Shown piece by piece: positions 1-64,000 of a stretch of 64,000 nucleotides of DNA (the first letter of the stretch is position 1; the number at the start of each line of letters is the position of its first letter). This DNA comes from Syncephalis plumigaleata. Lineage: Eukaryota; Zoopagomycota; Zoopagomycetes; Zoopagales; Piptocephalidaceae. The DNA is taken from positions 44,145-108,144 of the forward strand of contig JAIXMF010000026.1 of NCBI GenBank assembly GCA_025201365.1, written 5' to 3'. Made by a program: the position numbers and the translations under genes. The notes under the pieces were generated by a model that was not told the DNA's origin, did no database searches, and worked only from the letters and a program-made list of their open reading frames with translations.

Positions 1-22
1 CACATAAAACTGCAAATGTCAG

Positions 23-592
23 AGGGTAAGTCAGTATTCCAGCTAATTTACATAGCGTATTAATTATATTGTGGTGCACTATTGACTGTTGCTTGTGCAT
101 GAAAGAAAGTGAGCCATCATTCTGATTACAATCTACGGTATACTAATCATAATACGATATTTACTTGTATCGTTATTATAGAAAGTAAATTAATATCCGA
201 ATGTTAATACATCATGCACTTATTCCAATGGAATGTACAATCCACGTATAATCATGCACAGAAAGAAGTAAGTTTTATCGTTTGATTTGGTCAAACATCT
301 TGTCAAGCTAATCCATTGTTGTGTTTCCTAGTTGGAGAAAGCGAATCAACATGTAAGTTGATGTCACCATTACAATCTATGGTGTATTAATCGAAATATT
401 ACAAATGATTAACGTATGGCTGCATGATAGCTTGTAAGTTAAACGTGTCAGCTAGTAGACATGAAGCATTAATCATAGTATGACATACAACTCCCGTATG
501 ATCATGAATACTAGGATGTAAGCTAGCATTTTTAGCATTGATACATCGATCTAATCACAATACAATTTACATCATCTAAACGATAGAAATAA
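23..592 (+). CDS. Microexon secreted-peptide gene, copy 1 (5' end outside window)
   Basis: Only the 3' part lies in the window. I read successive exons between GT-AG introns at 23-25, 106-108, 182-184, 262-267, 332-352, 431-433, 515-517 and 587-595, so five exons are 3 nt, one is 6, one 21 and one 9. All lengths are multiples of three. Read in phase 0 they encode RKKKELEKANQHLDK and end at TAA 590-592. Introns are 64-86 nt, share GTAAGT-like donors and CTAAT/ATTAAT branch sites, and resemble those of copy 2 at 21.8-23.6 kb. One acceptor is AAG (103-105). A last intron (596-647) separates the stop from a conserved final exon. Copies 1 and 2 both have TAA followed by GCA at the end of the penultimate exon. 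The signal peptide exon is not visible, so the secreted assignment is inherited from copies 2 and 3. A second frame through the last exons is also open and cannot be excluded without cDNA. Confidence 0.55.
26..586 (+). repeat. Array of seven related short introns (copy 1)
   Basis: The introns lie at 26-105, 109-181, 185-261, 268-331, 353-430, 434-514 and 518-586. They start GTAAG, GTGAGC or GTAAAT, carry a CTAAT or ATTAAT element in their second half and end in TAG, CAG or AAG. The exons between them are mostly one codon. They are more diverged from one another than the introns of copy 2. Confidence 0.55.
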
Positions 593-647
593 GCAGTAAG
601 TAATAATTCACAATAATCATATCCATACTGATCCATTATGACTACAG

Positions 648-804
648 AACAAGACAAGGACATCATCAAGTAGATATTATAGGTATTCAAGTCAAGAATG
701 GATTGGTACAAGACCCTCATTTAGTGTCCATGCCATTCAAGTCATTATTCCTTGGACCAGCAATATATCTACAAGATCATTCAATCATTTATTGAATAAA
801 TATG
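648..804 (+). other. Conserved terminal exon / 3' UTR of the microexon family (copy 1)
   Basis: This segment is nearly identical to 23644-23807 and is also found, with an internal deletion, on the minus strand at 20368-20509. It ends in an AATAAA-containing stretch that is probably the polyadenylation signal. In my preferred model it lies after the stop codon. Small indels of exactly three bases between copies 1 and 2 leave open that part of it is translated. Confidence 0.6.
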
Positions 805-812
805 TCGTATTT

Positions 813-2016
813 TGACCATTATAATTAACATAATAATAATGCTTTATCTTGCTCCACATCTTCTGAAGCTATCCATTTCAGCTTATTGCTAAACATAGAC
901 ATGCATTCGAGTATTACACCTGCACAGTACTAAAATGATTGATAGAAGCCTGAATATACCGAAATAATGAACGACACCTCCATATAAAGAAACCAATTCT
1001 ACGGGCAATGATTCAATAGCATTGTTTGTCAACATAGTTTAATGACATACGGCATTGTTAATGCATATTTATTGCATATTGCATAATGCATCATTACTAC
1101 TACTATTATTATGGTGTATCAATTGACTTACATACGATATACTTTTTAGAACAGACTATAAACATAGAAGGACATACTAGATGTAAATAGAAAATCTTCC
1201 TCTCTAGCCTAAAAGCTTTTCATATAACCGATACAGTCGATTGACCAAAACTCCGGCAAACCAATCAGCACATTGCCATATAAAAAACCCGTTTAATTGA
1301 ATCGAGTATTGTTGCCGGTATAACCAGCATCCACATCATCAAACACCAACTGCAGCTTTGTCTTTCTTCTTTTCACTTCACATTTATATTCTAATTGTTT
1401 CAAAGCTACCATCTTGACGGTATACCGCCGTGAGTCTTGCACTGTTGTCTTTATTGTATCCGTAACTCAATTCTTGGCTATTCAGCATACGTCTACTCTC
1501 CTTTTCCTTTCTCCTTCATCATCTCCTACTTACCGCTACTACTACTACTAATAAGAGTAATAGGTGTCTATTGCATTATTGTTATTGTTGTTATTGTTTC
1601 TTGTTGGTGTACGCCCGTGTAGCACCACTTGCGTGACGATAAATATTTACCGACTATTGTTCTATCACATATAGTTGTATTGGAAACTATCTCTCTCTCA
1701 TTTGTTGGCATCTTACATTCTGGCTTGTAGTCTATCGTCATTTCACCGTGATTCTTAAGCATTAAACATATTGCAATATAAACGGTGCCTGTACTGGTGG
1801 AATACTAGTCCTAGTACACTTGTTACTTGTTACTTGTTACTCGGGGCACCTCAACGTTATTGGTGTGTTTCAGTGAAAGGCGTGTACTTGCCAAGTATTT
1901 GCCTTACTGTTCAACTTTATCTGTGATACACCTCGCACAACCGTAACACGAGCAAGCAAGCAAGCAAAGCATTATTCGATCCACTCTGAGTAGTTTCAAT
2001 TAATATCCGATTAATC
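813..2016. other. Intergenic, upstream of the RhoGAP gene
   Basis: AT-rich sequence with no convincing exon. The last 600 bases are pyrimidine-rich on the plus strand and presumably hold the promoter and leader of the gene at 2017. A tandem CAAG-type run occurs just before it, at about 1950-1970. Confidence 0.4.
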
Positions 2017-5000
2017 ATGTCGAGCTCCGCCAGTATCGCGGAGTCAATTCCATCGGTGACATCTACGTTTAATGCGACACGAATGGCATTTCCAGCTTCA
2101 CATCGATTTGAGGACAACTTCTGGTCACCGAATACATTCGATGATGGCGACATTAACGACTACCGTTCTGGACTTGATGTGCTTTATCAGAAAATGCAGC
2201 AGGGCTGTGTTGAATGCGATGAGATTGCCCATTTCCTACGTCAGCGCATTTCCATCGAGGAACTCTACGCGAGTAAACTTACCGATCTAAGTCAGCTCAA
2301 GCCTAATCCCAATGGTTTTGGTCGTGATGATGGTGCATCCTTACGACAAACATTCGAGAACATCAAGTCGGAAAGCGAGCAACTAGGTAGTTGTCATCGT
2401 CAACTGGCCGATAACATCACAGTGATGGTGCTACAGCCATTGATGCGATTCGCAGAGGAACATCGTCGACGAGTACAGGCTGGTATGAATGAGTTGGATG
2501 GTGCAGTTGGTGACTTTGAAAGACAAGTAAGTTTACATTATCATATACTGATTCGAGTAATGGCAATTATGTTTATTAACGATGGTAAATCGCAATAGAT
2601 TGATATATTGGATCGTGCACACGATGACTATCTGAATAAATGTGAGCTTGCCGATCAAGCTGAATCAGAAGTGATGGCAGAGAAGGCACGTTTAAACGAT
2701 GTCGACTACATGATCGAGAATCCTCGTCAGGCATTTGTTCGATTGGGTCCGCTTAGTTTCTCGACCGAACGAGATCTTGACATATTCCTAGGTCGATTGC
2801 AGCAAAATATCCCGATGGAAGATGTTCGCTACTCGTTGTTCGGTGTTTATAAGCATTCGGTGAATGGTGAACTACTAGTTGAATGGCTACTTCAATCCTG
2901 CCGTGAACACTTGAAATCACATCGAGCGGCCGAGGAAGTCGGACAGGCCATGATCAATAATGGTTATTTAAAGGTCGTTGGCATGGGTAGCACGTTCCAG
3001 GCACGCGCCAACTGCTATTATCAATGGCGTAGATTGGCACCGGATCCCGAGGAGGAGGAGCATCGAAAGTTACGTGCCGAAGCTGATGATGCCGACGATG
3101 TTTACCATCAAGCGGTATTCCGCGCAGAACAAGCTCGTATGCTGGTGGAGCAACGTCTCATGACCTACTACTACGCCATGAATCAAGCGGAACAAGAGCG
3201 AATTGAAGAGGTACGATCGGCATTCACCAATCTAGCGGTAGCACTCTCCAATGTCATGACAGTAACACAAGCGGTATGCGATCGTATGGTCGTCTATCTC
3301 GAAGCGATGCGTGCCGATTTCGATATGCAATACTTTGTGCAACAGTATCGTACCGGTCCTTATTCGCCACGTCCTATTATCTACGAGAACTACTATCATA
3401 GTCCGGCGTCAGATCAAGTATTCGGCGTTCCTATTGAAGAGCAAACCCGAATAATGCAAACAAAGATTCCGCCATTTGTCGCTAAATGCTTGAGTTTGAT
3501 CGAAAAGGAACTGCACACGCTATCGAATGAAGCGAAACAACGTATGTGGATTGCGCCACTACAACTACCGGTGGTGCATCGATTGCGTTGTACGGTGAAT
3601 ACCGGTGAACCGATTACCCTTAAACAACTACGCCAATTCGATGTCAACACAGTAGTTGGTGCACTACGTCTCTATTTGATGGAATTACCTGAATGCCTAT
3701 GCACATCCAATTTATACGAACCAGTTAAGGCACTATACCGAAAAGGAGGTGACAATGTTGATGCACGCTTTTCTGCACTACGTAGCATGCTGACAACCAT
3801 GCCGTCATCCAATTTCGACACATTAAATCGACTTATCAGTCATTTATACAAGTAAGTAAATGCGTATAATATATTGAATCATTATGCTAATGAACACACG
3901 TATGTAGTCTAGTGCTATCTACTTCAGCAGATGACAGCTACTTGGCATCTCTAGGCATGACGCTTGGTCCAAGTATCTTACGTCCAGCGTACATCACTCG
4001 AGTGAACTTCCATGATCGTCATCCACAACGATTGGTACGCGACTTGATTGCAGCCTTCAGAGTTATATTCGCACCTATGCATCGTTCCTCAATCGTGTCA
4101 CTGGGCGATTACAGTATGCGACGTGACTCGCAAGATCTTTCCATGTTAGCGCCGAATGTACGTAAACGCATTCAAGAGGCCACCGCCAGTCATATGAGTG
4201 ATCGTGGCTCTATTCACTCGTCGGATTCACAATCAATCACTAGTCCGTTTTCCTCTTCATTCTCAGGAGCCGGTATACTTACAGATGAGGTACTCGCCGC
4301 ACAACCTGTCAACCTTCATGACAACGATGTCGATGCCGATAACGATGATGACAATGATGATGATGACGATGACGACATTCATTCAGTATCGACATCATGG
4401 GATTCCGATCATGAAGAGTTAGCGACACAAGCAACTGAATCGCAAACCATGGAATCACCGGACATGATCGCCATGATCAATACGGTTAGCAGCACTAGTA
4501 TCATGGAGACAGAAGACGTCGCGGTTAAGCGTAGTCTAAGCAATGACAGCGGACGTGACATTAACGTTAGTCCACCTGGTGTGCAAACGCGTGATGTTGG
4601 ACTAGACGACATCAATCTTGCTTCTCCTGCCACGGCTCATCATCCTAGATTGGCGGATATCTCCGATGATGTACATGATACATTGGATCAAGCATCATCA
4701 GACAATATCATTGCAACAACCAACGATGTAGACCACGATATCGATATACGTCGTGAATCAGCTCAATCATTCCAATTGGACAATGACTACGATCCAGAAT
4801 CACCCAATGGCTATGATTATTACGAGGAACATAACAATGAACGTGAATTTGCCGATATCAATGTTACTGCTGATGTCGATAATGATGATGATGATGATGA
4901 GCAATCCACCGCAACGACATCTATCGCAACAAAGGTCGCAGTCAGTATGGGAGTAGGCTTAGCATTGCACACGGCAATGAGTCACTTGCATGATCCATCA

Positions 5001-8000
5001 TCATTAGAGGAACCGTCACCCAACTCATCAGAGGATGAATCAGAAGATGTACGACAAGGAAATAGAGCTGCAGCATTGGCCGCTCTACTAGGCTCATCTG
5101 GAGATGCTAATGCCGAAGAAGACTCTAACGATGAAAGTGACGACGAGGCGTATAATCCACTAGAGGAAGTTGTATCACCATCCTTTAGCATCTACGAACA
5201 GGCACGTCAGGCTATGCAAAACAAACAGCAACAGCAACAACACGACACTGAATATGACGATGATGTTACTGCTACTAATGTCATTGAGGAAGACAACGAG
5301 AATGAACTCAACGCAATGGCATTCACACCAACTAGTGCCGGACTTGTTCCACGTCTAGAGTTTAGTATATTCGAGTCAGACGATATTGACGATGACAACG
5401 ATGATGATCTTGATTTCGGTGCAGAAGATGGTGAATATCCAATTGACGAGCAATATTATGAACAATATGCACCACATGCTGCATCAAGTGGACCGGGAAC
5501 ACAATCAGCAACCTCATCAATTCTATGGTTTTCCGATAGTGAATCCGGCGAAGATGAAGACGATGAAGAGCTAGAGGCCAATATGGATGCTGAAAGTACA
5601 TCGGAAGAGACGGACGTGGTGGTTCGACGTGACAGTCCCGACAGTGCAGCCACTTCTCTATCAGAAGCCGAACCCATTGCTCAAGAGATGATGGAAAAAC
5701 TTATGGAGAAGGCACTAAAGGAGGTGGACGATCAAGATGTTCCTAATGATGACACGATGCCGATCGATGACTTGGCCACACCACGCACAATGGAATCAAC
5801 AACTCATGTAACATTTGATGTAGTCGATCAATCTACAACAGCTAATGATGTGGATTCAATTGATGTCGATATATTAGCAACTACGACTAAGCCTAGATCA
5901 TTCATTGATGAAGCATCAAGTATAGTCACTACTGATATTAATGTGGAAGACAATGCGACATTCAATGCATCGACATTATCTTATGAGGACACTACAATCA
6001 GCAATTCTAATCAGCTAGTATCTGAGACTGTTGTAACCGAGATTGTTAAAGAAGAAGTCGATATTACCTTAACGTCCGAACAGATTGAAGATTCCATTGA
6101 TCAACAATCCAGTACACTAGAAGCAACTAATGCATCATCTATTGAGACATCAAATCATTTATTATTGGACGATATGGTTGAAGATACGACAAATAGCAAC
6201 GGCAACAATGATATTGAAATCGATACAGTAGATACAACTACAACATCAGATGTCATATCCATTATTGAGGAAACAACTATCACCCGTACTGTTGATATTA
6301 ATGATGATATTGAGATACAACAACATGATGCTAGTGTTACACCAACCGAGTTACCAAACGTATTATTCGATATGGATGAGGCAGTTGAAGCAGTTCAACA
6401 TGAAGCCGATAATATTGCCAGCGAGACTATTAGTGATGTGATAGAAGCAGCTGTTACATCTGTTGAAGATAGCACCATCGAATTGGATGAACAAGTCAGC
6501 AATGCCATAGTGGAATCTATCGATGAAGTAAGCGAGCAAGGTTCTATTCGTTCCATTTCACTAGTTGATCAACAAGAAGAACAAAAAGAGACCATGTTAG
6601 ATGATGTCAACTCACCTATTACCGAACTAGTTGAACAACACGAATCAATGGAAATCAACTTGACTGCAACAACTGTATCTATTGATGAACAATATGAACG
6701 ATCAATGGAACAAGAAGAAATTGTAGTAACATCAACAGAGGAACGACAAATATCATTGAATGATGATGATGATGTAAACATTGATGAATCAATTTCAGTA
6801 TTAACACAACAAGATGTACAATCTGATGTAATGTTAGATCAAGGAACACTAGCAATAATGTCCAAGAATATCATGACTATTGATGATACTGTAACTGAAG
6901 AAGAAAATGTTCAACATGTAGAAGAAGAGGATGAATCTATCGTAACAGCAGCTATGGTAGTGGAGGAAGAAGAAACTCATATTGTTCCTGATTCAATTGT
7001 CGATGAAGAAGAAGCCGTTACAGCAGACTTAGTAGAAGAAGAGTCGATCATAACAGCGGCTACAGTAGAAGAAGAGATCGTTACATCCAACTCAGTAGTA
7101 GAAGAAGAAGTTGTTACTGATGCAGTATTCGACACAGTTACTGAGGAAGAAGCTACTGATGCAGTATTTGATGCAGCTATCGAGGAAGAAGAGACGGCTG
7201 TAGTATTCGACACAGTTACAGAGGAAGAAACTACTGTGGTATCTGATTCTATTACCGAGGAAGAAGAAATTGTTACAGCTGCTGCATTAGTAGAAGCGGA
7301 GGAAATTACTGTGGTCTCTAATGCAACTATCGAGGAAGAAACCGTTATAACAGCAGCTATGGTAACAGAGGAAGAAGAAATCGTTACAGCAGATGCATTG
7401 GTAGAAGAAGAAGCGGTTGTAGTATCTGATTCTATTACCGAGGAAGAAGAAACGATTGCAGTATTCGACACAGTAACTGAGGAAGAAGAAACGATTGCAG
7501 TATTTGACGCAGTAACTGAGGAAGAAGAAACGATTGCAGTATCTGATTCTATTACTGAGGAAGAAGAAACGATTGCAGTATCTGATTCTATTACTGAGGA
7601 AGAAGAAACGATTGCAGTATCTGATTCTATCACTGAGGAAGAGGAACCGGTTATAACGACGACTACGATAGAAGAAGAAACTACTTTAGTATCTGATGCA
7701 ACTATCGAGGAAGAACCAGTTATAACGACGACTACGATAGAAGGAGAAGAGAAATTGACCTTGTCCACTTCAACTACATGTGAACATGAAGATGAATCTG
7801 ATATCGATGCTGTAGAGAAAGTAATTAGTACAGTATCAGATGTAGTTACCGTAGAAGAAGAGAAGATGATTACTGTTGAATCAACATCGCTTATGCCTAC
7901 ACCTACATTCCCTGATGATGATGATATGTTCTCAGTTATACAAACAGCAATTCATACACGTTTACCAGAATCAGATGAGGAAGTAGACGATGAACATTAT

Positions 8001-8846
8001 CACATTAAGAATGATGGCTTCTCATTGTCGAGTGATTTATTAATGAGAAACTATACTACAGATCCATACATTTCATTATCAGATAGTGAATATGATGAAC
8101 CGGTAGAACTAGATCATACTACTGATTCATTATCTAAATCGTATAACAATGATACAGATCATGATGATGTTGATTACTCTGGTAGATACATGTCTATTCG
8201 TACCATTGTGTCACCACCATCACCATCGCTATCATTTAATGATGAGGATGACACTGCTGAACATGGTAACCATCACAATGATGGCTACTTGAATGGTATT
8301 ACAAGACAATTACAAGTCAATGCCTTGAATACAACAGATGGATCACTTGTAGTGGAGAAGTTCGAAGATGATGCCACCTTCTCTGATGTAGCGAGTGATA
8401 TGGATGAATTGAACACTGGACGTATCTCACCTGCTTCGTCGTCATTCATGGAGAAGCTTAGTCTCCTCGCTAATGCTCATCCAATGACTACAACTACAAC
8501 CGATCTAGTTGAACATACGGAAGATGAAGTGGATTCGGATGAGGAAGTGGATACAGAACTGATGGAGGCCAAACTAAGAGCAATGTTGAATCGATCGACT
8601 GCATTATCTGACGATGAACAACTAGTGATTGCACCTCAAGATATACCATTACCACTTAGTCCGTCAGTATCGATTACCGTGACCGATACATCGATTGCAC
8701 CTCAAGATATACCATTACCACCTAGTCCAGCTGTATCGATTACCGACAATGAAGATGGCGAGGAAAGTGTCGTTGATGCATTCGATGTTAATGACTATCA
8801 AACAAGCACTATTCCACCTGTAGGAAAAGTAGAACTGCCACTATAA
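2017..8846 (+). CDS. RGD2: F-BAR/DEP/RhoGAP protein (Rgd2-like) with very long acidic tail
   Basis: Three exons: 2017-2526, 2599-3851 and 3908-8846, giving about 2,233 residues. The order FCH/F-BAR (residues ~25-290), DEP (~255-340, around RYSLFGVYKHSVNGELLVEW) and RhoGAP (~440-660, starting VFGVPIEEQ) matches yeast Rgd2 and fission yeast Rga8. These proteins bind curved membrane and regulate Rho/Cdc42 GTPases in polarity and cytokinesis. The family is usually 700-800 residues. Here about 1,550 extra residues follow, dominated by Asp, Glu, Ser and Thr, with 13-residue repeats near 7,430-7,640. The usual arginine-finger motif (EGIFR or EGIWR) is replaced by QRMWIAP, so the finger position appears to be Ile, and the later Asn is Ser (LGPSILRP). 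GAP activity may therefore be lost. The domain call is firm; the tail is undescribed to me. Confidence 0.9.
7430..7645 (+). repeat. 39-bp tandem repeat encoding acidic 13-mers
   Basis: Successive units encode EEEETIAVSDSIT or the variant EEEETIAVFDTVT. Three copies are almost identical at the nucleotide level (about 7525-7640). Looser TEEE/VEEE units extend from about 6,890 to 7,870. They lie inside the acidic tail of the RhoGAP protein and look like recent in-frame expansion. Confidence 0.8.
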
Positions 8847-9124
8847 AACAAAAGGAAAGCAGTATACTATTCATTCCTAGTAGGCATATATACATATATA
8901 ACAAGTGCCATGTTTCATAGTTGTTCAATTCGTGTGGTTATTCCGGTAATATACACTCACTTAGTGGTTGTGCTTACACACTTATCGACTATACTTATTC
9001 ACGCGATTGTTTGTTTATAATAATAAAATATTATTTAATTACTTTTGAATAGTAACTTGTATTATTTATTTAGTTATTGCATAAATCTATTTGTAATATA
9101 AAACCTATATAACCTTAATTATCT

Positions 9125-11082
9125 TTATGATGTCCATGATTCTGCTAGATGATGATAACTTTCACCTAATAAAGCATCAGGTGTGGTAGTACCCGATAGA
9201 TTATCTATACAGTAATAGAATGATGATAGACAATATAACATGTCTTAATAATCATACTAGTAATAACTACAATGTTCACTTACTTACTTTCAGGTGTTAT
9301 AGAAGGATTAGAATGAGTTGTTGTGCTTTCCGGGAATGAACTGGTTACTACGCGTGTCTCACCCAGTGGTAGTGTAATGAATGAATCGCCTAGCTTGTGA
9401 TCCTCCACTGCTTTCCTTAGTCGTTCTGGTGGTTCCATATAATGCTATAATGTATTATGAATATGAATATGTATGTGTATTAATAAGACAGCATTGACTT
9501 ACCTCATCTGACATTAAGAATGTGCCCCAATGTACACCAACTGATAGTTGTGCTCCAATATCTTTATGTATTTTAGCAGCATCATCTACATTGTTACATT
9601 ACAATGATTAACTATTGATATTCATGTCTCAAACAGTAACAACAATTACTTACCAGGATCAATGTGTTGATGCTCCATATACCACCGAGGTGCATAACTT
9701 CCAATTGGAATGGTAGCAAGTGTAACAGGTCCTAATCGTTTACCAATCTCTTTAAACGCTGTACAATAACCTGTATCACCACTACATTATAGCTATAGTT
9801 AGATAGTGTCATTAGCATACATTCATTATTGAATCTCACCAGTGGAAGAATGATGAAGATGGTCCTTTAACGACGAAACCACACCATAATGACTGATTGA
9901 CATCGAATAAAGAGCGTCCACTCCAATGCTTATTTCGTATATAATAATAATTACACTAATTAGCATTCATCATTTCATTGAACATGTAATTCAATACGTA
10001 CCTGTAATGGTGTAGCAGTTACGGTAAATCCGGCATTACCCTGGAATGTATGTTCCTGCCACCAATCGAGTTCAATCACTTTGTAGACACCTCGACGTGC
10101 AAACCAATCACGTAGACCAAGTGGCACCACCCATTGTACAGTATTGTTAAGTGCATACACTACATGTTCATCCAAATGATCGAAATGATTATGCGATACG
10201 AGTACAATATCGACATGCAAGTCGGATAGTTGACACGGAGTAGGACGTAATCGACGTGGTCCCAAATAATTATTCACCGTACATTGACTAGTATTCATTA
10301 CAATTAGTAACATACATCGTAGTTCATTGTATTATGACATTTACCTGAATATCGGATCTGTTAATATATTGACACCGTCCAATTGTACCAAACAAGTGGA
10401 CTGACCCAGCCATGTTACAGTTACCGGATATTGATGCTGACAACGTTGTCCCTCGGGATACATAAGTTCAAAGTTAGGCGTGACTAATGGTAATGTCTTC
10501 TTCACTTCCTGAATACATGATAACATACTAATGTAAATATTCCTATTCATTTATTATCTACTTGTAACTTACCTCTGTTGATTTTGGTCTATGTTGATTC
10601 GGACGACCGAACCACCATCGAAGTACATCCCATAGCGTGTGGTCATGCCAGCCAGGATATGGATTAACGAATTGTCCATCCACTAATAGCGACCAGTGTT
10701 CAGGTGGTACTTGTCCCTCCTCCAACGCCGGGGCTTCTTCATAGCGACGACGTTCAAGCAAGTGACGACGTCGTTTATGGAACTGACGACGACGTCTAAT
10801 AGTAAAGTAGGTAACCACGCCCATTACCACTGTGGTAGTGCCGATAACACCGATCCAAAAGCCGGAACGACCACCTACACCACGTCTATGTAAGCCTCTT
10901 ACGGACGTGGAGGCCACCGCTCCTAGAGTACTAGTAGTAGTAGCAGTGGCAGTGGCACTCTTGGTTACTAGTGTAGGTGAGTCTACCATACGGTGAACCC
11001 ACGTATGAACGCTATCCACAAGCGAGACGACGACAACGCCTAGTAGTCCATATCTACGCTGACCGTCGTCCTTTAGAGACAT
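9125..11082 (-). CDS. NAPE-PLD-like metallo-beta-lactamase hydrolase
   Basis: Eight exons (minus strand order): 11082-10573, 10508-10345, 10287-10002, 9928-9840, 9781-9654, 9585-9503, 9444-9288 and 9204-9125, giving 498 residues. All junctions keep the frame. A transmembrane segment lies near residue 85 ([19 protein letters not shown]), followed by a basic stretch. The catalytic domain has [10 protein letters not shown], the zinc motif [24 protein letters not shown] and VHWGTF, as in mammalian N-acylphosphatidylethanolamine phospholipase D and yeast Fmp30. The family cleaves N-acyl-phosphatidylethanolamines; Fmp30 is mitochondrial. ATG at 11082 is the first in-frame methionine. The C-terminal tail after the domain is unremarkable. 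Confidence 0.9.
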
Positions 11083-11550
11083 TACGTCTATAGGATTCAA
11101 TAATGACGTATGCTATTGAAGGAAAAAAAGAAAAAAGGTAAGTGCAACGTATGCAAATAAAGTGGCAGGAGAAAAATATTGCTAGAAGGACAAGCGTGAA
11201 TTGAAATGACTAATGAGAAAAAAGGATTCTACTAAAATATTATTTTAATCGGTGTAGTCATCCATGTCACTTTCAGTATGTATGACTCCTTAGTGATTAC
11301 AACGAATGAATGCAAGGGATATCTACACTCAATTGACATGCATATACACATCCTATTCTTAGATGCATCAATCAATTGACTAGTTAAGTGAGTGTATGTT
11401 TGTTTATTTACTAAGAAAAGTACACATGATGACATTCGTATAATTATTATGCATTACATGGAATGGTCCTCGTCGTTTATTCATATTCCATGTATACATA
11501 CACATACACGTCATTAATGTCAATACATGTCATGTAGAATTGTCTCAAGC
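11083..11550. other. Intergenic between MND1 end and NAPE-PLD-like start
   Basis: AT-rich, with no exon or RNA gene recognised. It must hold the promoter of the NAPE-PLD-like gene and the 3' end of MND1. Confidence 0.4.
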
Positions 11551-12637
11551 CTATTCTACATTGTCGAAATCCTCAGGGATGTTAAAGTGTTTACGTAGTT
11601 CTCTTTGTTCAATATTGAATTTACGTGAACAATAAGCTTGTAGTGCAAATATGTTATCTACAACCAATACATGCATATGTGTTAATAATGATTATCATTG
11701 CTGTAATAGATAGGAATTCATTATTTACCTGTCCATCGATTGGCTGCTTGTTTAGATATTTCAGCTGCTTTACCTATTATTATAACAATTAAGAAATAAA
11801 TATGTGTATTAGTCATTGATTGAATGGCAATATCAACTAGTATGGCAGTGTGTTACGTTTAGCTTCGATAGTATCAGGATCATTGTCTTTGAATTGTTGC
11901 AATTCATCAGTGTATTCTTTGTTGCGTGCTTCTGCCTCTGCCAGTGCTGCAAGCAATTGCTCTCGATGATCCTACACATCATTATTCTATATAAATATAT
12001 ATATATATCAAAGTAAGTAATAGTGACACTTACCGAGGCAACTCGACGTTGATTAGCCTCCTCGATGGCAGCCTCCAACGCAGCCTTCTTCTCTGTTAAC
12101 TGGGCCTCTTCCTCTTGTAAACTGGTCAATTTCTGCTCTCTCTATCATTGCATCGTTTCATAATAATAATTATCGTTAATTGGTGACATGTACGCGTAAA
12201 CATCGCCTACTTACTACACGATAACTTTCACTAGGAAATGACCAGTAATAGTTGGACGTGCCAATCTTTTCGCAATGCACTAATCCATCATTGACGAGTT
12301 CCTGTAGTACATCCTTTACGGATTGCGCCACTATAACAAGTGTGATTAGTAGATAGTATGCTATCAACGACAATCTATTGCACTCTATCAATTACCAATG
12401 CCCTTTACTTTTGGCAGGATCTTTTCGAGTTCTTTTAGTTGAAATACATCACTCTACATCAATTAGACGATGGTCTATATATATATATATCGTATTCTAT
12501 TATCATATACGCACTGTTTCGTGAAAGTAATCTTGCATTCGTTGCCTTTTCTCCTCGGCAGATACACCACGTTTCTTAGACTACTCGCAATAAGTAATAC
12601 TGCTGTATTAGTTGCTATAGTTATTGCCACTCACCAT
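11551..12637 (-). CDS. MND1: Meiotic nuclear division protein Mnd1
   Basis: Eight coding exons: 12637-12635, 12580-12515, 12453-12396, 12330-12215, 12141-12034, 11971-11857, 11773-11729 and 11657-11551. They give 205 residues, the usual length of the family. The N-terminus SKKRGVSAEEKR and the winged-helix segment LVNDGLVHCEKIGTSNYYW are diagnostic. A coiled coil (LQEEEAQLTEKKAALEAAI) and the C-terminal leucine-zipper region follow. Mnd1 pairs with Hop2 and stimulates Dmc1/Rad51 strand invasion in meiosis. The first coding exon holds only the ATG, so the start codon is separated from the rest by a 54-nt intron. Presence of the gene implies a meiotic programme in this fungus. Confidence 0.92.
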
Positions 12638-12967
12638 GATCGGTTTATTGTCAAGCTAATCTTGTAATGGGACAAAGTAACGGGGAAGAGAAACGAGCGA
12701 GTAAATAATACGAGAAAGGCGTGTTGTTAAATGTAAAAATACGCGTGTATTTTCTCGTCTATTTTTTTTGCTAATCATGACAATCGATATGACTCATTAG
12801 TTTATGTCTACGTTCTGAACAGTAATCAATTGATCATTTTATTTATCAGCAATAAAACATGAATAGAATTTATTGTAGAAATACTACTCGCAACACTCAT
12901 GAACAAACAACTAAGCAATCAGACATAGGAATGGCATCGAGAAAGAAAGAAAGAGAGAAGTATGCCA
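12638..12967. other. Intergenic between MND1 and HMG/YABBY-like gene
   Basis: Short AT-rich spacer without coding signal. It contains the MND1 promoter and the 3' end of the HMG/YABBY-like gene. Confidence 0.4.
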
Positions 12968-13884
12968 TTAGAATCCTTGATGATGCTGTGTACTTTGGAA
13001 ACCATACGAGAGATTGGCGCTAATGTCTGGATTGAGAGGTAAAGCTGCTGATTGCATGATTGATTCCCTATCATTGTCGTTATGTTCATGCTCTTTGTGA
13101 TTTCTATCACTTGATGAATGAGGTTGTTGCTGATATAAATGACTCATATCACTGCTGCCATTGCTGCTGTTGTTGACACCGCCAGCATTGCCACCACCAA
13201 CCTCACCGGTAGCAGAAGACATGGCCGGCATCTGCATTGTGGTTTCATGCTTTGACGGTTGCACTGCTACTATCGGTGTCTCCCTTACTTGCGCGGTATT
13301 CGAGGGGTGCGTCATCTTGCTAGGTGTTGGTTCCTGGCTCGTTTGCTGCATGGGCTCCTGCTCCTCTTCCTCACCACGCGCGTGTTGCTCCTTTTCTCGA
13401 CTGGCCATGGCGTGCGCTGTCTCATGAGGATGATGGTGATGGCTAGTAGCCACAGCTGCCCTAGGAGGTTCTGCACTAGGCGAGGATCGATCCATCGAAT
13501 GTTGTGCTTCTGGTCCTCGAGGTTCATATTTTGGATTATCCGGCGAGTTCTTCCACTAGAATTCTCATCATTAGCTTGTCATGTTTGTATTTGTTTGTTT
13601 GCTTGTTTGTTTGTTTACGTATAGACTTACATTGTTAGCCGCTTGCTTAAAAGCATCACGATGGCTCAAGTCCGGATGTTCAGACTTGACACGAGCAAGC
13701 TCGCTCTTCATGAATTTATTGTAGGGTGAGATACGATACTCACCGGCTAATATACACATTGCAACAAAATGTACAATTAGCATCGGCTTAACTTATTACA
13801 CTAACGAGGCATGACCATCTTATGAAACAGAGCACGCACGCACGCACACACGCATACACACTTACATCTTTTATCCTTTGGCAT
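12968..13884 (-). CDS. HMG-superfamily/YABBY-like small nuclear protein
   Basis: Three exons: 13884-13866, 13746-13631 and 13555-12968, giving 240 residues. Residues 1-60 begin MPKDKRSGEYRISPYNKFM and continue with LSHRDAFKQAANNWKNSP. This is the short HMG-box-related block found in fungal YABBY-like proteins. The remaining 180 residues are low in order and rich in His, Ser, Gln and Pro, with no recognisable domain. A DNA-binding or chromatin role is inferred from the N-terminal block. Start choice is supported by the short first exon ending in GAT followed by GTAAGT, and by the phase matching exon 2. Confidence 0.8.
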
Positions 13885-14637
13885 GATGATGATGTTGATG
13901 TTGATGCTGATATAGAATAATATCAGTAACAGTAATATATATCCTGATAATGTAACGGATAATAAGCGAATATATGGCGATAACACTAAGTAGGTAGGTA
14001 GGCGAGTAAGTAAGTAACTAGGAGTAATAAGTGAATAAGTGGGAAAAACCGTTATTTATTATGAGTGAGACTGCTTCAAATAGTATTTAAGTGGACTGAC
14101 ACTCGTTTCTCCAAGTGGCTGCATCATTCAAGTACTCACATGGTCAATGTTGTAGACAGCTGTCAGACTTTTAATTGTGATACAAATAGTCAACACAACA
14201 CAAGTAATGGCAAACGATTATTAAACTGTGCCATACTCAAGTGAGTAGGTGGTAAGAAAAGGGGCGTATGTGTGTATGTGTGTGTATGTACGAGGAGGCA
14301 GCAAATGATTATAATTCATCTACGTCAGGGTTGTTGTCATTACTCCTGTCGTCACAATTCAACCATACCTACGAGCGAGCTTTATTTATAGATCAACAGC
14401 TCTATCATAATAGAAATAGTAACAGTGTAGCATAACAACAATATCAATGATATTCATAGATTGATTGATTGAGACTCTGCTAATAAGGGGCCATAATTAC
14501 ATAGCTAACATGCAACTAAATGACTAATCAATGGCGATGCATACTCAAATAGTACATTAACATTCTGTTGTTATGTGTGATATCATTTTTATAGTACAAT
14601 TCTGTCATAGCTAATAAGTGTTTACTTGCTAGTTGGC
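13885..14637. other. Intergenic
   Basis: AT-rich spacer with scattered GTATGTGTGT-type runs. No coding or RNA signal seen. Confidence 0.4.
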
Positions 14638-15010
14638 TTACGATTCATGATGTTGCTCACTCGTTGTAGTGGCTTCTTCCGCATCCTGACTACGAAGCAG
14701 TGCTAGTCGTTGTGCATTTCTCTTCAATAACACACGCTCAAGAACCTTCTTCTCGTGTTCTGACATTTCACGCCAATTATTGATACGACTAATACTGCCG
14801 TCCTCGTTAATTACTATGATGTCAGTATTAATATGAATAAAGAATGGGCAACCACACTGTTCACTCACCAACTGGACCTAGTTCTTCGAGACGGACACTA
14901 TTATTATTACTATTACTGGAATGCTCACTAGTAATAGCTGGCAAACCAAGTAATTGGCCAGTTGTTTCTGGTAAACTCGATTCTGCACTAGGTGTATGCT
15001 CGTTTGTCAT
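14638..15010 (-). CDS. Small conserved fungal-type protein of unknown function
   Basis: Two exons (15010-14869 and 14813-14638) give 105 residues. The first half is Ser/Asn-rich. The second carries LEELGPVVINEDGSISRINN followed by W-x-x-M-x-x-x-E-K and a basic helix (LLKRNAQRLALLR). I recognise this G-P-V-x-x-N-x-D-G-S/T-x-S-R-I-x-N-W block as recurring in short fungal proteins but cannot attach a function. The splice phase is 1 and restores Val at the junction. The gene lies head to head with the PPR gene at 15156, with 145 bases between the two start codons, so they probably share a promoter region. Confidence 0.7.
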
Positions 15011-15155
15011 TGTGCAAGCAATAGAACGTAGAAAGCGAATATGGGAAGGTGAAAGAAAAATAAAGAACAAACCGCTGTTAGAAATTGGAAACGAACGATA
15101 TTGACGTGTTGCTTCAATTCCATACTGTCTGTCCTTTATGATTTGAGAGAACACT

Positions 15156-16541
15156 ATGTTAAAACAATATGCATGGTTCTCAGTGCGTTCTAATCTAAAC
15201 TTGTACGCTAGGACACTTTTACTTTACGCACCACAAGCATGTAGCAGTCGACTGATATCGCGTCAACGTGTAGAAAACCGACTATTCTTGCGGACACTAT
15301 ATACCTTACCTGGACTATTGTCAGATTCTATTGATACTAAACACGAATCTAGTAAGCCTGAAGAAGCAGCAGATCAAGCAAAGCAAGAGGAATGTCGATC
15401 CGAACCGAATGCAACTCGGTCGCTCAACACTAAGGCAGATTCAGTTACGCGACCATCATATCGATTTTCGCGACGATTCATGGAGGATAATCCAGAACTA
15501 GAACCATTCCATAACGATATACGTAATGCCACATACAATTATGATATACAGGAAGCGGAGAAGGCGTATCAGGAACTAGAGAACGCCAAACTTAAGCCCA
15601 ACGAACTTACACTGCAACTAATGTTACGCGCACATCTTAGTGGGATATACTCGCGTAATACCGGTCGTGCTCGTACATTGCCATGGCAAAGTTTACGTCG
15701 TATGGAAAAGCTTCTTCGCACCTATAGACGGAACAATAAACAGCTGGTCCCTTCGCAGATGGTGTACAATTTAATGCTGCGCGCTTATGGCTGCGTGTAT
15801 CCCGCTGATCGACATAGTGCCTGGCAGTTGTACCAGCAAATGCTCGCCGACGGTGTAATGCCAGGAAAGCGTACGTTCGGCAATCTAATCACCGTTTACA
15901 TGCGACGTACGGATGTTGAAGGGGCCGAGCGTGTCGTAGAGGAGATGCGTCGTTTAAAGCGACAACCAAACGGCGTCATCTACTCCATACTTATGCACAC
16001 TTACGTGGAGGCGCGTCGTCTCGTCGATGCCTTGGCCATTTATTATCGAATGCGAACAGAAGGCGTACAGGTCAACGCGCACATCTATACCGAGTTGATC
16101 CATGCTCACGTTAAGGGTAGCGACATTGCGGAGGCGGAACGAATGTATCAGCGAATGCTCGTCAATAACGTGCATCCCACCGTGGTGACCCTTTGCGAGC
16201 TAATGCGGGGTTATGCGAAATTCGGTAATGCAACGAAAGCACGGGAAATGTTCGATGAATTCGCGAGACGTAAGCTGATACCGCCTACAATAGCCTACAA
16301 CATTATGCTGCATGCCTACTCAAGCAAGCAAGATGAGACGGGCATGGCGTATATAATGGAGCAACTACGAAGGAGCAACGTGCAATGGGATATCGTCACC
16401 TATAATACGCTTATTCATTGGTATACCAAAATAAATGATATCCCTACAGCGCAGCGCTATTATCGAGAATTACTAGGTGCAGGACTGCAACCCGACAATA
16501 TTACTCGAGAAGCAATGTCAAAGCATCACTCTGCAACATAA
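15156..16541 (+). CDS. Pentatricopeptide repeat protein, probably mitochondrial
   Basis: Single exon of 461 codons. The N-terminus (MLKQYAWFSVRSNLNLYART) is basic and free of acidic residues, like a mitochondrial presequence. From about residue 190 to the end there are seven or so 35-residue PPR units, for example VIYSILMHTYVEARRLVDAL and TYNTLIHWYTKINDIPTAQR. PPR proteins bind RNA and act in processing, stability or translation of organellar transcripts. The specific target cannot be read from the sequence. GC content rises in the repeat region compared with its neighbours. Confidence 0.9.
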   Translation: MLKQYAWFSVRSNLNLYARTLLLYAPQACSSRLISRQRVENRLFLRTLYTLPGLLSDSIDTKHESSKPEEAADQAKQEECRSEPNATRSLNTKADSVTRPSYRFSRRFMEDNPELEPFHNDIRNATYNYDIQEAEKAYQELENAKLKPNELTLQLMLRAHLSGIYSRNTGRARTLPWQSLRRMEKLLRTYRRNNKQLVPSQMVYNLMLRAYGCVYPADRHSAWQLYQQMLADGVMPGKRTFGNLITVYMRRTDVEGAERVVEEMRRLKRQPNGVIYSILMHTYVEARRLVDALAIYYRMRTEGVQVNAHIYTELIHAHVKGSDIAEAERMYQRMLVNNVHPTVVTLCELMRGYAKFGNATKAREMFDEFARRKLIPPTIAYNIMLHAYSSKQDETGMAYIMEQLRRSNVQWDIVTYNTLIHWYTKINDIPTAQRYYRELLGAGLQPDNITREAMSKHHSAT

Positions 16542-17085
16542 ACTATTTACACAAATAATAATAATAAAAAACATGAACTACTCGATTGTTGCTACGATCG
16601 ATGTAAATTACAGATTTTTCCCAATCAATAAATAATCTTGCACAACTGTTTACACCATTATCGTATTGCTATTATTATTGAGTAGTTGTCATGACCCTAG
16701 CAGTTGAGGGAGATGTTAATGATTGCGATATCATATATTACAATAGTATTGACAAGCTATGATGAATTGGCAGGAACATTTAGTAAAGGACAATATGGAT
16801 GCTTGTTTTATTCAGCGCATTGTTATAATGGTATTCGAGAGGATTCAGATAGCAATCTTCAATCAAGCAGAGTGAAATGATGACGCAGTACATGTGCTAC
16901 CGAGTAACATCCTCTATGCATTGAGAAGCATTCATCAGGTTGTACAGGTTGATGTCTCAATTGCTACTATAGTTGATTTGTTCGATTAATCATCCAGTTT
17001 ATAGAAAGTATTAGCATGTGTTATGGTTTAATGATGTATAAACACTACTCTTATCAACTAATGTAATATGGTTTATTGATGTTTG
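16542..17085. other. Intergenic between converging PPR and F-box genes
   Basis: Contains 3' ends of both genes. A short stretch near 16,600-16,650 (AAATAATCTTGCACAA) resembles part of the dispersed repeat at 28489 and 47536. Nothing else seen. Confidence 0.35.
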
Positions 17086-18714
17086 TTATAGTTCACCGTA
17101 TTCTTCTATCACTAGCGTACGTTTTTCATTGGAACTATATATTGTACCGACTATTGCATAGTCAGGCAGGTCCAAGCCCATATCTGGTATTTCCAATTTA
17201 CATATTATCTCTTTTGTATTGATGTCAACAAGCAATCGACTTTCTGTATCATTATGATATGTAATAAAAACATAGAGATCTCCTATAATATGCATGATGA
17301 AAGCCATACCCGGCATTTGTAATACTTGATCGTCATCGTAGGATAAATCTGTCCATACTTTTGTTGGTCTGAAACCAAATTCTAGATATCTGCATCCAGC
17401 CCTTAATAACGGAATGGGTATATGTTGGTCAGTTGTAGTGTAGCAATTACGTAAAGTATGACTTTGACCACTGGATGCTACACTGTGAATTATGGATAGA
17501 TCACTACGAACAGAATCAAGTATTTCAATTATCATATGCGAGTCGTATGAATTATGAGCATATATTGCCACATCCATTACCCTCTCGGGTAAATGAAACC
17601 AGCCATTTCGCAATTGTACTACAGGGTTATTGCTCGAGAATTGGTATAGTGCCCATTCAATACGATCTGTATCATCTTTGACTTTGACTCTTCTTGCCGT
17701 GTATACTATTGCTCTATTGTTGGTTGTTTTGTAGAAATGGACCGCATCCCATGTACCATCAATGCTTCCTGGACACATGATACTATTATCTATATCGAAT
17801 ACCATTGCATTGGCTATATCTATTGATTAGTACTAGCTATATTGCATCATTGTACAATTACTACGCCTACATATACAAACTGGTGAATCATAGAATCCTC
17901 CCTCTCTCTCATGCACTAATAATATCCATTTCCCTTCGATTATCTCCACTTTATATGATACTGGAACATCGAATGTAGTGAAAATACCACCATGTTTGCG
18001 AGAAAGTATTTTTACATTATAGTCGGTGTCGCTTTCAATTTCCTCAGGAGTTACGACTATGTAATGATCACCCAGGACATAAGTATACTCATCTTCATTA
18101 CCAATATCCAGCGAAAGAACGTTTGGCGATGTAGAGAATGTACTGTTATACACAGTATTATTGTTTGATCTAAGATTTGAATGCGGCAGATATCCTAAAA
18201 CATAGCTATGAATTGGTGTTCCGTCTGGACGATATTGCAGTGCAATAAATATACGATTATTATCAGCATCTTTGCGATAGCGCATTCCATCATTGTCATG
18301 TTCCATATTGATACGCGTGGTCTTGCATCGTCCAAATCGCCAATTATTCTCGGTGCTCACTCGTCGACGATATGTGTTGTACCAGTCCACATTCTCTAGT
18401 AGATCGGCTCGTTTATCCGATGTACATGGATTGTTGACATCCGTGCGTACACACCATAATACGAAATCCATTTCTTTATCATAGCAATCTTTTGATAGGA
18501 ACTCTCTATGGTATAGTGCTTGCCATAATGCTCTATCATTTCGAATACTGCTTCTTAGCGAGCGACAACATGCTGATAAACGCACTAATCCGATATGACC
18601 TAGTAGACTACGGAAGACACGCTGGTCATGAAATGGAAGACTATTCAGACAAACTAGTAATCTACAAGACGAGTTGGGATTACTCGATATTTCAGCAGTA
18701 GTAGTAGTAGACAT
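17086..18714 (-). CDS. F-box-like protein
   Basis: Two exons: 18714-17877 and 17819-17086. The intron has a GTATATGT donor, a TACTAAT branch site and a CAATAG acceptor; a second acceptor 6 nt downstream is also in frame. The product is about 523 residues. Residues 30-75 (VFRSLLGHIGLVRLSACCRS, then WQALYHREF) look like an F-box, the Skp1-binding motif of SCF ubiquitin ligases. The rest has no recognisable repeat and is likely a degenerate beta-propeller or a lineage-specific region. Without the splice, translation stops at a TAG 44 bases into the intron. A substrate cannot be suggested. Confidence 0.65.
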
Positions 18715-18801
18715 AGTGGAATGGAATAAGAAAGACAATAAGGGGTAGAGAAATACGATGACGTTATTTTAATCAAGAATACACAAATAAATCATACGCA
18801 A

Positions 18802-19200
18802 GTGTGGATAACAATAAAGCATGGTGTTCAAGTATTTCTAATTGACGAGATATCCTATCGTCACTTGTCATGCCTTCTTAAGATGAATATAATCTATAAC
18901 AATATACTAACTCATTATTCTATTAGATGTACACATCAGAATTGTAAAGATGACATGAATGGTAAAGGATTCGAGTATCATTTATGGAATCGGGATATGG
19001 CAGCATGTCTGAATTCTATTCAGATTATTCTCAGTCTTCGCAATGGAAACGGTGTTCCAACACAACTACATCAAAGTGCCATTACTTCTAAATGTTCAAG
19101 AAAAGGAGGACAACAGAAACAACTTATCCGTAATGTATCATCAATCGCATCTAAATACTTATTAACATGGCTATTACTTATTAGTAGAAGCAAAGGTTAA
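18802..19200 (+). pseudogene. Relic of a Fanzor/TnpB-like (IS607-type) nuclease, C-terminal part
   Basis: An open frame of 132 codons shows the C-terminal RuvC region of TnpB/Fanzor proteins. VFLIDEISYR resembles the DEF-TS segment. A zinc-finger remnant follows (RCTHQNC), then LWNRDMAACLN, which matches the WNRD-x-NA-x-N motif carrying the last RuvC Asp. Part of the zinc finger is missing: the usual TS-x-x-C-x-x-C is reduced to a single Cys. No N-terminal or central region is found upstream, where the F-box gene starts. The frame is best read as a decayed fragment of a transposon-encoded gene, not an active one. Confidence 0.55.
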
Positions 19201-19659
19201 TAGCGTTAATCAGAAAAAGAAATCCTGTATTATAGAATAAAGAATACTAGTGTAATTGTCGCTTTATTTTTATATAACATTTCGATATGAATGATTAAAT
19301 AATCATTGGATATATATCCGAAATATAGCGACGAATATAATACGCATACAACAAGGATCATACTAAGAATGTATACAAACTCAATCGAAAGCTTACCATT
19401 CAATGAATATGAAAGAAGCCTAAGGAGATACAAGTAACTAATATCATTACTATTACTATTTGTACCCTTTTCATAATAAACAAAAGGTTGTTATCTAGCC
19501 GACTGGATGTACACACATGGAAATACCTACCGTGTGGACCATATAGCACTTGTCATAGTCATTAAATAAAACTAGCAAGCACCATGGAATAGCGGCCGTG
19601 TTACACTTTCTAAAATAACAAATAATTATAATGTTAGACTATTGTCTATAGTAAAGTTG
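19201..19659. other. Intergenic
   Basis: AT-rich, nothing recognised. It might contain further degraded transposon sequence from the Fanzor-like relic. Confidence 0.35.
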
Positions 19660-20229
19660 TTACAATTGGTGGCTATTGTTGAAACTCGTCTGCGACGATG
19701 ACTGTACGCTAAATTGGTGATACGCGCTCCTTGTAAAGAATGCGTATTTGGATGGTTTAGCAGCTATTGTTTGCACTTGACTTTGTTGCACGTTATAAGG
19801 CAGGTCGAATGAGCCTATTCGTGCTTTTTTAGACATAACAGCTGGTGAAGAACAAGAGGAGAAACCGAAATCGTCTGCTGAATCTAGTGCCATTGGTTCT
19901 GGCAAGTCCAGCTCTTCCATATCGTTCTCGAGCCATGCTTGTACACTTGATTGCCGCGTCAATGTTGGTGATAGTGGTGGGAGAGGACGCCATATTCCTT
20001 GGGACTTGTTCAATGACGCAGAAGAGTGTGGTACAGCAGTGGTATAAAATGAAGATGACGATCGCTCAATCGGCTGCATCATCGTCATACTCTCTTCACT
20101 TGGTTTCCGTTCAGACAAGTAATTTGACGGGAAAAACAAGGATTGTACTCGTTTCTTGCTAGAAACAAGTGGAGCTGATTTCGATACAACAGCATCTGTT
20201 AGAGTTATTGTGGAAGTAACGGGAACCAT
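19660..20229 (-). CDS. Hypothetical Ser/Pro-rich protein
   Basis: An open frame from ATG 20229 encodes 189 residues. The frame extends further upstream without an ATG, so an additional 5' exon is possible. The sequence is rich in Ser, Pro and Gln, with an acidic patch (WLENDMEELDLPEP) and basic pairs (SSKKRVQS, MSKKARIGS). No domain is recognised. The composition fits a disordered regulatory protein, for example a nuclear or cell-cycle inhibitor type, but that is only an impression. Confidence 0.5.
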   Translation of the reverse strand: MVPVTSTITLTDAVVSKSAPLVSSKKRVQSLFFPSNYLSERKPSEESMTMMQPIERSSSSFYTTAVPHSSASLNKSQGIWRPLPPLSPTLTRQSSVQAWLENDMEELDLPEPMALDSADDFGFSSCSSPAVMSKKARIGSFDLPYNVQQSQVQTIAAKPSKYAFFTRSAYHQFSVQSSSQTSFNNSHQL

Positions 20230-20367
20230 TATGGATGCTATAGATATGGATAGCGCAAGACACAAAAACAAGCAGAAAGAAAGAAAAGAAAAATGCAGAG
20301 AGGAATTACAAGGTCAGACAAAATAAAATAAAAATAAAGAATTTTTTATAATGGTCAAAATATCACA

Positions 20368-20509
20368 CATATTTATTCAATAAATAACTGGATATTTTTA
20401 TGTAATAAGGCCATGAATTAATAGACGGAATGATCTTGTAGATATACTTGTACCAAGAAATAATGACTTGAATACCTATATATCTACTTGATGATGTTCT
20501 TGTCTTGTT
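20368..20509 (-). other. Family-conserved 3' UTR of the intronless copy
   Basis: Reverse-strand sequence from 20509 begins AACAAGACAAGAACATCATC and follows the terminal exons of copies 1 and 2 to the AATAAA stretch. A deletion appears to have occurred between two TTCAAGTCA repeats. All three frames are broken here, which argues that this segment is untranslated in the family. Confidence 0.65.
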
Positions 20510-20529
20510 CAGGCAGAAGCGATGGCATT

Positions 20530-20718
20530 CTAGGCATGGGACTCTTTGGGGGGAGGAGATTGCCTGGCGGTATCAGCAGCGGCGGGAGGTTTCTCTATAA
20601 CTTCTGTAACTTCTTCTTGAGGAGTACGACGGGTTATTGCGGGCTTAGCTTCAACGGCGACCAGGCTGGTGAGAGTGACGACGGCGACGGCAATAGCGAT
20701 AACGGCAGAGAACTTCAT
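20530..20718 (-). CDS. Small secreted peptide, intronless paralogue (copy 3)
   Basis: A 62-residue open frame starts at ATG 20718 (context CAACATGAAG, shared with copy 2). The first 24 residues are a classical signal peptide: MKFSAVIAIAVAVVTLTSLV then AVEA. Over the first 31 residues, 24 match copy 2. The mature part is Pro/Glu-rich (TPQEEVTEVIEKPP) and unlike copy 2. Straight after the shared Arg-Arg it reads ACT CCT, where spliced copy 2 reads GCT CCT across two exon junctions. No introns are present. TATA-like TATATATA lies at 20853-20860 on this strand. The role is unknown; a short secreted peptide with a conserved leader and variable body fits an effector or signalling peptide. Confidence 0.75.
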   Translation of the reverse strand: MKFSAVIAIAVAVVTLTSLVAVEAKPAITRRTPQEEVTEVIEKPPAAADTARQSPPPKESHA

Positions 20719-20852
20719 GTTGATATCGATTGGATAAGATGGAAAGGTGAGCTGACTAGAACGAGAGTAGAAAGTAGTGGAGGAGGAGAGTAAAGAGAGT
20801 AGAATAGAGTAGAAGAGCAGGTATGGAGATGGTGAGTGTGTCAACAGCACCA

Positions 20853-20860
20853 TATATATA
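20853..20860 (-). promoter_or_regulatory. TATA-like box of copy 3
   Basis: TATATATA about 135 bases upstream of the ATG at 20718 on the minus strand. This is the only strong TATA-like element in that leader. Confidence 0.4.
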
Positions 20861-20985
20861 GCCATGATGATGGCGGTGGTTGATGTTTCTAATGAACAGG
20901 ATAAAGCATTTTAAAGGGATCTGATTGGTGGAAAATTCGAGGGAAACTCGACGAGGTTCCGAGCGTACTATTTTATGATAGCTAT

Positions 20986-21057
20986 AGCAACGTAGCGCAG
21001 TGGAAGCGTATTGGGCTCATAACCCAAGGGTCGGTGGATCGAAACCACCCGTTGCTA
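20986..21057 (+). tRNA. tRNA-Met (anticodon CAT)
   Basis: A complete cloverleaf of 72 nt without intron. The acceptor stem AGCAACG pairs with CGTTGCT, with discriminator A. The anticodon stem is TTGGG/CCCAA with loop CTCATAA, giving anticodon CAT, and the T stem is GGTGG/CCACC. The GC content and the elongator-like acceptor suggest elongator Met, though initiator identity is not formally excluded. It lies between the two divergently oriented secreted-peptide genes. Confidence 0.93.
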
Positions 21058-21762
21058 TTATTATTTAAGCTGCTACTTCATCTACTTAGTGATGATATAT
21101 CACTTTATTATGATAATACAAAGTAGGGGAGTATTTTTCATTTTTATTTTTTACACTATAGTGTGGTTTCCTAATTAGGAAATGCTACACGTTGATTAGT
21201 GGTCAACAATGCAGCCATTGCTAGTAGAAGGCATTTGGTAGTTAGCGAACAATGACGTGAACAAAACAAAAGTTTCTTGTTTGATTGATATAGAGAAGAA
21301 CGGCTAGCTCGGCTACGTATACACTGTTTGCTATATTAGCCTTTGTCGTATGAATACTGAATGGCCTTTGCAGGACACGTCTCAATGGCATGAATCATAC
21401 ATTGAATAGAACAATAAACACACATTATTATTAGTGGTTGCAATAATGGAGTATTTTGAAATGCCGATATAATGTAGGTTCGGATAATTGACAGATCATG
21501 CGGTTACACGACATGGCAAACATTCACCACTCATCTAATTGGTACTATCTGCTCGCTATACTACCTGCAAACAATGGATTGACGATTCTGCTATATCAAT
21601 ATCTGCCATCATCATTATCATCTCGGCTATAAATCGAGCACCATTGCTACACTCAACTTGCCATCTTTATACTCGCTCTTCTACTCTACTCTACTCTAGC
21701 TGCTATCTACTCTCGTTCTAGTCTGTTTATCTGTTTATCCATTCCACTAGGCCAACATCAAC
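21058..21762. other. Upstream region of the microexon gene
   Basis: No coding signal. The last 140 bases hold a TATA box (21628-21634) and a pyrimidine-rich leader with CTCTACTCTACTCTA-type repeats before the ATG at 21763. Confidence 0.5.
21628..21634 (+). promoter_or_regulatory. TATA box of the microexon gene
   Basis: TATAAAT in the context GGCTATAAATCG, 129-135 bases upstream of the ATG of the signal-peptide exon. The clear TATA box suggests regulated or strong expression. Confidence 0.55.
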
Positions 21763-23586
21763 ATGAAGTTCTCTGCCATTATCGCTATTGCCGTCGCCGT
21801 TGTCGCTCTCACCAGTCTGGGCGTCGTTGAAGCTAGTCCCGCCTTGGATCGTCGTGGTATGTCTGGCCGTGACCCTATCAATTGATGTACTAACCGTAGC
21901 CTATTGTTTCATTGTCTACCGATGACTACCGATAGCTCGTAAGTTCATGTATATTAATGGTTGTTTTGCCATGCTAATCACATTTCAATGTTTATTCCAT
22001 CTGTTACTTTGTTAATAATAGCTGGTAAGTTAGTTTATTGACCGTAACAAGTACTAGGCTAATTGTAGTGCAAATCAAAATTATATATAACTACCATTTT
22101 CAAGTACCTGTAAGTTATCGTAGTGGCTACAAGCTATCTGTACTAATTATGATATTATACATGATCCACCTATTTGTATACAATAGGTCGTAAGCTACCA
22201 TTTTGATCACATGAATCCCGTGCTAACTAAATTACAACACTCATTCATATGTTCCTGTCTGATAGGGAGTAAGTTATCATTCTGACAGTATCGTATAATT
22301 GCTAATCACCCTATGACACCTGATCCACGTATGTTCTTGTATGATAGATTGTAAGTTACTATGCCAACTATACAGTATGGTCGCTGATTACCATATGACC
22401 TACAATTCACATATGTTCCTGTACCATAGCCTGTAAGCTATCACTATGATTATGATGCATGGTGTACTAATTACAAGATGTCACACAATTTATACATTAT
22501 CGTATTATAGGGCGTAAGTAACCATTTTGATCGTATTGAACGAGGTATTAACTATGGTATGATACTGATCCACGTATGTTTATGATAGGGTGTAAGTTCT
22601 CGTTCTGATTGTAACAAGTGATGTATTAATTATAACGTGACACACGATCCACGTATATTTCTGTGCACCAGTTTGTAAGTTGTCATTCTGTCTACAATGT
22701 ATGGCTGGGCTAACTATAGTGTGACACATGATTCCGTATGCTCTCGTATAATAGCGGGTGAGTTACCATCCTGGCCGTAATGAATGAATACTAATATCAA
22801 TGTGGCTCATGATCCACGTATTCGTTTGTATACGATAGGCCGTAAGTCATCATTATGGTTGTAATACATGCATGAATGAGTACTAATCACGCTATGGCAC
22901 ACGATTTTTGTATGTTCCTGTATGATAGCAAGTAAGTCATTATTCTGATCGTATTTACGGCGTACTAACTATAATCTGACCCATGCTCAATACATGTTTA
23001 CATATGATAGGACGTAAGTTTCCATTTTATTTGTAATCTATGGATGTACTGATCACGATATGACACATGGTCGATATGTGTTTTGCATAACAGATTGTAA
23101 GTTATCATTCTGATCATAATGCATGGGTATACTAATTATAGCATAATATCACTTCATGTGTTCCTGTATTGCAGAAAGTAGGCTAGCATTTCGATGATAA
23201 TGAATAACGTACTAATTGCAAATGGCACATAATCCATACGTTCGTATATAACAGCATGTAAGTGAGCATAACAATTACACACTATGATTACTAATTATAC
23301 CATGATGCATGATTCACATATGACCCTCTATGGTAGCCTGTAAGCTAATACGATTGCTGTAATGAACGGTACGCTGACTAAATGTGACACACGGCTAATA
23401 TGGGTATTCCTCACGATAGGATGTAAGTTAATATTTCTGATCGTAACGCGTGGATGTACTAATCACGCTATGGCACACAATCCGTATGTAATTTTGCATA
23501 ACAGCTTGTAAGTTACTCTTCTGGCTGTAATGTACGACGCGCTAATCACAATACGGTATTCATTGATTGAATAGCCACCACAATAA
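21763..23586 (+). CDS. Secreted peptide encoded by 20 tandem microexons (copy 2)
   Basis: Exon 1 (21763-21856) encodes a signal peptide (MKFSAIIAIAVAVVALTSLG, then VVEA) and ends in LDRR plus one base. Then come 3-nt exons at 21936, 22022, 22187, 22266, 22348, 22430, 22511, 22589, 22672, 22755, 22839, 22929, 23011, 23094, 23175, 23255, 23337, 23420 and 23505 (first bases), with a 5-nt exon at 22105-22109 after an AAG acceptor. A 15-nt exon (23575-23589) holds the stop TAA 23584-23586. Of 22 donors, 16 are GTAAGT; acceptors are 15 TAG, 6 CAG and 1 AAG. The spliced product is 55 residues. After the leader it reads APVP, then VGIPGGFRAQDIKHPDL from exons 5-21, then PPQ. No stop occurs in this frame. 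Copy 3 supports the first junctions. Function unknown; secretion is predicted. Transcript data would settle the model. Confidence 0.65.
21857..23574 (+). repeat. Tandem array of 21 homologous introns, unit about 80 bp
   Basis: Introns of 67-87 nt follow one another with 3-nt exons (once 5 nt) between them. Many share the layout GTAAGTTATCATTCTGATCG, then TACTAATCAC near the middle, then GACACATGATCCACGTATGT and a TGATAG end. Donor, branch site and acceptor are kept, the intron bodies drift, and the codons between them are almost all different. This looks like repeated duplication of an intron-plus-codon unit followed by divergence under splicing constraint. Confidence 0.75.
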
Positions 23587-23589
23587 GCA

Positions 23590-23643
23590 GTAAGTGATAA
23601 TCCAACAGATAATCATACCCATACTAATCCATTATGATTACAG
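23590..23643 (+). other. Putative 3' UTR intron of copy 2
   Basis: GTAAGT donor, TACTAAT branch site and CAG acceptor, 54 nt, lying after the TAA. The homologous intron in copy 1 is 596-647. Confidence 0.6.
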
Positions 23644-23807
23644 AACAGGACAAGGACATCATCAAGTAGATATTATAGGTATTCAAGTCAAGAATGTATT
23701 GGTGTTACAAGACCCTTTAGTGTTCATGCCATTCAAGTCATTATTCCTTGGTACAACAACAACAAGTATATCTACAAGATCATTCAATCATTTATTGAAT
23801 AAATATG
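23644..23807 (+). other. Conserved terminal exon / 3' UTR (copy 2)
   Basis: Nearly identical to 648-804. It contains AATAAA near its end. In an alternative frame, continuous with the microexons in phase 2, it stays open to about 23884 and would encode GHHQVDIIGIQVKN and more. The phase deduced from exon 1 does not lead into that frame. Confidence 0.55.
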
Positions 23808-24025
23808 TATATATTCCAATTATGCTACAGAATACTTATGAGTTATTACGATGTAATGTCAATAGCATAGTCTTATTTCACTAATGTGCTTTTATTATAA
23901 TAATAAAGTTCGATGCATAATATATATATTACGCTAATCAGATCATTTAATCTAGCAAGCATGACTAGTATCACCAATGATCAGACTCCTTCCGGTACTC
24001 TTAGTAAATAAACAAAACAACGTAG

Positions 24026-24933
24026 TTAATCGCTTGTCAACTGCCGAAATAGAAATCGTGCTCGATCTATAAGACCAGGGAATGTGGGTGCCGGTCGTAC
24101 ATCCAAGTAGAACGATGCTACTGCCTCTGGCCTCTTTGGATCATGTTGACCTGCGTAGAAGTCGATAATATAGGTTACTTCCTCGCCGCATCGATCTACT
24201 ACCCAATCATGTCGATCAAATGGCAATTTATACCTGGTGGTAGTATAGTAATGATGGACAAGTACACAGAATGTTATTATTAACAATAAGCATTCCACTC
24301 GTATTTTCTACTACTTACCCGAGCCAACTACGTAATCGAGCCTTTAGCGAAATATCCTGAGGCCGTCCCTGGAAACGTACCAGTGCTGGTCGACCACAAT
24401 CACTACGCGTATTCTACGCGTGAGTTCCTATGATTGCTATCCATTCAATTCGCTTACCTTTCATGCATATGCTCCCATTTTAGAATCTCCTTCCAGGCAC
24501 GTTCGTTGACCGCATTATGAATTGGCACTACCGTTTGCATATCCTCCTCGTTTGGATTCCAGTTTTTACGACGAAGTGCATTAAAGAACATTTGCTGCGA
24601 TGGATACACCCACACGCCATGCTTGTTGTCGCCAGTTGCCGCGGGACATGCATTCTCGCCACTATTACTTGCACCATCCGACGCGTGAGTGGGTGCTGCC
24701 ATCGGGATGGTGGATAATTCGCGTTGCGTATCAAGTGATATACGCTGATTGTCCGCACGTTCTTGATTAGGTGCCGGCATGTAATTGGCCGGATTAAGTG
24801 ATTCCTTATCCTGTCCCTCTGCTACTCCGTCTGTCTTGCTATTTGGCAAGAAATGAGCGTAGGCCGCGTGATCTACGGGACATTTGGAAGTAGATGTCTG
24901 CCCTTCAACGGGGCTATCCTGCTGTTTAGACAT
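24026..24933 (-). CDS. CYC3: Holocytochrome c synthase (cytochrome c heme lyase)
   Basis: Three exons (24933-24458, 24402-24319 and 24233-24026) give 255 residues. The protein has a CPV heme-regulatory motif near the N-terminus, WVYPSQQMFFNALRRKNW, EEDMQTVVPIHNAVNERAW, KWEHMH, and LPFDRHDWVVDRCGEEVTYI followed by DFYAG, all signature blocks of the family. The enzyme sits on the inner mitochondrial membrane facing the intermembrane space and attaches heme to the CXXCH motif of cytochrome c. At intron 1 the second of two CGCGTAG acceptors (24403) must be used to keep the frame. Confidence 0.95.
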
Positions 24934-25060
24934 GGTGAATGGAGAAAGTAAATATATGCATTGGTGTTTTTTTCTTTTTTTCTTTTTAACTTTTGAATTT
25001 TACGCTTGCTTATTCTTTTATTCATTCGTATTGTCGTTATCACACTGTTACTAATAAATA

Positions 25061-26882
25061 ATGGGTCGTCGTGTAAGTTAACGAGGTGATGACTATCAAG
25101 TGACTAGCTGACGAGATATACGCGATATATATATATATATGTATATCTAGAGAAAAACTAGAACGCACGCTAAACAAGCAGCAATACCTGAAGGTGCCAG
25201 CGTGGAGAATGCATCTAAAATACCGAAAAGCTTTGTGATTCGAGCCGGTAATCCAGGTAAAAGTGTATCGGAACTAGTGCATGATATCCGTTCGGTGATG
25301 GAACCACATACAGCCTCACGTCTTAAGGTCGGTGATAGTATAGGAGGAGGCTACTTTTTAGTATCGCGTTACTCATACTAGTTATTACAGGAAAGGAAAA
25401 ACAACAAGCTAAAGGATTTCCTTCAAGTAGCCGGACAGCTTGGTGTTACGCATATGCTTATATTCGGTCGAACTGAAACTGCGGTCAACTTGCGTATGGC
25501 TCGTGTCCCCCATGGTCCAACGTTAACTTTCCGCGTATGCAGTTATTCATTGGCACGAGATGTACTCGCTGCACAACGACGTCCCAAATCACCTGGTACC
25601 GAATTCCAAACAGCACCACTAGTAAGTAATATGGAATCATCGACTCGATGTCGCTTTATTAACGATGATAATCTACAGTTAGTAATGAATAACTTTGGTG
25701 GCGAGCAAAAACAAATGAAGCTATTAACGGCCATGTTCCAAAATCTATTTGCACCAATTAATGTGAAATCGGTAGGAATATACACTCTCTACTATGCTGC
25801 TAATGAACAAGTATACTAATGATGCCAATGTGTATACAGATGAAATTATCAGAGGCACGTCGTGTGGTGTTACTGAATTACAATTCAGATACGGGCAACA
25901 TTGATTTCCGTCATTATAGCATTAATGTAAAGCCAGTAGGCGTCACAAAGGGAATTAAACGCGTGGTCATCAATACCAATCTGCCTAATCTCTCTCAATT
26001 TGAAGATGTCAGCGATTATGTATTACGGTAAGTGGCGTAGTGTATATTAGATGGTACATAGACCAGTGACTAACAACAACAACAACAACAATAGAGAAGC
26101 ATTTGCCTCGGAAAGTGATATAGAAGACGGTCCTGAGAATACGGTGACACTATCACAACGCTACGTCGGCCGTAATAATCAGAGTTCCGAGCAACGAGCC
26201 GTACGTCTAACGGAAATGGGTCCACGTATGGAGTTGAAACTGCTCAAGGTGGAGGCGGGTCTTTGTGATGGAGAAGTACTATATCACCATCATGGTAAGT
26301 AATTCATATAATCGAGAGATATACATATAGTTAATGTGTACATGCGTAATTCAGTGGTAAGGACAAAGGCTGAAATGAAAGAGCAAGAGAAGCGTATGGC
26401 GCAGAAACAACAAGAGAAGGCACGTCGTCGTAAGGAACAAGAGGAGAATGTTGCACGTAAAAAGGCAGCATCTGAATTACGACAGAAGCAGGACGAGGCC
26501 AATGGCGAAGAAGCAGATGACGATGAAGATAATGATAGCGAAGAAGAAGGAAATGACGAAGATGATGTAGAGATTGAAGATGCCAATAATCCACGTAGTC
26601 GTAATGGTGGTCTATTCGACTCTGATACGGAGGATGATAATGAATTCAATAGTGACGATGACGACGATGATCATATGGAAGCATTTGAAGACGATGAAGA
26701 AGAGAGAGAGGAAGAAGCGCCAGAACCAGGTAAGCAATAGTAGTAACAATAGCAATAGAGTATATATGTTAATGTATTTCTTTGTTTATTTCATATCCTG
26801 AATAGCACGTCCATCTAAAAAGCCTAAATTTACACTAGCTGCTACTAAACTCAAGGCCAATCGACGACGATCTATGAAATAA
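25061..26882 (+). CDS. SSF1: Ribosome biogenesis factor Ssf1/Peter Pan (Brix domain)
   Basis: Seven exons: 25061-25072, 25151-25327, 25391-25771, 25840-26027, 26095-26294, 26355-26729 and 26806-26882, giving 469 residues. The start MGRRRKTRTHAKQA and the Brix domain (SFVIRAGNPGKSVSELVHDI; GPTLTFRVCSYSL; INVKSVKLSEARRVVLLNYN) match Ssf1/PPAN. This factor works in 60S subunit assembly and 27S pre-rRNA processing in the nucleolus. The C-terminal third is a charged coiled coil plus an acidic tract, ending in basic residues (KLKANRRRSMK). The donor of intron 2 is GTCGGT, weaker than usual. The gene converges on GNA1, with 49 bases between the stop codons. Confidence 0.93.
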
Positions 26883-26931
26883 ACTAGTTTCTCATTTGTA
26901 TTAGCTATTATTAATTATCAATGATAGACAA

Positions 26932-27595
26932 TTAAAGCTTGGCGCGTGGTGTATCCTTTGGAATATACCATGACATTTCAACTTCCTTTAGCTTGAATCT
27001 AATTGTAATCAGTCATTATTAGATGATGATGATGATGATGCTATATCTATTATAGATGGATTAAAACTTACCCGCATTTCTCATAGAATGGCACATTCTT
27101 TTCCGAACAATCAAGAATAACTAGTATACAAGCGATGAGTATATCGGTATTCTAGTAGTAGTCGTAGCACTTACTCTTGTAACATCCCACACTAGCACCA
27201 ATATACTTGAGTGCTTCAATGATATAACGACCGAATTGTAGACCGCGTGCCTCTTTATGCACTACAATATCTTCGATATGACCTACTAGTCCATTGCCGC
27301 GAATGAATTTACGTTCAATGAAAACAGTACCGGCTGCCATAACCTTTGCTCGTTTCGTGTCCTCAATAACTATCGTGTAGTATTCATGGTTGTGGGCTTT
27401 AATATAGGTAAACCGTTCCAGAAAGGTTGCCTTTGAGTGTTGGCCTACTTCCGTCAAGTGACTTAGAGCCTCGATAAAGCCTTTCTCGTAGTCGTCAATA
27501 GCGAGTGGACGAACAACATAGCCATTAGGTAGTGCTTTTTGCACTTGAGGCGAGATTAGTACACCGGAGAACAGCTGAGTTGGTAAAGCAGTCAT
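26932..27595 (-). CDS. GNA1: Glucosamine-6-phosphate N-acetyltransferase
   Basis: Three exons (27595-27175, 27120-27072 and 26998-26932) give 178 residues, the normal size. GNAT-fold blocks are present: YVVRPLAIDDYEKGF, GTVFIERKFIRGNGLVGHIE, DIVVHKEARGLQFGRYIIEA (acetyl-CoA loop), and VPFYEKCGFKLKEVEMSWYI. The enzyme makes N-acetylglucosamine-6-phosphate in the UDP-GlcNAc route that feeds chitin and glycan synthesis. The start codons of GNA1 and ESS1 are 274 bases apart, facing away from each other, so regulatory sequence may be shared. Confidence 0.95.
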
Positions 27596-27869
27596 ATTGA
27601 AAGGGGTGCAGTTTTGTGTATAGTATATATAGAATAAGCAGTGGAATAGTCAACTAGATGATGGTAGTTGCACTATGAGTAGAAGGAAGAGAAGAAGCAG
27701 AAGCAGAAGCAGAAGCAGGAGAAAAGAAGGAAGGAGATGTGGAATAGGATAAGTAACGGAACAGATGGCGCAACCCTCAAGTGAACCTACGATTCCCTTT
27801 TCTTCCTTCTTTCTCTCTTTCTCTCTTTCATTCTCTTATTCTTTAGCGTAAACGTGCTGCTTGTTGATC

Positions 27870-28427
27870 ATGAGTGACGGCCAAGGCCCGCTACCACCCT
27901 ATTGGGAAGTGCGACAGTCGACGTCGTTCAATCTTCCATACTACTATAATACACGTACGAAGGAGAGTCGTTGGGAGCGACCTCAATCAGAGGGACAACA
28001 AGTGGAGCAGGTGCGCGCTAGTCATCTACTCGTTAAACATCGCGAGAGTCGTCGTCCCGCTTCATGGCGTTCGGTAAGTTCAAGGAGAGTGGGAGGAGGA
28101 GGAAGGAGGAGGAATACTATCTTATATATATATACTGAAATACGCGTATCATTTCTATAGAGTCGTATCACGCGTAGTAAAGAGGAAGCCGAAGCAATTA
28201 TTAGAGAATATCGTGCACGTATTGTCTCGGGTGAAATTACTCTAGCAGCTCTCGCGACTACAGAGTCTGATTGTTCTAGTGCCACGCGTGGCGGTGATTT
28301 AGGTTTCTTCACGCGTGGGCAAATGCAGCCAGCCTTTGAGAATGCGGCATTCGACCTTGAAGTAGGCGCCATGAGTGATCTAGTATGGTCAGATAGTGGC
28401 GTGCATCTTATTCTACGTACTGCGTAA
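27870..28427 (+). CDS. ESS1: Peptidyl-prolyl cis/trans isomerase Ess1/Pin1
   Basis: Two exons (27870-28073 and 28161-28427) give 156 residues. The WW domain (LPPYWEVRQSTSFNLPYYYN, then SRWERP) is followed by the parvulin domain (RASHLLVKHRESRRPASW, ESDCSSATRGGDLGFFTRGQ, DSGVHLILRT). The phosphate-binding Lys/Arg-Arg and the catalytic Cys and His residues are all present. The enzyme isomerises phospho-Ser/Thr-Pro bonds, notably in the RNA polymerase II C-terminal domain. It is a complete and ordinary member of the family. Confidence 0.95.
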
Positions 28428-28488
28428 TTATAATCTCATTGATTATCCATTATATGTTATCATTAATCCACATTAATCAAATACAATG

Positions 28489-28562
28489 TTTTTCCAACCA
28501 ATTAGCGCTGTTAGCCTTTAACTTCTGTTAGTTATAAATAAGCTTGCACAATCAATAAGCAT
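28489..28562 (+). repeat. Dispersed repeat copy A
   Basis: About 74 bases (TTTTTCCAACCAATTAGCGC at the start, CTTGCACAATCAATAAGCAT at the end) match 47536-47612 with scattered mismatches. It lies in the spacer between ESS1 and the kinase-like gene. The nature of the repeat is unknown. Confidence 0.45.
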
Positions 28563-28651
28563 TTGTTTGCTCTCCACTATATAAAATCACTCAAACAAAT
28601 GGTTTATTTCATTTTGATTGAATCTTAAGCGTAGTAAAAGTAGGCTATTCT

Positions 28652-29959
28652 TTAGTCGTACTTTCCACTTATTACGTCATATTGGTGAGTAATTTTGAAG
28701 TTCAGCATCATCAGCGGTGGGATAGCTTCGCCCATTGAAATCATTAAAGCTTTCAAGGCTTCTCGTTTCTTGTTGTGTTTCTCGAGCTCATCAGGTGTAA
28801 TAGTGGTATCAGGAGTAAAGTTTATGGCTAGCTTTTTTTTGTAGGAGGAAAATAGTGAGTCGATAAAGCGACTAGTACTTCGAACATTATTAATAAAAGA
28901 GTTGTAAATTGTTGCTAACTTAGATGTTGGAGAGAAATCGGAATTGGCCTGCAATTCTCTAAAATCCTCGTAGATAGTTGAACAATCAAAGTGGAGCAGT
29001 TTGAGGTCATATAACTGCCCCATAGCGTTTTCAGCAATCCAAAAATCTATTATGACAATGGTTAAATTCATTCATATGATAATAGCAATGACTTACTTCT
29101 TGTTACAATGCTGCCGTACACGACTCCTATATCATTAAGGGTTGAAATAGCTAAACAATATTATTATTAGCGCTAGTATTCAAATTGTTATTTCTACTGA
29201 TATACGTACCATCCATTACTCGAGCAACTATACTCGGTAGTTGTTTAATCGAGGCAAATGTAGAGATTCGCCTAATGAAAATATGGAAGTTTTCATATTT
29301 ACGGGGTTGCTCAAATACAAAGCATCCAATTTCCTTATCTGCCGTTTGGCCATTAGCTATACGCTTAAATAAAATGGTGTCTAATCTCTGCTTATGAAAC
29401 GGATCGTCTATTCTGTCGACAGACTAGATAACAATAATAACAATGATGGTGTAAGTCAATGATATCAAGTATTATAGCTGTAACTTACATCATAGAATCT
29501 CTTTGCATTTGCATATCTTTTACTTCCCTTATAGCATGCTATAAGGGCATTTTTATTGCCCCACTTTATTTCCTTCTGATGTCGGGGACTTCTAAAATTA
29601 AGTGGCCATTGGATCGGTTCAAGATTATACTTCTTGGGAAAATGTATGTATAAACGCTCAGTCCTTTGATCTATTGTCGTATCTATAGTTATCTCCTCTG
29701 GTGGTTGAGGTTGCCCTTGATTGTTACTTGGAGGTGCTGGAAGTGTTGGTCTAAATGCATTATTCCAGTTATTACTTCCAACTTGCATATTAGTATTGGG
29801 CTGCTGATTCCATTGTTGTGCTGTCATCGGTATCTGATTGGGATTGTTATTGGTGAATGATGATGGCGCACCTCGCATATCCATGCCATTTGTGTGATGA
29901 GATAGCATCATGCACACACATAGTGTGATTGCAGATAAGGAAGTCGTGTTGTATTTCAT
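28652..29959 (-). CDS. Secreted kinase-like protein, probably inactive
   Basis: Four exons (29959-29489, 29423-29210, 29150-29097 and 29046-28652) give 377 residues. The start MKYNTTSLSAITLCVCMMLS is a likely signal peptide. A Pro/Asn/Gln-rich linker follows. The rest shows the outline of a protein kinase C-lobe: VARVMDAISTLNDIGVVYGS aligns with the helix leading to HGD, but the HRD/HGD motif reads YGS; NFWI stands for the NILI strand; LKLLHFD stands for the DFG/DFD strand. No glycine loop is seen. I infer a secreted pseudokinase-like protein. Similarity is by motif spacing only, so the fold call is moderate. Confidence 0.6.
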
Positions 29960-30984
29960 GGTTATCTCGGTCGAGTAACTTGTTGATATGTCGTCAATAA
30001 ACTCGATTCTTGTAGCCACACTTGTACTGATCTATATCGATAACTAGTGCAGTGTATTGCGTATACTAAACGGAATGGCTTTAACGCGTAGTTCTATGAG
30101 GGAACTTGACTACGGCAAACTGAAGAGGAGAAGGCGTACACTAATATCAATAGCTAACGGTTGACATTTTCGATAGCCTACTTATAGCTGTAGATGCAAT
30201 GATAAAATTCTAAGCTTCTTACAATAATACATGCAGCCCATTAAAGCACATATGCCATTTGCCATATTTGAGCTCAACCATGATTGTAAATATTTGTTTT
30301 TGGACGCCATCTTCACATTTGCCGATAAAGTCCTCATTAGGCATGCTCCATCGACCATTTGAAAAATAAGAATCGATACCATCTATAGATAAATGCAGTG
30401 TGCAACATAAATAATCCATAACTAGCGGTCCAGTATCTGTTGTGAGCAGCACCTTACGTGCCCTATGAGAGTACTTTACGCTCTCGCCATGCTCACTAAG
30501 AAGTACCTCATATGCCCAGCATGAATATCAAATACCTTACGCGTCATGTACGATCCAAACCACTCGCTATGCTCTATCTACTTCCTTTCTACATTGAGTA
30601 ATATCAATCATATGAACAATGATCTCATAGATTTGAGGTGTATTGTGGCAATGAATAATCATTCGTATACTACACGATATGATTAGTATTAAGCGCATTT
30701 CCATACACGATAATCAATAGCTACTTGTAAGTACATGACATGGCAATATCCAACTATACTAGTACACTTGTATCGTATACCTTATAGAATTGATGATGAT
30801 AGTTATTGTTAACAATTGTGTAAATCTATCTATTAATAAGGACAAAGAAAGACTAACTGCATTAATTGGTTGGAAAAACCCCTGTAGTCATAGCGGCGGC
30901 GCTCTTTTCCTTTAATTCCATTCCCATAGTGTGTTGACGCGTTTCTATTATCCATATCGTTCACTTGTACCCGTTTATTCCGTT
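29960..30984. other. Intergenic between kinase-like and cysteine synthase genes
   Basis: A minus-strand open stretch at 30219-30452 (including NGRWSMPNEDFIGKCEDG) has protein-like composition but no start context or recognised domain. It may be a gene fragment. The last 100 bases hold the cysteine synthase promoter. Nothing else seen. Confidence 0.3.
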
Positions 30985-32669
30985 ATGTTGCCATATCGTA
31001 TGTTCCAACGACTACTAAGCCAATCGGCTGTCACTAGAGTAAGTAGTGTTTTCGTTATTTACTTACAAGTACAGCGCCTTTTGGTATGTCTATCTTTCCA
31101 GTAGAGAACTAATCAGAGTGACGACTATAGCCTGTAGATGGGTTTGTCGGTGCTATTGGCAATACACCATTGGTAAGTTGTTTATCTACGCTTTACTTTG
31201 TAATAACCTGTCATTAACGTTGCGTAGATTCATTTGAAGCGTATTAGCGAGGCAGCAGGTGTGACTATTACGGCTAAAGCGGAATTTATGAATCCCGGTG
31301 GTTCCGTTAAAGACAGAGCTGCTCTTTATGTTGTCAAAGATGCCGAGGAACGTGGTAAGTAGACTACTTGGTGCATTGATAGATGTTATAGTTACTATAG
31401 TTGTTGCTGTTGCTTGTATCGATTAACATATGTACAATATAGGATTAATAAAACCCGGTGGCACTATTGTTGAAGGTACAGCAGGTAATACCGGTATAGG
31501 TTTGGCGCATGTCTGTCGTGCTAAAGGCTACAAGTGTGTTATCTACATGCCAAACACTCAGGTGAATAACAATGCAGTAATCATCAAATACGGGCGTAGC
31601 TTACGTGTAGATGTTTCTACTACGCTGTAGAGTCAAGAAAAGATCGATTTATTGCGTATGCTTGGTGCACAAGTCCATCCCGTGCCAGCAGTGGCATTCG
31701 ATCATCCTGACAATTATAATCATCAGGCAAAACGATACGCCGAATCAATTAATAATGCCGTATGGACGAATCAATTCGATAATACGGCTAATCGACGAGC
31801 ACATATTGAAACGACAGGTCCCGAGATATGGCGACAAACGGGAGGGCAGATTGATGGGTTCACATGTGCCACAGGTACAGGCGGTACATTGGCGGGTATA
31901 GCACGATATCTCAAGGAGCAGAATAGTCAAGTGAAGGTATTCCTGGCAGATCCACCCGGTTCCGTATTATACTCGTATATCAAGAGTGGTGGCACACTTA
32001 ATGAACGTACGGGCAGTTCAATCACGGAAGGTAAACGATTAGCGAGATAATGCAGAGTATCTGATGACTAATCTATCATTATAATACAGGTATTGGTCAA
32101 GGACGAGTTACTGACAACTTGAAAAAGGACATAGAATTGATGGATGGTGCACTACACATTGCTGATGAGAAATCAATTGCTATGGTAAGGAGTATATCGT
32201 ATTATTATTGGTGATAATAATGAGCAAGCTTACTCATACGTACATGTATTGCACAATCTATATCGCGTGTTATAGTTGTATCGACTATTAGACGAGGAGG
32301 GCATCTATGTTGGTGCGTCATCAGCGTTGAATATCGTTGCTGCAGTAGAGATGGGACAGCAACTAGGTAAAGGTAAGTGGACTATGAACGAGTGTCGCGA
32401 ATAGTCATGACAATAACCATGCTTATTATGTGTAGGAAGCCATGTGACCACCATTCTATGTGATGGTGCCTATCGATATCAATCGCGATTGTTCAGTAAG
32501 TAGTGATAAAGTCAAATGTAAAGTATACGAGTAGTAACATAACCACTGTGTCTATGATGATATGGCGAATGTATTTGTTTATTCACAACCAGGTCGTCAA
32601 TGGCTAGAAAGTAAACAGTTACTACAAGCTATTCCTCAACATCTACAAAAATACATTGTGTTGCCATAG
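30985..32669 (+). CDS. MCY1: Cysteine synthase-like PLP enzyme, mitochondrial type
   Basis: Nine exons: 30985-31038, 31131-31172, 31228-31354, 31443-31561, 31631-32030, 32090-32184, 32276-32372, 32436-32495 and 32593-32669, giving 356 residues. The basic N-terminus ([18 protein letters not shown]) suits mitochondrial import. The fold-type II PLP motifs are intact: [23 protein letters not shown] with the PLP Lys, [11 protein letters not shown], and [22 protein letters not shown] and SSALN follow. The family makes cysteine from O-acetylserine or related substrates; yeast Mcy1 is on the mitochondrial outer membrane. Intron 1 must use the acceptor at 31130; nearer AGs give stops. Confidence 0.93.
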
Positions 32670-33376
32670 GAGTAAGAGAAGAGTAAGAGTAAGATGATAT
32701 CTAGTATAATGAATAAATCATTATTGTAATAGTTGTAGTAGCAATAGTTGCTGTTGTATAAAGATGAATAGATAGAAGCGTATGCTAGATAGTATCTTGT
32801 CTACTAGTTCATATTAGATGGTCGAGTATTCTATAATATGTTGTTGATGTTCAAATCTATATCTCACTCTCTCACTCTATCGAAATATGAACACTCCCCT
32901 TTTTCCTCATTGACAATCTCTCTCTCTTTCTCTTTCTCTTAACTCTCGTGTACGAAGCCATCATACACACACACCGCATTCTGCTTTTCTTTTATTTTAT
33001 CATAAGGCACACCCACACACTCACTCATACTCATACTCACATACCACAGCACACATAACACTATATTACCACTACCACTACTATTATCACCACTACTATC
33101 ATATTATTACTATTATTATCAACACGTACGTCTTATTTACAAAGTGGTTAACCAGTCGAAAGTGGAATTCAATATATGAGTGAAGGGCTATACTACACTG
33201 TTTACTTGTAACTCTAGTCATTAATAATATATACACACACACACGTACGCACAACTATTGACACCGCGGTCTAATGTGAGTAGTACTGGATAGCTTGTTA
33301 TTATTCGTAATCTTACTTCGGGATCCTACTATTACAACGCTCTATTAGTATACCGGGTATTCGTTTACGTTAAACG
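32670..33376. other. Intergenic, upstream of RCO1-like gene
   Basis: Pyrimidine-rich and microsatellite-like: CTCTCTCTTTCTC near 32,920, ACACACAC runs, and CTACCACTA repeats. It is probably the promoter and leader of the gene at 33377. Confidence 0.4.
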
Positions 33377-36333
33377 ATGACGGAAGACACTAAGACATCA
33401 CCACCACCGCCGCCACCTGCCGCAACACGTCTTATTATCACGATACCGGCATTGAAGACACTGAGAACAAATAGTGAACGTGCAACCACACACTGGAGTA
33501 CTACTAATACTACTACTACTGCCACCAATAATAATCATAGTAGCAACAGTAGCAATAATAGGAATAGCGGTACTGGACGTAGATCAGGTCGAGGTAGAGC
33601 AAAGAGAACCATGCCTGATACATCATCATCATCTGCAGTGGCAGCAGCAGCATCGGCTAAAGCAACAGCATCACCATCAGCAGCAGTAGCAGCAGCAGCA
33701 GCAGCATCGACTAAAGCAGCATCAACTAAGGCAGCATCACCATCAGTAGCAGCAGCATCGACTAAGGCAACATCAGCTACAGCTGCCATACATCGATCAA
33801 CCTCCTTACCGCCATTATCATCTTTATCTAGGGTACATCGACAGACAGCCAAGACATTTACACAAACACGGCGACGATCACCGCGTGTAGCAAGAGTTGC
33901 AAGCACATCAACCACACCTGCCACTACTGCCATCACAACAGTAACAGAGAATACACCATCCACGGTTTTACACGAAAAACAAACAAAAGAAACATCTGAA
34001 ACGACATGGCACTCATCATCATTTGTATCATCTGCTATTGAGAATACAAATACAAATACAAATGCAAATACAAATACGAATACAAATACGAATGGTGAAA
34101 CTAATGGCCATTCCATTACATCTAATTCGACTACACCTGCCCTTACACATCATATAAATGGTGAAGTAGCGACAACATCCATGAAGGTGTCATTATCGAA
34201 TGGCAATCATGTTGAAACAGAGAAACGTACATCATTTTATCGAAAGCCTGGACGACGACAATGTATAAAACTAGTAAATGGATTAACAAATAATGTAGTC
34301 ACTACTACTACAGCTACTACAGCTACATTGGATTCACCTGTAGTCACTGCTACAACAGCTACTACTACAGCTACTCCTACTCCTACGGCTAATGGATATA
34401 GTTCATTGGAGGTGTCTCCATCCCCTGTTATGCGTACCACTTCATTGCCTACACCGTCATCATTATCACAAAAGTAAGTTGAATATCGATTACATGAAGC
34501 CAATAATAATAATTGTATTATTAGTCAAGGTATTACTATGTCTGCCACAATGACTAGTAATGGTACTACTGCTACACTACAAGAAACAGAAAAGAAACCA
34601 TCACGACGAACAGCATCACGCGTATTACGCAGTCAATTCGACTATACAAAGGTGAATAATCATATAGAATCATTATTGCTAATAATACTAACCTATATAT
34701 ATATATATATAAACATATCTAGCTGGCCACTGATCATAATCATGATACTTGTGATGCTTGTGGCGGTGAAGGTAAATTCCTATGCTGTGATGCGTGTCCT
34801 GCGGCATTCCATTTCGGCTGTATGGATCCACCAGTGTCACCTGATGCCGTGCCCGAAGGTGATTGGTATTGTACACGATGTCGACTGGCAAAGGTATTCA
34901 TACGTGTGCCATTGAATGTAATCGATATGAGCTTGTATCACTAATACACTTTATGTATCTACATTATGTTATATAGGGATTGTCACCCATCATACAAACA
35001 ATGCCTTCAGAACAGATGGCAGGTCCATTTCAAGGATTGATTGATCAATTAAACGGTCAGAATCCTAAAATGTTCCGTTTACCCTATGATATACGTTCGA
35101 TATTTAAAGGAGGTAAGTAGTGCTGCATTATTCATTATTCATTATTCATTTACATATACTATTGATTAGTGGGTAGTAATTCAGTAGGTGAATATGTCGA
35201 TCTTAATGAGACGAAAACCAATCGAGAAATGTAAGCATGCTTGATTTGCTTACTCGTTATTGTATATTTACTCTTATTGATCATTATACATATATACTTT
35301 ATTCTTCATTCTAGTGCCGAGTCAGATATCAATCAGTTGAAATCGAGTAATGGTCAGATTCGATTATGCTTTACTTGTCGTAAATCTGCATTGCAGGGTC
35401 CAATGGTCTCATGCGATTATTGTCCGTTGCATTGGCATATGGATTGTATATCACCACCTATGGCATCACCTCCTAATCCACATCGTCGTTGGATGTGTCC
35501 CAATCATGCTGATCACGTAACAGTAAGTGTAACTAATGAATATGTCTCTATAGTAATAATAATAGTAATAATAATACTGTGAATGTGCTTGCTAGTTGGG
35601 TAAACGAAAGAGGCAGTTTAGACAGGAGACGTCACTTACGGTGGATGACCCATTGATGCCCAACGATGGTAATATCGATATTGCCTTGCATGATACATCG
35701 GAATTCCATGAAATACCATCAAATCATGGAGTACGCTATCGTATACCGGCATGGAGTGTGAAACTGGGATTTATACGTGCAGCACATGCGTAAGTAAAGC
35801 AAATCATTAATATAGATAGACAGACAGATAGATATATGGCTTACTGTAAATGTAAAAGACGTCGTCCATTACTGCATGAGAAGGAGGATGTCTACCTTCC
35901 TGATCCACTAAAGAAATCCATTGAGGATGCATCGATTGAAACGGCAAAATTCACATTACAAGAGGTATGTTTAGACTAGTAGAAACATGCAGTTATTGAC
36001 TAATGATTATTACGCTAGTTTGAGATTGCTCAATGGTTAGCAGAACAGCGTGTATTACATAGTAATAGCAGTAATAGCAATGTTGATGATGCTACTGTTA
36101 CAACATCGAATGATCATAATAACTGTATCAATGGGAGTAATCATCTAGATGCTTGTGAAAATAAGAATCAGAATCAATCTATTACTACTGTGGTTGAGGT
36201 AATATAGATATATATAGATATATGAATGGTTTAGATGAGAGTTAACATTTAGTTTGTTTAGGATCATTCAATGGATATCTGTGACGCTAATAGCTTGGAT
36301 GTAAATGCAATATCTTCAACGAAAACTATTTAA
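33377..36333 (+). CDS. RCO1: Double PHD-finger protein, Rco1/PHF12-like
   Basis: Ten exons: 33377-34473, 34525-34651, 34723-34893, 34977-35112, 35170-35230, 35315-35522, 35596-35789, 35832-35964, 36019-36198 and 36262-36333, giving 792 residues. The first 365 residues are Ser/Thr/Ala/Asn-rich, with poly-Ala and NT repeats. PHD1 is CDACGGEGKFLCCDACPAAF then HFGCMDPP...WYCTRC. An extended second finger reads CFTCRKSALQGPMVSCDYCP then LHWHMDC...MCPNH. This pair and spacing match Rco1, a subunit of the Rpd3S histone deacetylase complex that acts on transcribed chromatin. The intron at 35790-35831 is only 42 nt; its acceptor was chosen because it keeps YMAYCKCKRRRP in frame. Confidence 0.85.
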
Positions 36334-36612
36334 AATGAGACATGACCATCGACAACAACAACTAAAAAAAACAAAACCTGGTCACTATTGTCTGTCTCTT
36401 CTACTAATTGAACAGTCTATGCTTATATATATCTAGGACATTATTATACTGTTTATCTGTACTTTACACATTACCGCATTTTATTTATTGTGGATATTTA
36501 AGGAAAAAATAATAAATTACACTTTGGAATAACTAAGGCAAAGAAGAAGAAAATATGGACAATAATCAATAGCACTAATAGTAATAGTAGTAGCAATGCT
36601 AATGTGTGCAAG

Positions 36613-39026
36613 TTAGCTCGCACCTAATGTAGAGAGATGTTCAGGGAACTTGTGATTCCTATAGGCTAAACAGTGGAGAACAGGTCCAATCGGTATTTCT
36701 GGATCATAGAGAAGTTCTAGTGTTTGCACATAAGTAAGATTAGACATGATGGTCGAGTATAGTGCCTCGAGTTCTCGTTCCTCTGTTGTCTTCACGTCAT
36801 GACCAGATGTTAAAGGACCGGCTAATCCCATGGCAATGAGTGCACGCTCCCAAGCATCATCAGATCGACGATAGTTCGGATACCACATCTTGGCGATACG
36901 TCGAACTTGCGGTACTTGATTCCAATGATATAGCCATGTATCATTATCATTCATGATGGTGCGAAAAATACGATGGAATATCTCGCGTAATGCTGGATGA
37001 TCCGTTTGATACATATATAGCCATTCTGTATTCTTCGTGCACTTTTCTTCAAATGGCGCGCAATACTTGTCAAGCGGTTGTAGGTTATCGCGCATCACGA
37101 TATGTTCAATGAGTTGCCAGGCAAGCGTCGAATTGAGCGAGTCGCAGTATAGTTGCAATTCTCTAATACCATGATGATAGCCTAGGAATATCGATAACTC
37201 GCGTATATCAATCAATGTTGCCAGATCAAAAGGGAGAAAGTCTCTTCCGTAGATAACATCGAGCATTAACTTTAGGGAACCATTCAGTAATGGTAGAGGA
37301 ATGTCACGCGGTGATGTATCCTGATTATTCCATAGGGACAGTTTGTCCATTGCTTCGCTACAACGTAGATGTAGCAATACACGATGCACAGCAATTGTTT
37401 GACCATCGGCAGGATCGCGTAATTCTAAATCGTGATATGGCATGTCGTCTGGCACGCGAGTAATCTTTTCTGTCGTGGCAAATAGTATTTTCTGCGTATT
37501 CGCTTCATTCTGGCCTGTTGCATAACATTCTCGCATACTCCATAGCTCATTGATGTCAGGCACCAATAACATGGAAGAAGAAGCATCGTCATTGCCGTCG
37601 TTATTATCTGATATACCATATTGCAATGGTTTGCAATAGTTAAATGGTATGCTAAAAGAATGACATGATACATATATATCATTAGTTACATGATAGATAC
37701 AATTTTGTAGATATAGATATGATCGTTTACTTACTTGACACCTACGGATGCTGTATGGGTAGTACGCCAAGTAATGGCAGACATGGTGTATTTACGCGGT
37801 ATGTAAGGATCGAGTAGGGCGGCCATCAGAAAAGGCGCGTCAAGTTTAGCCAATGGTACTAGTTTCCAAACATTGTCCATTTCCTCCGCTAATGGCAACT
37901 CTTCTCGGCATAAACGAGCAAACTCTTGCTCCAACTCTTCATGTGACATGTTCTCGTAGCGTTGCTCCTTCTGCTCATGTAATGACGGCGAATCAGGCTG
38001 GTCGTCCGCGTGTTCCACCTCTTGCTTGTCCTCATCGACATCATTACCATCGCTAAATGATGTATACGAGAGAGGCATCGTCATACGATAAAGTAGTTCC
38101 GTGTGTCGTTGATGTACCGATTCATCATAGCCATCTGGATAGTAGTGACGTACGATACGTCGTGCCAATCGATAAAGTGCCATCGTATCGTTGACGCGTC
38201 CCTCATAGAGCAATTGCTCCGCTGTACCAATCGATACAAAGTCAATGTCGTCCCAGGTACGCCATTCCTCTACGCGTGCCAGTACGAACTCTTCCGTAAG
38301 CAAGTCCTCATAGCCACGCTCACGAATACACTCGGCAAAATGGACAAGCTGGTGTAGATCTAGGCCTTTCGCTCGTTCCATAACCATCTCGGGTATTTCG
38401 GGTACTTGTAACAAATCGGCCAATGCGTAAAAGTCACCCAGTGCTAATACTGGTACCTCGACTTCTCCCGTGTACATATAGTTAATGAGGAGCATCGTCA
38501 CATCGAATGGATCGTCGAACTCCAGTGTATACGAGGATGTTTGCGATTCGATGAATCCGTCATTAATATTGAATAATGTACGGAAATATTTGGACTGCCA
38601 CCACAAGATAGATCGATGTAGATAGTACATACGTTCTGTCTCCTTTTCCTCTTCTTCATATTCTTCATCTGTGAGTTCTTCTTTATTGGCGATATCGACC
38701 TGTTCACCCTTGTTTTCATCTTTGTCCTCTTCATCCGCAAGGGCGGTCATTGCTAAGGCCAATACATCAATGTCATCTTCAACGGATGTTGATGTTACAT
38801 CCGTGCCTTGACAAACAGCATCAGCATCAGCATCATTGCTGTCTTCTGTACCAATGACTATTGCCGCATTGTCGGATGCTGTCTTGCTTCTTGGTTGACG
38901 TACGGTAAGAATAAAGTCTGAACAGTAGGCCATTTTATCGAATTCCCTTTGCTCGGCGATATTGATGGAGAACTCGCATGGGTGTTCGAAACCCAATAGA
39001 TTCCAAAAATCTCCCAATGCCTCCAT
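36613..39026 (-). CDS. Protein with two BTB/POZ-type regions
   Basis: Two exons (39026-37735 and 37651-36613) give 776 residues. The first BTB-like region (residues ~30-230) is interrupted by a long acidic insert and resumes at YYLHRSILWWQSKYFRTLFN and DPFDVTMLLINYMYTGEVEV. A BACK-like helical stretch follows. The second BTB-like region starts YHDLELRDPADGQTIAVHRV. BTB proteins commonly dimerise and recruit Cul3 ubiquitin ligase. The arrangement of two BTB units with an acidic loop in the first is unusual, and no orthologue is recognised. ATG 39026 is the first methionine; the frame upstream lacks one. Confidence 0.75.
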
Positions 39027-40065
39027 GATACTAGTGTAAATCGTGTAGGTAAACAGCACAAATGGATATGTAAATATTATATGTAAAAATGAAGAAAAAG
39101 TAGCGTAAACCAAGTAAATAGCAGTAGTAGCGGTACTAGTAGTGACAGCGACACGAGTATCGTCAACTATCGAACCCCTTATCCGTTAGCTGCTTTATAA
39201 GTGTGCTTCAACGCAGGGATGATGATGTCGTTGTTGTTGTTAGTCAATCTCTGTCAAATACTGCATACGTTGTGACATTGACTCAGGTTGACCAAAAAAC
39301 ATCATCATCACCCTCATCATCATTATCATTGTGTTTACGTTAATTGTGACTAATAACATAATCATTCATACACACAAAATATCTATACGCGAGATAATCG
39401 CAAAGTCCAATCATTTTATTAAACACAAAGTTATTACAATCTATTCTATTGGAGATCAGTCTAGTATGCAAATGTATAATCACTTTGTACGCGTATATGT
39501 GAATGGGCGTGTTATTGCCTAGCTGGTCAACTGCCATAACTTATGACGTATAATCTGTAAGAGTATAGATAAAAGAGTAGGAGTAGTAGGAATAATAATG
39601 ATAATAATGATAATATGTATGAGTATATGATCGTTTAAATAGGATAGCCCCAATCTAGTTGTGCATTTCAATGGTCGGACAGAAGGCCAGTATCGAAATG
39701 ACAGATGAAGCAAATGGATGATTGCTGATGTAAATGATTGTGTGATTGTGTAAATGCAGATTATATCAAGATATACTCGCACCAACAATAAAACGATGTT
39801 GTTGTAGGAAGCAAGTGGGATGATCTTTAATTCGACAGAGTGTATAATGCAATAACTCGGCCAAAAACAATAACAACTCGTTAGTTGCTGCTGCTGTTGT
39901 TGTTGTAAAAGTGCAAAGAAGAGTGTAACAACATGTAACCATTATAGAACGGTGTACAATGCGTCGTAATATCTTATTATATATATGTATGTGTATCAGT
40001 GGAAATGCTTGCCAATAAATATAATAGACAACGAATGAATGAATGAATGAACACGAGTAAAGATG
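39027..40065. other. Intergenic between BTB gene and methyltransferase 1
   Basis: AT-rich, with ATAATAATGATAATAATG-type simple sequence near 39,590 and a GAATGAATGAATGA run at 40,034-40,050. No gene seen. Confidence 0.4.
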
Positions 40066-41481
40066 CTACAGTGTCAGTTTAGGTGATGGCGAAGCGGGTG
40101 TTAATGTTCCACTTCGACCATTCCTCCCTAGTGGCTTGCGACCAACATAGACGTGAAGCATGGAATAGCCGCGTAGTTCATCGAGATGACCAAAGCAATA
40201 GTCGTATAGCTCGTCATACTCGTAAACGTCCATGATGTCGAACTGGGCGACAATTGCACGGAATAACTTAAAGTAGTGCTGGGCTGTTCGACTCACTACA
40301 TGTCCGATGGCTTCACCCCAATCGCCTGCCGGAATGTTGAACTGTTGCTTTTTAATCTCGACAAGACCTGTAAGCTGCATCAACATATCCAGATGACATA
40401 TGGCTCCAATCTCCACACCGGAACTACGTAGGATGGAGGCAAATGTACTGCGGAATTGTTTCGTTTCCGGTGATTGAACTTGAAAATCAAAGTCAACCTC
40501 TAGCAATTCGATGTGGCCACCTGGCTTGCAAATACGATACAGTTCAACCATTACTCTAGGCCAGGATTCATCGGGAATGAAGTAGCGCATGTGACGCATT
40601 TGAATGTAATCGAATTGATCATTCTTGAAGGGAAGACCTAATAAATACACATACGAATAATCGTTTAGAATGTTACAAGTATAGCATATCATGCTTAATC
40701 GATATGACACTTACCACCAGGACTTAGAATGTCACCTATGACGAATTCGGCATTTGACGGCCAACCATCCCTGTCAATCTCATTCTGCATATCCACTGCG
40801 GTGAACTTGGCTTTAGGGAATTCTTTGGCCATTTCCTATTATTACGTATTATTACGGGTGTATACAATAGCAGATTGTAGTACCACTTACTCTTGTCCAA
40901 ATTCCACTTTTAGTACCAACCTCAAGTATCCGTTTTGGATTGGATAGCGTCGCCATGTGATTACCACGTAATACGTATTTATATATAGAATGGTTTATTT
41001 TTGTCCTATTGAATTGACCGAGGAGTGCGTTAGCGTGCATGTACATGGGCAATTGTCATGCTACTTACTGCTCGGTCTCCTCGCTATCCACGGGGATTGC
41101 GGAAACGTGTCCATTCATGTCGAGTATAATTCGTTCACGGCCATCAAGCCAAATGGCATTATCGGATCTGCTTAACCCGCGATCGCTAGTCACACTCTGT
41201 GCCTCGCTACTCGATCCATGCTCGGACACGGTGATACAGTCGCTACCCTCGAATGTTTTCAGACTGTTGGCTCGTCGACCTTTCACCTCGCGATACCACA
41301 TCTTGAATCGCTTTACGGAGGGCGATTTCATGCCTGAATCTTGGTCCGATTCGGTATAGTTGCTGAGTGACAGGTCTTTGTTTGAGGAGTTGGAGGATGC
41401 ACCGCCTCTAGAACGACCGGAATTACTCTTTGAAATGCTGTAACCCGCGGTCGACAGTCTACTCGGGTGGTTGTTGCCCAT
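40066..41481 (-). CDS. SAM-dependent methyltransferase 1 (LaeA-like family)
   Basis: Four exons (41481-41069, 41005-40891, 40835-40715 and 40637-40066) give 406 residues. A Ser-rich N-terminal region of about 130 residues (MGNNHPSRLSTAG at the start) is followed by a class I methyltransferase domain. Motif I reads RILEVGTKSGIWTREMAKEF, the acidic end of strand 2 is FTAVDMQ, and the post-I strand is FVIGDIL. LPFKNDQFDYIQMRHMRYFI and LYRICKPGGHIELLEVDFDF follow. This pattern matches fungal LaeA/TAM-like proteins. The substrate is unknown. The three intron positions are the same as in methyltransferase 3. Confidence 0.85.
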
Positions 41482-43176
41482 GGTTTATGGTTATTCCGCT
41501 CACGGAACTAGTGGCGTACAAAAATAAGAATAATAAAGAATAGGTTTTGCAATGGCAGTTTAGTTTGAAAGAACAACAACAGCAACTAGAAAGCGCAACA
41601 AGCTATACGCATTAAAGCCTATCTATCTAGATACTACGTGTATGTATATACGCCGCACAAAAAGAAAAGTAAGAATAATAGAAGAAGACGAGTGTATATG
41701 AAGGGTGAGTGGGCGAGAGAGTGGTAGTTAGCTAGAGTGTTAGCTAAAGAATGAGTGAGTGAGCGAGTGAGAGAGTAGTGTGTGTATATGTAGTGGCGGC
41801 AAACATACCAATGGAAACAAGATGCAGGGAAGCGAAACAGATGTTACGCCTACAAGTAACAAAAGAATACAAAGGACGAACGGAAACAAAAGCTTGAGAT
41901 GCTAATTAGGAAGCGAATGACCAGAATATATGACGCAAAGTGGACAAGTGGACAGGTATGTGTCTGGTCAGGCGTTCCTTCCACCTCAGACACTACTACA
42001 GTGACTGATACTACTACTACTACTACTACTATTACCGCTGTTAGTGTTACAAACAACTATGAATTTCGTCCAACCGTATCTCTAGAAAGACAGAATCAGG
42101 GATGAAAATGAGAGTGAGTGAGTCGCATGTATCTACATGTGCTTCACTTTCCCGAACAAATAAAGACAGAGGGAGAGACAATATCCACACTATGATATGT
42201 GGAATGAATGAAGGAAGCGTGTGGTCGTGTGTGTGTATGTATGTATGTGTGTATGTATGCGATACGCGTGATTTCCTTGGATATAGTGCAATCCCAGTAT
42301 GGCGATAAATCAGTAGCGGAGAAAGGCGGAGTATCAAATAAATGCCACTAATCGTCATAATTGCTAATTTATAGATGAACCCACTAGCAGTAATAGCGCT
42401 AGTAGTAATGCCTATAAGAAGCCAACCACATGGCACTTCATGTGTATTCATTTCTTATCTGTCTATTTGACCATGTACTAGCACTCATACACCATAGTGT
42501 GGCTTGTAAGGTTGAAGTGCAAGGAGTGCAAGGAGCGTGAGTGTGTCTACTGCGCCATCATGAATAGTGTTTACTACACATGCAGGTTCATCCATGCCAA
42601 TAAACGATGGGTTCATTCATTCATTCGTCATGTAGAGTCTAGGTTAGAATTGACTTGTTCTAGCAGGCCTTGCCCGTTAACTATCGGATAAAGTGTAGTG
42701 CTTTTTCTTGTTCTATCCTCTTACTTGTAACAAATCGGAATAAAATGAGGTGTATATCAAGTAATCTGCATGGATTATTATTAGTATTATTAGCATTGGT
42801 ATTTACTGCACAAAGTATACTATTACAACCATCATTACTATTTATTATTAGTTACATAGTATGCAAAGTGTAAATATACGAATTAGCTCGAATCGTAAAC
42901 TAAAAGAACAGAGCAGTTGTATAGAATGTTCATTTTCAATGGCTATATTGGGTGTTTCCTTTTTTAGCATGTGGTATTTGATACTACAGCAACTTCAAGT
43001 CATGCGCACACACACACACACACACAGAGAAAGAGAGAGAGAGAGAATCACATTGTCATCACACTGTAGGCATATCGTATTGTATGATGATAATTATTCG
43101 ATGAAATGTATGTGTTAATAATATCTATAGTCACTATGGACTATATTCATTTATTCATTCAAGCGAGATCCGATGG
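41482..43176. other. Intergenic between methyltransferases 1 and 2
   Basis: Rich in simple sequence: GAGTGAGTGAGCGAG near 41,750, ACTACTACTACTACT near 42,010, GTATGTATGTATGTGTG near 42,235, and a CA-GA microsatellite at 43004-43045. No exon with supporting splice signals was found. Confidence 0.4.
43004..43045 (+). repeat. Compound CA/GA microsatellite
   Basis: A run of (CA) units passes directly into (GA) units over about 42 bases. Confidence 0.8.
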
Positions 43177-44679
43177 TTATACCGCTGGATACATGGATAT
43201 ACCATCAAATGCTTGTTCTGGTTTCTGTGCCGTATATACCGCAAAACTAAAGTGAGCCCGCCACTTGGTTAAACGTTGTAGGCACACATCCACCAGATTG
43301 TCATAGACGGCAATATCAGAGGATGGCAGTGCAGCAAGGGGAAACTCTGTCATCGTGCTAAAGGCATCGCGTAGAACACCCTCGAGTAGTCGACCGGTGA
43401 GATCGCCCCATTCACCGCATGGCACATAGTGAAGTTCGCGTTTAACATTGACGAATCCCGCTTGCATAAGCAATTGATCAAGTTTCGACTCGTCGCTATG
43501 CAGTAGATTGGCCTTGCACAGCAGACTGTTGAGGAATTCCTTGAATTGTACGGCCTCTGAATCGTTACGTTCATTGATAAACTCCAATCCAATGTAGGAT
43601 AGTTCAACCATGCCACCTGGTCGACAAACCTGGAACATCTCTGGCACGATACTAGACCAGCGATTATCGGACAGTAGAGGATGCAGGAAACGACGGTGAA
43701 CAAAGTCGAACAGTTCACCTGACCATGAGGCAACTAAATCAATAAACATATTAGTATAACAATTACAATGATTTGTTATTTGTCACTTACGATCAGCTAG
43801 CTTGTCATTGGTATGACGAAAGTTACTAGGATTCGGCGAGTTTAGACTAAAGGTGGCGCTTTGACGTCTTGTTCGTTTGTAACTATAGTTACAATCGTCC
43901 ATACGTTCACTCATATTCCATACTTCAGCGGTGGGGAATAGGAGTGCCACCTCGCGTGCCCATGTATCAGTGCCACCGCAGTCCATGTTGAGAATGCGTT
44001 GAGCTCGATCGTTCGTTGCACCGTCAATGGGTGCGTAGAATGTTCGTCCAAGGTAGTATTTAAACACATGGTGTAGGGTGTCGGAATACTCGTAGATACT
44101 CGCATCGAGGAATATCGTCATTTGAGTGGCACGATCGAACTGATAATAATGATTATTATCCATACTGGTGAACGAATCCGCACTAGAGGAATGATTAGAA
44201 AGTGATGTCATAGAAGCGGAAGAAGGTGAGTGAGCACGTCGAATGAACGCAGGTTCCAAATGTGTGTTGAAACGAGCACGTAGTGACTGAGTGCTTCCAG
44301 TGTTGCGATGTCGTAATCGACTAATGGCACTCGATGAGTGTTTGCCATCCGTTGTCGATGCACTACCGCTACCATCGCCATGCTGATTACTGGTGCGTTT
44401 CAAGTTGAAATCACTTAACCAGTGGCGTAGGCCACGAAAGCGTCCTTTAATTGGTTCATTACCAACGCTGCTTGTATCGCTGGTAGCTGAATCGGGTGTC
44501 ATATCACCGACCGACACACTCACCATAGGCGGTGTATGTCGTAGAGTGGCAAACTCTTGTGCAGCTGCGATATTAATGGCAACAATGTTGCTTCCAGTGG
44601 AACCAGCCAATGACTTGCTGCGAGTATGCATTCGATCGTTTTGGTGCATGTTTAACGGAGCAAGTAAAGTGTTGACCAT
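43177..44679 (-). CDS. Methyltransferase 2, divergent SAM site
   Basis: Two exons (44679-43791 and 43733-43177) give 481 residues. A long Ser-rich N-terminus precedes a class I methyltransferase fold related to the other three copies: FKYYLGRTFYAP, RILNMDCGGTDTWAREVALL, LFDFVHRRFLHPLL, and MFQVCRPGGMVELSYIGLEF. Motif I lacks the usual first acid and Gly spacing (NMDCGGTDTW), and the acid that binds the SAM ribose after strand 2 is absent (VWNMSER). SAM binding is therefore doubtful. Only one of the three family introns is present, at the third position. Its start has no myristoylation-like MG. Confidence 0.8.
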
Positions 44680-45543
44680 AATTCTAACGATAGATGAGAT
44701 GCTATTGCGTTGTTAATAGATGATGTAGTTGTAGTTGTAGTTGTTTCTTTCGCTAGCTTGTATTGATGAATATCAAACGTAACAACAAGGATGATGGAGT
44801 AGTAAGAGTAGTAAGCGTAGTAGTAGTAGTAGTGATTTCTAATAATGCAAAAGCAGAATAATGTTGTTAAGCAGTCTATTACAATAACCAGAAAGTAACT
44901 GCGTTGACGAACAAACAAACAAGTAGTAGTAGTAGTAGTAGTAGTAGAAGTGTTTCAAGAAATAAAGGATGGAAGAGTACGATGACAAGGTTTGTAATAT
45001 GATGGATTAAACGATAAATGTATGAAGGAAATGGATAAGCAAGTGGCTAGTTATGAATGCTGTCCTAGTTCGGTGACTTGACGAGCTCTATATAAAGAAA
45101 CGTAGAAGTGTAAGAAAGAAGGAGTAATTTCTTGGCTTCCTATCGCATAAAATGGCTGACCTCATAAAGATATATAGAATGAATGTGGAAAATGAATAGT
45201 ACGGAATGTATAGAATTATAACGGAGTATTTATAACCTTATAACGATTGGATGACACATTTTAACGGCGCTCATTATAGAATGTACCACTCCCATATTTT
45301 ATTACTCCTGTCATGTCCGCCCAACGCTATGGGAAGAATGGGGTGCTAGAAGAGGGAGAGAGAGGGGCAAATAATAAATATACTATTTCCGGATACGACT
45401 ACTCATCGTCTATTGTGTTCGTATATGTGCATCTATTCCTCTCTTAGAAAAGAAAAGGAATAACCGCTAATGTGTACTGCTATTGTCCTCTATTAGTATA
45501 GGGCACGTTTCGGTTATTTGCCCAAACAATGGATGAATAGCCA

Positions 45544-45695
45544 CATGTTTCATGTAACGGTTTATTGTCATGTCAACGTGGCCGTAATCACATACACGGT
45601 GTTATTGTGATACATGAACGTGGATGTAATTCTTTTATTCACCTTCTACATGTTATACAGTATTGTGGTGGTACTCATTATAGTTTATTACGATG
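45544..45695 (+). repeat. 152-bp direct repeat, left copy
   Basis: Matches 48134-48285 along its full length, without gaps and with about nine mismatches. One frame is open through both copies and ends in a motif with GGTHYSLLR. Another frame holds a hydrophobic stretch beginning MNVDVILLFTFYMLY. Confidence 0.85.
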
Positions 45696-46064
45696 GAGAA
45701 CGGTCGTTGATTAATACGACCAAAATGTTTACGTATTTGCGTTTGAAGGATTGTACCTACATTCCGGCAGTTGTGTGATGAAATCTAATTATTTCTAATT
45801 CTTTTCTAATAAGCTAATTAACATTTTATTAATATTGTGACGCCTCTCACCCATTTCATCGAAGATCATGATGATACTACTAGCTAGTATCATCATCGGC
45901 ATCACCAGTCACATTATTATTATCTCTATCATTAACTTCAGTATTCTCATTATCAACACTATCATTAACACTACTAACGTTGCCATATTTATCTTACTCA
46001 ACATCACCTCCCTCCTACCGATTAAGCGCTTCTTACTCGAGGAGAAGCCTCTTTTAATACAGAG

Positions 46065-46083
46065 AACGTAGCAGAGCTACGTT
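46065..46083. repeat. Perfect inverted repeat upstream of a TATA box
   Basis: AACGTAGC, a 3-nt spacer AGA, then GCTACGTT. It lies 22 bases before TATATAAA at 46105-46112. It could form a hairpin or bind a dimeric regulator. Confidence 0.5.
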
Positions 46084-46104
46084 CATGGAGCGGTGTATGT
46101 TGCG

Positions 46105-46112
46105 TATATAAA
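46105..46112 (+). promoter_or_regulatory. Orphan TATA box
   Basis: TATATAAA in the context TTGCGTATATAAACTAACG, with no protein gene downstream for 2 kb on this strand. It may drive a non-coding RNA or be coincidental. Confidence 0.3.
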
Positions 46113-47535
46113 CTAACGACGTTACACATATCAATAAACATTCATTGACCTTTCCCTTGACACTTCTGACTATTCGTAACTTGCTTTATTGTTTGAGTTC
46201 GTGTAGTTTGTGTCATAAGGTTCTCTCGCACGATCTCGTTCTACGTAAGACTTCACTCGTCGCTTTGTCCCTTATTTCTATTCTACTTGCGTGAGCGTCT
46301 TATACTAATAAGACCTCACCTATCGCTTTATACCTCCCTTTCCACCCTCCTAGTGTGAACGTCTTACAAATATTCATTGTATCACCTTATTAGTCATTAT
46401 TCACTCTATATCTTCACTCTTTACTATCTCATCTCCCTTTTGTTCGTTCGTTTATTCACTCGTTCAATAATCACGTAACTATTACCGTAACACTCATAGA
46501 CGATAGCAATGCTCTTTCTCTCTCGTCTATTGCTTTTTATTCTTTTATTCGTTCTCTGACCACACATACACCACTACAACTCATGCTTTTCCTCTTACTC
46601 CACCTTCGTTTACAGTCATATACAGCCTGTGCTTAGCTGCAAGCATATACTACTTGTCTTTGTGTTGTTCTCGGTTGGTCGTCTTATTCCCGTCTAGTCT
46701 GCTGCTTTGTCGATGACTACTTGTCGATTATGTTGGTTGTATGTCGCGTACTCGTATTTTGTATCGCTACTCGTCGACAGCCTCACTCCAATCTGTATAC
46801 TCTGTCATAAGCACACTTTGCTCTTCACGCTATGTAGTAATTGGTTCTTTATTCGTTGTCGATCAACGTGGCATATATCCCACTGGGTCTTCCATACTGG
46901 TCTATCCTCTATTCAGTTCTCTCTTTCTCGCTCCCTTGTCTACTTGCTTGCAACACTCCCTTGCCCTCACTCGTGTATTTCTATTGTTTCATGCCGTGTC
47001 CTTTATTCACGACGTTTGCTTGCCGCATTGTACCACTTTATTCGCGTTGACTTGCTGATCTTTGCTTGTAGTATGTGGAGACACGTACGCATACGTAACA
47101 CTCGCGCTATGCATTAGACGTCACGCTTGCTTACCAGCATACAACGTTTCCACTCGCTGCTTTACGTTAATTACTCATGTTTTATAGATATATGCAAGTA
47201 CGCGGTACTCGTGTTAATTACTAGCCAGTGCTTTTGTTCATCTGATTGTGACATGTATACGTAACGAACACTACGGCTTCTACTCGTGCGTTGTGAAAGT
47301 ACGCGTACATACATAATGTCCGCGCTAACTACTACCCATTACGTCGCTTAGCACTTTGCATTTGTAGTGGTACTGTCTGACACTGTATTGCATATTGTAA
47401 ACGTGTCGAGGAAATCCTATATGATGGCTATTTCTTTATTTGCATAGTATGTATCAATAGCTAACATGGCACTAATAGAGGGTAATAACGGCATTAGTAC
47501 ATCCATTCGTTGATCATTAGCATGGTATTACAGGT

Positions 47536-47612
47536 CTTTTCCAACCGATTAACACCGTTAGTCGTTAACTTTTGTTCTTATTACTAAATAATCTTGCGCA
47601 TTCATTAGCATC
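47536..47612 (+). repeat. Dispersed repeat copy B
   Basis: Similar to 28489-28562 over about 75 bases (TTTTCCAACC near the start, AATAATCTTGCGCATTCATT near the end). Both copies lie in non-coding DNA. Confidence 0.45.
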
Positions 47613-48133
47613 ATTATTATTATTGAAGTCAATATATAACATTAGTGTCTGTGTATGCAATTAACGCTCTCTCTAGTACATTCGCCTTATAGCCGCTATT
47701 AATCGTGTTCATTGTATGACTGCGCATACAGTATCTTAGTATTATACATTGAGTATCGTATGCTTATAAATATGATACTTTATTGGTATTCTAAATAAAA
47801 CATTATATCCATTGACTGTATCCTATATTGTAGCGTATCTATTAATGTATGTAACGTAGCTAACCGTAGTAACATTTCACTGATTGTAGATGTTGCTTTG
47901 CAAATGCTTAAACATCATATGTTAATTCAAGTAGCCAGAATACAGAATACACTAGACACATATGCATAAAATAAGCTAGATCTATCATAGAATGTTTTAT
48001 TATTTGGCAGATACATTCTAGTTATCCAAAGTATTGTTTGATGTGGCCTTAATGGCATTCGCATTGTATAAATAACATGAGGCGAATGCTAAACAAAGAA
48101 CAAAGCATCTGCTAAGGGAGTATTCCATACACG

Positions 48134-48285
48134 CATGCTTCATGTTACGGTTTATTGTCATGTCAACGTGGCCGTAGCCACATACACGGTGTTATGGTGA
48201 TACATGAACGTGGATGTCGTTTTATTATTCACCTTCTACATGTTATACAGTATTGTGGTGGTACTCATTATAGTTTATTACGATG
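48134..48285 (+). repeat. 152-bp direct repeat, right copy
   Basis: Partner of 45544-45695, 2,590 bases further on, in the same orientation. It ends about 70 bases from the stop codon of methyltransferase 3 and may overlap its 3' UTR. Confidence 0.85.
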
Positions 48286-48354
48286 ATTGTTTAGATATAC
48301 AAAATGATAAATGTGAGCGGTATAATGTGTGTGTTTGTGTAGGGAGCACATCTA

Positions 48355-49774
48355 TCACATTACGGCTGGCATTGATCTTCTTTTCTTTGCTTTTTTCGTA
48401 GTACCAGATGGTTTACGTGCCGTGTACATGTATATAGTAAAGTAGCCATTAGCATCACTGAGTGCATCATAGGCACATGCGATTTGTGTATCGAATTCCT
48501 CGTAGGTTAAACTGCTTCGTTGTACGATAATCTCGCGCGAATCTTGTATCCAACTGACGATCGCTTCACCCATAAGCTTGCCTGGAATACCGCCCCATTC
48601 ACCGACAGGAATATTTATACTCTTACGATCAATGTCGACAAATCCGGATTCCTCAAGAATTTGATCAAGTCGATCGCAGATTGCCATGCTAACCTGATTC
48701 TTACTAATGGACATGTTGTATGCCTCTAGCAACGAGGCCACGATTTTGTTCGGTCTTTGCGTCTCAAACTGACGTTCTATCAAGTGAATCTGGCCATTCG
48801 GTCTGAGCGTACGCGCCATTTCCGCAATCAATCCTTTCCATGCATCGTTCGGAATAAATACATACATAAATCGCTGATGAATCAAATCAAATGAACTATC
48901 AGGAAATGGTAGACCTACGTGAGACATAACAACATGTCATAAATTGTTAGTCAATGGTTCTATTTTATTTATACATATAGCCACACATTGTCATCAAATG
49001 CTACTACTCACCTTGTAGAATGTCACCATACTGAAAGTCGCAATTCTTTGGTAGTACTCGTTCTTTAATCTGCTCAACAATATCGAGTCCTGTAAATCGT
49101 ATATGAGGATAATCGGTGGCCATATCCTAATAATGTATAGGTGTGTGTATTAGTTATGCTGCTATCATAACAATGCTAATAATAATATATAGGTATAGCT
49201 TACCAATATCCAGGTACCTTCACTACACCCAATGTCTAGTACACGTTTCACGTCATTCATAGGCACAATACAATTGGTACGAAGTGTATATCGCATTACT
49301 TGATGCACAGAGGATAGTCTATGATCATTACATAGCCACATTATTAGTATACTCGTTTCTCATCTATAGTCACATGTCCACTTACCGGTGTTGTTCATCC
49401 TCACCATCACATGAGAATACAGCCGGTCTACCCGATTGCATCACTAGATACTTTTTACCGTCTATAAACTCCCATTTGGCAGTATTCTTTCCATTTTTAG
49501 AGCGTGTCATACCAATCAGGCTTTTGCCTGAAGATGGACATGTATCCATCGATGCTGAATCGCTACCAAGCTCATTCGTGATATTGTGCCAGAATGCCCA
49601 TATACGTTTTGGGCTGGAGGGTGATGTATCGGAAGATGATGAGACCGATTCTGTTGATCGCATCATGTGGGGTGATCTTCTACTACTCGTACCGTTCACA
49701 TTATCACTAGGCCATCTAATTAGATTCGCGGATTGGGCACGTTGCCTATTTGTTTTCGATGGTGAATTCCCCAT
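48355..49774 (-). CDS. SAM-dependent methyltransferase 3 (LaeA-like family)
   Basis: Four exons (49774-49386, 49318-49204, 49126-49012 and 48914-48355) give 392 residues. The start MGNSPSKTNRQRAQSANLI fits the N-myristoylation consensus (Gly2, Ser6), with basic residues following. Motif I is RVLDIGCSEGTWILDMATDY, the ribose-binding acid is in TGLDIVE, and DFQYGDI, LPFPDSSFDLIHQRFMYVFI and MARTLRPNGQIHLIERQFET follow. All elements of an active class I methyltransferase are present. Intron positions match methyltransferase 1, and exon 2 is the same length (115 nt). The substrate is unknown. The start was set at ATG 49774 because the longer frame has no other ATG. Confidence 0.86.
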
Positions 49775-51225
49775 GATGCTCGTATGTATGATAATCAATG
49801 GGATGCTAACAGAAAAGGCATTGAATATCAAAGTATGACCGATCAATCAATTATTCTTTTTCTTTTTCTTTAACTGTCAAGTATATAGTTCGATTTGTAG
49901 TGGGATATTCGATGATAGTAGTCAATGCCTGCTTATAAGGAAGCAAGTATTATTTAAGAATAAAAGAGACACTATAATTTAAGGATCTAAATAAGTGGAT
50001 GTACTAGTAGTAGGAAGAATAGGAGGAAGAAGAAGAAGGGATGAAAGGAAAACTCGAGTACACGAAAAAACCTGAATAGCACACACGCACCGTTAACCCG
50101 TCTTATTTATGGAGAAAATAGCAGTAGCAGTAGCAGTACAAGTCTTGGCAGGATTGGTGCGGTAGTGCGAGCACACTTTATGACGATTATACGGACAAAG
50201 GAAAGTAGTAGAATTTTATTGTCTGAGTCATAACTATATAAGGACATTCTGGCGGACTTGGTAAACAAGTCAATCCATTCCGATCGTATTCTTGAATGGA
50301 CATGCGATAACACACACAAAAAAGCCTGTAGTAGGATAGCGTGTGTAAATAGTGTTACAGGTCCTATTTTACCGATACAGTCTCCTACGTGTGTATATAC
50401 ACTCATTTAATGGACAAGCTGTGTGAAATGTCATATAGCACGTTCGCTCATAGACATGGAGATAATACACAAAATGTACATGTTGATTAGCTTTATTGAA
50501 TTAATGTATATTGGCCATTGACATTGGTGATGTCAGTATGTTTCAAAATATCTTACGCGTGATGTGCTCTACCTTCCTCTTTCCTCTAAGAAGACGAGAC
50601 AAGACAAGGCACGCACCATGCCACATGATGTACAATAACCGGGTCTGCAAATAGCCGACAGTTCCGGTCTACTCTTCTGAATGGTAATAGGTGCACCACA
50701 CGACATCACATACATATACAATTATGGCAATAACATCCATTGACACTGTTGAGTTCAAAGGGCCCAGGTTAGAGGGACAAAGAGAGGACAATAGAATGAT
50801 GCTTATCTGTTTGCTATCAGGATATGCAAAGTTGTTGCCTATTTCTCCGTAGCGTATGACGCAATTCCGAGACATTGCAGCTGCCTACTTGTTGAATAGA
50901 ATTCATTGTAATGCATAGCAAATAGTAACAATGAACTGGTACTTGATGGGAAATGGTAGTTTGATTGAGTATTAACCTGGATTTGAAGCTACGATGTTTC
51001 CACCTTCTATAATCATCATTAATGCTCATCCATTTAGCAGTATCAAATGATACTATCACACTTGTGACTATTAGTAATCATGAAGAGTAGTTGAATGTAA
51101 TCAATTACTTATTTACTTATTTATTGCTATTAGTAGAATACACATGCGAATTTGACTCAAATGATCGAGAAATAAACTAGGCTATCACACGCGTTACTAG
51201 AACTATCAGAGAACAGTGGTCATGT
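49775..51225. other. Intergenic between methyltransferase 3 and TB2/REEP gene
   Basis: AT-rich, with purine-rich GGAAGAAGAAGAAGG near 50,020. No exon or RNA gene recognised. Confidence 0.4.
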
Positions 51226-52480
51226 TCAGTCCTTGTCAATAATGCTAAATGACGCATCTTCATCGGTGATATCACCTAATGGATTATGATGATGTTTTCT
51301 ACTAAGTTCTGCCTCTTCTGCCTCTAATTGTTGAAGCATTTGGGCTAGACGTGCTTTTCGAGCACGTATTGCCTGTTGATCTGCCGCTGTAACACGCGCA
51401 CCACTAGTGGTTGCTGTAGTGGTGGCTGTTTTAGTACCAGCAGCAGCAGCAGCATCTCCACCACCATTTGACGTATCGCTCATATTGGCAAATGCAGCGG
51501 CACTCATACCAATTGCTCTCACAGCATCTGCTGTCCATCCACCTAGAGGTAGGCCGGCCAATAGTCCAACTAGACCACCGCTACCCTTATTCGCCATATC
51601 ATTTATAGTAGTTGCTTGTGCCACATTATTGGTATTGGTAGTATTGGCATTGGTCAATGGCTAGATGAACAAGTTAGCATTATACGGATATTAAACAACA
51701 ACAATAGCAACAACAACAATGACCATGCTTATATTTACCTCGGATGGACTGCCTAATAAGAGGCGTTGCAAGAGACGGAATCCATAGCGAACCCACGAGA
51801 AGAAGGCATTACGTGCTTGTCGTGTTGCCTCCACAATAGCCGCGTCAATGTTTGTCTCATTCGCGACTAGACATGGCTCTAGCACGTAGCGATAAATAAT
51901 CAAGGAACCATTCGCTTGCGGTAGAACCATCCAGAAAGTAAAGATAACCTTTGCCAAATAATAGAATGGCACCCTATTCATTCATTCATCGTTAGTTATC
52001 ATCGATTACGCGTCGTTTTATCATGTAGTTGACGACTACTTACCAAAAGAAAAATTCATCCAATATCCATTCTACGTAGTGCCATACGGCTAGGACACAC
52101 CAGTAGGTTAGCCAGCGTGCCTGTTCAAGCCGAAGTAACTCGAGCGGATCTAGCTGTTTCTCCTCGATCATCGTTACATCCTCGGTCTGAGTGGCGGTCA
52201 TTCCCGTCGTATTAGGGGACGTGGCCATACGTTTCGCCACACTACCCGCCCAACTGAGCCATGTCGTGTTGGGCGTACCGGTTTCGCGTTCCAACTCTAG
52301 GGCATCGGCGGCACTAAGGCATTTGTAGCTTGCATAAGCTGGATAAAGGAATCCTATTGTATAACTGTGATTCGTAAGCGATCTCTTTCTCTCCCTTAAA
52401 TGAACTAGTATGGTCGACAAGTATGATCGTGGTCGTTCCACTTACCAGATGAGATAGGAACACAAAGAGAATAAACCCAT
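51226..52480 (-). CDS. TB2/DP1/HVA22-family (REEP/Yop1-like) ER membrane protein
   Basis: Four exons (52480-52446, 52364-52044, 51973-51739 and 51660-51226) give 341 residues. The core reads IGFLYPAYASYKCLSAADA, WLTYWCVLAVWHYVEWILDE and FFFWVPFYYLAKVIFTFWMV, then SLIIYRYVLEPCL, the reticulon-like hairpins of the family. These proteins shape tubular ER and other curved membranes. An insert of about 50 polar residues separates the first hairpin from the second, and the 145-residue C-terminal tail is Ala/Thr/Asn-rich with a basic coiled coil near its end. That makes it closer to REEP1-4 than to short Yop1. The first exon encodes MGLFSLCSYLI; acceptor 52365 was chosen because it restores CYTIGFLYP. 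Confidence 0.85.
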
Positions 52481-53971
52481 TGTTGATAAAAAGAAATAAG
52501 AAAACAACAATAACAACAAAGTAACGGTAGTGATGAGAAGATAAGTTGACGTGGATAATCTCAAGTTTATCAGGAAATAAATATGAGTGAAGACGAGACG
52601 AGTCGTGATGTGTTGTGTTGCGTGGTTACACTTTTTAGTTTTAATGAGGGAGAAATTCTAAGCCTCATTTATGATGAATGGTAGTATAATCACACTCATA
52701 TGTATACATCTATACGCGAACATTATATTATTATATAATAATATTGATTGATGCCAATCATAACATTCTAAATAGTGTAAATAAATAAATAAATACGTAA
52801 TATATAGTACTACTGTTACTAGTAATATAAAACAGGATGTCGTTCAAGGGACTTGACTTGACTACTTGGCAAATAAGCAACTCTACAATGGAAAGAACAA
52901 AGAGGGGAATACGATATTGTAGTAGTTAGCGCGTGCATATACGAATGGTTGAATGATTGAATGATTGAGTAGATAGACCAACTCATGGCTTGTATCATGC
53001 GTGATTTTGCGTGTATGTGTGTACGCGTGCCAATGGAACTATCACCAATGCAACTCTAGCGTGGAGGTTGGTGTATTCAGTCCGCATGGACAAGGCTGAT
53101 GTTATCGTCGTTGTCGTTTCTTTTACGGCATCATTGCATGACGATGGCGAATTCGTGTAAACTAAACGAACACCTTAGCCTTGTGTACATTCATTGCATG
53201 ATGCATTGTACTAAAAAAAGGATTACGATAACAAATAAAAACGACGAGCAATTCATGGTTTATTCATTTATTTATGTAATATTACCAAAATAAATAGAGC
53301 TACCACTTGTAAATCATAATAATCTACCTATTCTATTCTACTTTATAGTATAATAGCAGTTGGAATAACATGCGGTTATAGTATCAATAATCATGTAGAT
53401 ATGCTTAGCACGTAAGAGGCATGCTTCTTGGTTATGATATGACCATGCATTCTCATACGACATGCACACATGCGATAGGATGTAGTGTGTGCGTGCTATA
53501 GAGATGATGTGGACCGCGGATAGTCACCGATAATTCACGAAGATCACTACACGCGTTATCAATGCTGGTTGTGAATTAATGGGTCATCCACTCGTTCGTA
53601 CGCATTCTAGTCGCTTGAACTTGCCACCATCTGCTTCCGTTTCTTCATCATCTTCCGCTTCTGCTTCTGCTTCCTTCCGTGTGACTTTTACTACACTTGC
53701 ATCGTATTGCTTATAATACAGCGAATATCGTGTCACTGCACCGACCATCTACTTTCGTCTAATTAACATTTCTTTGACTCGCTTATTGTTATCCATTTGT
53801 ATTTTAAACGTAAGTTGTGTCTAATCGTTTATCCACTCCTCTATCCTAATTGTCCAGCTAGATAATTATCCTCGTGCACACTTGAGTTACTATCACCTAT
53901 TACCCTACTCTATCCTTATCCATTACAATAATTTCTTTATCCATTATTCTACACAAGCAATAACAGAAACA
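52481..53971. other. Intergenic, divergent promoters of TB2/REEP and methyltransferase 4
   Basis: No coding signal. A likely 5' UTR intron of methyltransferase 4 lies at 53810-53857. The stretch 53,620-53,700 is pyrimidine-rich with CTTCTGCTTCTGCTTC repeats. Confidence 0.4.
53810..53857 (+). other. Probable 5' UTR intron of methyltransferase 4
   Basis: GTAAGT donor, two CTAAT elements and a GTCCAG acceptor, 48 nt, located 115 bases before the ATG. The coding region itself has no intron. Confidence 0.4.
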
Positions 53972-55360
53972 ATGGGTGCTGAAGCGTCAAAATATCAAAT
54001 TGGTAGCGTACCAATCACCGCTGAAGATATAAGAAAGCTTCCCAATGAACACATACTAGCACTGTGCTCCTCCTTGGATAGTGTTACCAATAGTACACCC
54101 AGTACACTATCCGTCAATGATCATGTTGCGATGCCTCGTGGTAAGCCACTTCGTCTACAACGTAAAGGATTGCAACCGCGATCCAAATCATCACGATGCT
54201 TATCGAAACAGTACGCACAGCATGAGTATACATGTACGCATTGTACGCATACAACACGTCCACAAGGCAAATTGTTTGAACCGCTCTTAATGGTCGAACC
54301 CGCCTCTTATAATCATCGATTAACCCCGCAAACCGGGTCTAGTAATAGCTCGGTTCTGCAAAGAACCTGCACTCAAGATAATCGTCATGGTGGTCGACCC
54401 GTGACGCCCAATCATCTCATGCATCTAGCGGATGACTCTAACGCTGCTAGAGCTAATGAGCCAACCATTAATGCAACACTACTCGTGTCCGAACCTGACT
54501 TTGCCTTTGTATCGGGCCGTCCACACTTGTCGGTCAATGGTGTTCCCGCGTTGTTACCCGCCGATACTGCGGCCATTGTCACGCAGGATATGCTTCACGA
54601 CACGATCTACTACGCGTTGGGCACGACACATTTCTCGCCTGTACCGCAACCGCGCGAAATCCTCGATGTCGGCTGTGGTTCCGGTCGTTGGCTCGCCGAT
54701 ATGGCCAAGGTCTTCCCCAATTGCCACATGCACGGTATCGATCTGGTCGAGCCGAAACAGTTCAACAATCTACCCGCTGGCTGTAGCGTGACTCTCGCCG
54801 ATCTACACGACGGTCTGCCCTTTGAGAGTAATCGTTTCGATCTCGTACATCAGCAAGCGTTACGCTTCTTCATCCCAAATAATCGTTGGCCACTCGTGGC
54901 CGAGGAACTATTCCGCGTTTGTCGTCCCGGTGGCCATGTGGAACTCGTCGAGTACGATCTAGTGGCCGATCCCACCGATCGTGAGGCGAATCGTCTACTT
55001 GGTGCACTCCATGCCGTGACACGTATGGGCGGTATAGAATGGGAGGCGGTGCATCATCTACCGCAACTACTGCGTATCTCGGGCTTTGAGCGATCACGCT
55101 GTCAAATCGCCGATTTTACCACGAGCAGTTCGGATGATGTGACAGCTCGTGTACTCGCCAAGATAATCGCTCGACTGCTCCGTGATAGTCGTCCATTGGT
55201 CGTTGATCGATTCAATCTACTTAGCGGCAAGGATTTCGACAACTTGGTCGCGTCCACCTGCGGTCTACAAGGAAGACCGCGTATTCAAATGAAACTCTAC
55301 ATTGTCACCGGTTGTAAGCCAAGCAATGTGGCTGGCACCGGTGTTCGTTTTGGCTCGTAA
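53972..55360 (+). CDS. SAM-dependent methyltransferase 4 (LaeA-like), intronless
   Basis: A single exon of 462 codons from ATG 53972. MGAEASKYQIGS fits the N-myristoylation consensus. A disordered N-terminal half is followed by the methyltransferase domain: EILDVGCGSGRWLADMAKVF, CHMHGIDLVE, LPFESNRFDLVHQQALRFFI, and LFRVCRPGGHVELVEYDLV. All SAM-binding motifs are canonical, making this the best-preserved member of the local family. It is on the opposite strand to the other three. The catalytic half has markedly more G/C at third positions than its neighbours, and it lacks the three introns of copies 1 and 3. Both fit a highly expressed gene or a retroposed copy. Confidence 0.9.
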   Translation: MGAEASKYQIGSVPITAEDIRKLPNEHILALCSSLDSVTNSTPSTLSVNDHVAMPRGKPLRLQRKGLQPRSKSSRCLSKQYAQHEYTCTHCTHTTRPQGKLFEPLLMVEPASYNHRLTPQTGSSNSSVLQRTCTQDNRHGGRPVTPNHLMHLADDSNAARANEPTINATLLVSEPDFAFVSGRPHLSVNGVPALLPADTAAIVTQDMLHDTIYYALGTTHFSPVPQPREILDVGCGSGRWLADMAKVFPNCHMHGIDLVEPKQFNNLPAGCSVTLADLHDGLPFESNRFDLVHQQALRFFIPNNRWPLVAEELFRVCRPGGHVELVEYDLVADPTDREANRLLGALHAVTRMGGIEWEAVHHLPQLLRISGFERSRCQIADFTTSSSDDVTARVLAKIIARLLRDSRPLVVDRFNLLSGKDFDNLVASTCGLQGRPRIQMKLYIVTGCKPSNVAGTGVRFGS

Positions 55361-56539
55361 ATCTTGCGATTTTCTCTACGCTATTTCCTCCTATTATTGC
55401 ATTTACAAGCTTCCCTTTCCAGTTAGGCTACCAAGTTTTCCACTTGCTTCTCTCTTTCTCTTTCTCTCTTTGTTTCTATCTGTTTTTGTACCTACATTTT
55501 GTTATTGTTACTATTGTTGTTATTATCCTTTGATTACTATTTCTACTACTACTGCTTAACTATCTACATTATTATCGTCAGTATTTTGTACAATTTTGTT
55601 TTTATTCTTTATCCTGCACGCTTATCAGTGCATTGTTTGTAGTTTATTTTTGAATAGCTAATAAGCATCCATTATCATCATCATTATTCTATCGTATCGT
55701 ATTCGTTCGATTGTTTCCTCTTACAATTAAATTCATCTACATGTCAGATAAACGAGACAATCTTTGACATTAGAATTAAGACCATACGCTACATTACGCT
55801 ATACATGTTATCATTTGTTCATATTCCAATCTTATGTGAACGCACTCTGTATCCATTAAATAGTAATTGACCTCAATGACACCATGTCTATTTAGTTATC
55901 GTATAAAATATATTTATTTATCGCAATTAATAATACGTATAATCATTGATGATACATTATTGAATTGTTACATTGGTTATTCGTCGATGCTGTTGCCAAC
56001 ATTATGCTAAAATGAACCAAAGAAGGTTTCCAATAACGACTAGTGTGTGTGTATATATAGCTGTATATATCTGTATAGATGATGAGTGATGAATGAAGAT
56101 GAATGATGAATGACAATGATGGGGATATGCCTCTATGGGAATAACGGAACACTACTAAGAAATAAATAAACACAAAAAACGAAAGGGAAATGGAAAAAAG
56201 TACTGTAAATACGAGAGTAGAAAAACATGCAAACGTTGCTGCCACTGTTATACACGAGATAACAGATATATAAAGAAAAGGAAACATGCACACATCTTGT
56301 CATGCATAGATGTTGCAGTTCTTCCATAAAGATATAATCATTATAAATGAAGGAGAAGAAGGAGGAAAGAGGAGAAGGAGAAATCGTAAGCGAAGTAAGT
56401 AAAATTGTCAACTCAAAAATATGACTACTAGCAAAAAAGCCTATCAAGAACAGCATAAAGTAATATCAAGTCTAGTTGAATATCATGAGCAATGTCATAC
56501 ACCACTAATATTGCTATTGTTAAACTAGAATGCGATCAT
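55361..56539. other. Intergenic between converging methyltransferase 4 and hydrolase
   Basis: The first 200 bases are a pyrimidine-rich 3' region (TTTCTCTTTCTCTCTTTG). No gene or RNA recognised in the rest. Confidence 0.4.
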
Positions 56540-58518
56540 CTAGTTACATTGAGTGTAGGTCGCCACCTTACTCAGGTAGTCGGTGATATTGTTAATGGCA
56601 CGATGATAAGCAGCCGATCCAGCCAGGGTTGGTTCTACCGCGTAGTTGTGTACGGCGCCCTGTTCAACTAGTATAGATACATTGGTGCCTGCCTCCTCTA
56701 GCATGCAGGCATAGGCGACAATATCCTCCACGAATAATTCGCGACTGCCCACCACAATAAGCGAGGGTGGAATACGTGTGGGAACAAGTGCTTGTTGTGC
56801 CGACGCGGCAGCAGTTGTGGTAACAGCCGAGGAGGTGTTAATATCGGATACACCACATGGTTCCATAGCGGCATAGGTGGTGGCCGCTAGTAGAGCCGTG
56901 CGTTCATTGGGTATCATTGAATTGGCAACCGATGGGGTAGAGGAGACAGCTGATCTAACCACTTCAACTGTATTAGGCGTGGTATAATAGGATTTCGTTG
57001 CTGATGTTGTTGTTGCTGCTGAACGATCATTACTACTAACTCTACCGAGATAAGCATTAGCCCAGGTTAATAGACTGCGTGGAGTAAGTATGTCGGTGCT
57101 GATATTACGACAAATAGCATCGGATGTCGGGTAGAGACGCACCCATGGCGAGATTAATACAAGAGCATCGGGTTGTTCCGCTGCTTGTAGATGCTGTACA
57201 GTGGAGATGGCGAGGTTGCCACCGGCCGAATCACCCGCCAATACCATCTTCACCTTATCGACGCCGGGTATCGCACGCAAGTCGCGTATTGTCTGGCAGA
57301 TACGATGGATAGGCTGAGGGTAGACTGCTTCGGGTGCGAGCTCGTATTCTAACAAAGCCACGGCAACTCGAATGCCTTGTTGCTCCAGTTTCTGACGCCA
57401 CGTATTAACAGACTGCGTTTGTAGCAAAGGGCTACCACTACAAAAACCGCCACCTGGTTGCACAAAGTAGCAACATCAATGATAAGCAACGAGCACATAC
57501 GTGTTTTTTTGTTTTGTTCTATTTGGTTCTGGAACCTACCATGAATATAGACAATAAGAAGGTCGACCTCGTTTCGGGATAAACGAGTACGAACTGACCA
57601 TGGGGTGTCGCCCAGCCAGAAAGCAGGTAGAGTTGAGTCGTGCGCAACTAGTAGACCGCGAGAACGAATCCAGCCGCCCAAGCGAGTTACAAGTCGTTGT
57701 TGATGGATTTTAAGTGAGATGTTTCCGGCCCGACACCAGCGGATCATCAAATGTTGTGCTAGAGACCAGCCATTGACGGGTGGTCCAAAAGTGGCATGTA
57801 TCACGGGAACGCCTAGTAGTAAGAAGGCTACAAAGGTATTAGAGGACATGTATGGAAGTATGAGACGTATGGATTGGGTGTGTATGATATTAATTTCGTG
57901 TGTACTACCATGACAGATCATGAGCTATACGGGACAAGGCGAATGGCCATTAAGCGTGACCATAACAATGATGCTATTGAGGATATAGAAATGCACACAT
58001 GTATACATGAAATGAATGGTATCAAAAAGACAAGAGAAAGGAGAGAGCGAGCGAGCATGTATGTATGTATGTATGTATGTATGTAGATATGTGCGATTAC
58101 CGATCAATGCAACATCAATCATGTCACAGTTCGCCCACTGCCTATGTATGCATAGTAGACTGTCACTTCTAGTCAGAAAGAAGTTCCAACCGGATGCAGG
58201 TGTTACCAGCCACGAACTAGCTGAGGTGTAGCCAGGCAGCACAAACCTTGACATTTTATAACCCCTTTGTTATGGTATCGTCTTTCACTCTCCTCGAACG
58301 AGTGTGGTCGGTATGCATATACCCACATAACACTACCACTATTATCGTTCTACTATCGCTCTACTAGCACAAGCGACATAACATGTATGCCATCGCATCT
58401 ATGGAACCCCCCCTCCTTTCCCCCAGCTATGTATGCAGCTATTACATGATTACTTACTGGCATGAAAAATAAATCCGGTAAAATAGACAACGTCGGCCAA
58501 GAGCTGAACAATCTCCAT
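56540..58518 (-). CDS. Alpha/beta hydrolase, hormone-sensitive-lipase type
   Basis: Four exons (58518-58458, 58220-58101, 57827-57540 and 57453-56540) give 460 residues. A hydrophobic segment near residue 60 (DVALIAFLLLGVPVIHATF) suggests membrane anchoring. The oxyanion motif HGGGF spans the last intron. The nucleophile elbow is GDSAGG, with ALVLISPWVRL after it, and the acid/His end is IPPSLIVVGSRELFVEDI and GAVHNY. These are hallmarks of the HSL/arylacetamide deacetylase group of esterases and lipases. A low-complexity insert (~residues 300-375) lies between the elbow and the C-terminal strands. Introns 1 and 2 (about 240 and 270 nt) are long for this genome, and their acceptors were chosen by frame only, so the N-terminus is less certain. 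Confidence 0.8.
58055..58085 (+). repeat. ATGT tetranucleotide microsatellite
   Basis: About seven ATGT units, inside the second intron of the hydrolase gene. Confidence 0.8.
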
Positions 58519-61500
58519 ACCTATACGCGGAAAGGTCAATAATCTGATTCGTTGCAGTGTTGTAAACAGCAGAATATTTCAAGCGTTGACGAATAGAGTC
58601 TTTAAGTAGAAAGTTGGTCAAATAGATGCGGTAAGAGTGAAATAGCTAATAGCTATTCGCGTAGAAAAAGGAGTATAGAAGGAAGGAATCCAATAAAGCA
58701 ATTCAAATAATCAATAGGTTTATAATAGAATTCCAAAAGAAGAAGCAGTACAAGAACACGAAAACTGCTCTATTTCTAGAGTTTGTAGGATCGCGGCAAT
58801 GGTAACAGCAACAGCAACGCAACGGCAACTACGACAACTACAATAACAATAGTGGTAACAACAGCAACAACAACAACAACACAGCAACAGCAATAAGAAT
58901 AAGAATAACAACAACAACGTTTCACTAAGAATAAATAAAAGCTATACGGTAGTTGACGTGGTTGATAGCTAGTTACTACCGTGTCGTAGTAGTAACAATA
59001 GCTGCGCAATAAAGTATCAATGAAAGAGAAATAAAGAAGGATAGGAGGAGGAGGAGGATAGAGGAAAGAAGAGTGGATGTGTGGTGAATGGTGTTTGTGT
59101 GAATGTGGGTGGATAAATGTACTAGTGTGTTATATCGAATATAACAGTAATTTTGATGAACAAGAGTCGCTGGCAAAAGGGGAGACACGCGCGTGCTATG
59201 GATTAAAAAATAGGATAAAGGGGAGTTGACAGGCCGAGGCGAAAAAAAGCCAGAGAGAACAGTTAATGTGGACCTTTCTCCCCGCAATGGATGACACGTG
59301 AAGAGCGAATTACAAACTTGGAAAATGAAAAACATCAACCAGATAGACCCGATAATACTCAAGATTAAGTAGATAGAACAGTTCCAAGAAGAAGGAAGAA
59401 GAAATAAGCTCAATAGAATAGCGCACTTGATGTGTGTAATATCAACTAGGAAGCAGATTCATTCCTAGTGGTTATAGTGCTTACAATGCTGCTTCGTAAA
59501 TTGATTAGTCAATCAAGGGCGTGTATTTACTGTGTGTTGTAACAAGAATGCCAACGATTCAAGTCGTAATACGAAACACGAACACAATCCTAATACGAAG
59601 AGCCACCCGTTGACAGTAGAATGAGCGAGTGAGAGGGGTGCACACGCATATGTGTGTATATGTACATGTGTGTATGTATGGGTATATCGATGTGTTTTAA
59701 AGATGATGCGGTGTGGCCACAAGTTATTGGATGGATCAGAGATGCGCGACGTATGGTCAAATGATAATAGTGGCGTCATGAGTAGACAAGATATGTATCA
59801 GGTGTACACGAAATAGACGATGTCAATGTGAATAGAACACCAAAGTGTAAACAAGTACTATTGTAACCGGAAATAACGTGCTGTTATCTACTAAATAAGT
59901 AGGATGTCCACACGCTCACCCATCTATCTACTTGTACATTCATATGTGCATTCATATCTATGTACATTCATACATTATATGTAGATCTGAGAACCATCGA
60001 TATATATATTGACATGGATCATATCAATGGAGTATCATTAGTGTTATCACTACGCGTTGAAGCAAAGGTGAATTCCATGCCATTCGCTACTATTATCAGT
60101 ATCCGTAGTTGACTAGTATAGTATGTTGATCAGCCATAATGGATCTACTGAAATGATAACAATAATGGTGTACAAAGGAGCAATGTATACACGTACACGC
60201 ATCAATCGATTGAATATAAGGACTCCGCTTAAATAGACTACTATAATGGTAGGATGCTAATTATAGACGCTAATGTTTGGGAATAGACTAGAGTGGCATT
60301 TCAAATCATTAAACTGTACTTACTTGACAGTTATTGAACGTGGATATAGATGGATAAATAACACGGTCAATAGTCACCAGTAAAGGTAGAGATAACGTGT
60401 GCAGTGCAGTGCAGGATTGATATGGTGCAGTAGTGTAGTAATAAGCAATAAGTAAGCAGTAATAGAAAAATGAGTAAGGAAGAAAAATACTATAGACAAG
60501 ATACGATCACTACAGCCAATAGAGCAGTATATATATATATATATATATATGGTGAACCAACTAGACACGTAGAACAATATTAAAGGAATCAAACAGAGTG
60601 AGAAAGATAGAGAGACAGAAAGGAGGAAGATAGAGGAGGAAATGAGAGAAATACACGACGTGTAGCACGAATTAGGACTGTCTCGCTTAAATAGTCAGCA
60701 GTAACAAGAATGATATGGACACACAAGTACACCACGTGCTGGATGAGCTGTCTACGTCGATTACCACAATCAGCTAGGAAGAATAGCAAGAGAACAAGTA
60801 GAACAAGAATAGGTAAAAATAACGAGAGAAATTACCTCGGTCAAAGGAATGATCATCGACCAGTTAAACGTCAATGGAGTGTGCATTGTGTGTTTGCGTG
60901 TTTGCGTGTGTACATGAAAGAATCTTGGCATTATTGGCCGGGCATAGTGAAGTAAAGTGTCGACTCCATATAGACAAGGTGTTCCCTATCATTATTCGTA
61001 CCATCAACAACAACAACCATATTATTCACTATAGAATAAAACAATCATGATTAATAATGAACAAGAATGACCTCGTATGCAATCATTAAAAGGATTAACA
61101 TCCCAACGCCTTTGATTAACGAATGATGCTTGCAGTATGCAGCAATGTGTGATTGTACAATGGTGAACAGTTTTACCATGATTCAGACTTGTACCAAAGT
61201 GATGTTTAGCATGTTGTGAATATTAGACGAGTACAACGTGTAGATGATGAGGCAGAGATAGCATAATGATTCATTAATAGGTCGGCTTATGGCCGTGGCA
61301 AGTTGGCGATTGTTGAGTGTGCACAGGATTGTACCACCTAGTTGCAGGAAAATGCCGAGCACTCATCCATGGTTATCAGTATCAATATCAGCAACAGTAA
61401 CAGTAACATCTATACAATTGGGATTACGTGTGAGTCTACATGGATGCCATACTTTTTTATTAGGATAGATACGATAATGCACTCTAGTCGCTATGTTATT

Positions 61501-61699
61501 GGATGCATAAATAAAATAGATAAAAAATTGATCAGTATCGGTTACTACGTGCTGCTTTCACCTTTTTGTTGCTATTCCTTTTTTGTAGTTAGTCAGTCAG
61601 CTACTTTAATACGATAACCATCGTTACTATATGATCCGACTCGTAGTTTATCCAATAATAAAGGTGTAAAATACGGATTAGTAGCTTATCGTTGCTTTC
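58519..61699. other. 3.2-kb gene-poor stretch
   Basis: No supportable gene on either strand. It has CAACAACAACAACAAC near 58,860, GGAGGAGGAGGAGG near 59,045, and an AT dinucleotide run at 60528-60550. Purine-rich strand asymmetry runs from about 58,980 to 60,800. The stretch contains the promoters of the flanking hydrolase (-) and TatD (+) genes. A long non-coding RNA or decayed genes cannot be ruled out. Confidence 0.4.
60528..60550. repeat. AT dinucleotide microsatellite
   Basis: Uninterrupted TA/AT run of about 23 bases. Confidence 0.8.
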
Positions 61700-62593
61700 A
61701 TGTCGTCGCTTATTGACTGCCATGCCCATCTGTATCCTCCCTACTGCACGTTAGATGAGTTAGCATCGGGCTTTGGTGTTGCCACCACCCAGACGATGCC
61801 AGTATGCGTGGTGGTCACCGAGTGCTACGATGATATTCGCGCGCTGGACACTTGGTTGGCCTTGCCGTCCATGGCATCACTCGCACATCGTATAGCACTT
61901 TGTGTGGGTCTACATCCAATGCAACGCTTAACGGATACAAACACATGTGCGAGTATACGTGTTGCCGACTGGGTTGCGTCACGCGATCATCTAGAAGCTT
62001 ATGCAAACAGTTCAGCTAGGGTCGTGGGCATCGGAGAGATTGGTCTTGACTTCTCGCCTCACATTCTGGCTACACATCCAGAGGGTGCGGAGACAGCGCG
62101 TGAGGAACAACGCGTTGTGTTTAGGGAGCAGCTTGAGCTGGCACAACGATTGAACCTACCGGTAAATGTTCATTCGCGCCAAGCGGGTCGTCATGTTCTC
62201 GAGGTGCTTCGCGAGGTAGGCTACATCGCTGCCAACGACGATGATGCGAAGGAACAAATGCCCAAAGTACTTTTGCACGCATTCGACGGACGACCAAAGT
62301 ATATTAGAGAGGGATTGGCACTGGGTGTGTACTTCTCCGTGGCTCCATCTCTCGCCCGTGATCCGATGCTCGAGCGTCTAGTACAACAGGTACCAATTGA
62401 TCGATTGGTATTAGAATCGGATACACCGGCACTTGGCATGGTACGCGGTGAGCGTAGTACACCAATCCAAGTGCAATGGGTATGCCAACGGATTGCCGAG
62501 TTGAAAGGCATGACGGTATCTGAGGTGGCCACCATTACCACGAACAATGCATATCTTATTTTCCCAAAACTAAAAGCTCTGAGCGTTAATTAG
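61700..62593 (+). CDS. TatD-family metal-dependent nuclease (TATDN3-like)
   Basis: A single exon of 297 codons. The metal-binding motifs are complete: IDCHAHLYPP at the start, GIGEIGLDFSP, LPVNVHSRQAGRHVLEVL, VLLHAFDGRP, and LVLESDTPALG. The family fold is a TIM-barrel amidohydrolase acting as a 3'-5' exonuclease or AP endonuclease on DNA. The wording around HAFDG and ESDTPALG is closest to TATDN3-type proteins, but I would not insist on the subgroup. The ATG follows directly on a TTATCGTTGCTTTC leader, and no earlier start is in frame. Confidence 0.92.
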   Translation: MSSLIDCHAHLYPPYCTLDELASGFGVATTQTMPVCVVVTECYDDIRALDTWLALPSMASLAHRIALCVGLHPMQRLTDTNTCASIRVADWVASRDHLEAYANSSARVVGIGEIGLDFSPHILATHPEGAETAREEQRVVFREQLELAQRLNLPVNVHSRQAGRHVLEVLREVGYIAANDDDAKEQMPKVLLHAFDGRPKYIREGLALGVYFSVAPSLARDPMLERLVQQVPIDRLVLESDTPALGMVRGERSTPIQVQWVCQRIAELKGMTVSEVATITTNNAYLIFPKLKALSVN

Positions 62594-62707
62594 CAAATAA
62601 ACTTGTTTAACGAATTTATATAAATAAAAAGTCATAACTAACAAACTAATGATTACGATTACGATTTTAATACCATATTTTCATCATTTATTACAACTAG
62701 TCTATTT

Positions 62708-64000
62708 TTACAATGCTTCCTTCCCCATACCGATATAGCACCACTTGTTCTCTTCTGTGACAAGTATCACCGTAGCTGCTGCTGTAGAACGCCATTTACC
62801 GTTACATGCACCAAACTCTGTCTCATAACGACGCATTACCTCGACAAACTTTGGAACATGCTCATCTAAATGGGCTATTGCCATTTGTGTGATATTCGAC
62901 CACGAATAGAGGTTGGCATCCGTAAATGGCTCGAGTGCACTGGATTGATCAAATGTGGGCCTACCCTGGCAGATGTAGATAGCTAACACGAATAGCCATA
63001 GTGCACGCACCATACGTAATCTTAATGGCATTGTCATGCGTGGATAGAATAGATCCACCGCATTGCTAATGGTGATAATATGCAGGATGAAGAAATCGAA
63101 AAGTTGATTACAAGCACTACCGATATACAAGTCTACGGCAAGATGTCTAAGTTCTAGTAATTTTACATCAACATTATCTAATAAGAATGTTCCATTAGCA
63201 ATGTATACGTATTAAGAAGTGTATGTGGCATATTCACCTTCCGTGATAGTTACTGCATGATAATATTCTTGAATAATAGACGAATAATTATCGAGTAATG
63301 GATTAAATAGTACAAGAATCTGCTCATCAATCCAGTCGAAGCTATCGAGTCGATTATCTTGACGCACACGCTCAAGCACTTCCTGGAAATATGTTGCAGG
63401 CCTAGTCAATGTCGTATCGTAGTCGAGGTAAAGCGTATCGGCGTATGATACCAAAGACACGTCGGCACAACTAGCAAATGCCAATGCTTCCGCTAAGACA
63501 GCATCATCACGGTAACGTATCGCATATCCCAGATGAATAGCCGGATGTCCAACGGCACCTAGTAGTCCAGTGAATGCTATCGGAAGATATTGCTGTAAAG
63601 TGGCATCGAAACCAAGCTTTTTTACTTTATCGTCGTAATAATCCAAGAAGCTAGAATAACACCTAAACAATTGGCTGCTATTAGTATTGGACATTCATCA
63701 TTCATTCATTAGTGTAGATATTACATTGGATCGCCTACAGGAGGGTACTGCTCGTCGGGTGACAGCGTTTTCTTACGAGGATGCATTGGTTCAAGTCTCT
63801 TTCGCTTATACTCGTAACACTCGATTAAACGCGACGAGTCCGCTATCATGAATGTATGGAACGATAGTTAGTATGCGTATGCACTCGTACAGTTATTAAA
63901 GCATGCTTACCACCTAGTCTGCAAGGAATACAAATCATAAAGAATATGATTAGTGTAGTACTCTTTATAGCGAATATCGAGTTTGGTATGATTCTCGTGA
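62708..64000 (-). CDS. Questin oxidase-like protein (N-terminus beyond window)
   Basis: Exons visible on the minus strand: 64000-63962 (partial), 63918-63911, 63842-63725, 63662-63238 and 63177-62708. HENHTKLDIRYKELGADSSR matches the N-terminal H-N-H...LGA block of questin oxidase-like proteins. FTGLLGAVGHPAIHLGYAIR is the central signature, and EALAFAS follows. HLAVDLYIGSACNQLFDFFI then HIITISNAVDLF carries the C-terminal His-rich helix. Aspergillus questin oxidases perform Baeyer-Villiger-type ring opening in polyketide pathways, but most members are uncharacterised and no polyketide synthase is seen here. The 8-nt exon and the 43-nt intron before it are needed to join the LGA motif. Confidence 0.82.

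Follow-up and report, generated by a model that had tools for sequence, protein, structure and literature searches.

Runs of predicted single-codon exons in a family of candidate secreted-peptide genes of Syncephalis plumigaleata

The window analysed here, a stretch of 64,000 nucleotides of Syncephalis plumigaleata DNA, contains a gene that is very likely, judged on its sequence, to be a micro-exon gene in which exon 1 would supply a signal peptide and Arg-Arg, and the whole of the mature peptide would be assembled from 20 tiny exons and a terminal exon. It is one member of a large family rather than a single gene. An initial annotation of the same DNA had read it as a secreted peptide gene with one-codon exons in its mature part, and this prediction is supported by a conserved frame, avoided stops and constraint in 34 genes, by the junctions found in four of seven intronless relatives, by codon choice and by NCBI gene models. 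The species belongs to the Piptocephalidaceae (Zoopagales), and Piptocephalis and Syncephalis are termed mycoparasitic in a review (PMC10386755).

The exon series originally proposed, a leader exon followed by 19 exons of 3 nt and one of 5 nt and then by a 15-nt exon carrying TAA, was recovered between 21763 and 23643, with the following features.

21763..21856, + strand: exon 1, 94 nt, ending in phase 1; encodes MKFSAIIAIAVAVVALTSLGVVEASPALDRR
21857..21935, + strand: intron 1, donor GTATGT; missing from the seven intronless relatives
21936-21938 and 22022-22024, + strand: first two 3-nt exons, CTC and CTG, with one intron between them; phase 1
22105..22109, + strand: 5-nt exon TACCT, behind which phase 1 gives way to phase 0
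22187..23507, + strand: 17 single-codon exons, with introns of 75-87 nt between them
23575..23589, + strand: terminal coding exon CCACCACAATAAGCA, with in-frame TAA at 23584-23586
23590..23643, + strand: last intron, 54 nt, beginning 3 nt past the stop codon
23644..23800, + strand: family-wide 3' UTR exon (coordinate 23800 is not a mapped end)

Exon 1 encodes a hydrophobic leader, called as a signal peptide by eye, and a short pro-part whose last residues are Arg-Arg, which we take to be a Kex2-type site. As phase 0 is set by the 5-nt exon, all later 3-nt exons of the gene would be whole codons, and the 17 that follow it read GTC GGA ATT CCT GGC GGT TTT CGG GCC CAA GAC ATT AAA CAT CCT GAT CTT. 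The mature peptide deduced behind Arg-Arg, APVPVGIPGGFRAQDIKHPDLPPQ, has the 24 residues previously given for it. The introns measure 75-87 nt for the 20 that run through the last 3-nt exon, then 67 nt and finally 54 nt. Direct listing of the units reproduced the annotated counts of GTAAGT donors (16 of 22) and of TAG or CAG acceptors (21 of 22). A branch-like ACTAA, CTAAT or CTAAC element, which had been claimed for every intron, was present in 18 of the 22 and absent from four, in which the corresponding element is CTGAT, TTAAC or TTAAT. The 3' UTR exon was found at 40 scored places in the genome (of 220 candidates), with identities of 90-100%.

Chains of this kind were not obtained from shuffled sequence. 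With a splice-chain program that links donors, branch-like elements and acceptors by dynamic programming, using a slight exon-length penalty and no preference for 3 nt, the real array gave 21 units, of which 19 were 3 nt, while 200 dinucleotide-preserving shuffles of the array gave at most one 3-nt unit (mean 0.09). The maximum among 128 other window pieces, searched on both strands, was four such units, at window positions 1-760, and a second array gene proved to end in this piece. The array was left unreported by Tandem Repeats Finder at its default score, indicating that the units are diverged. Upstream flanks of the units share a mean identity of 52% within a gene, although some pairs reach 98-100%, and a single intron used as a DNA probe gave 7 matches.

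A tblastn search of the 32.6-Mb assembly with the 31-residue leader returned 150 scored places of 168 candidates (E 2.6e-12 to 0.0028), some of which are allele-like copies, so that the number of genes is lower; at 69 of the 150 places the open frame is 44 aa long. Forty-three loci were examined, comprising 29 of 30 loci obtained from the best matches (with the window gene included and L032 left out) and 14 chosen later, a sample that leans to close relatives of the window gene. Arrays, with up to 47 internal exons, were found in 36 of the 43 loci, and seven were intronless (L026, L027, L053, L055, L058, L060 and L068). The counts that follow come from 34 models, which are the 36 array loci minus L035 (a partial stretch) and L036 (an irregular model), built with GC donors and long introns allowed. 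Among their 781 internal exons, 704 are of 3 nt, 29 of 5, 29 of 9 and 7 of 2, with rarer sizes of 6 nt (five exons), 12 nt (four), 15 nt (two) and 25 nt (one); the highest number per gene, 47, occurs in L049 and L050. The 781 introns have a median length of 80 nt (5-95% range 73-84), GTAAGT serves as donor in 603, and the acceptors are TAG (543), CAG (200) and AAG (38). An apparent GC-AG intron, with donor GCAAGT, lies behind a TGG exon inside the array at unit 14 of L071. Residues 30-31 are Arg-Arg in all 34 modelled genes.

A profile search with 15 members, in which hits were clustered at 90% identity and which, being word-based, needs shared 5-residue words, gave 23 proteins: 16 from S. plumigaleata, one from NCBI and six from metagenome or ENA sources. 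The deduced protein of the window gene matches four proteins, all of them from S. plumigaleata. No Pfam match over the cut-off was obtained for eight deduced proteins, and a conotoxin match of L045 (E 0.012, under the cut-off) was not used. The six metagenome or ENA proteins (P0018-P0023) have a related leader, which in P0018, P0020 and P0021 is followed by an ending resembling exon 1 read into intron 1; judging by these three sequences, the leader, and perhaps intron 1 also, may be present in other organisms.

Phase 0 is reached through a 2- or 5-nt exon in all 34 modelled genes and is then kept to the end in 31, the exceptions being L047 and L057, where a 2-nt exon occurs within the array, and L048, whose 3' end the script left untrimmed. 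Terminal exons were recognised in 28 of the 34, in 27 by the motif TAAGC[AG] and in L013 (TGGTAAAT) by eye. As this motif was the main criterion for recognition, its frequency (27/34) is partly circular, whereas its frame is not; the terminal TAA is in frame in 26 of the 28 and out of frame in L047 and L057. In the other six models the end of the locus sequence used is reached (L063, L066, L069 and L071), TAAACA stands in place of the motif (L048) or the model is irregular (L042). In the terminal exon of L041 and of L064 a TGA lies two codons ahead of the TAA, and L067 as modelled has an early stop in a 9-nt exon. Behind the phase-setting exon, only one of 658 3-nt exons is a stop (TGA, in L047) against 20.1 expected, and none of 5000 shuffles within codon position contained one stop or fewer; a non-redundant set gave 1/517 against 17.0 expected. 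With L047, L057 and L067 as exceptions, the arrays have an open frame throughout their exons and, where a terminal exon was recognised, an in-frame terminal stop.

The codons are also kept in near-identical copies. In four allele-like pairs, intron sites differed at 69/1402 (window gene and L046), 14/3388 (L049/L050), 37/2403 (L045/L063) and 16/852 (L041/L064), and exon sites of the same pairs at 0/62, 0/143, 1/134 and 0/38, respectively; summed, this is 136/8045 for introns and 1/377 for exons, whereas exons changing at the intron rates would have given about 6.4 differences. A C..CC..C framework, with its cysteines in separate exons, fits 11 of 32 distinct mature sequences, a raw count without a shuffle control in which some of the 11 are close relatives. 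Cysteine makes up 9.7% of microexon residues, compared with 2.0% in ten ORFs of the window representing ordinary sequence.

Three independent signs point to splicing, the first being codon choice. A codon ending in A forms AG with the G of a following GTAAGT, and NCA and NTA codons would thereby create CAG and TAG, the two common acceptors. In a comparison of 533 microexon codons from 26 genes with 3516 ordinary codons from ten window ORFs, NCA was used in 1/109 cases against 277/898 (p 2.9e-15) and NTA in 2/53 against 277/765 (p 9.2e-8), and CAG was chosen for glutamine in 0/18 against 43/141. Selection therefore seems to keep the exon edge unambiguous, and synonymous choice seems to have been reshaped by splicing, codons that would complete a CAG or TAG with the following G being almost absent. 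NAA codons, which yield the less common AAG acceptor, were used more than usual (58/75 against 283/479 ordinary), and avoidance of GAG was not seen (9/22 in microexons against 103/231 ordinary). Biases beyond acceptor avoidance were noted in the same 26 genes: TAT in 18/18 and TTT in 19/20 cases, near-exclusive use of CTT, AAC over AAT, and few codons ending in G.

The intronless relatives bear on the array ends only. TAAGCA is followed by AACAAGACAAG in L026 and L027 and by AGCAAGAC in L053, and TAAGTG is followed by AACAAGACAAG in L068, in each case the junction expected from a spliced last intron. This spliced-type junction is present in four of the seven, and L026's own frame ends upstream of it; in the other three TAAGNR is lacking and another stop precedes the shared 3' exon. 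On the 5' side, CGTCGTG runs directly into CTC in three of the seven (L053, L055 and L060), and CTC is the first microexon in 20 of the 34 array genes. A contiguous copy was not found by tblastn with two deduced mature peptides, a search run without a positive control, so a whole array-coded peptide was not seen to recur in any intronless relative.

Further support for exon joining was seen in NCBI gene models. Model P0006 joins 40 of the 44 single-codon exons of L050 and P0005 joins 28 of the 30 of L066, both differing near the 5' end. Agreement is poorer elsewhere: P0001 contains PQEWNEF of L040 and little else agrees, P0014 against L044 gave 25 matched and 14 unmatched, and between P0012 and L067 there is hardly any agreement (7 and 8). 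Across P0005 and P0006, a non-GTAAGT donor is found in 5/6 skipped exons against 5/68 included ones. As the NCBI models may be gene-finder output, they count as support for exon joining and not as proof. On the combined sequence evidence, the spliceosome would very probably include every 3-nt exon in vivo.

Nine gene pairs were compared for evolutionary change. Between L037 and L038 two whole units have been gained or lost, while 2/53 exon sites and 21/961 intron sites differ. Exons differed more than introns in three of four more diverged pairs, L048/L070 (16/83 against 132/1745), L061/L072 (13/47 against 93/899) and L062/L065 (24/68 against 198/1475), the unit alignment being uncertain in the last two, and these three pairs together hold 23 nonsynonymous and 3 synonymous codon changes. 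A fourth diverged pair, L042/L043, showed the opposite (exons 3/41, introns 81/840). For the 49 disjoint pairs of units whose flanks are 90% or more identical, 23 codon nucleotide differences were counted against 7.2 expected, two or three codon bases had changed in 6/49 against 0.50 expected, and 11 of the 13 changed codons were nonsynonymous; the associated p of 1.4e-5 is optimistic, as units of related genes are non-independent. The codon swaps ATC/TAT and AAG/GGT sit within flanks that are 97.6% identical, and recent duplications of units with the same codon, with flanks 98-100% identical, occur in L064, L041, L049 and L050. The idea of codon cassettes, in which each amino acid has its own unit type that travels with its intron, was set aside as weak. 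When gene pairs called homologous were excluded, units sharing a codon were barely more similar than others (0.498 against 0.492), although the most similar pairs (at least 80%) were enriched for the same codon (24/77, base rate 0.030). As read from these comparisons, the array evolves like a tandem repeat with a predicted unit of one intron plus a codon, apparently under constraint in the short term and with fast codon change between several paralogs.

The second array gene reaches the window with its 3' end, and two further features lie near the window array gene.

1..650, + strand: 3' end of the second array gene, whose first exon (MESSADNNNN...) is without a hydrophobic leader
23-25, 106-108, 182-184, 262-267 and 332-352, + strand: its exons AGG, AAA, AAA, AAAGAA and one of 21 nt
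431-433, 515-517 and 587-595, + strand: its last exons CTT, GAT and AAATAAGCA
20626-20718, - strand: contiguously coded family member with leader MKFSAVIAIAVAVVTLTSLVAVEAKPAITRR, about 1 kb from the array gene and divergent from it
20985-21058, + strand: tRNA-Met gene, between the two divergent family members

The second array gene has 44 modelled units, 38 of them 3 nt, and its first modelled donor lies 2947 bases upstream of the window; L076 and L077 are the stretch of this gene 2947 bases and more upstream. Its first exon was read by eye, and the same start is used in NCBI model P0024, which has this exon and EGSWI-DYIY; the residue absent from P0024 is the exon with a GTAGGT donor in the C179 (second array) gene. 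The deduced product is predicted to be charged and helix-like, and the TAAGCA terminal exon and the 3' exon are common to this gene and the leader family. An LYRM2-like identity of the product (E 0.0012, under the cut-off) was rejected, as the genome places C340 and C268 score above the cut-off; the LYRM2 profile had over-cut-off matches in 0/14 control genomes. The best E obtained for the product against solved structures was 0.64. A divergent family pair similar to that of the window was observed in the leader search near 570 kb of contig C362, and C179 may thus be an allelic or duplicated segment.

Under the micro-exon reading, the array would be a diverged tandem repeat with a unit consisting of an intron of about 80 nt (GTAAGT...CTAAC/T...TAG) and one codon. 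The short introns would be removed via intron definition, a 2- or 5-nt exon would bring the frame to phase 0, and translation would end at the TAA in the last coding exon, so that units duplicated, lost or re-codoned over time would change the peptide by whole residues without a frameshift. Duplication, loss and short conversion between units, the last being a presumed route, could swap a codon while the intron stays, given the near-constant splice-site flanks. Such a "spliced minisatellite", its repeat unit being one intron and one codon, may represent a new way to build and evolve proteins, a proposition for which we hold the balance to be even. The leader with Arg-Arg, the Cys patterns, the size of the family and its fast change fit small secreted peptides at a parasite-host interface. 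The peptides are likely, from the leader and the dibasic site, to be secreted and cut at Arg-Arg; that they are effector- or toxin-like and act on a fungal host could as readily prove wrong as right.

The array could instead be a non-coding minisatellite or intron-like repeat, past which exon 1 is spliced or into whose first intron translation runs and ends, with the AG-NNN-GT spacing a by-product of unit duplication. The units are indeed a diverged tandem repeat (mean flank identity 52%, some pairs at 98-100%), and exon inclusion is a prediction from DNA. A repeat of that kind, however, sits poorly with one stop in 658 exons where 20.1 were expected, with a TAA in frame in 26 of 28 genes, with codons kept while introns drift in the four allele-like pairs, and with the C..CC..C pattern in 11 of 32 sequences, the acceptor-avoiding codons and the NCBI models that include the codons. 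The non-coding repeat was rejected by the stop, frame and constraint tests and is considered extremely improbable. A different purpose for the micro-exon array, namely the skipping of single codons to give many isoforms per gene, is rather unlikely. Each 3-nt exon is frame-neutral, and exons are skipped in P0005 and P0006, mostly those with a non-GTAAGT donor, but the same exons would be omitted by any gene finder that applies a cut-off to donors; constraint in the allele-like pairs and the Cys patterns favour one main product, and the avoidance of ambiguous acceptors favours accurate inclusion.

It is also conceivable, though in our judgement unlikely, that the arrays are selfish, an introner-like intron having spread in tandem through dispensable genes in which one-codon exons are tolerated without being adaptive. 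This would agree with an intron consensus that extends well past the splice sites in 26 genes, with the recent unit duplications, with the same architecture in an adjoining gene without a visible signal peptide, and with L042/L043, which has no excess of codon change (3/41 against 81/840). Against it, codon change exceeds intron change in three of the four more diverged pairs and is mostly nonsynonymous, and the codons kept in near-identical copies point to selection on the peptide, with which a selfish origin is still compatible.

The preferred reading, a micro-exon gene family, invites comparison with known systems. As described in PMC10526429, schistosome MEGs number 35 and contain 10-20 very short exons, most of them 15 bp long (range 6-81 bp, or 3-81 bp in the abstract), and introns of about 0.1-5 kb. 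MEGs are like the Syncephalis arrays in having a signal peptide followed by many very short exons, mostly multiples of three, and in encoding a parasite's secreted products. The arrays differ in their long runs of single-codon exons, with up to 47 internal exons, and in introns of about 80 nt that are repeats of one another. The array genes have the signal-peptide exon (the leader being judged by eye) and the short-exon series of MEGs, whereas in place of 15-bp exons and introns of 100 bp-5 kb, 704 of 781 exons are 3 nt and the intron median is 80 nt. Aphid bicycle genes, according to PMC9168663, have about 17 exons on average, with internal exons almost all in phase 2, and over 100 microexons are present in the megacycle gene. 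They too combine many tiny exons with a fast-evolving putative effector family, but the Syncephalis arrays are set apart by exons that nearly always measure 3 nt and, once the phase-setting exon is passed, lie in phase 0; phase 0, rather than phase 2, holds to the end in 31 of the 34 genes. The array genes thus resemble MEGs and bicycle genes in having many tiny exons, yet depart from measures used to describe those genes and are therefore not classed with either.

Isolated exons of similar size are reported, namely a 1-nt exon in Arabidopsis (PMC4674806), a 1-nt exon in Fusarium CYP621A (PMC12940212) and a 3-bp exon in Drosophila homothorax (PMC7392893). Splicing thus handles exons of 1-3 nt, in fungi as elsewhere, but in these cases they are single exons within ordinary genes, whereas the Syncephalis gene would be built of them. 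Introner elements form families of similar introns, and in recursive splicing an acceptor adjoins a donor. In Syncephalis, by contrast, a codon sits between acceptor and donor and is kept. Among the matches listed for the open-access PMC literature, a collection that subscription papers mostly fall outside, no paper was found that deals with micro-exons in Syncephalis or describes runs of single-codon exons.

The 150 scored leader copies, set against the 16 S. plumigaleata proteins and one further NCBI protein found by the profile search, suggest that many candidate effectors of this early-diverging mycoparasite are missing or mis-modelled in public annotation. If confirmed by transcripts, these would be runs of single-codon exons longer than any among the literature matches listed, and in a fungus. 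They would provide a test of how the spliceosome handles dozens of adjacent 3-nt exons, a case in which codon choice is dictated by splice-site ambiguity, and a system where a protein evolves one residue per repeat unit. As the architecture occurs both in the Cys-rich leader peptides and in an adjoining charged protein, its use in this genome may be general. It may also allow the mycoparasite to alter the peptides it secretes by single amino acids.
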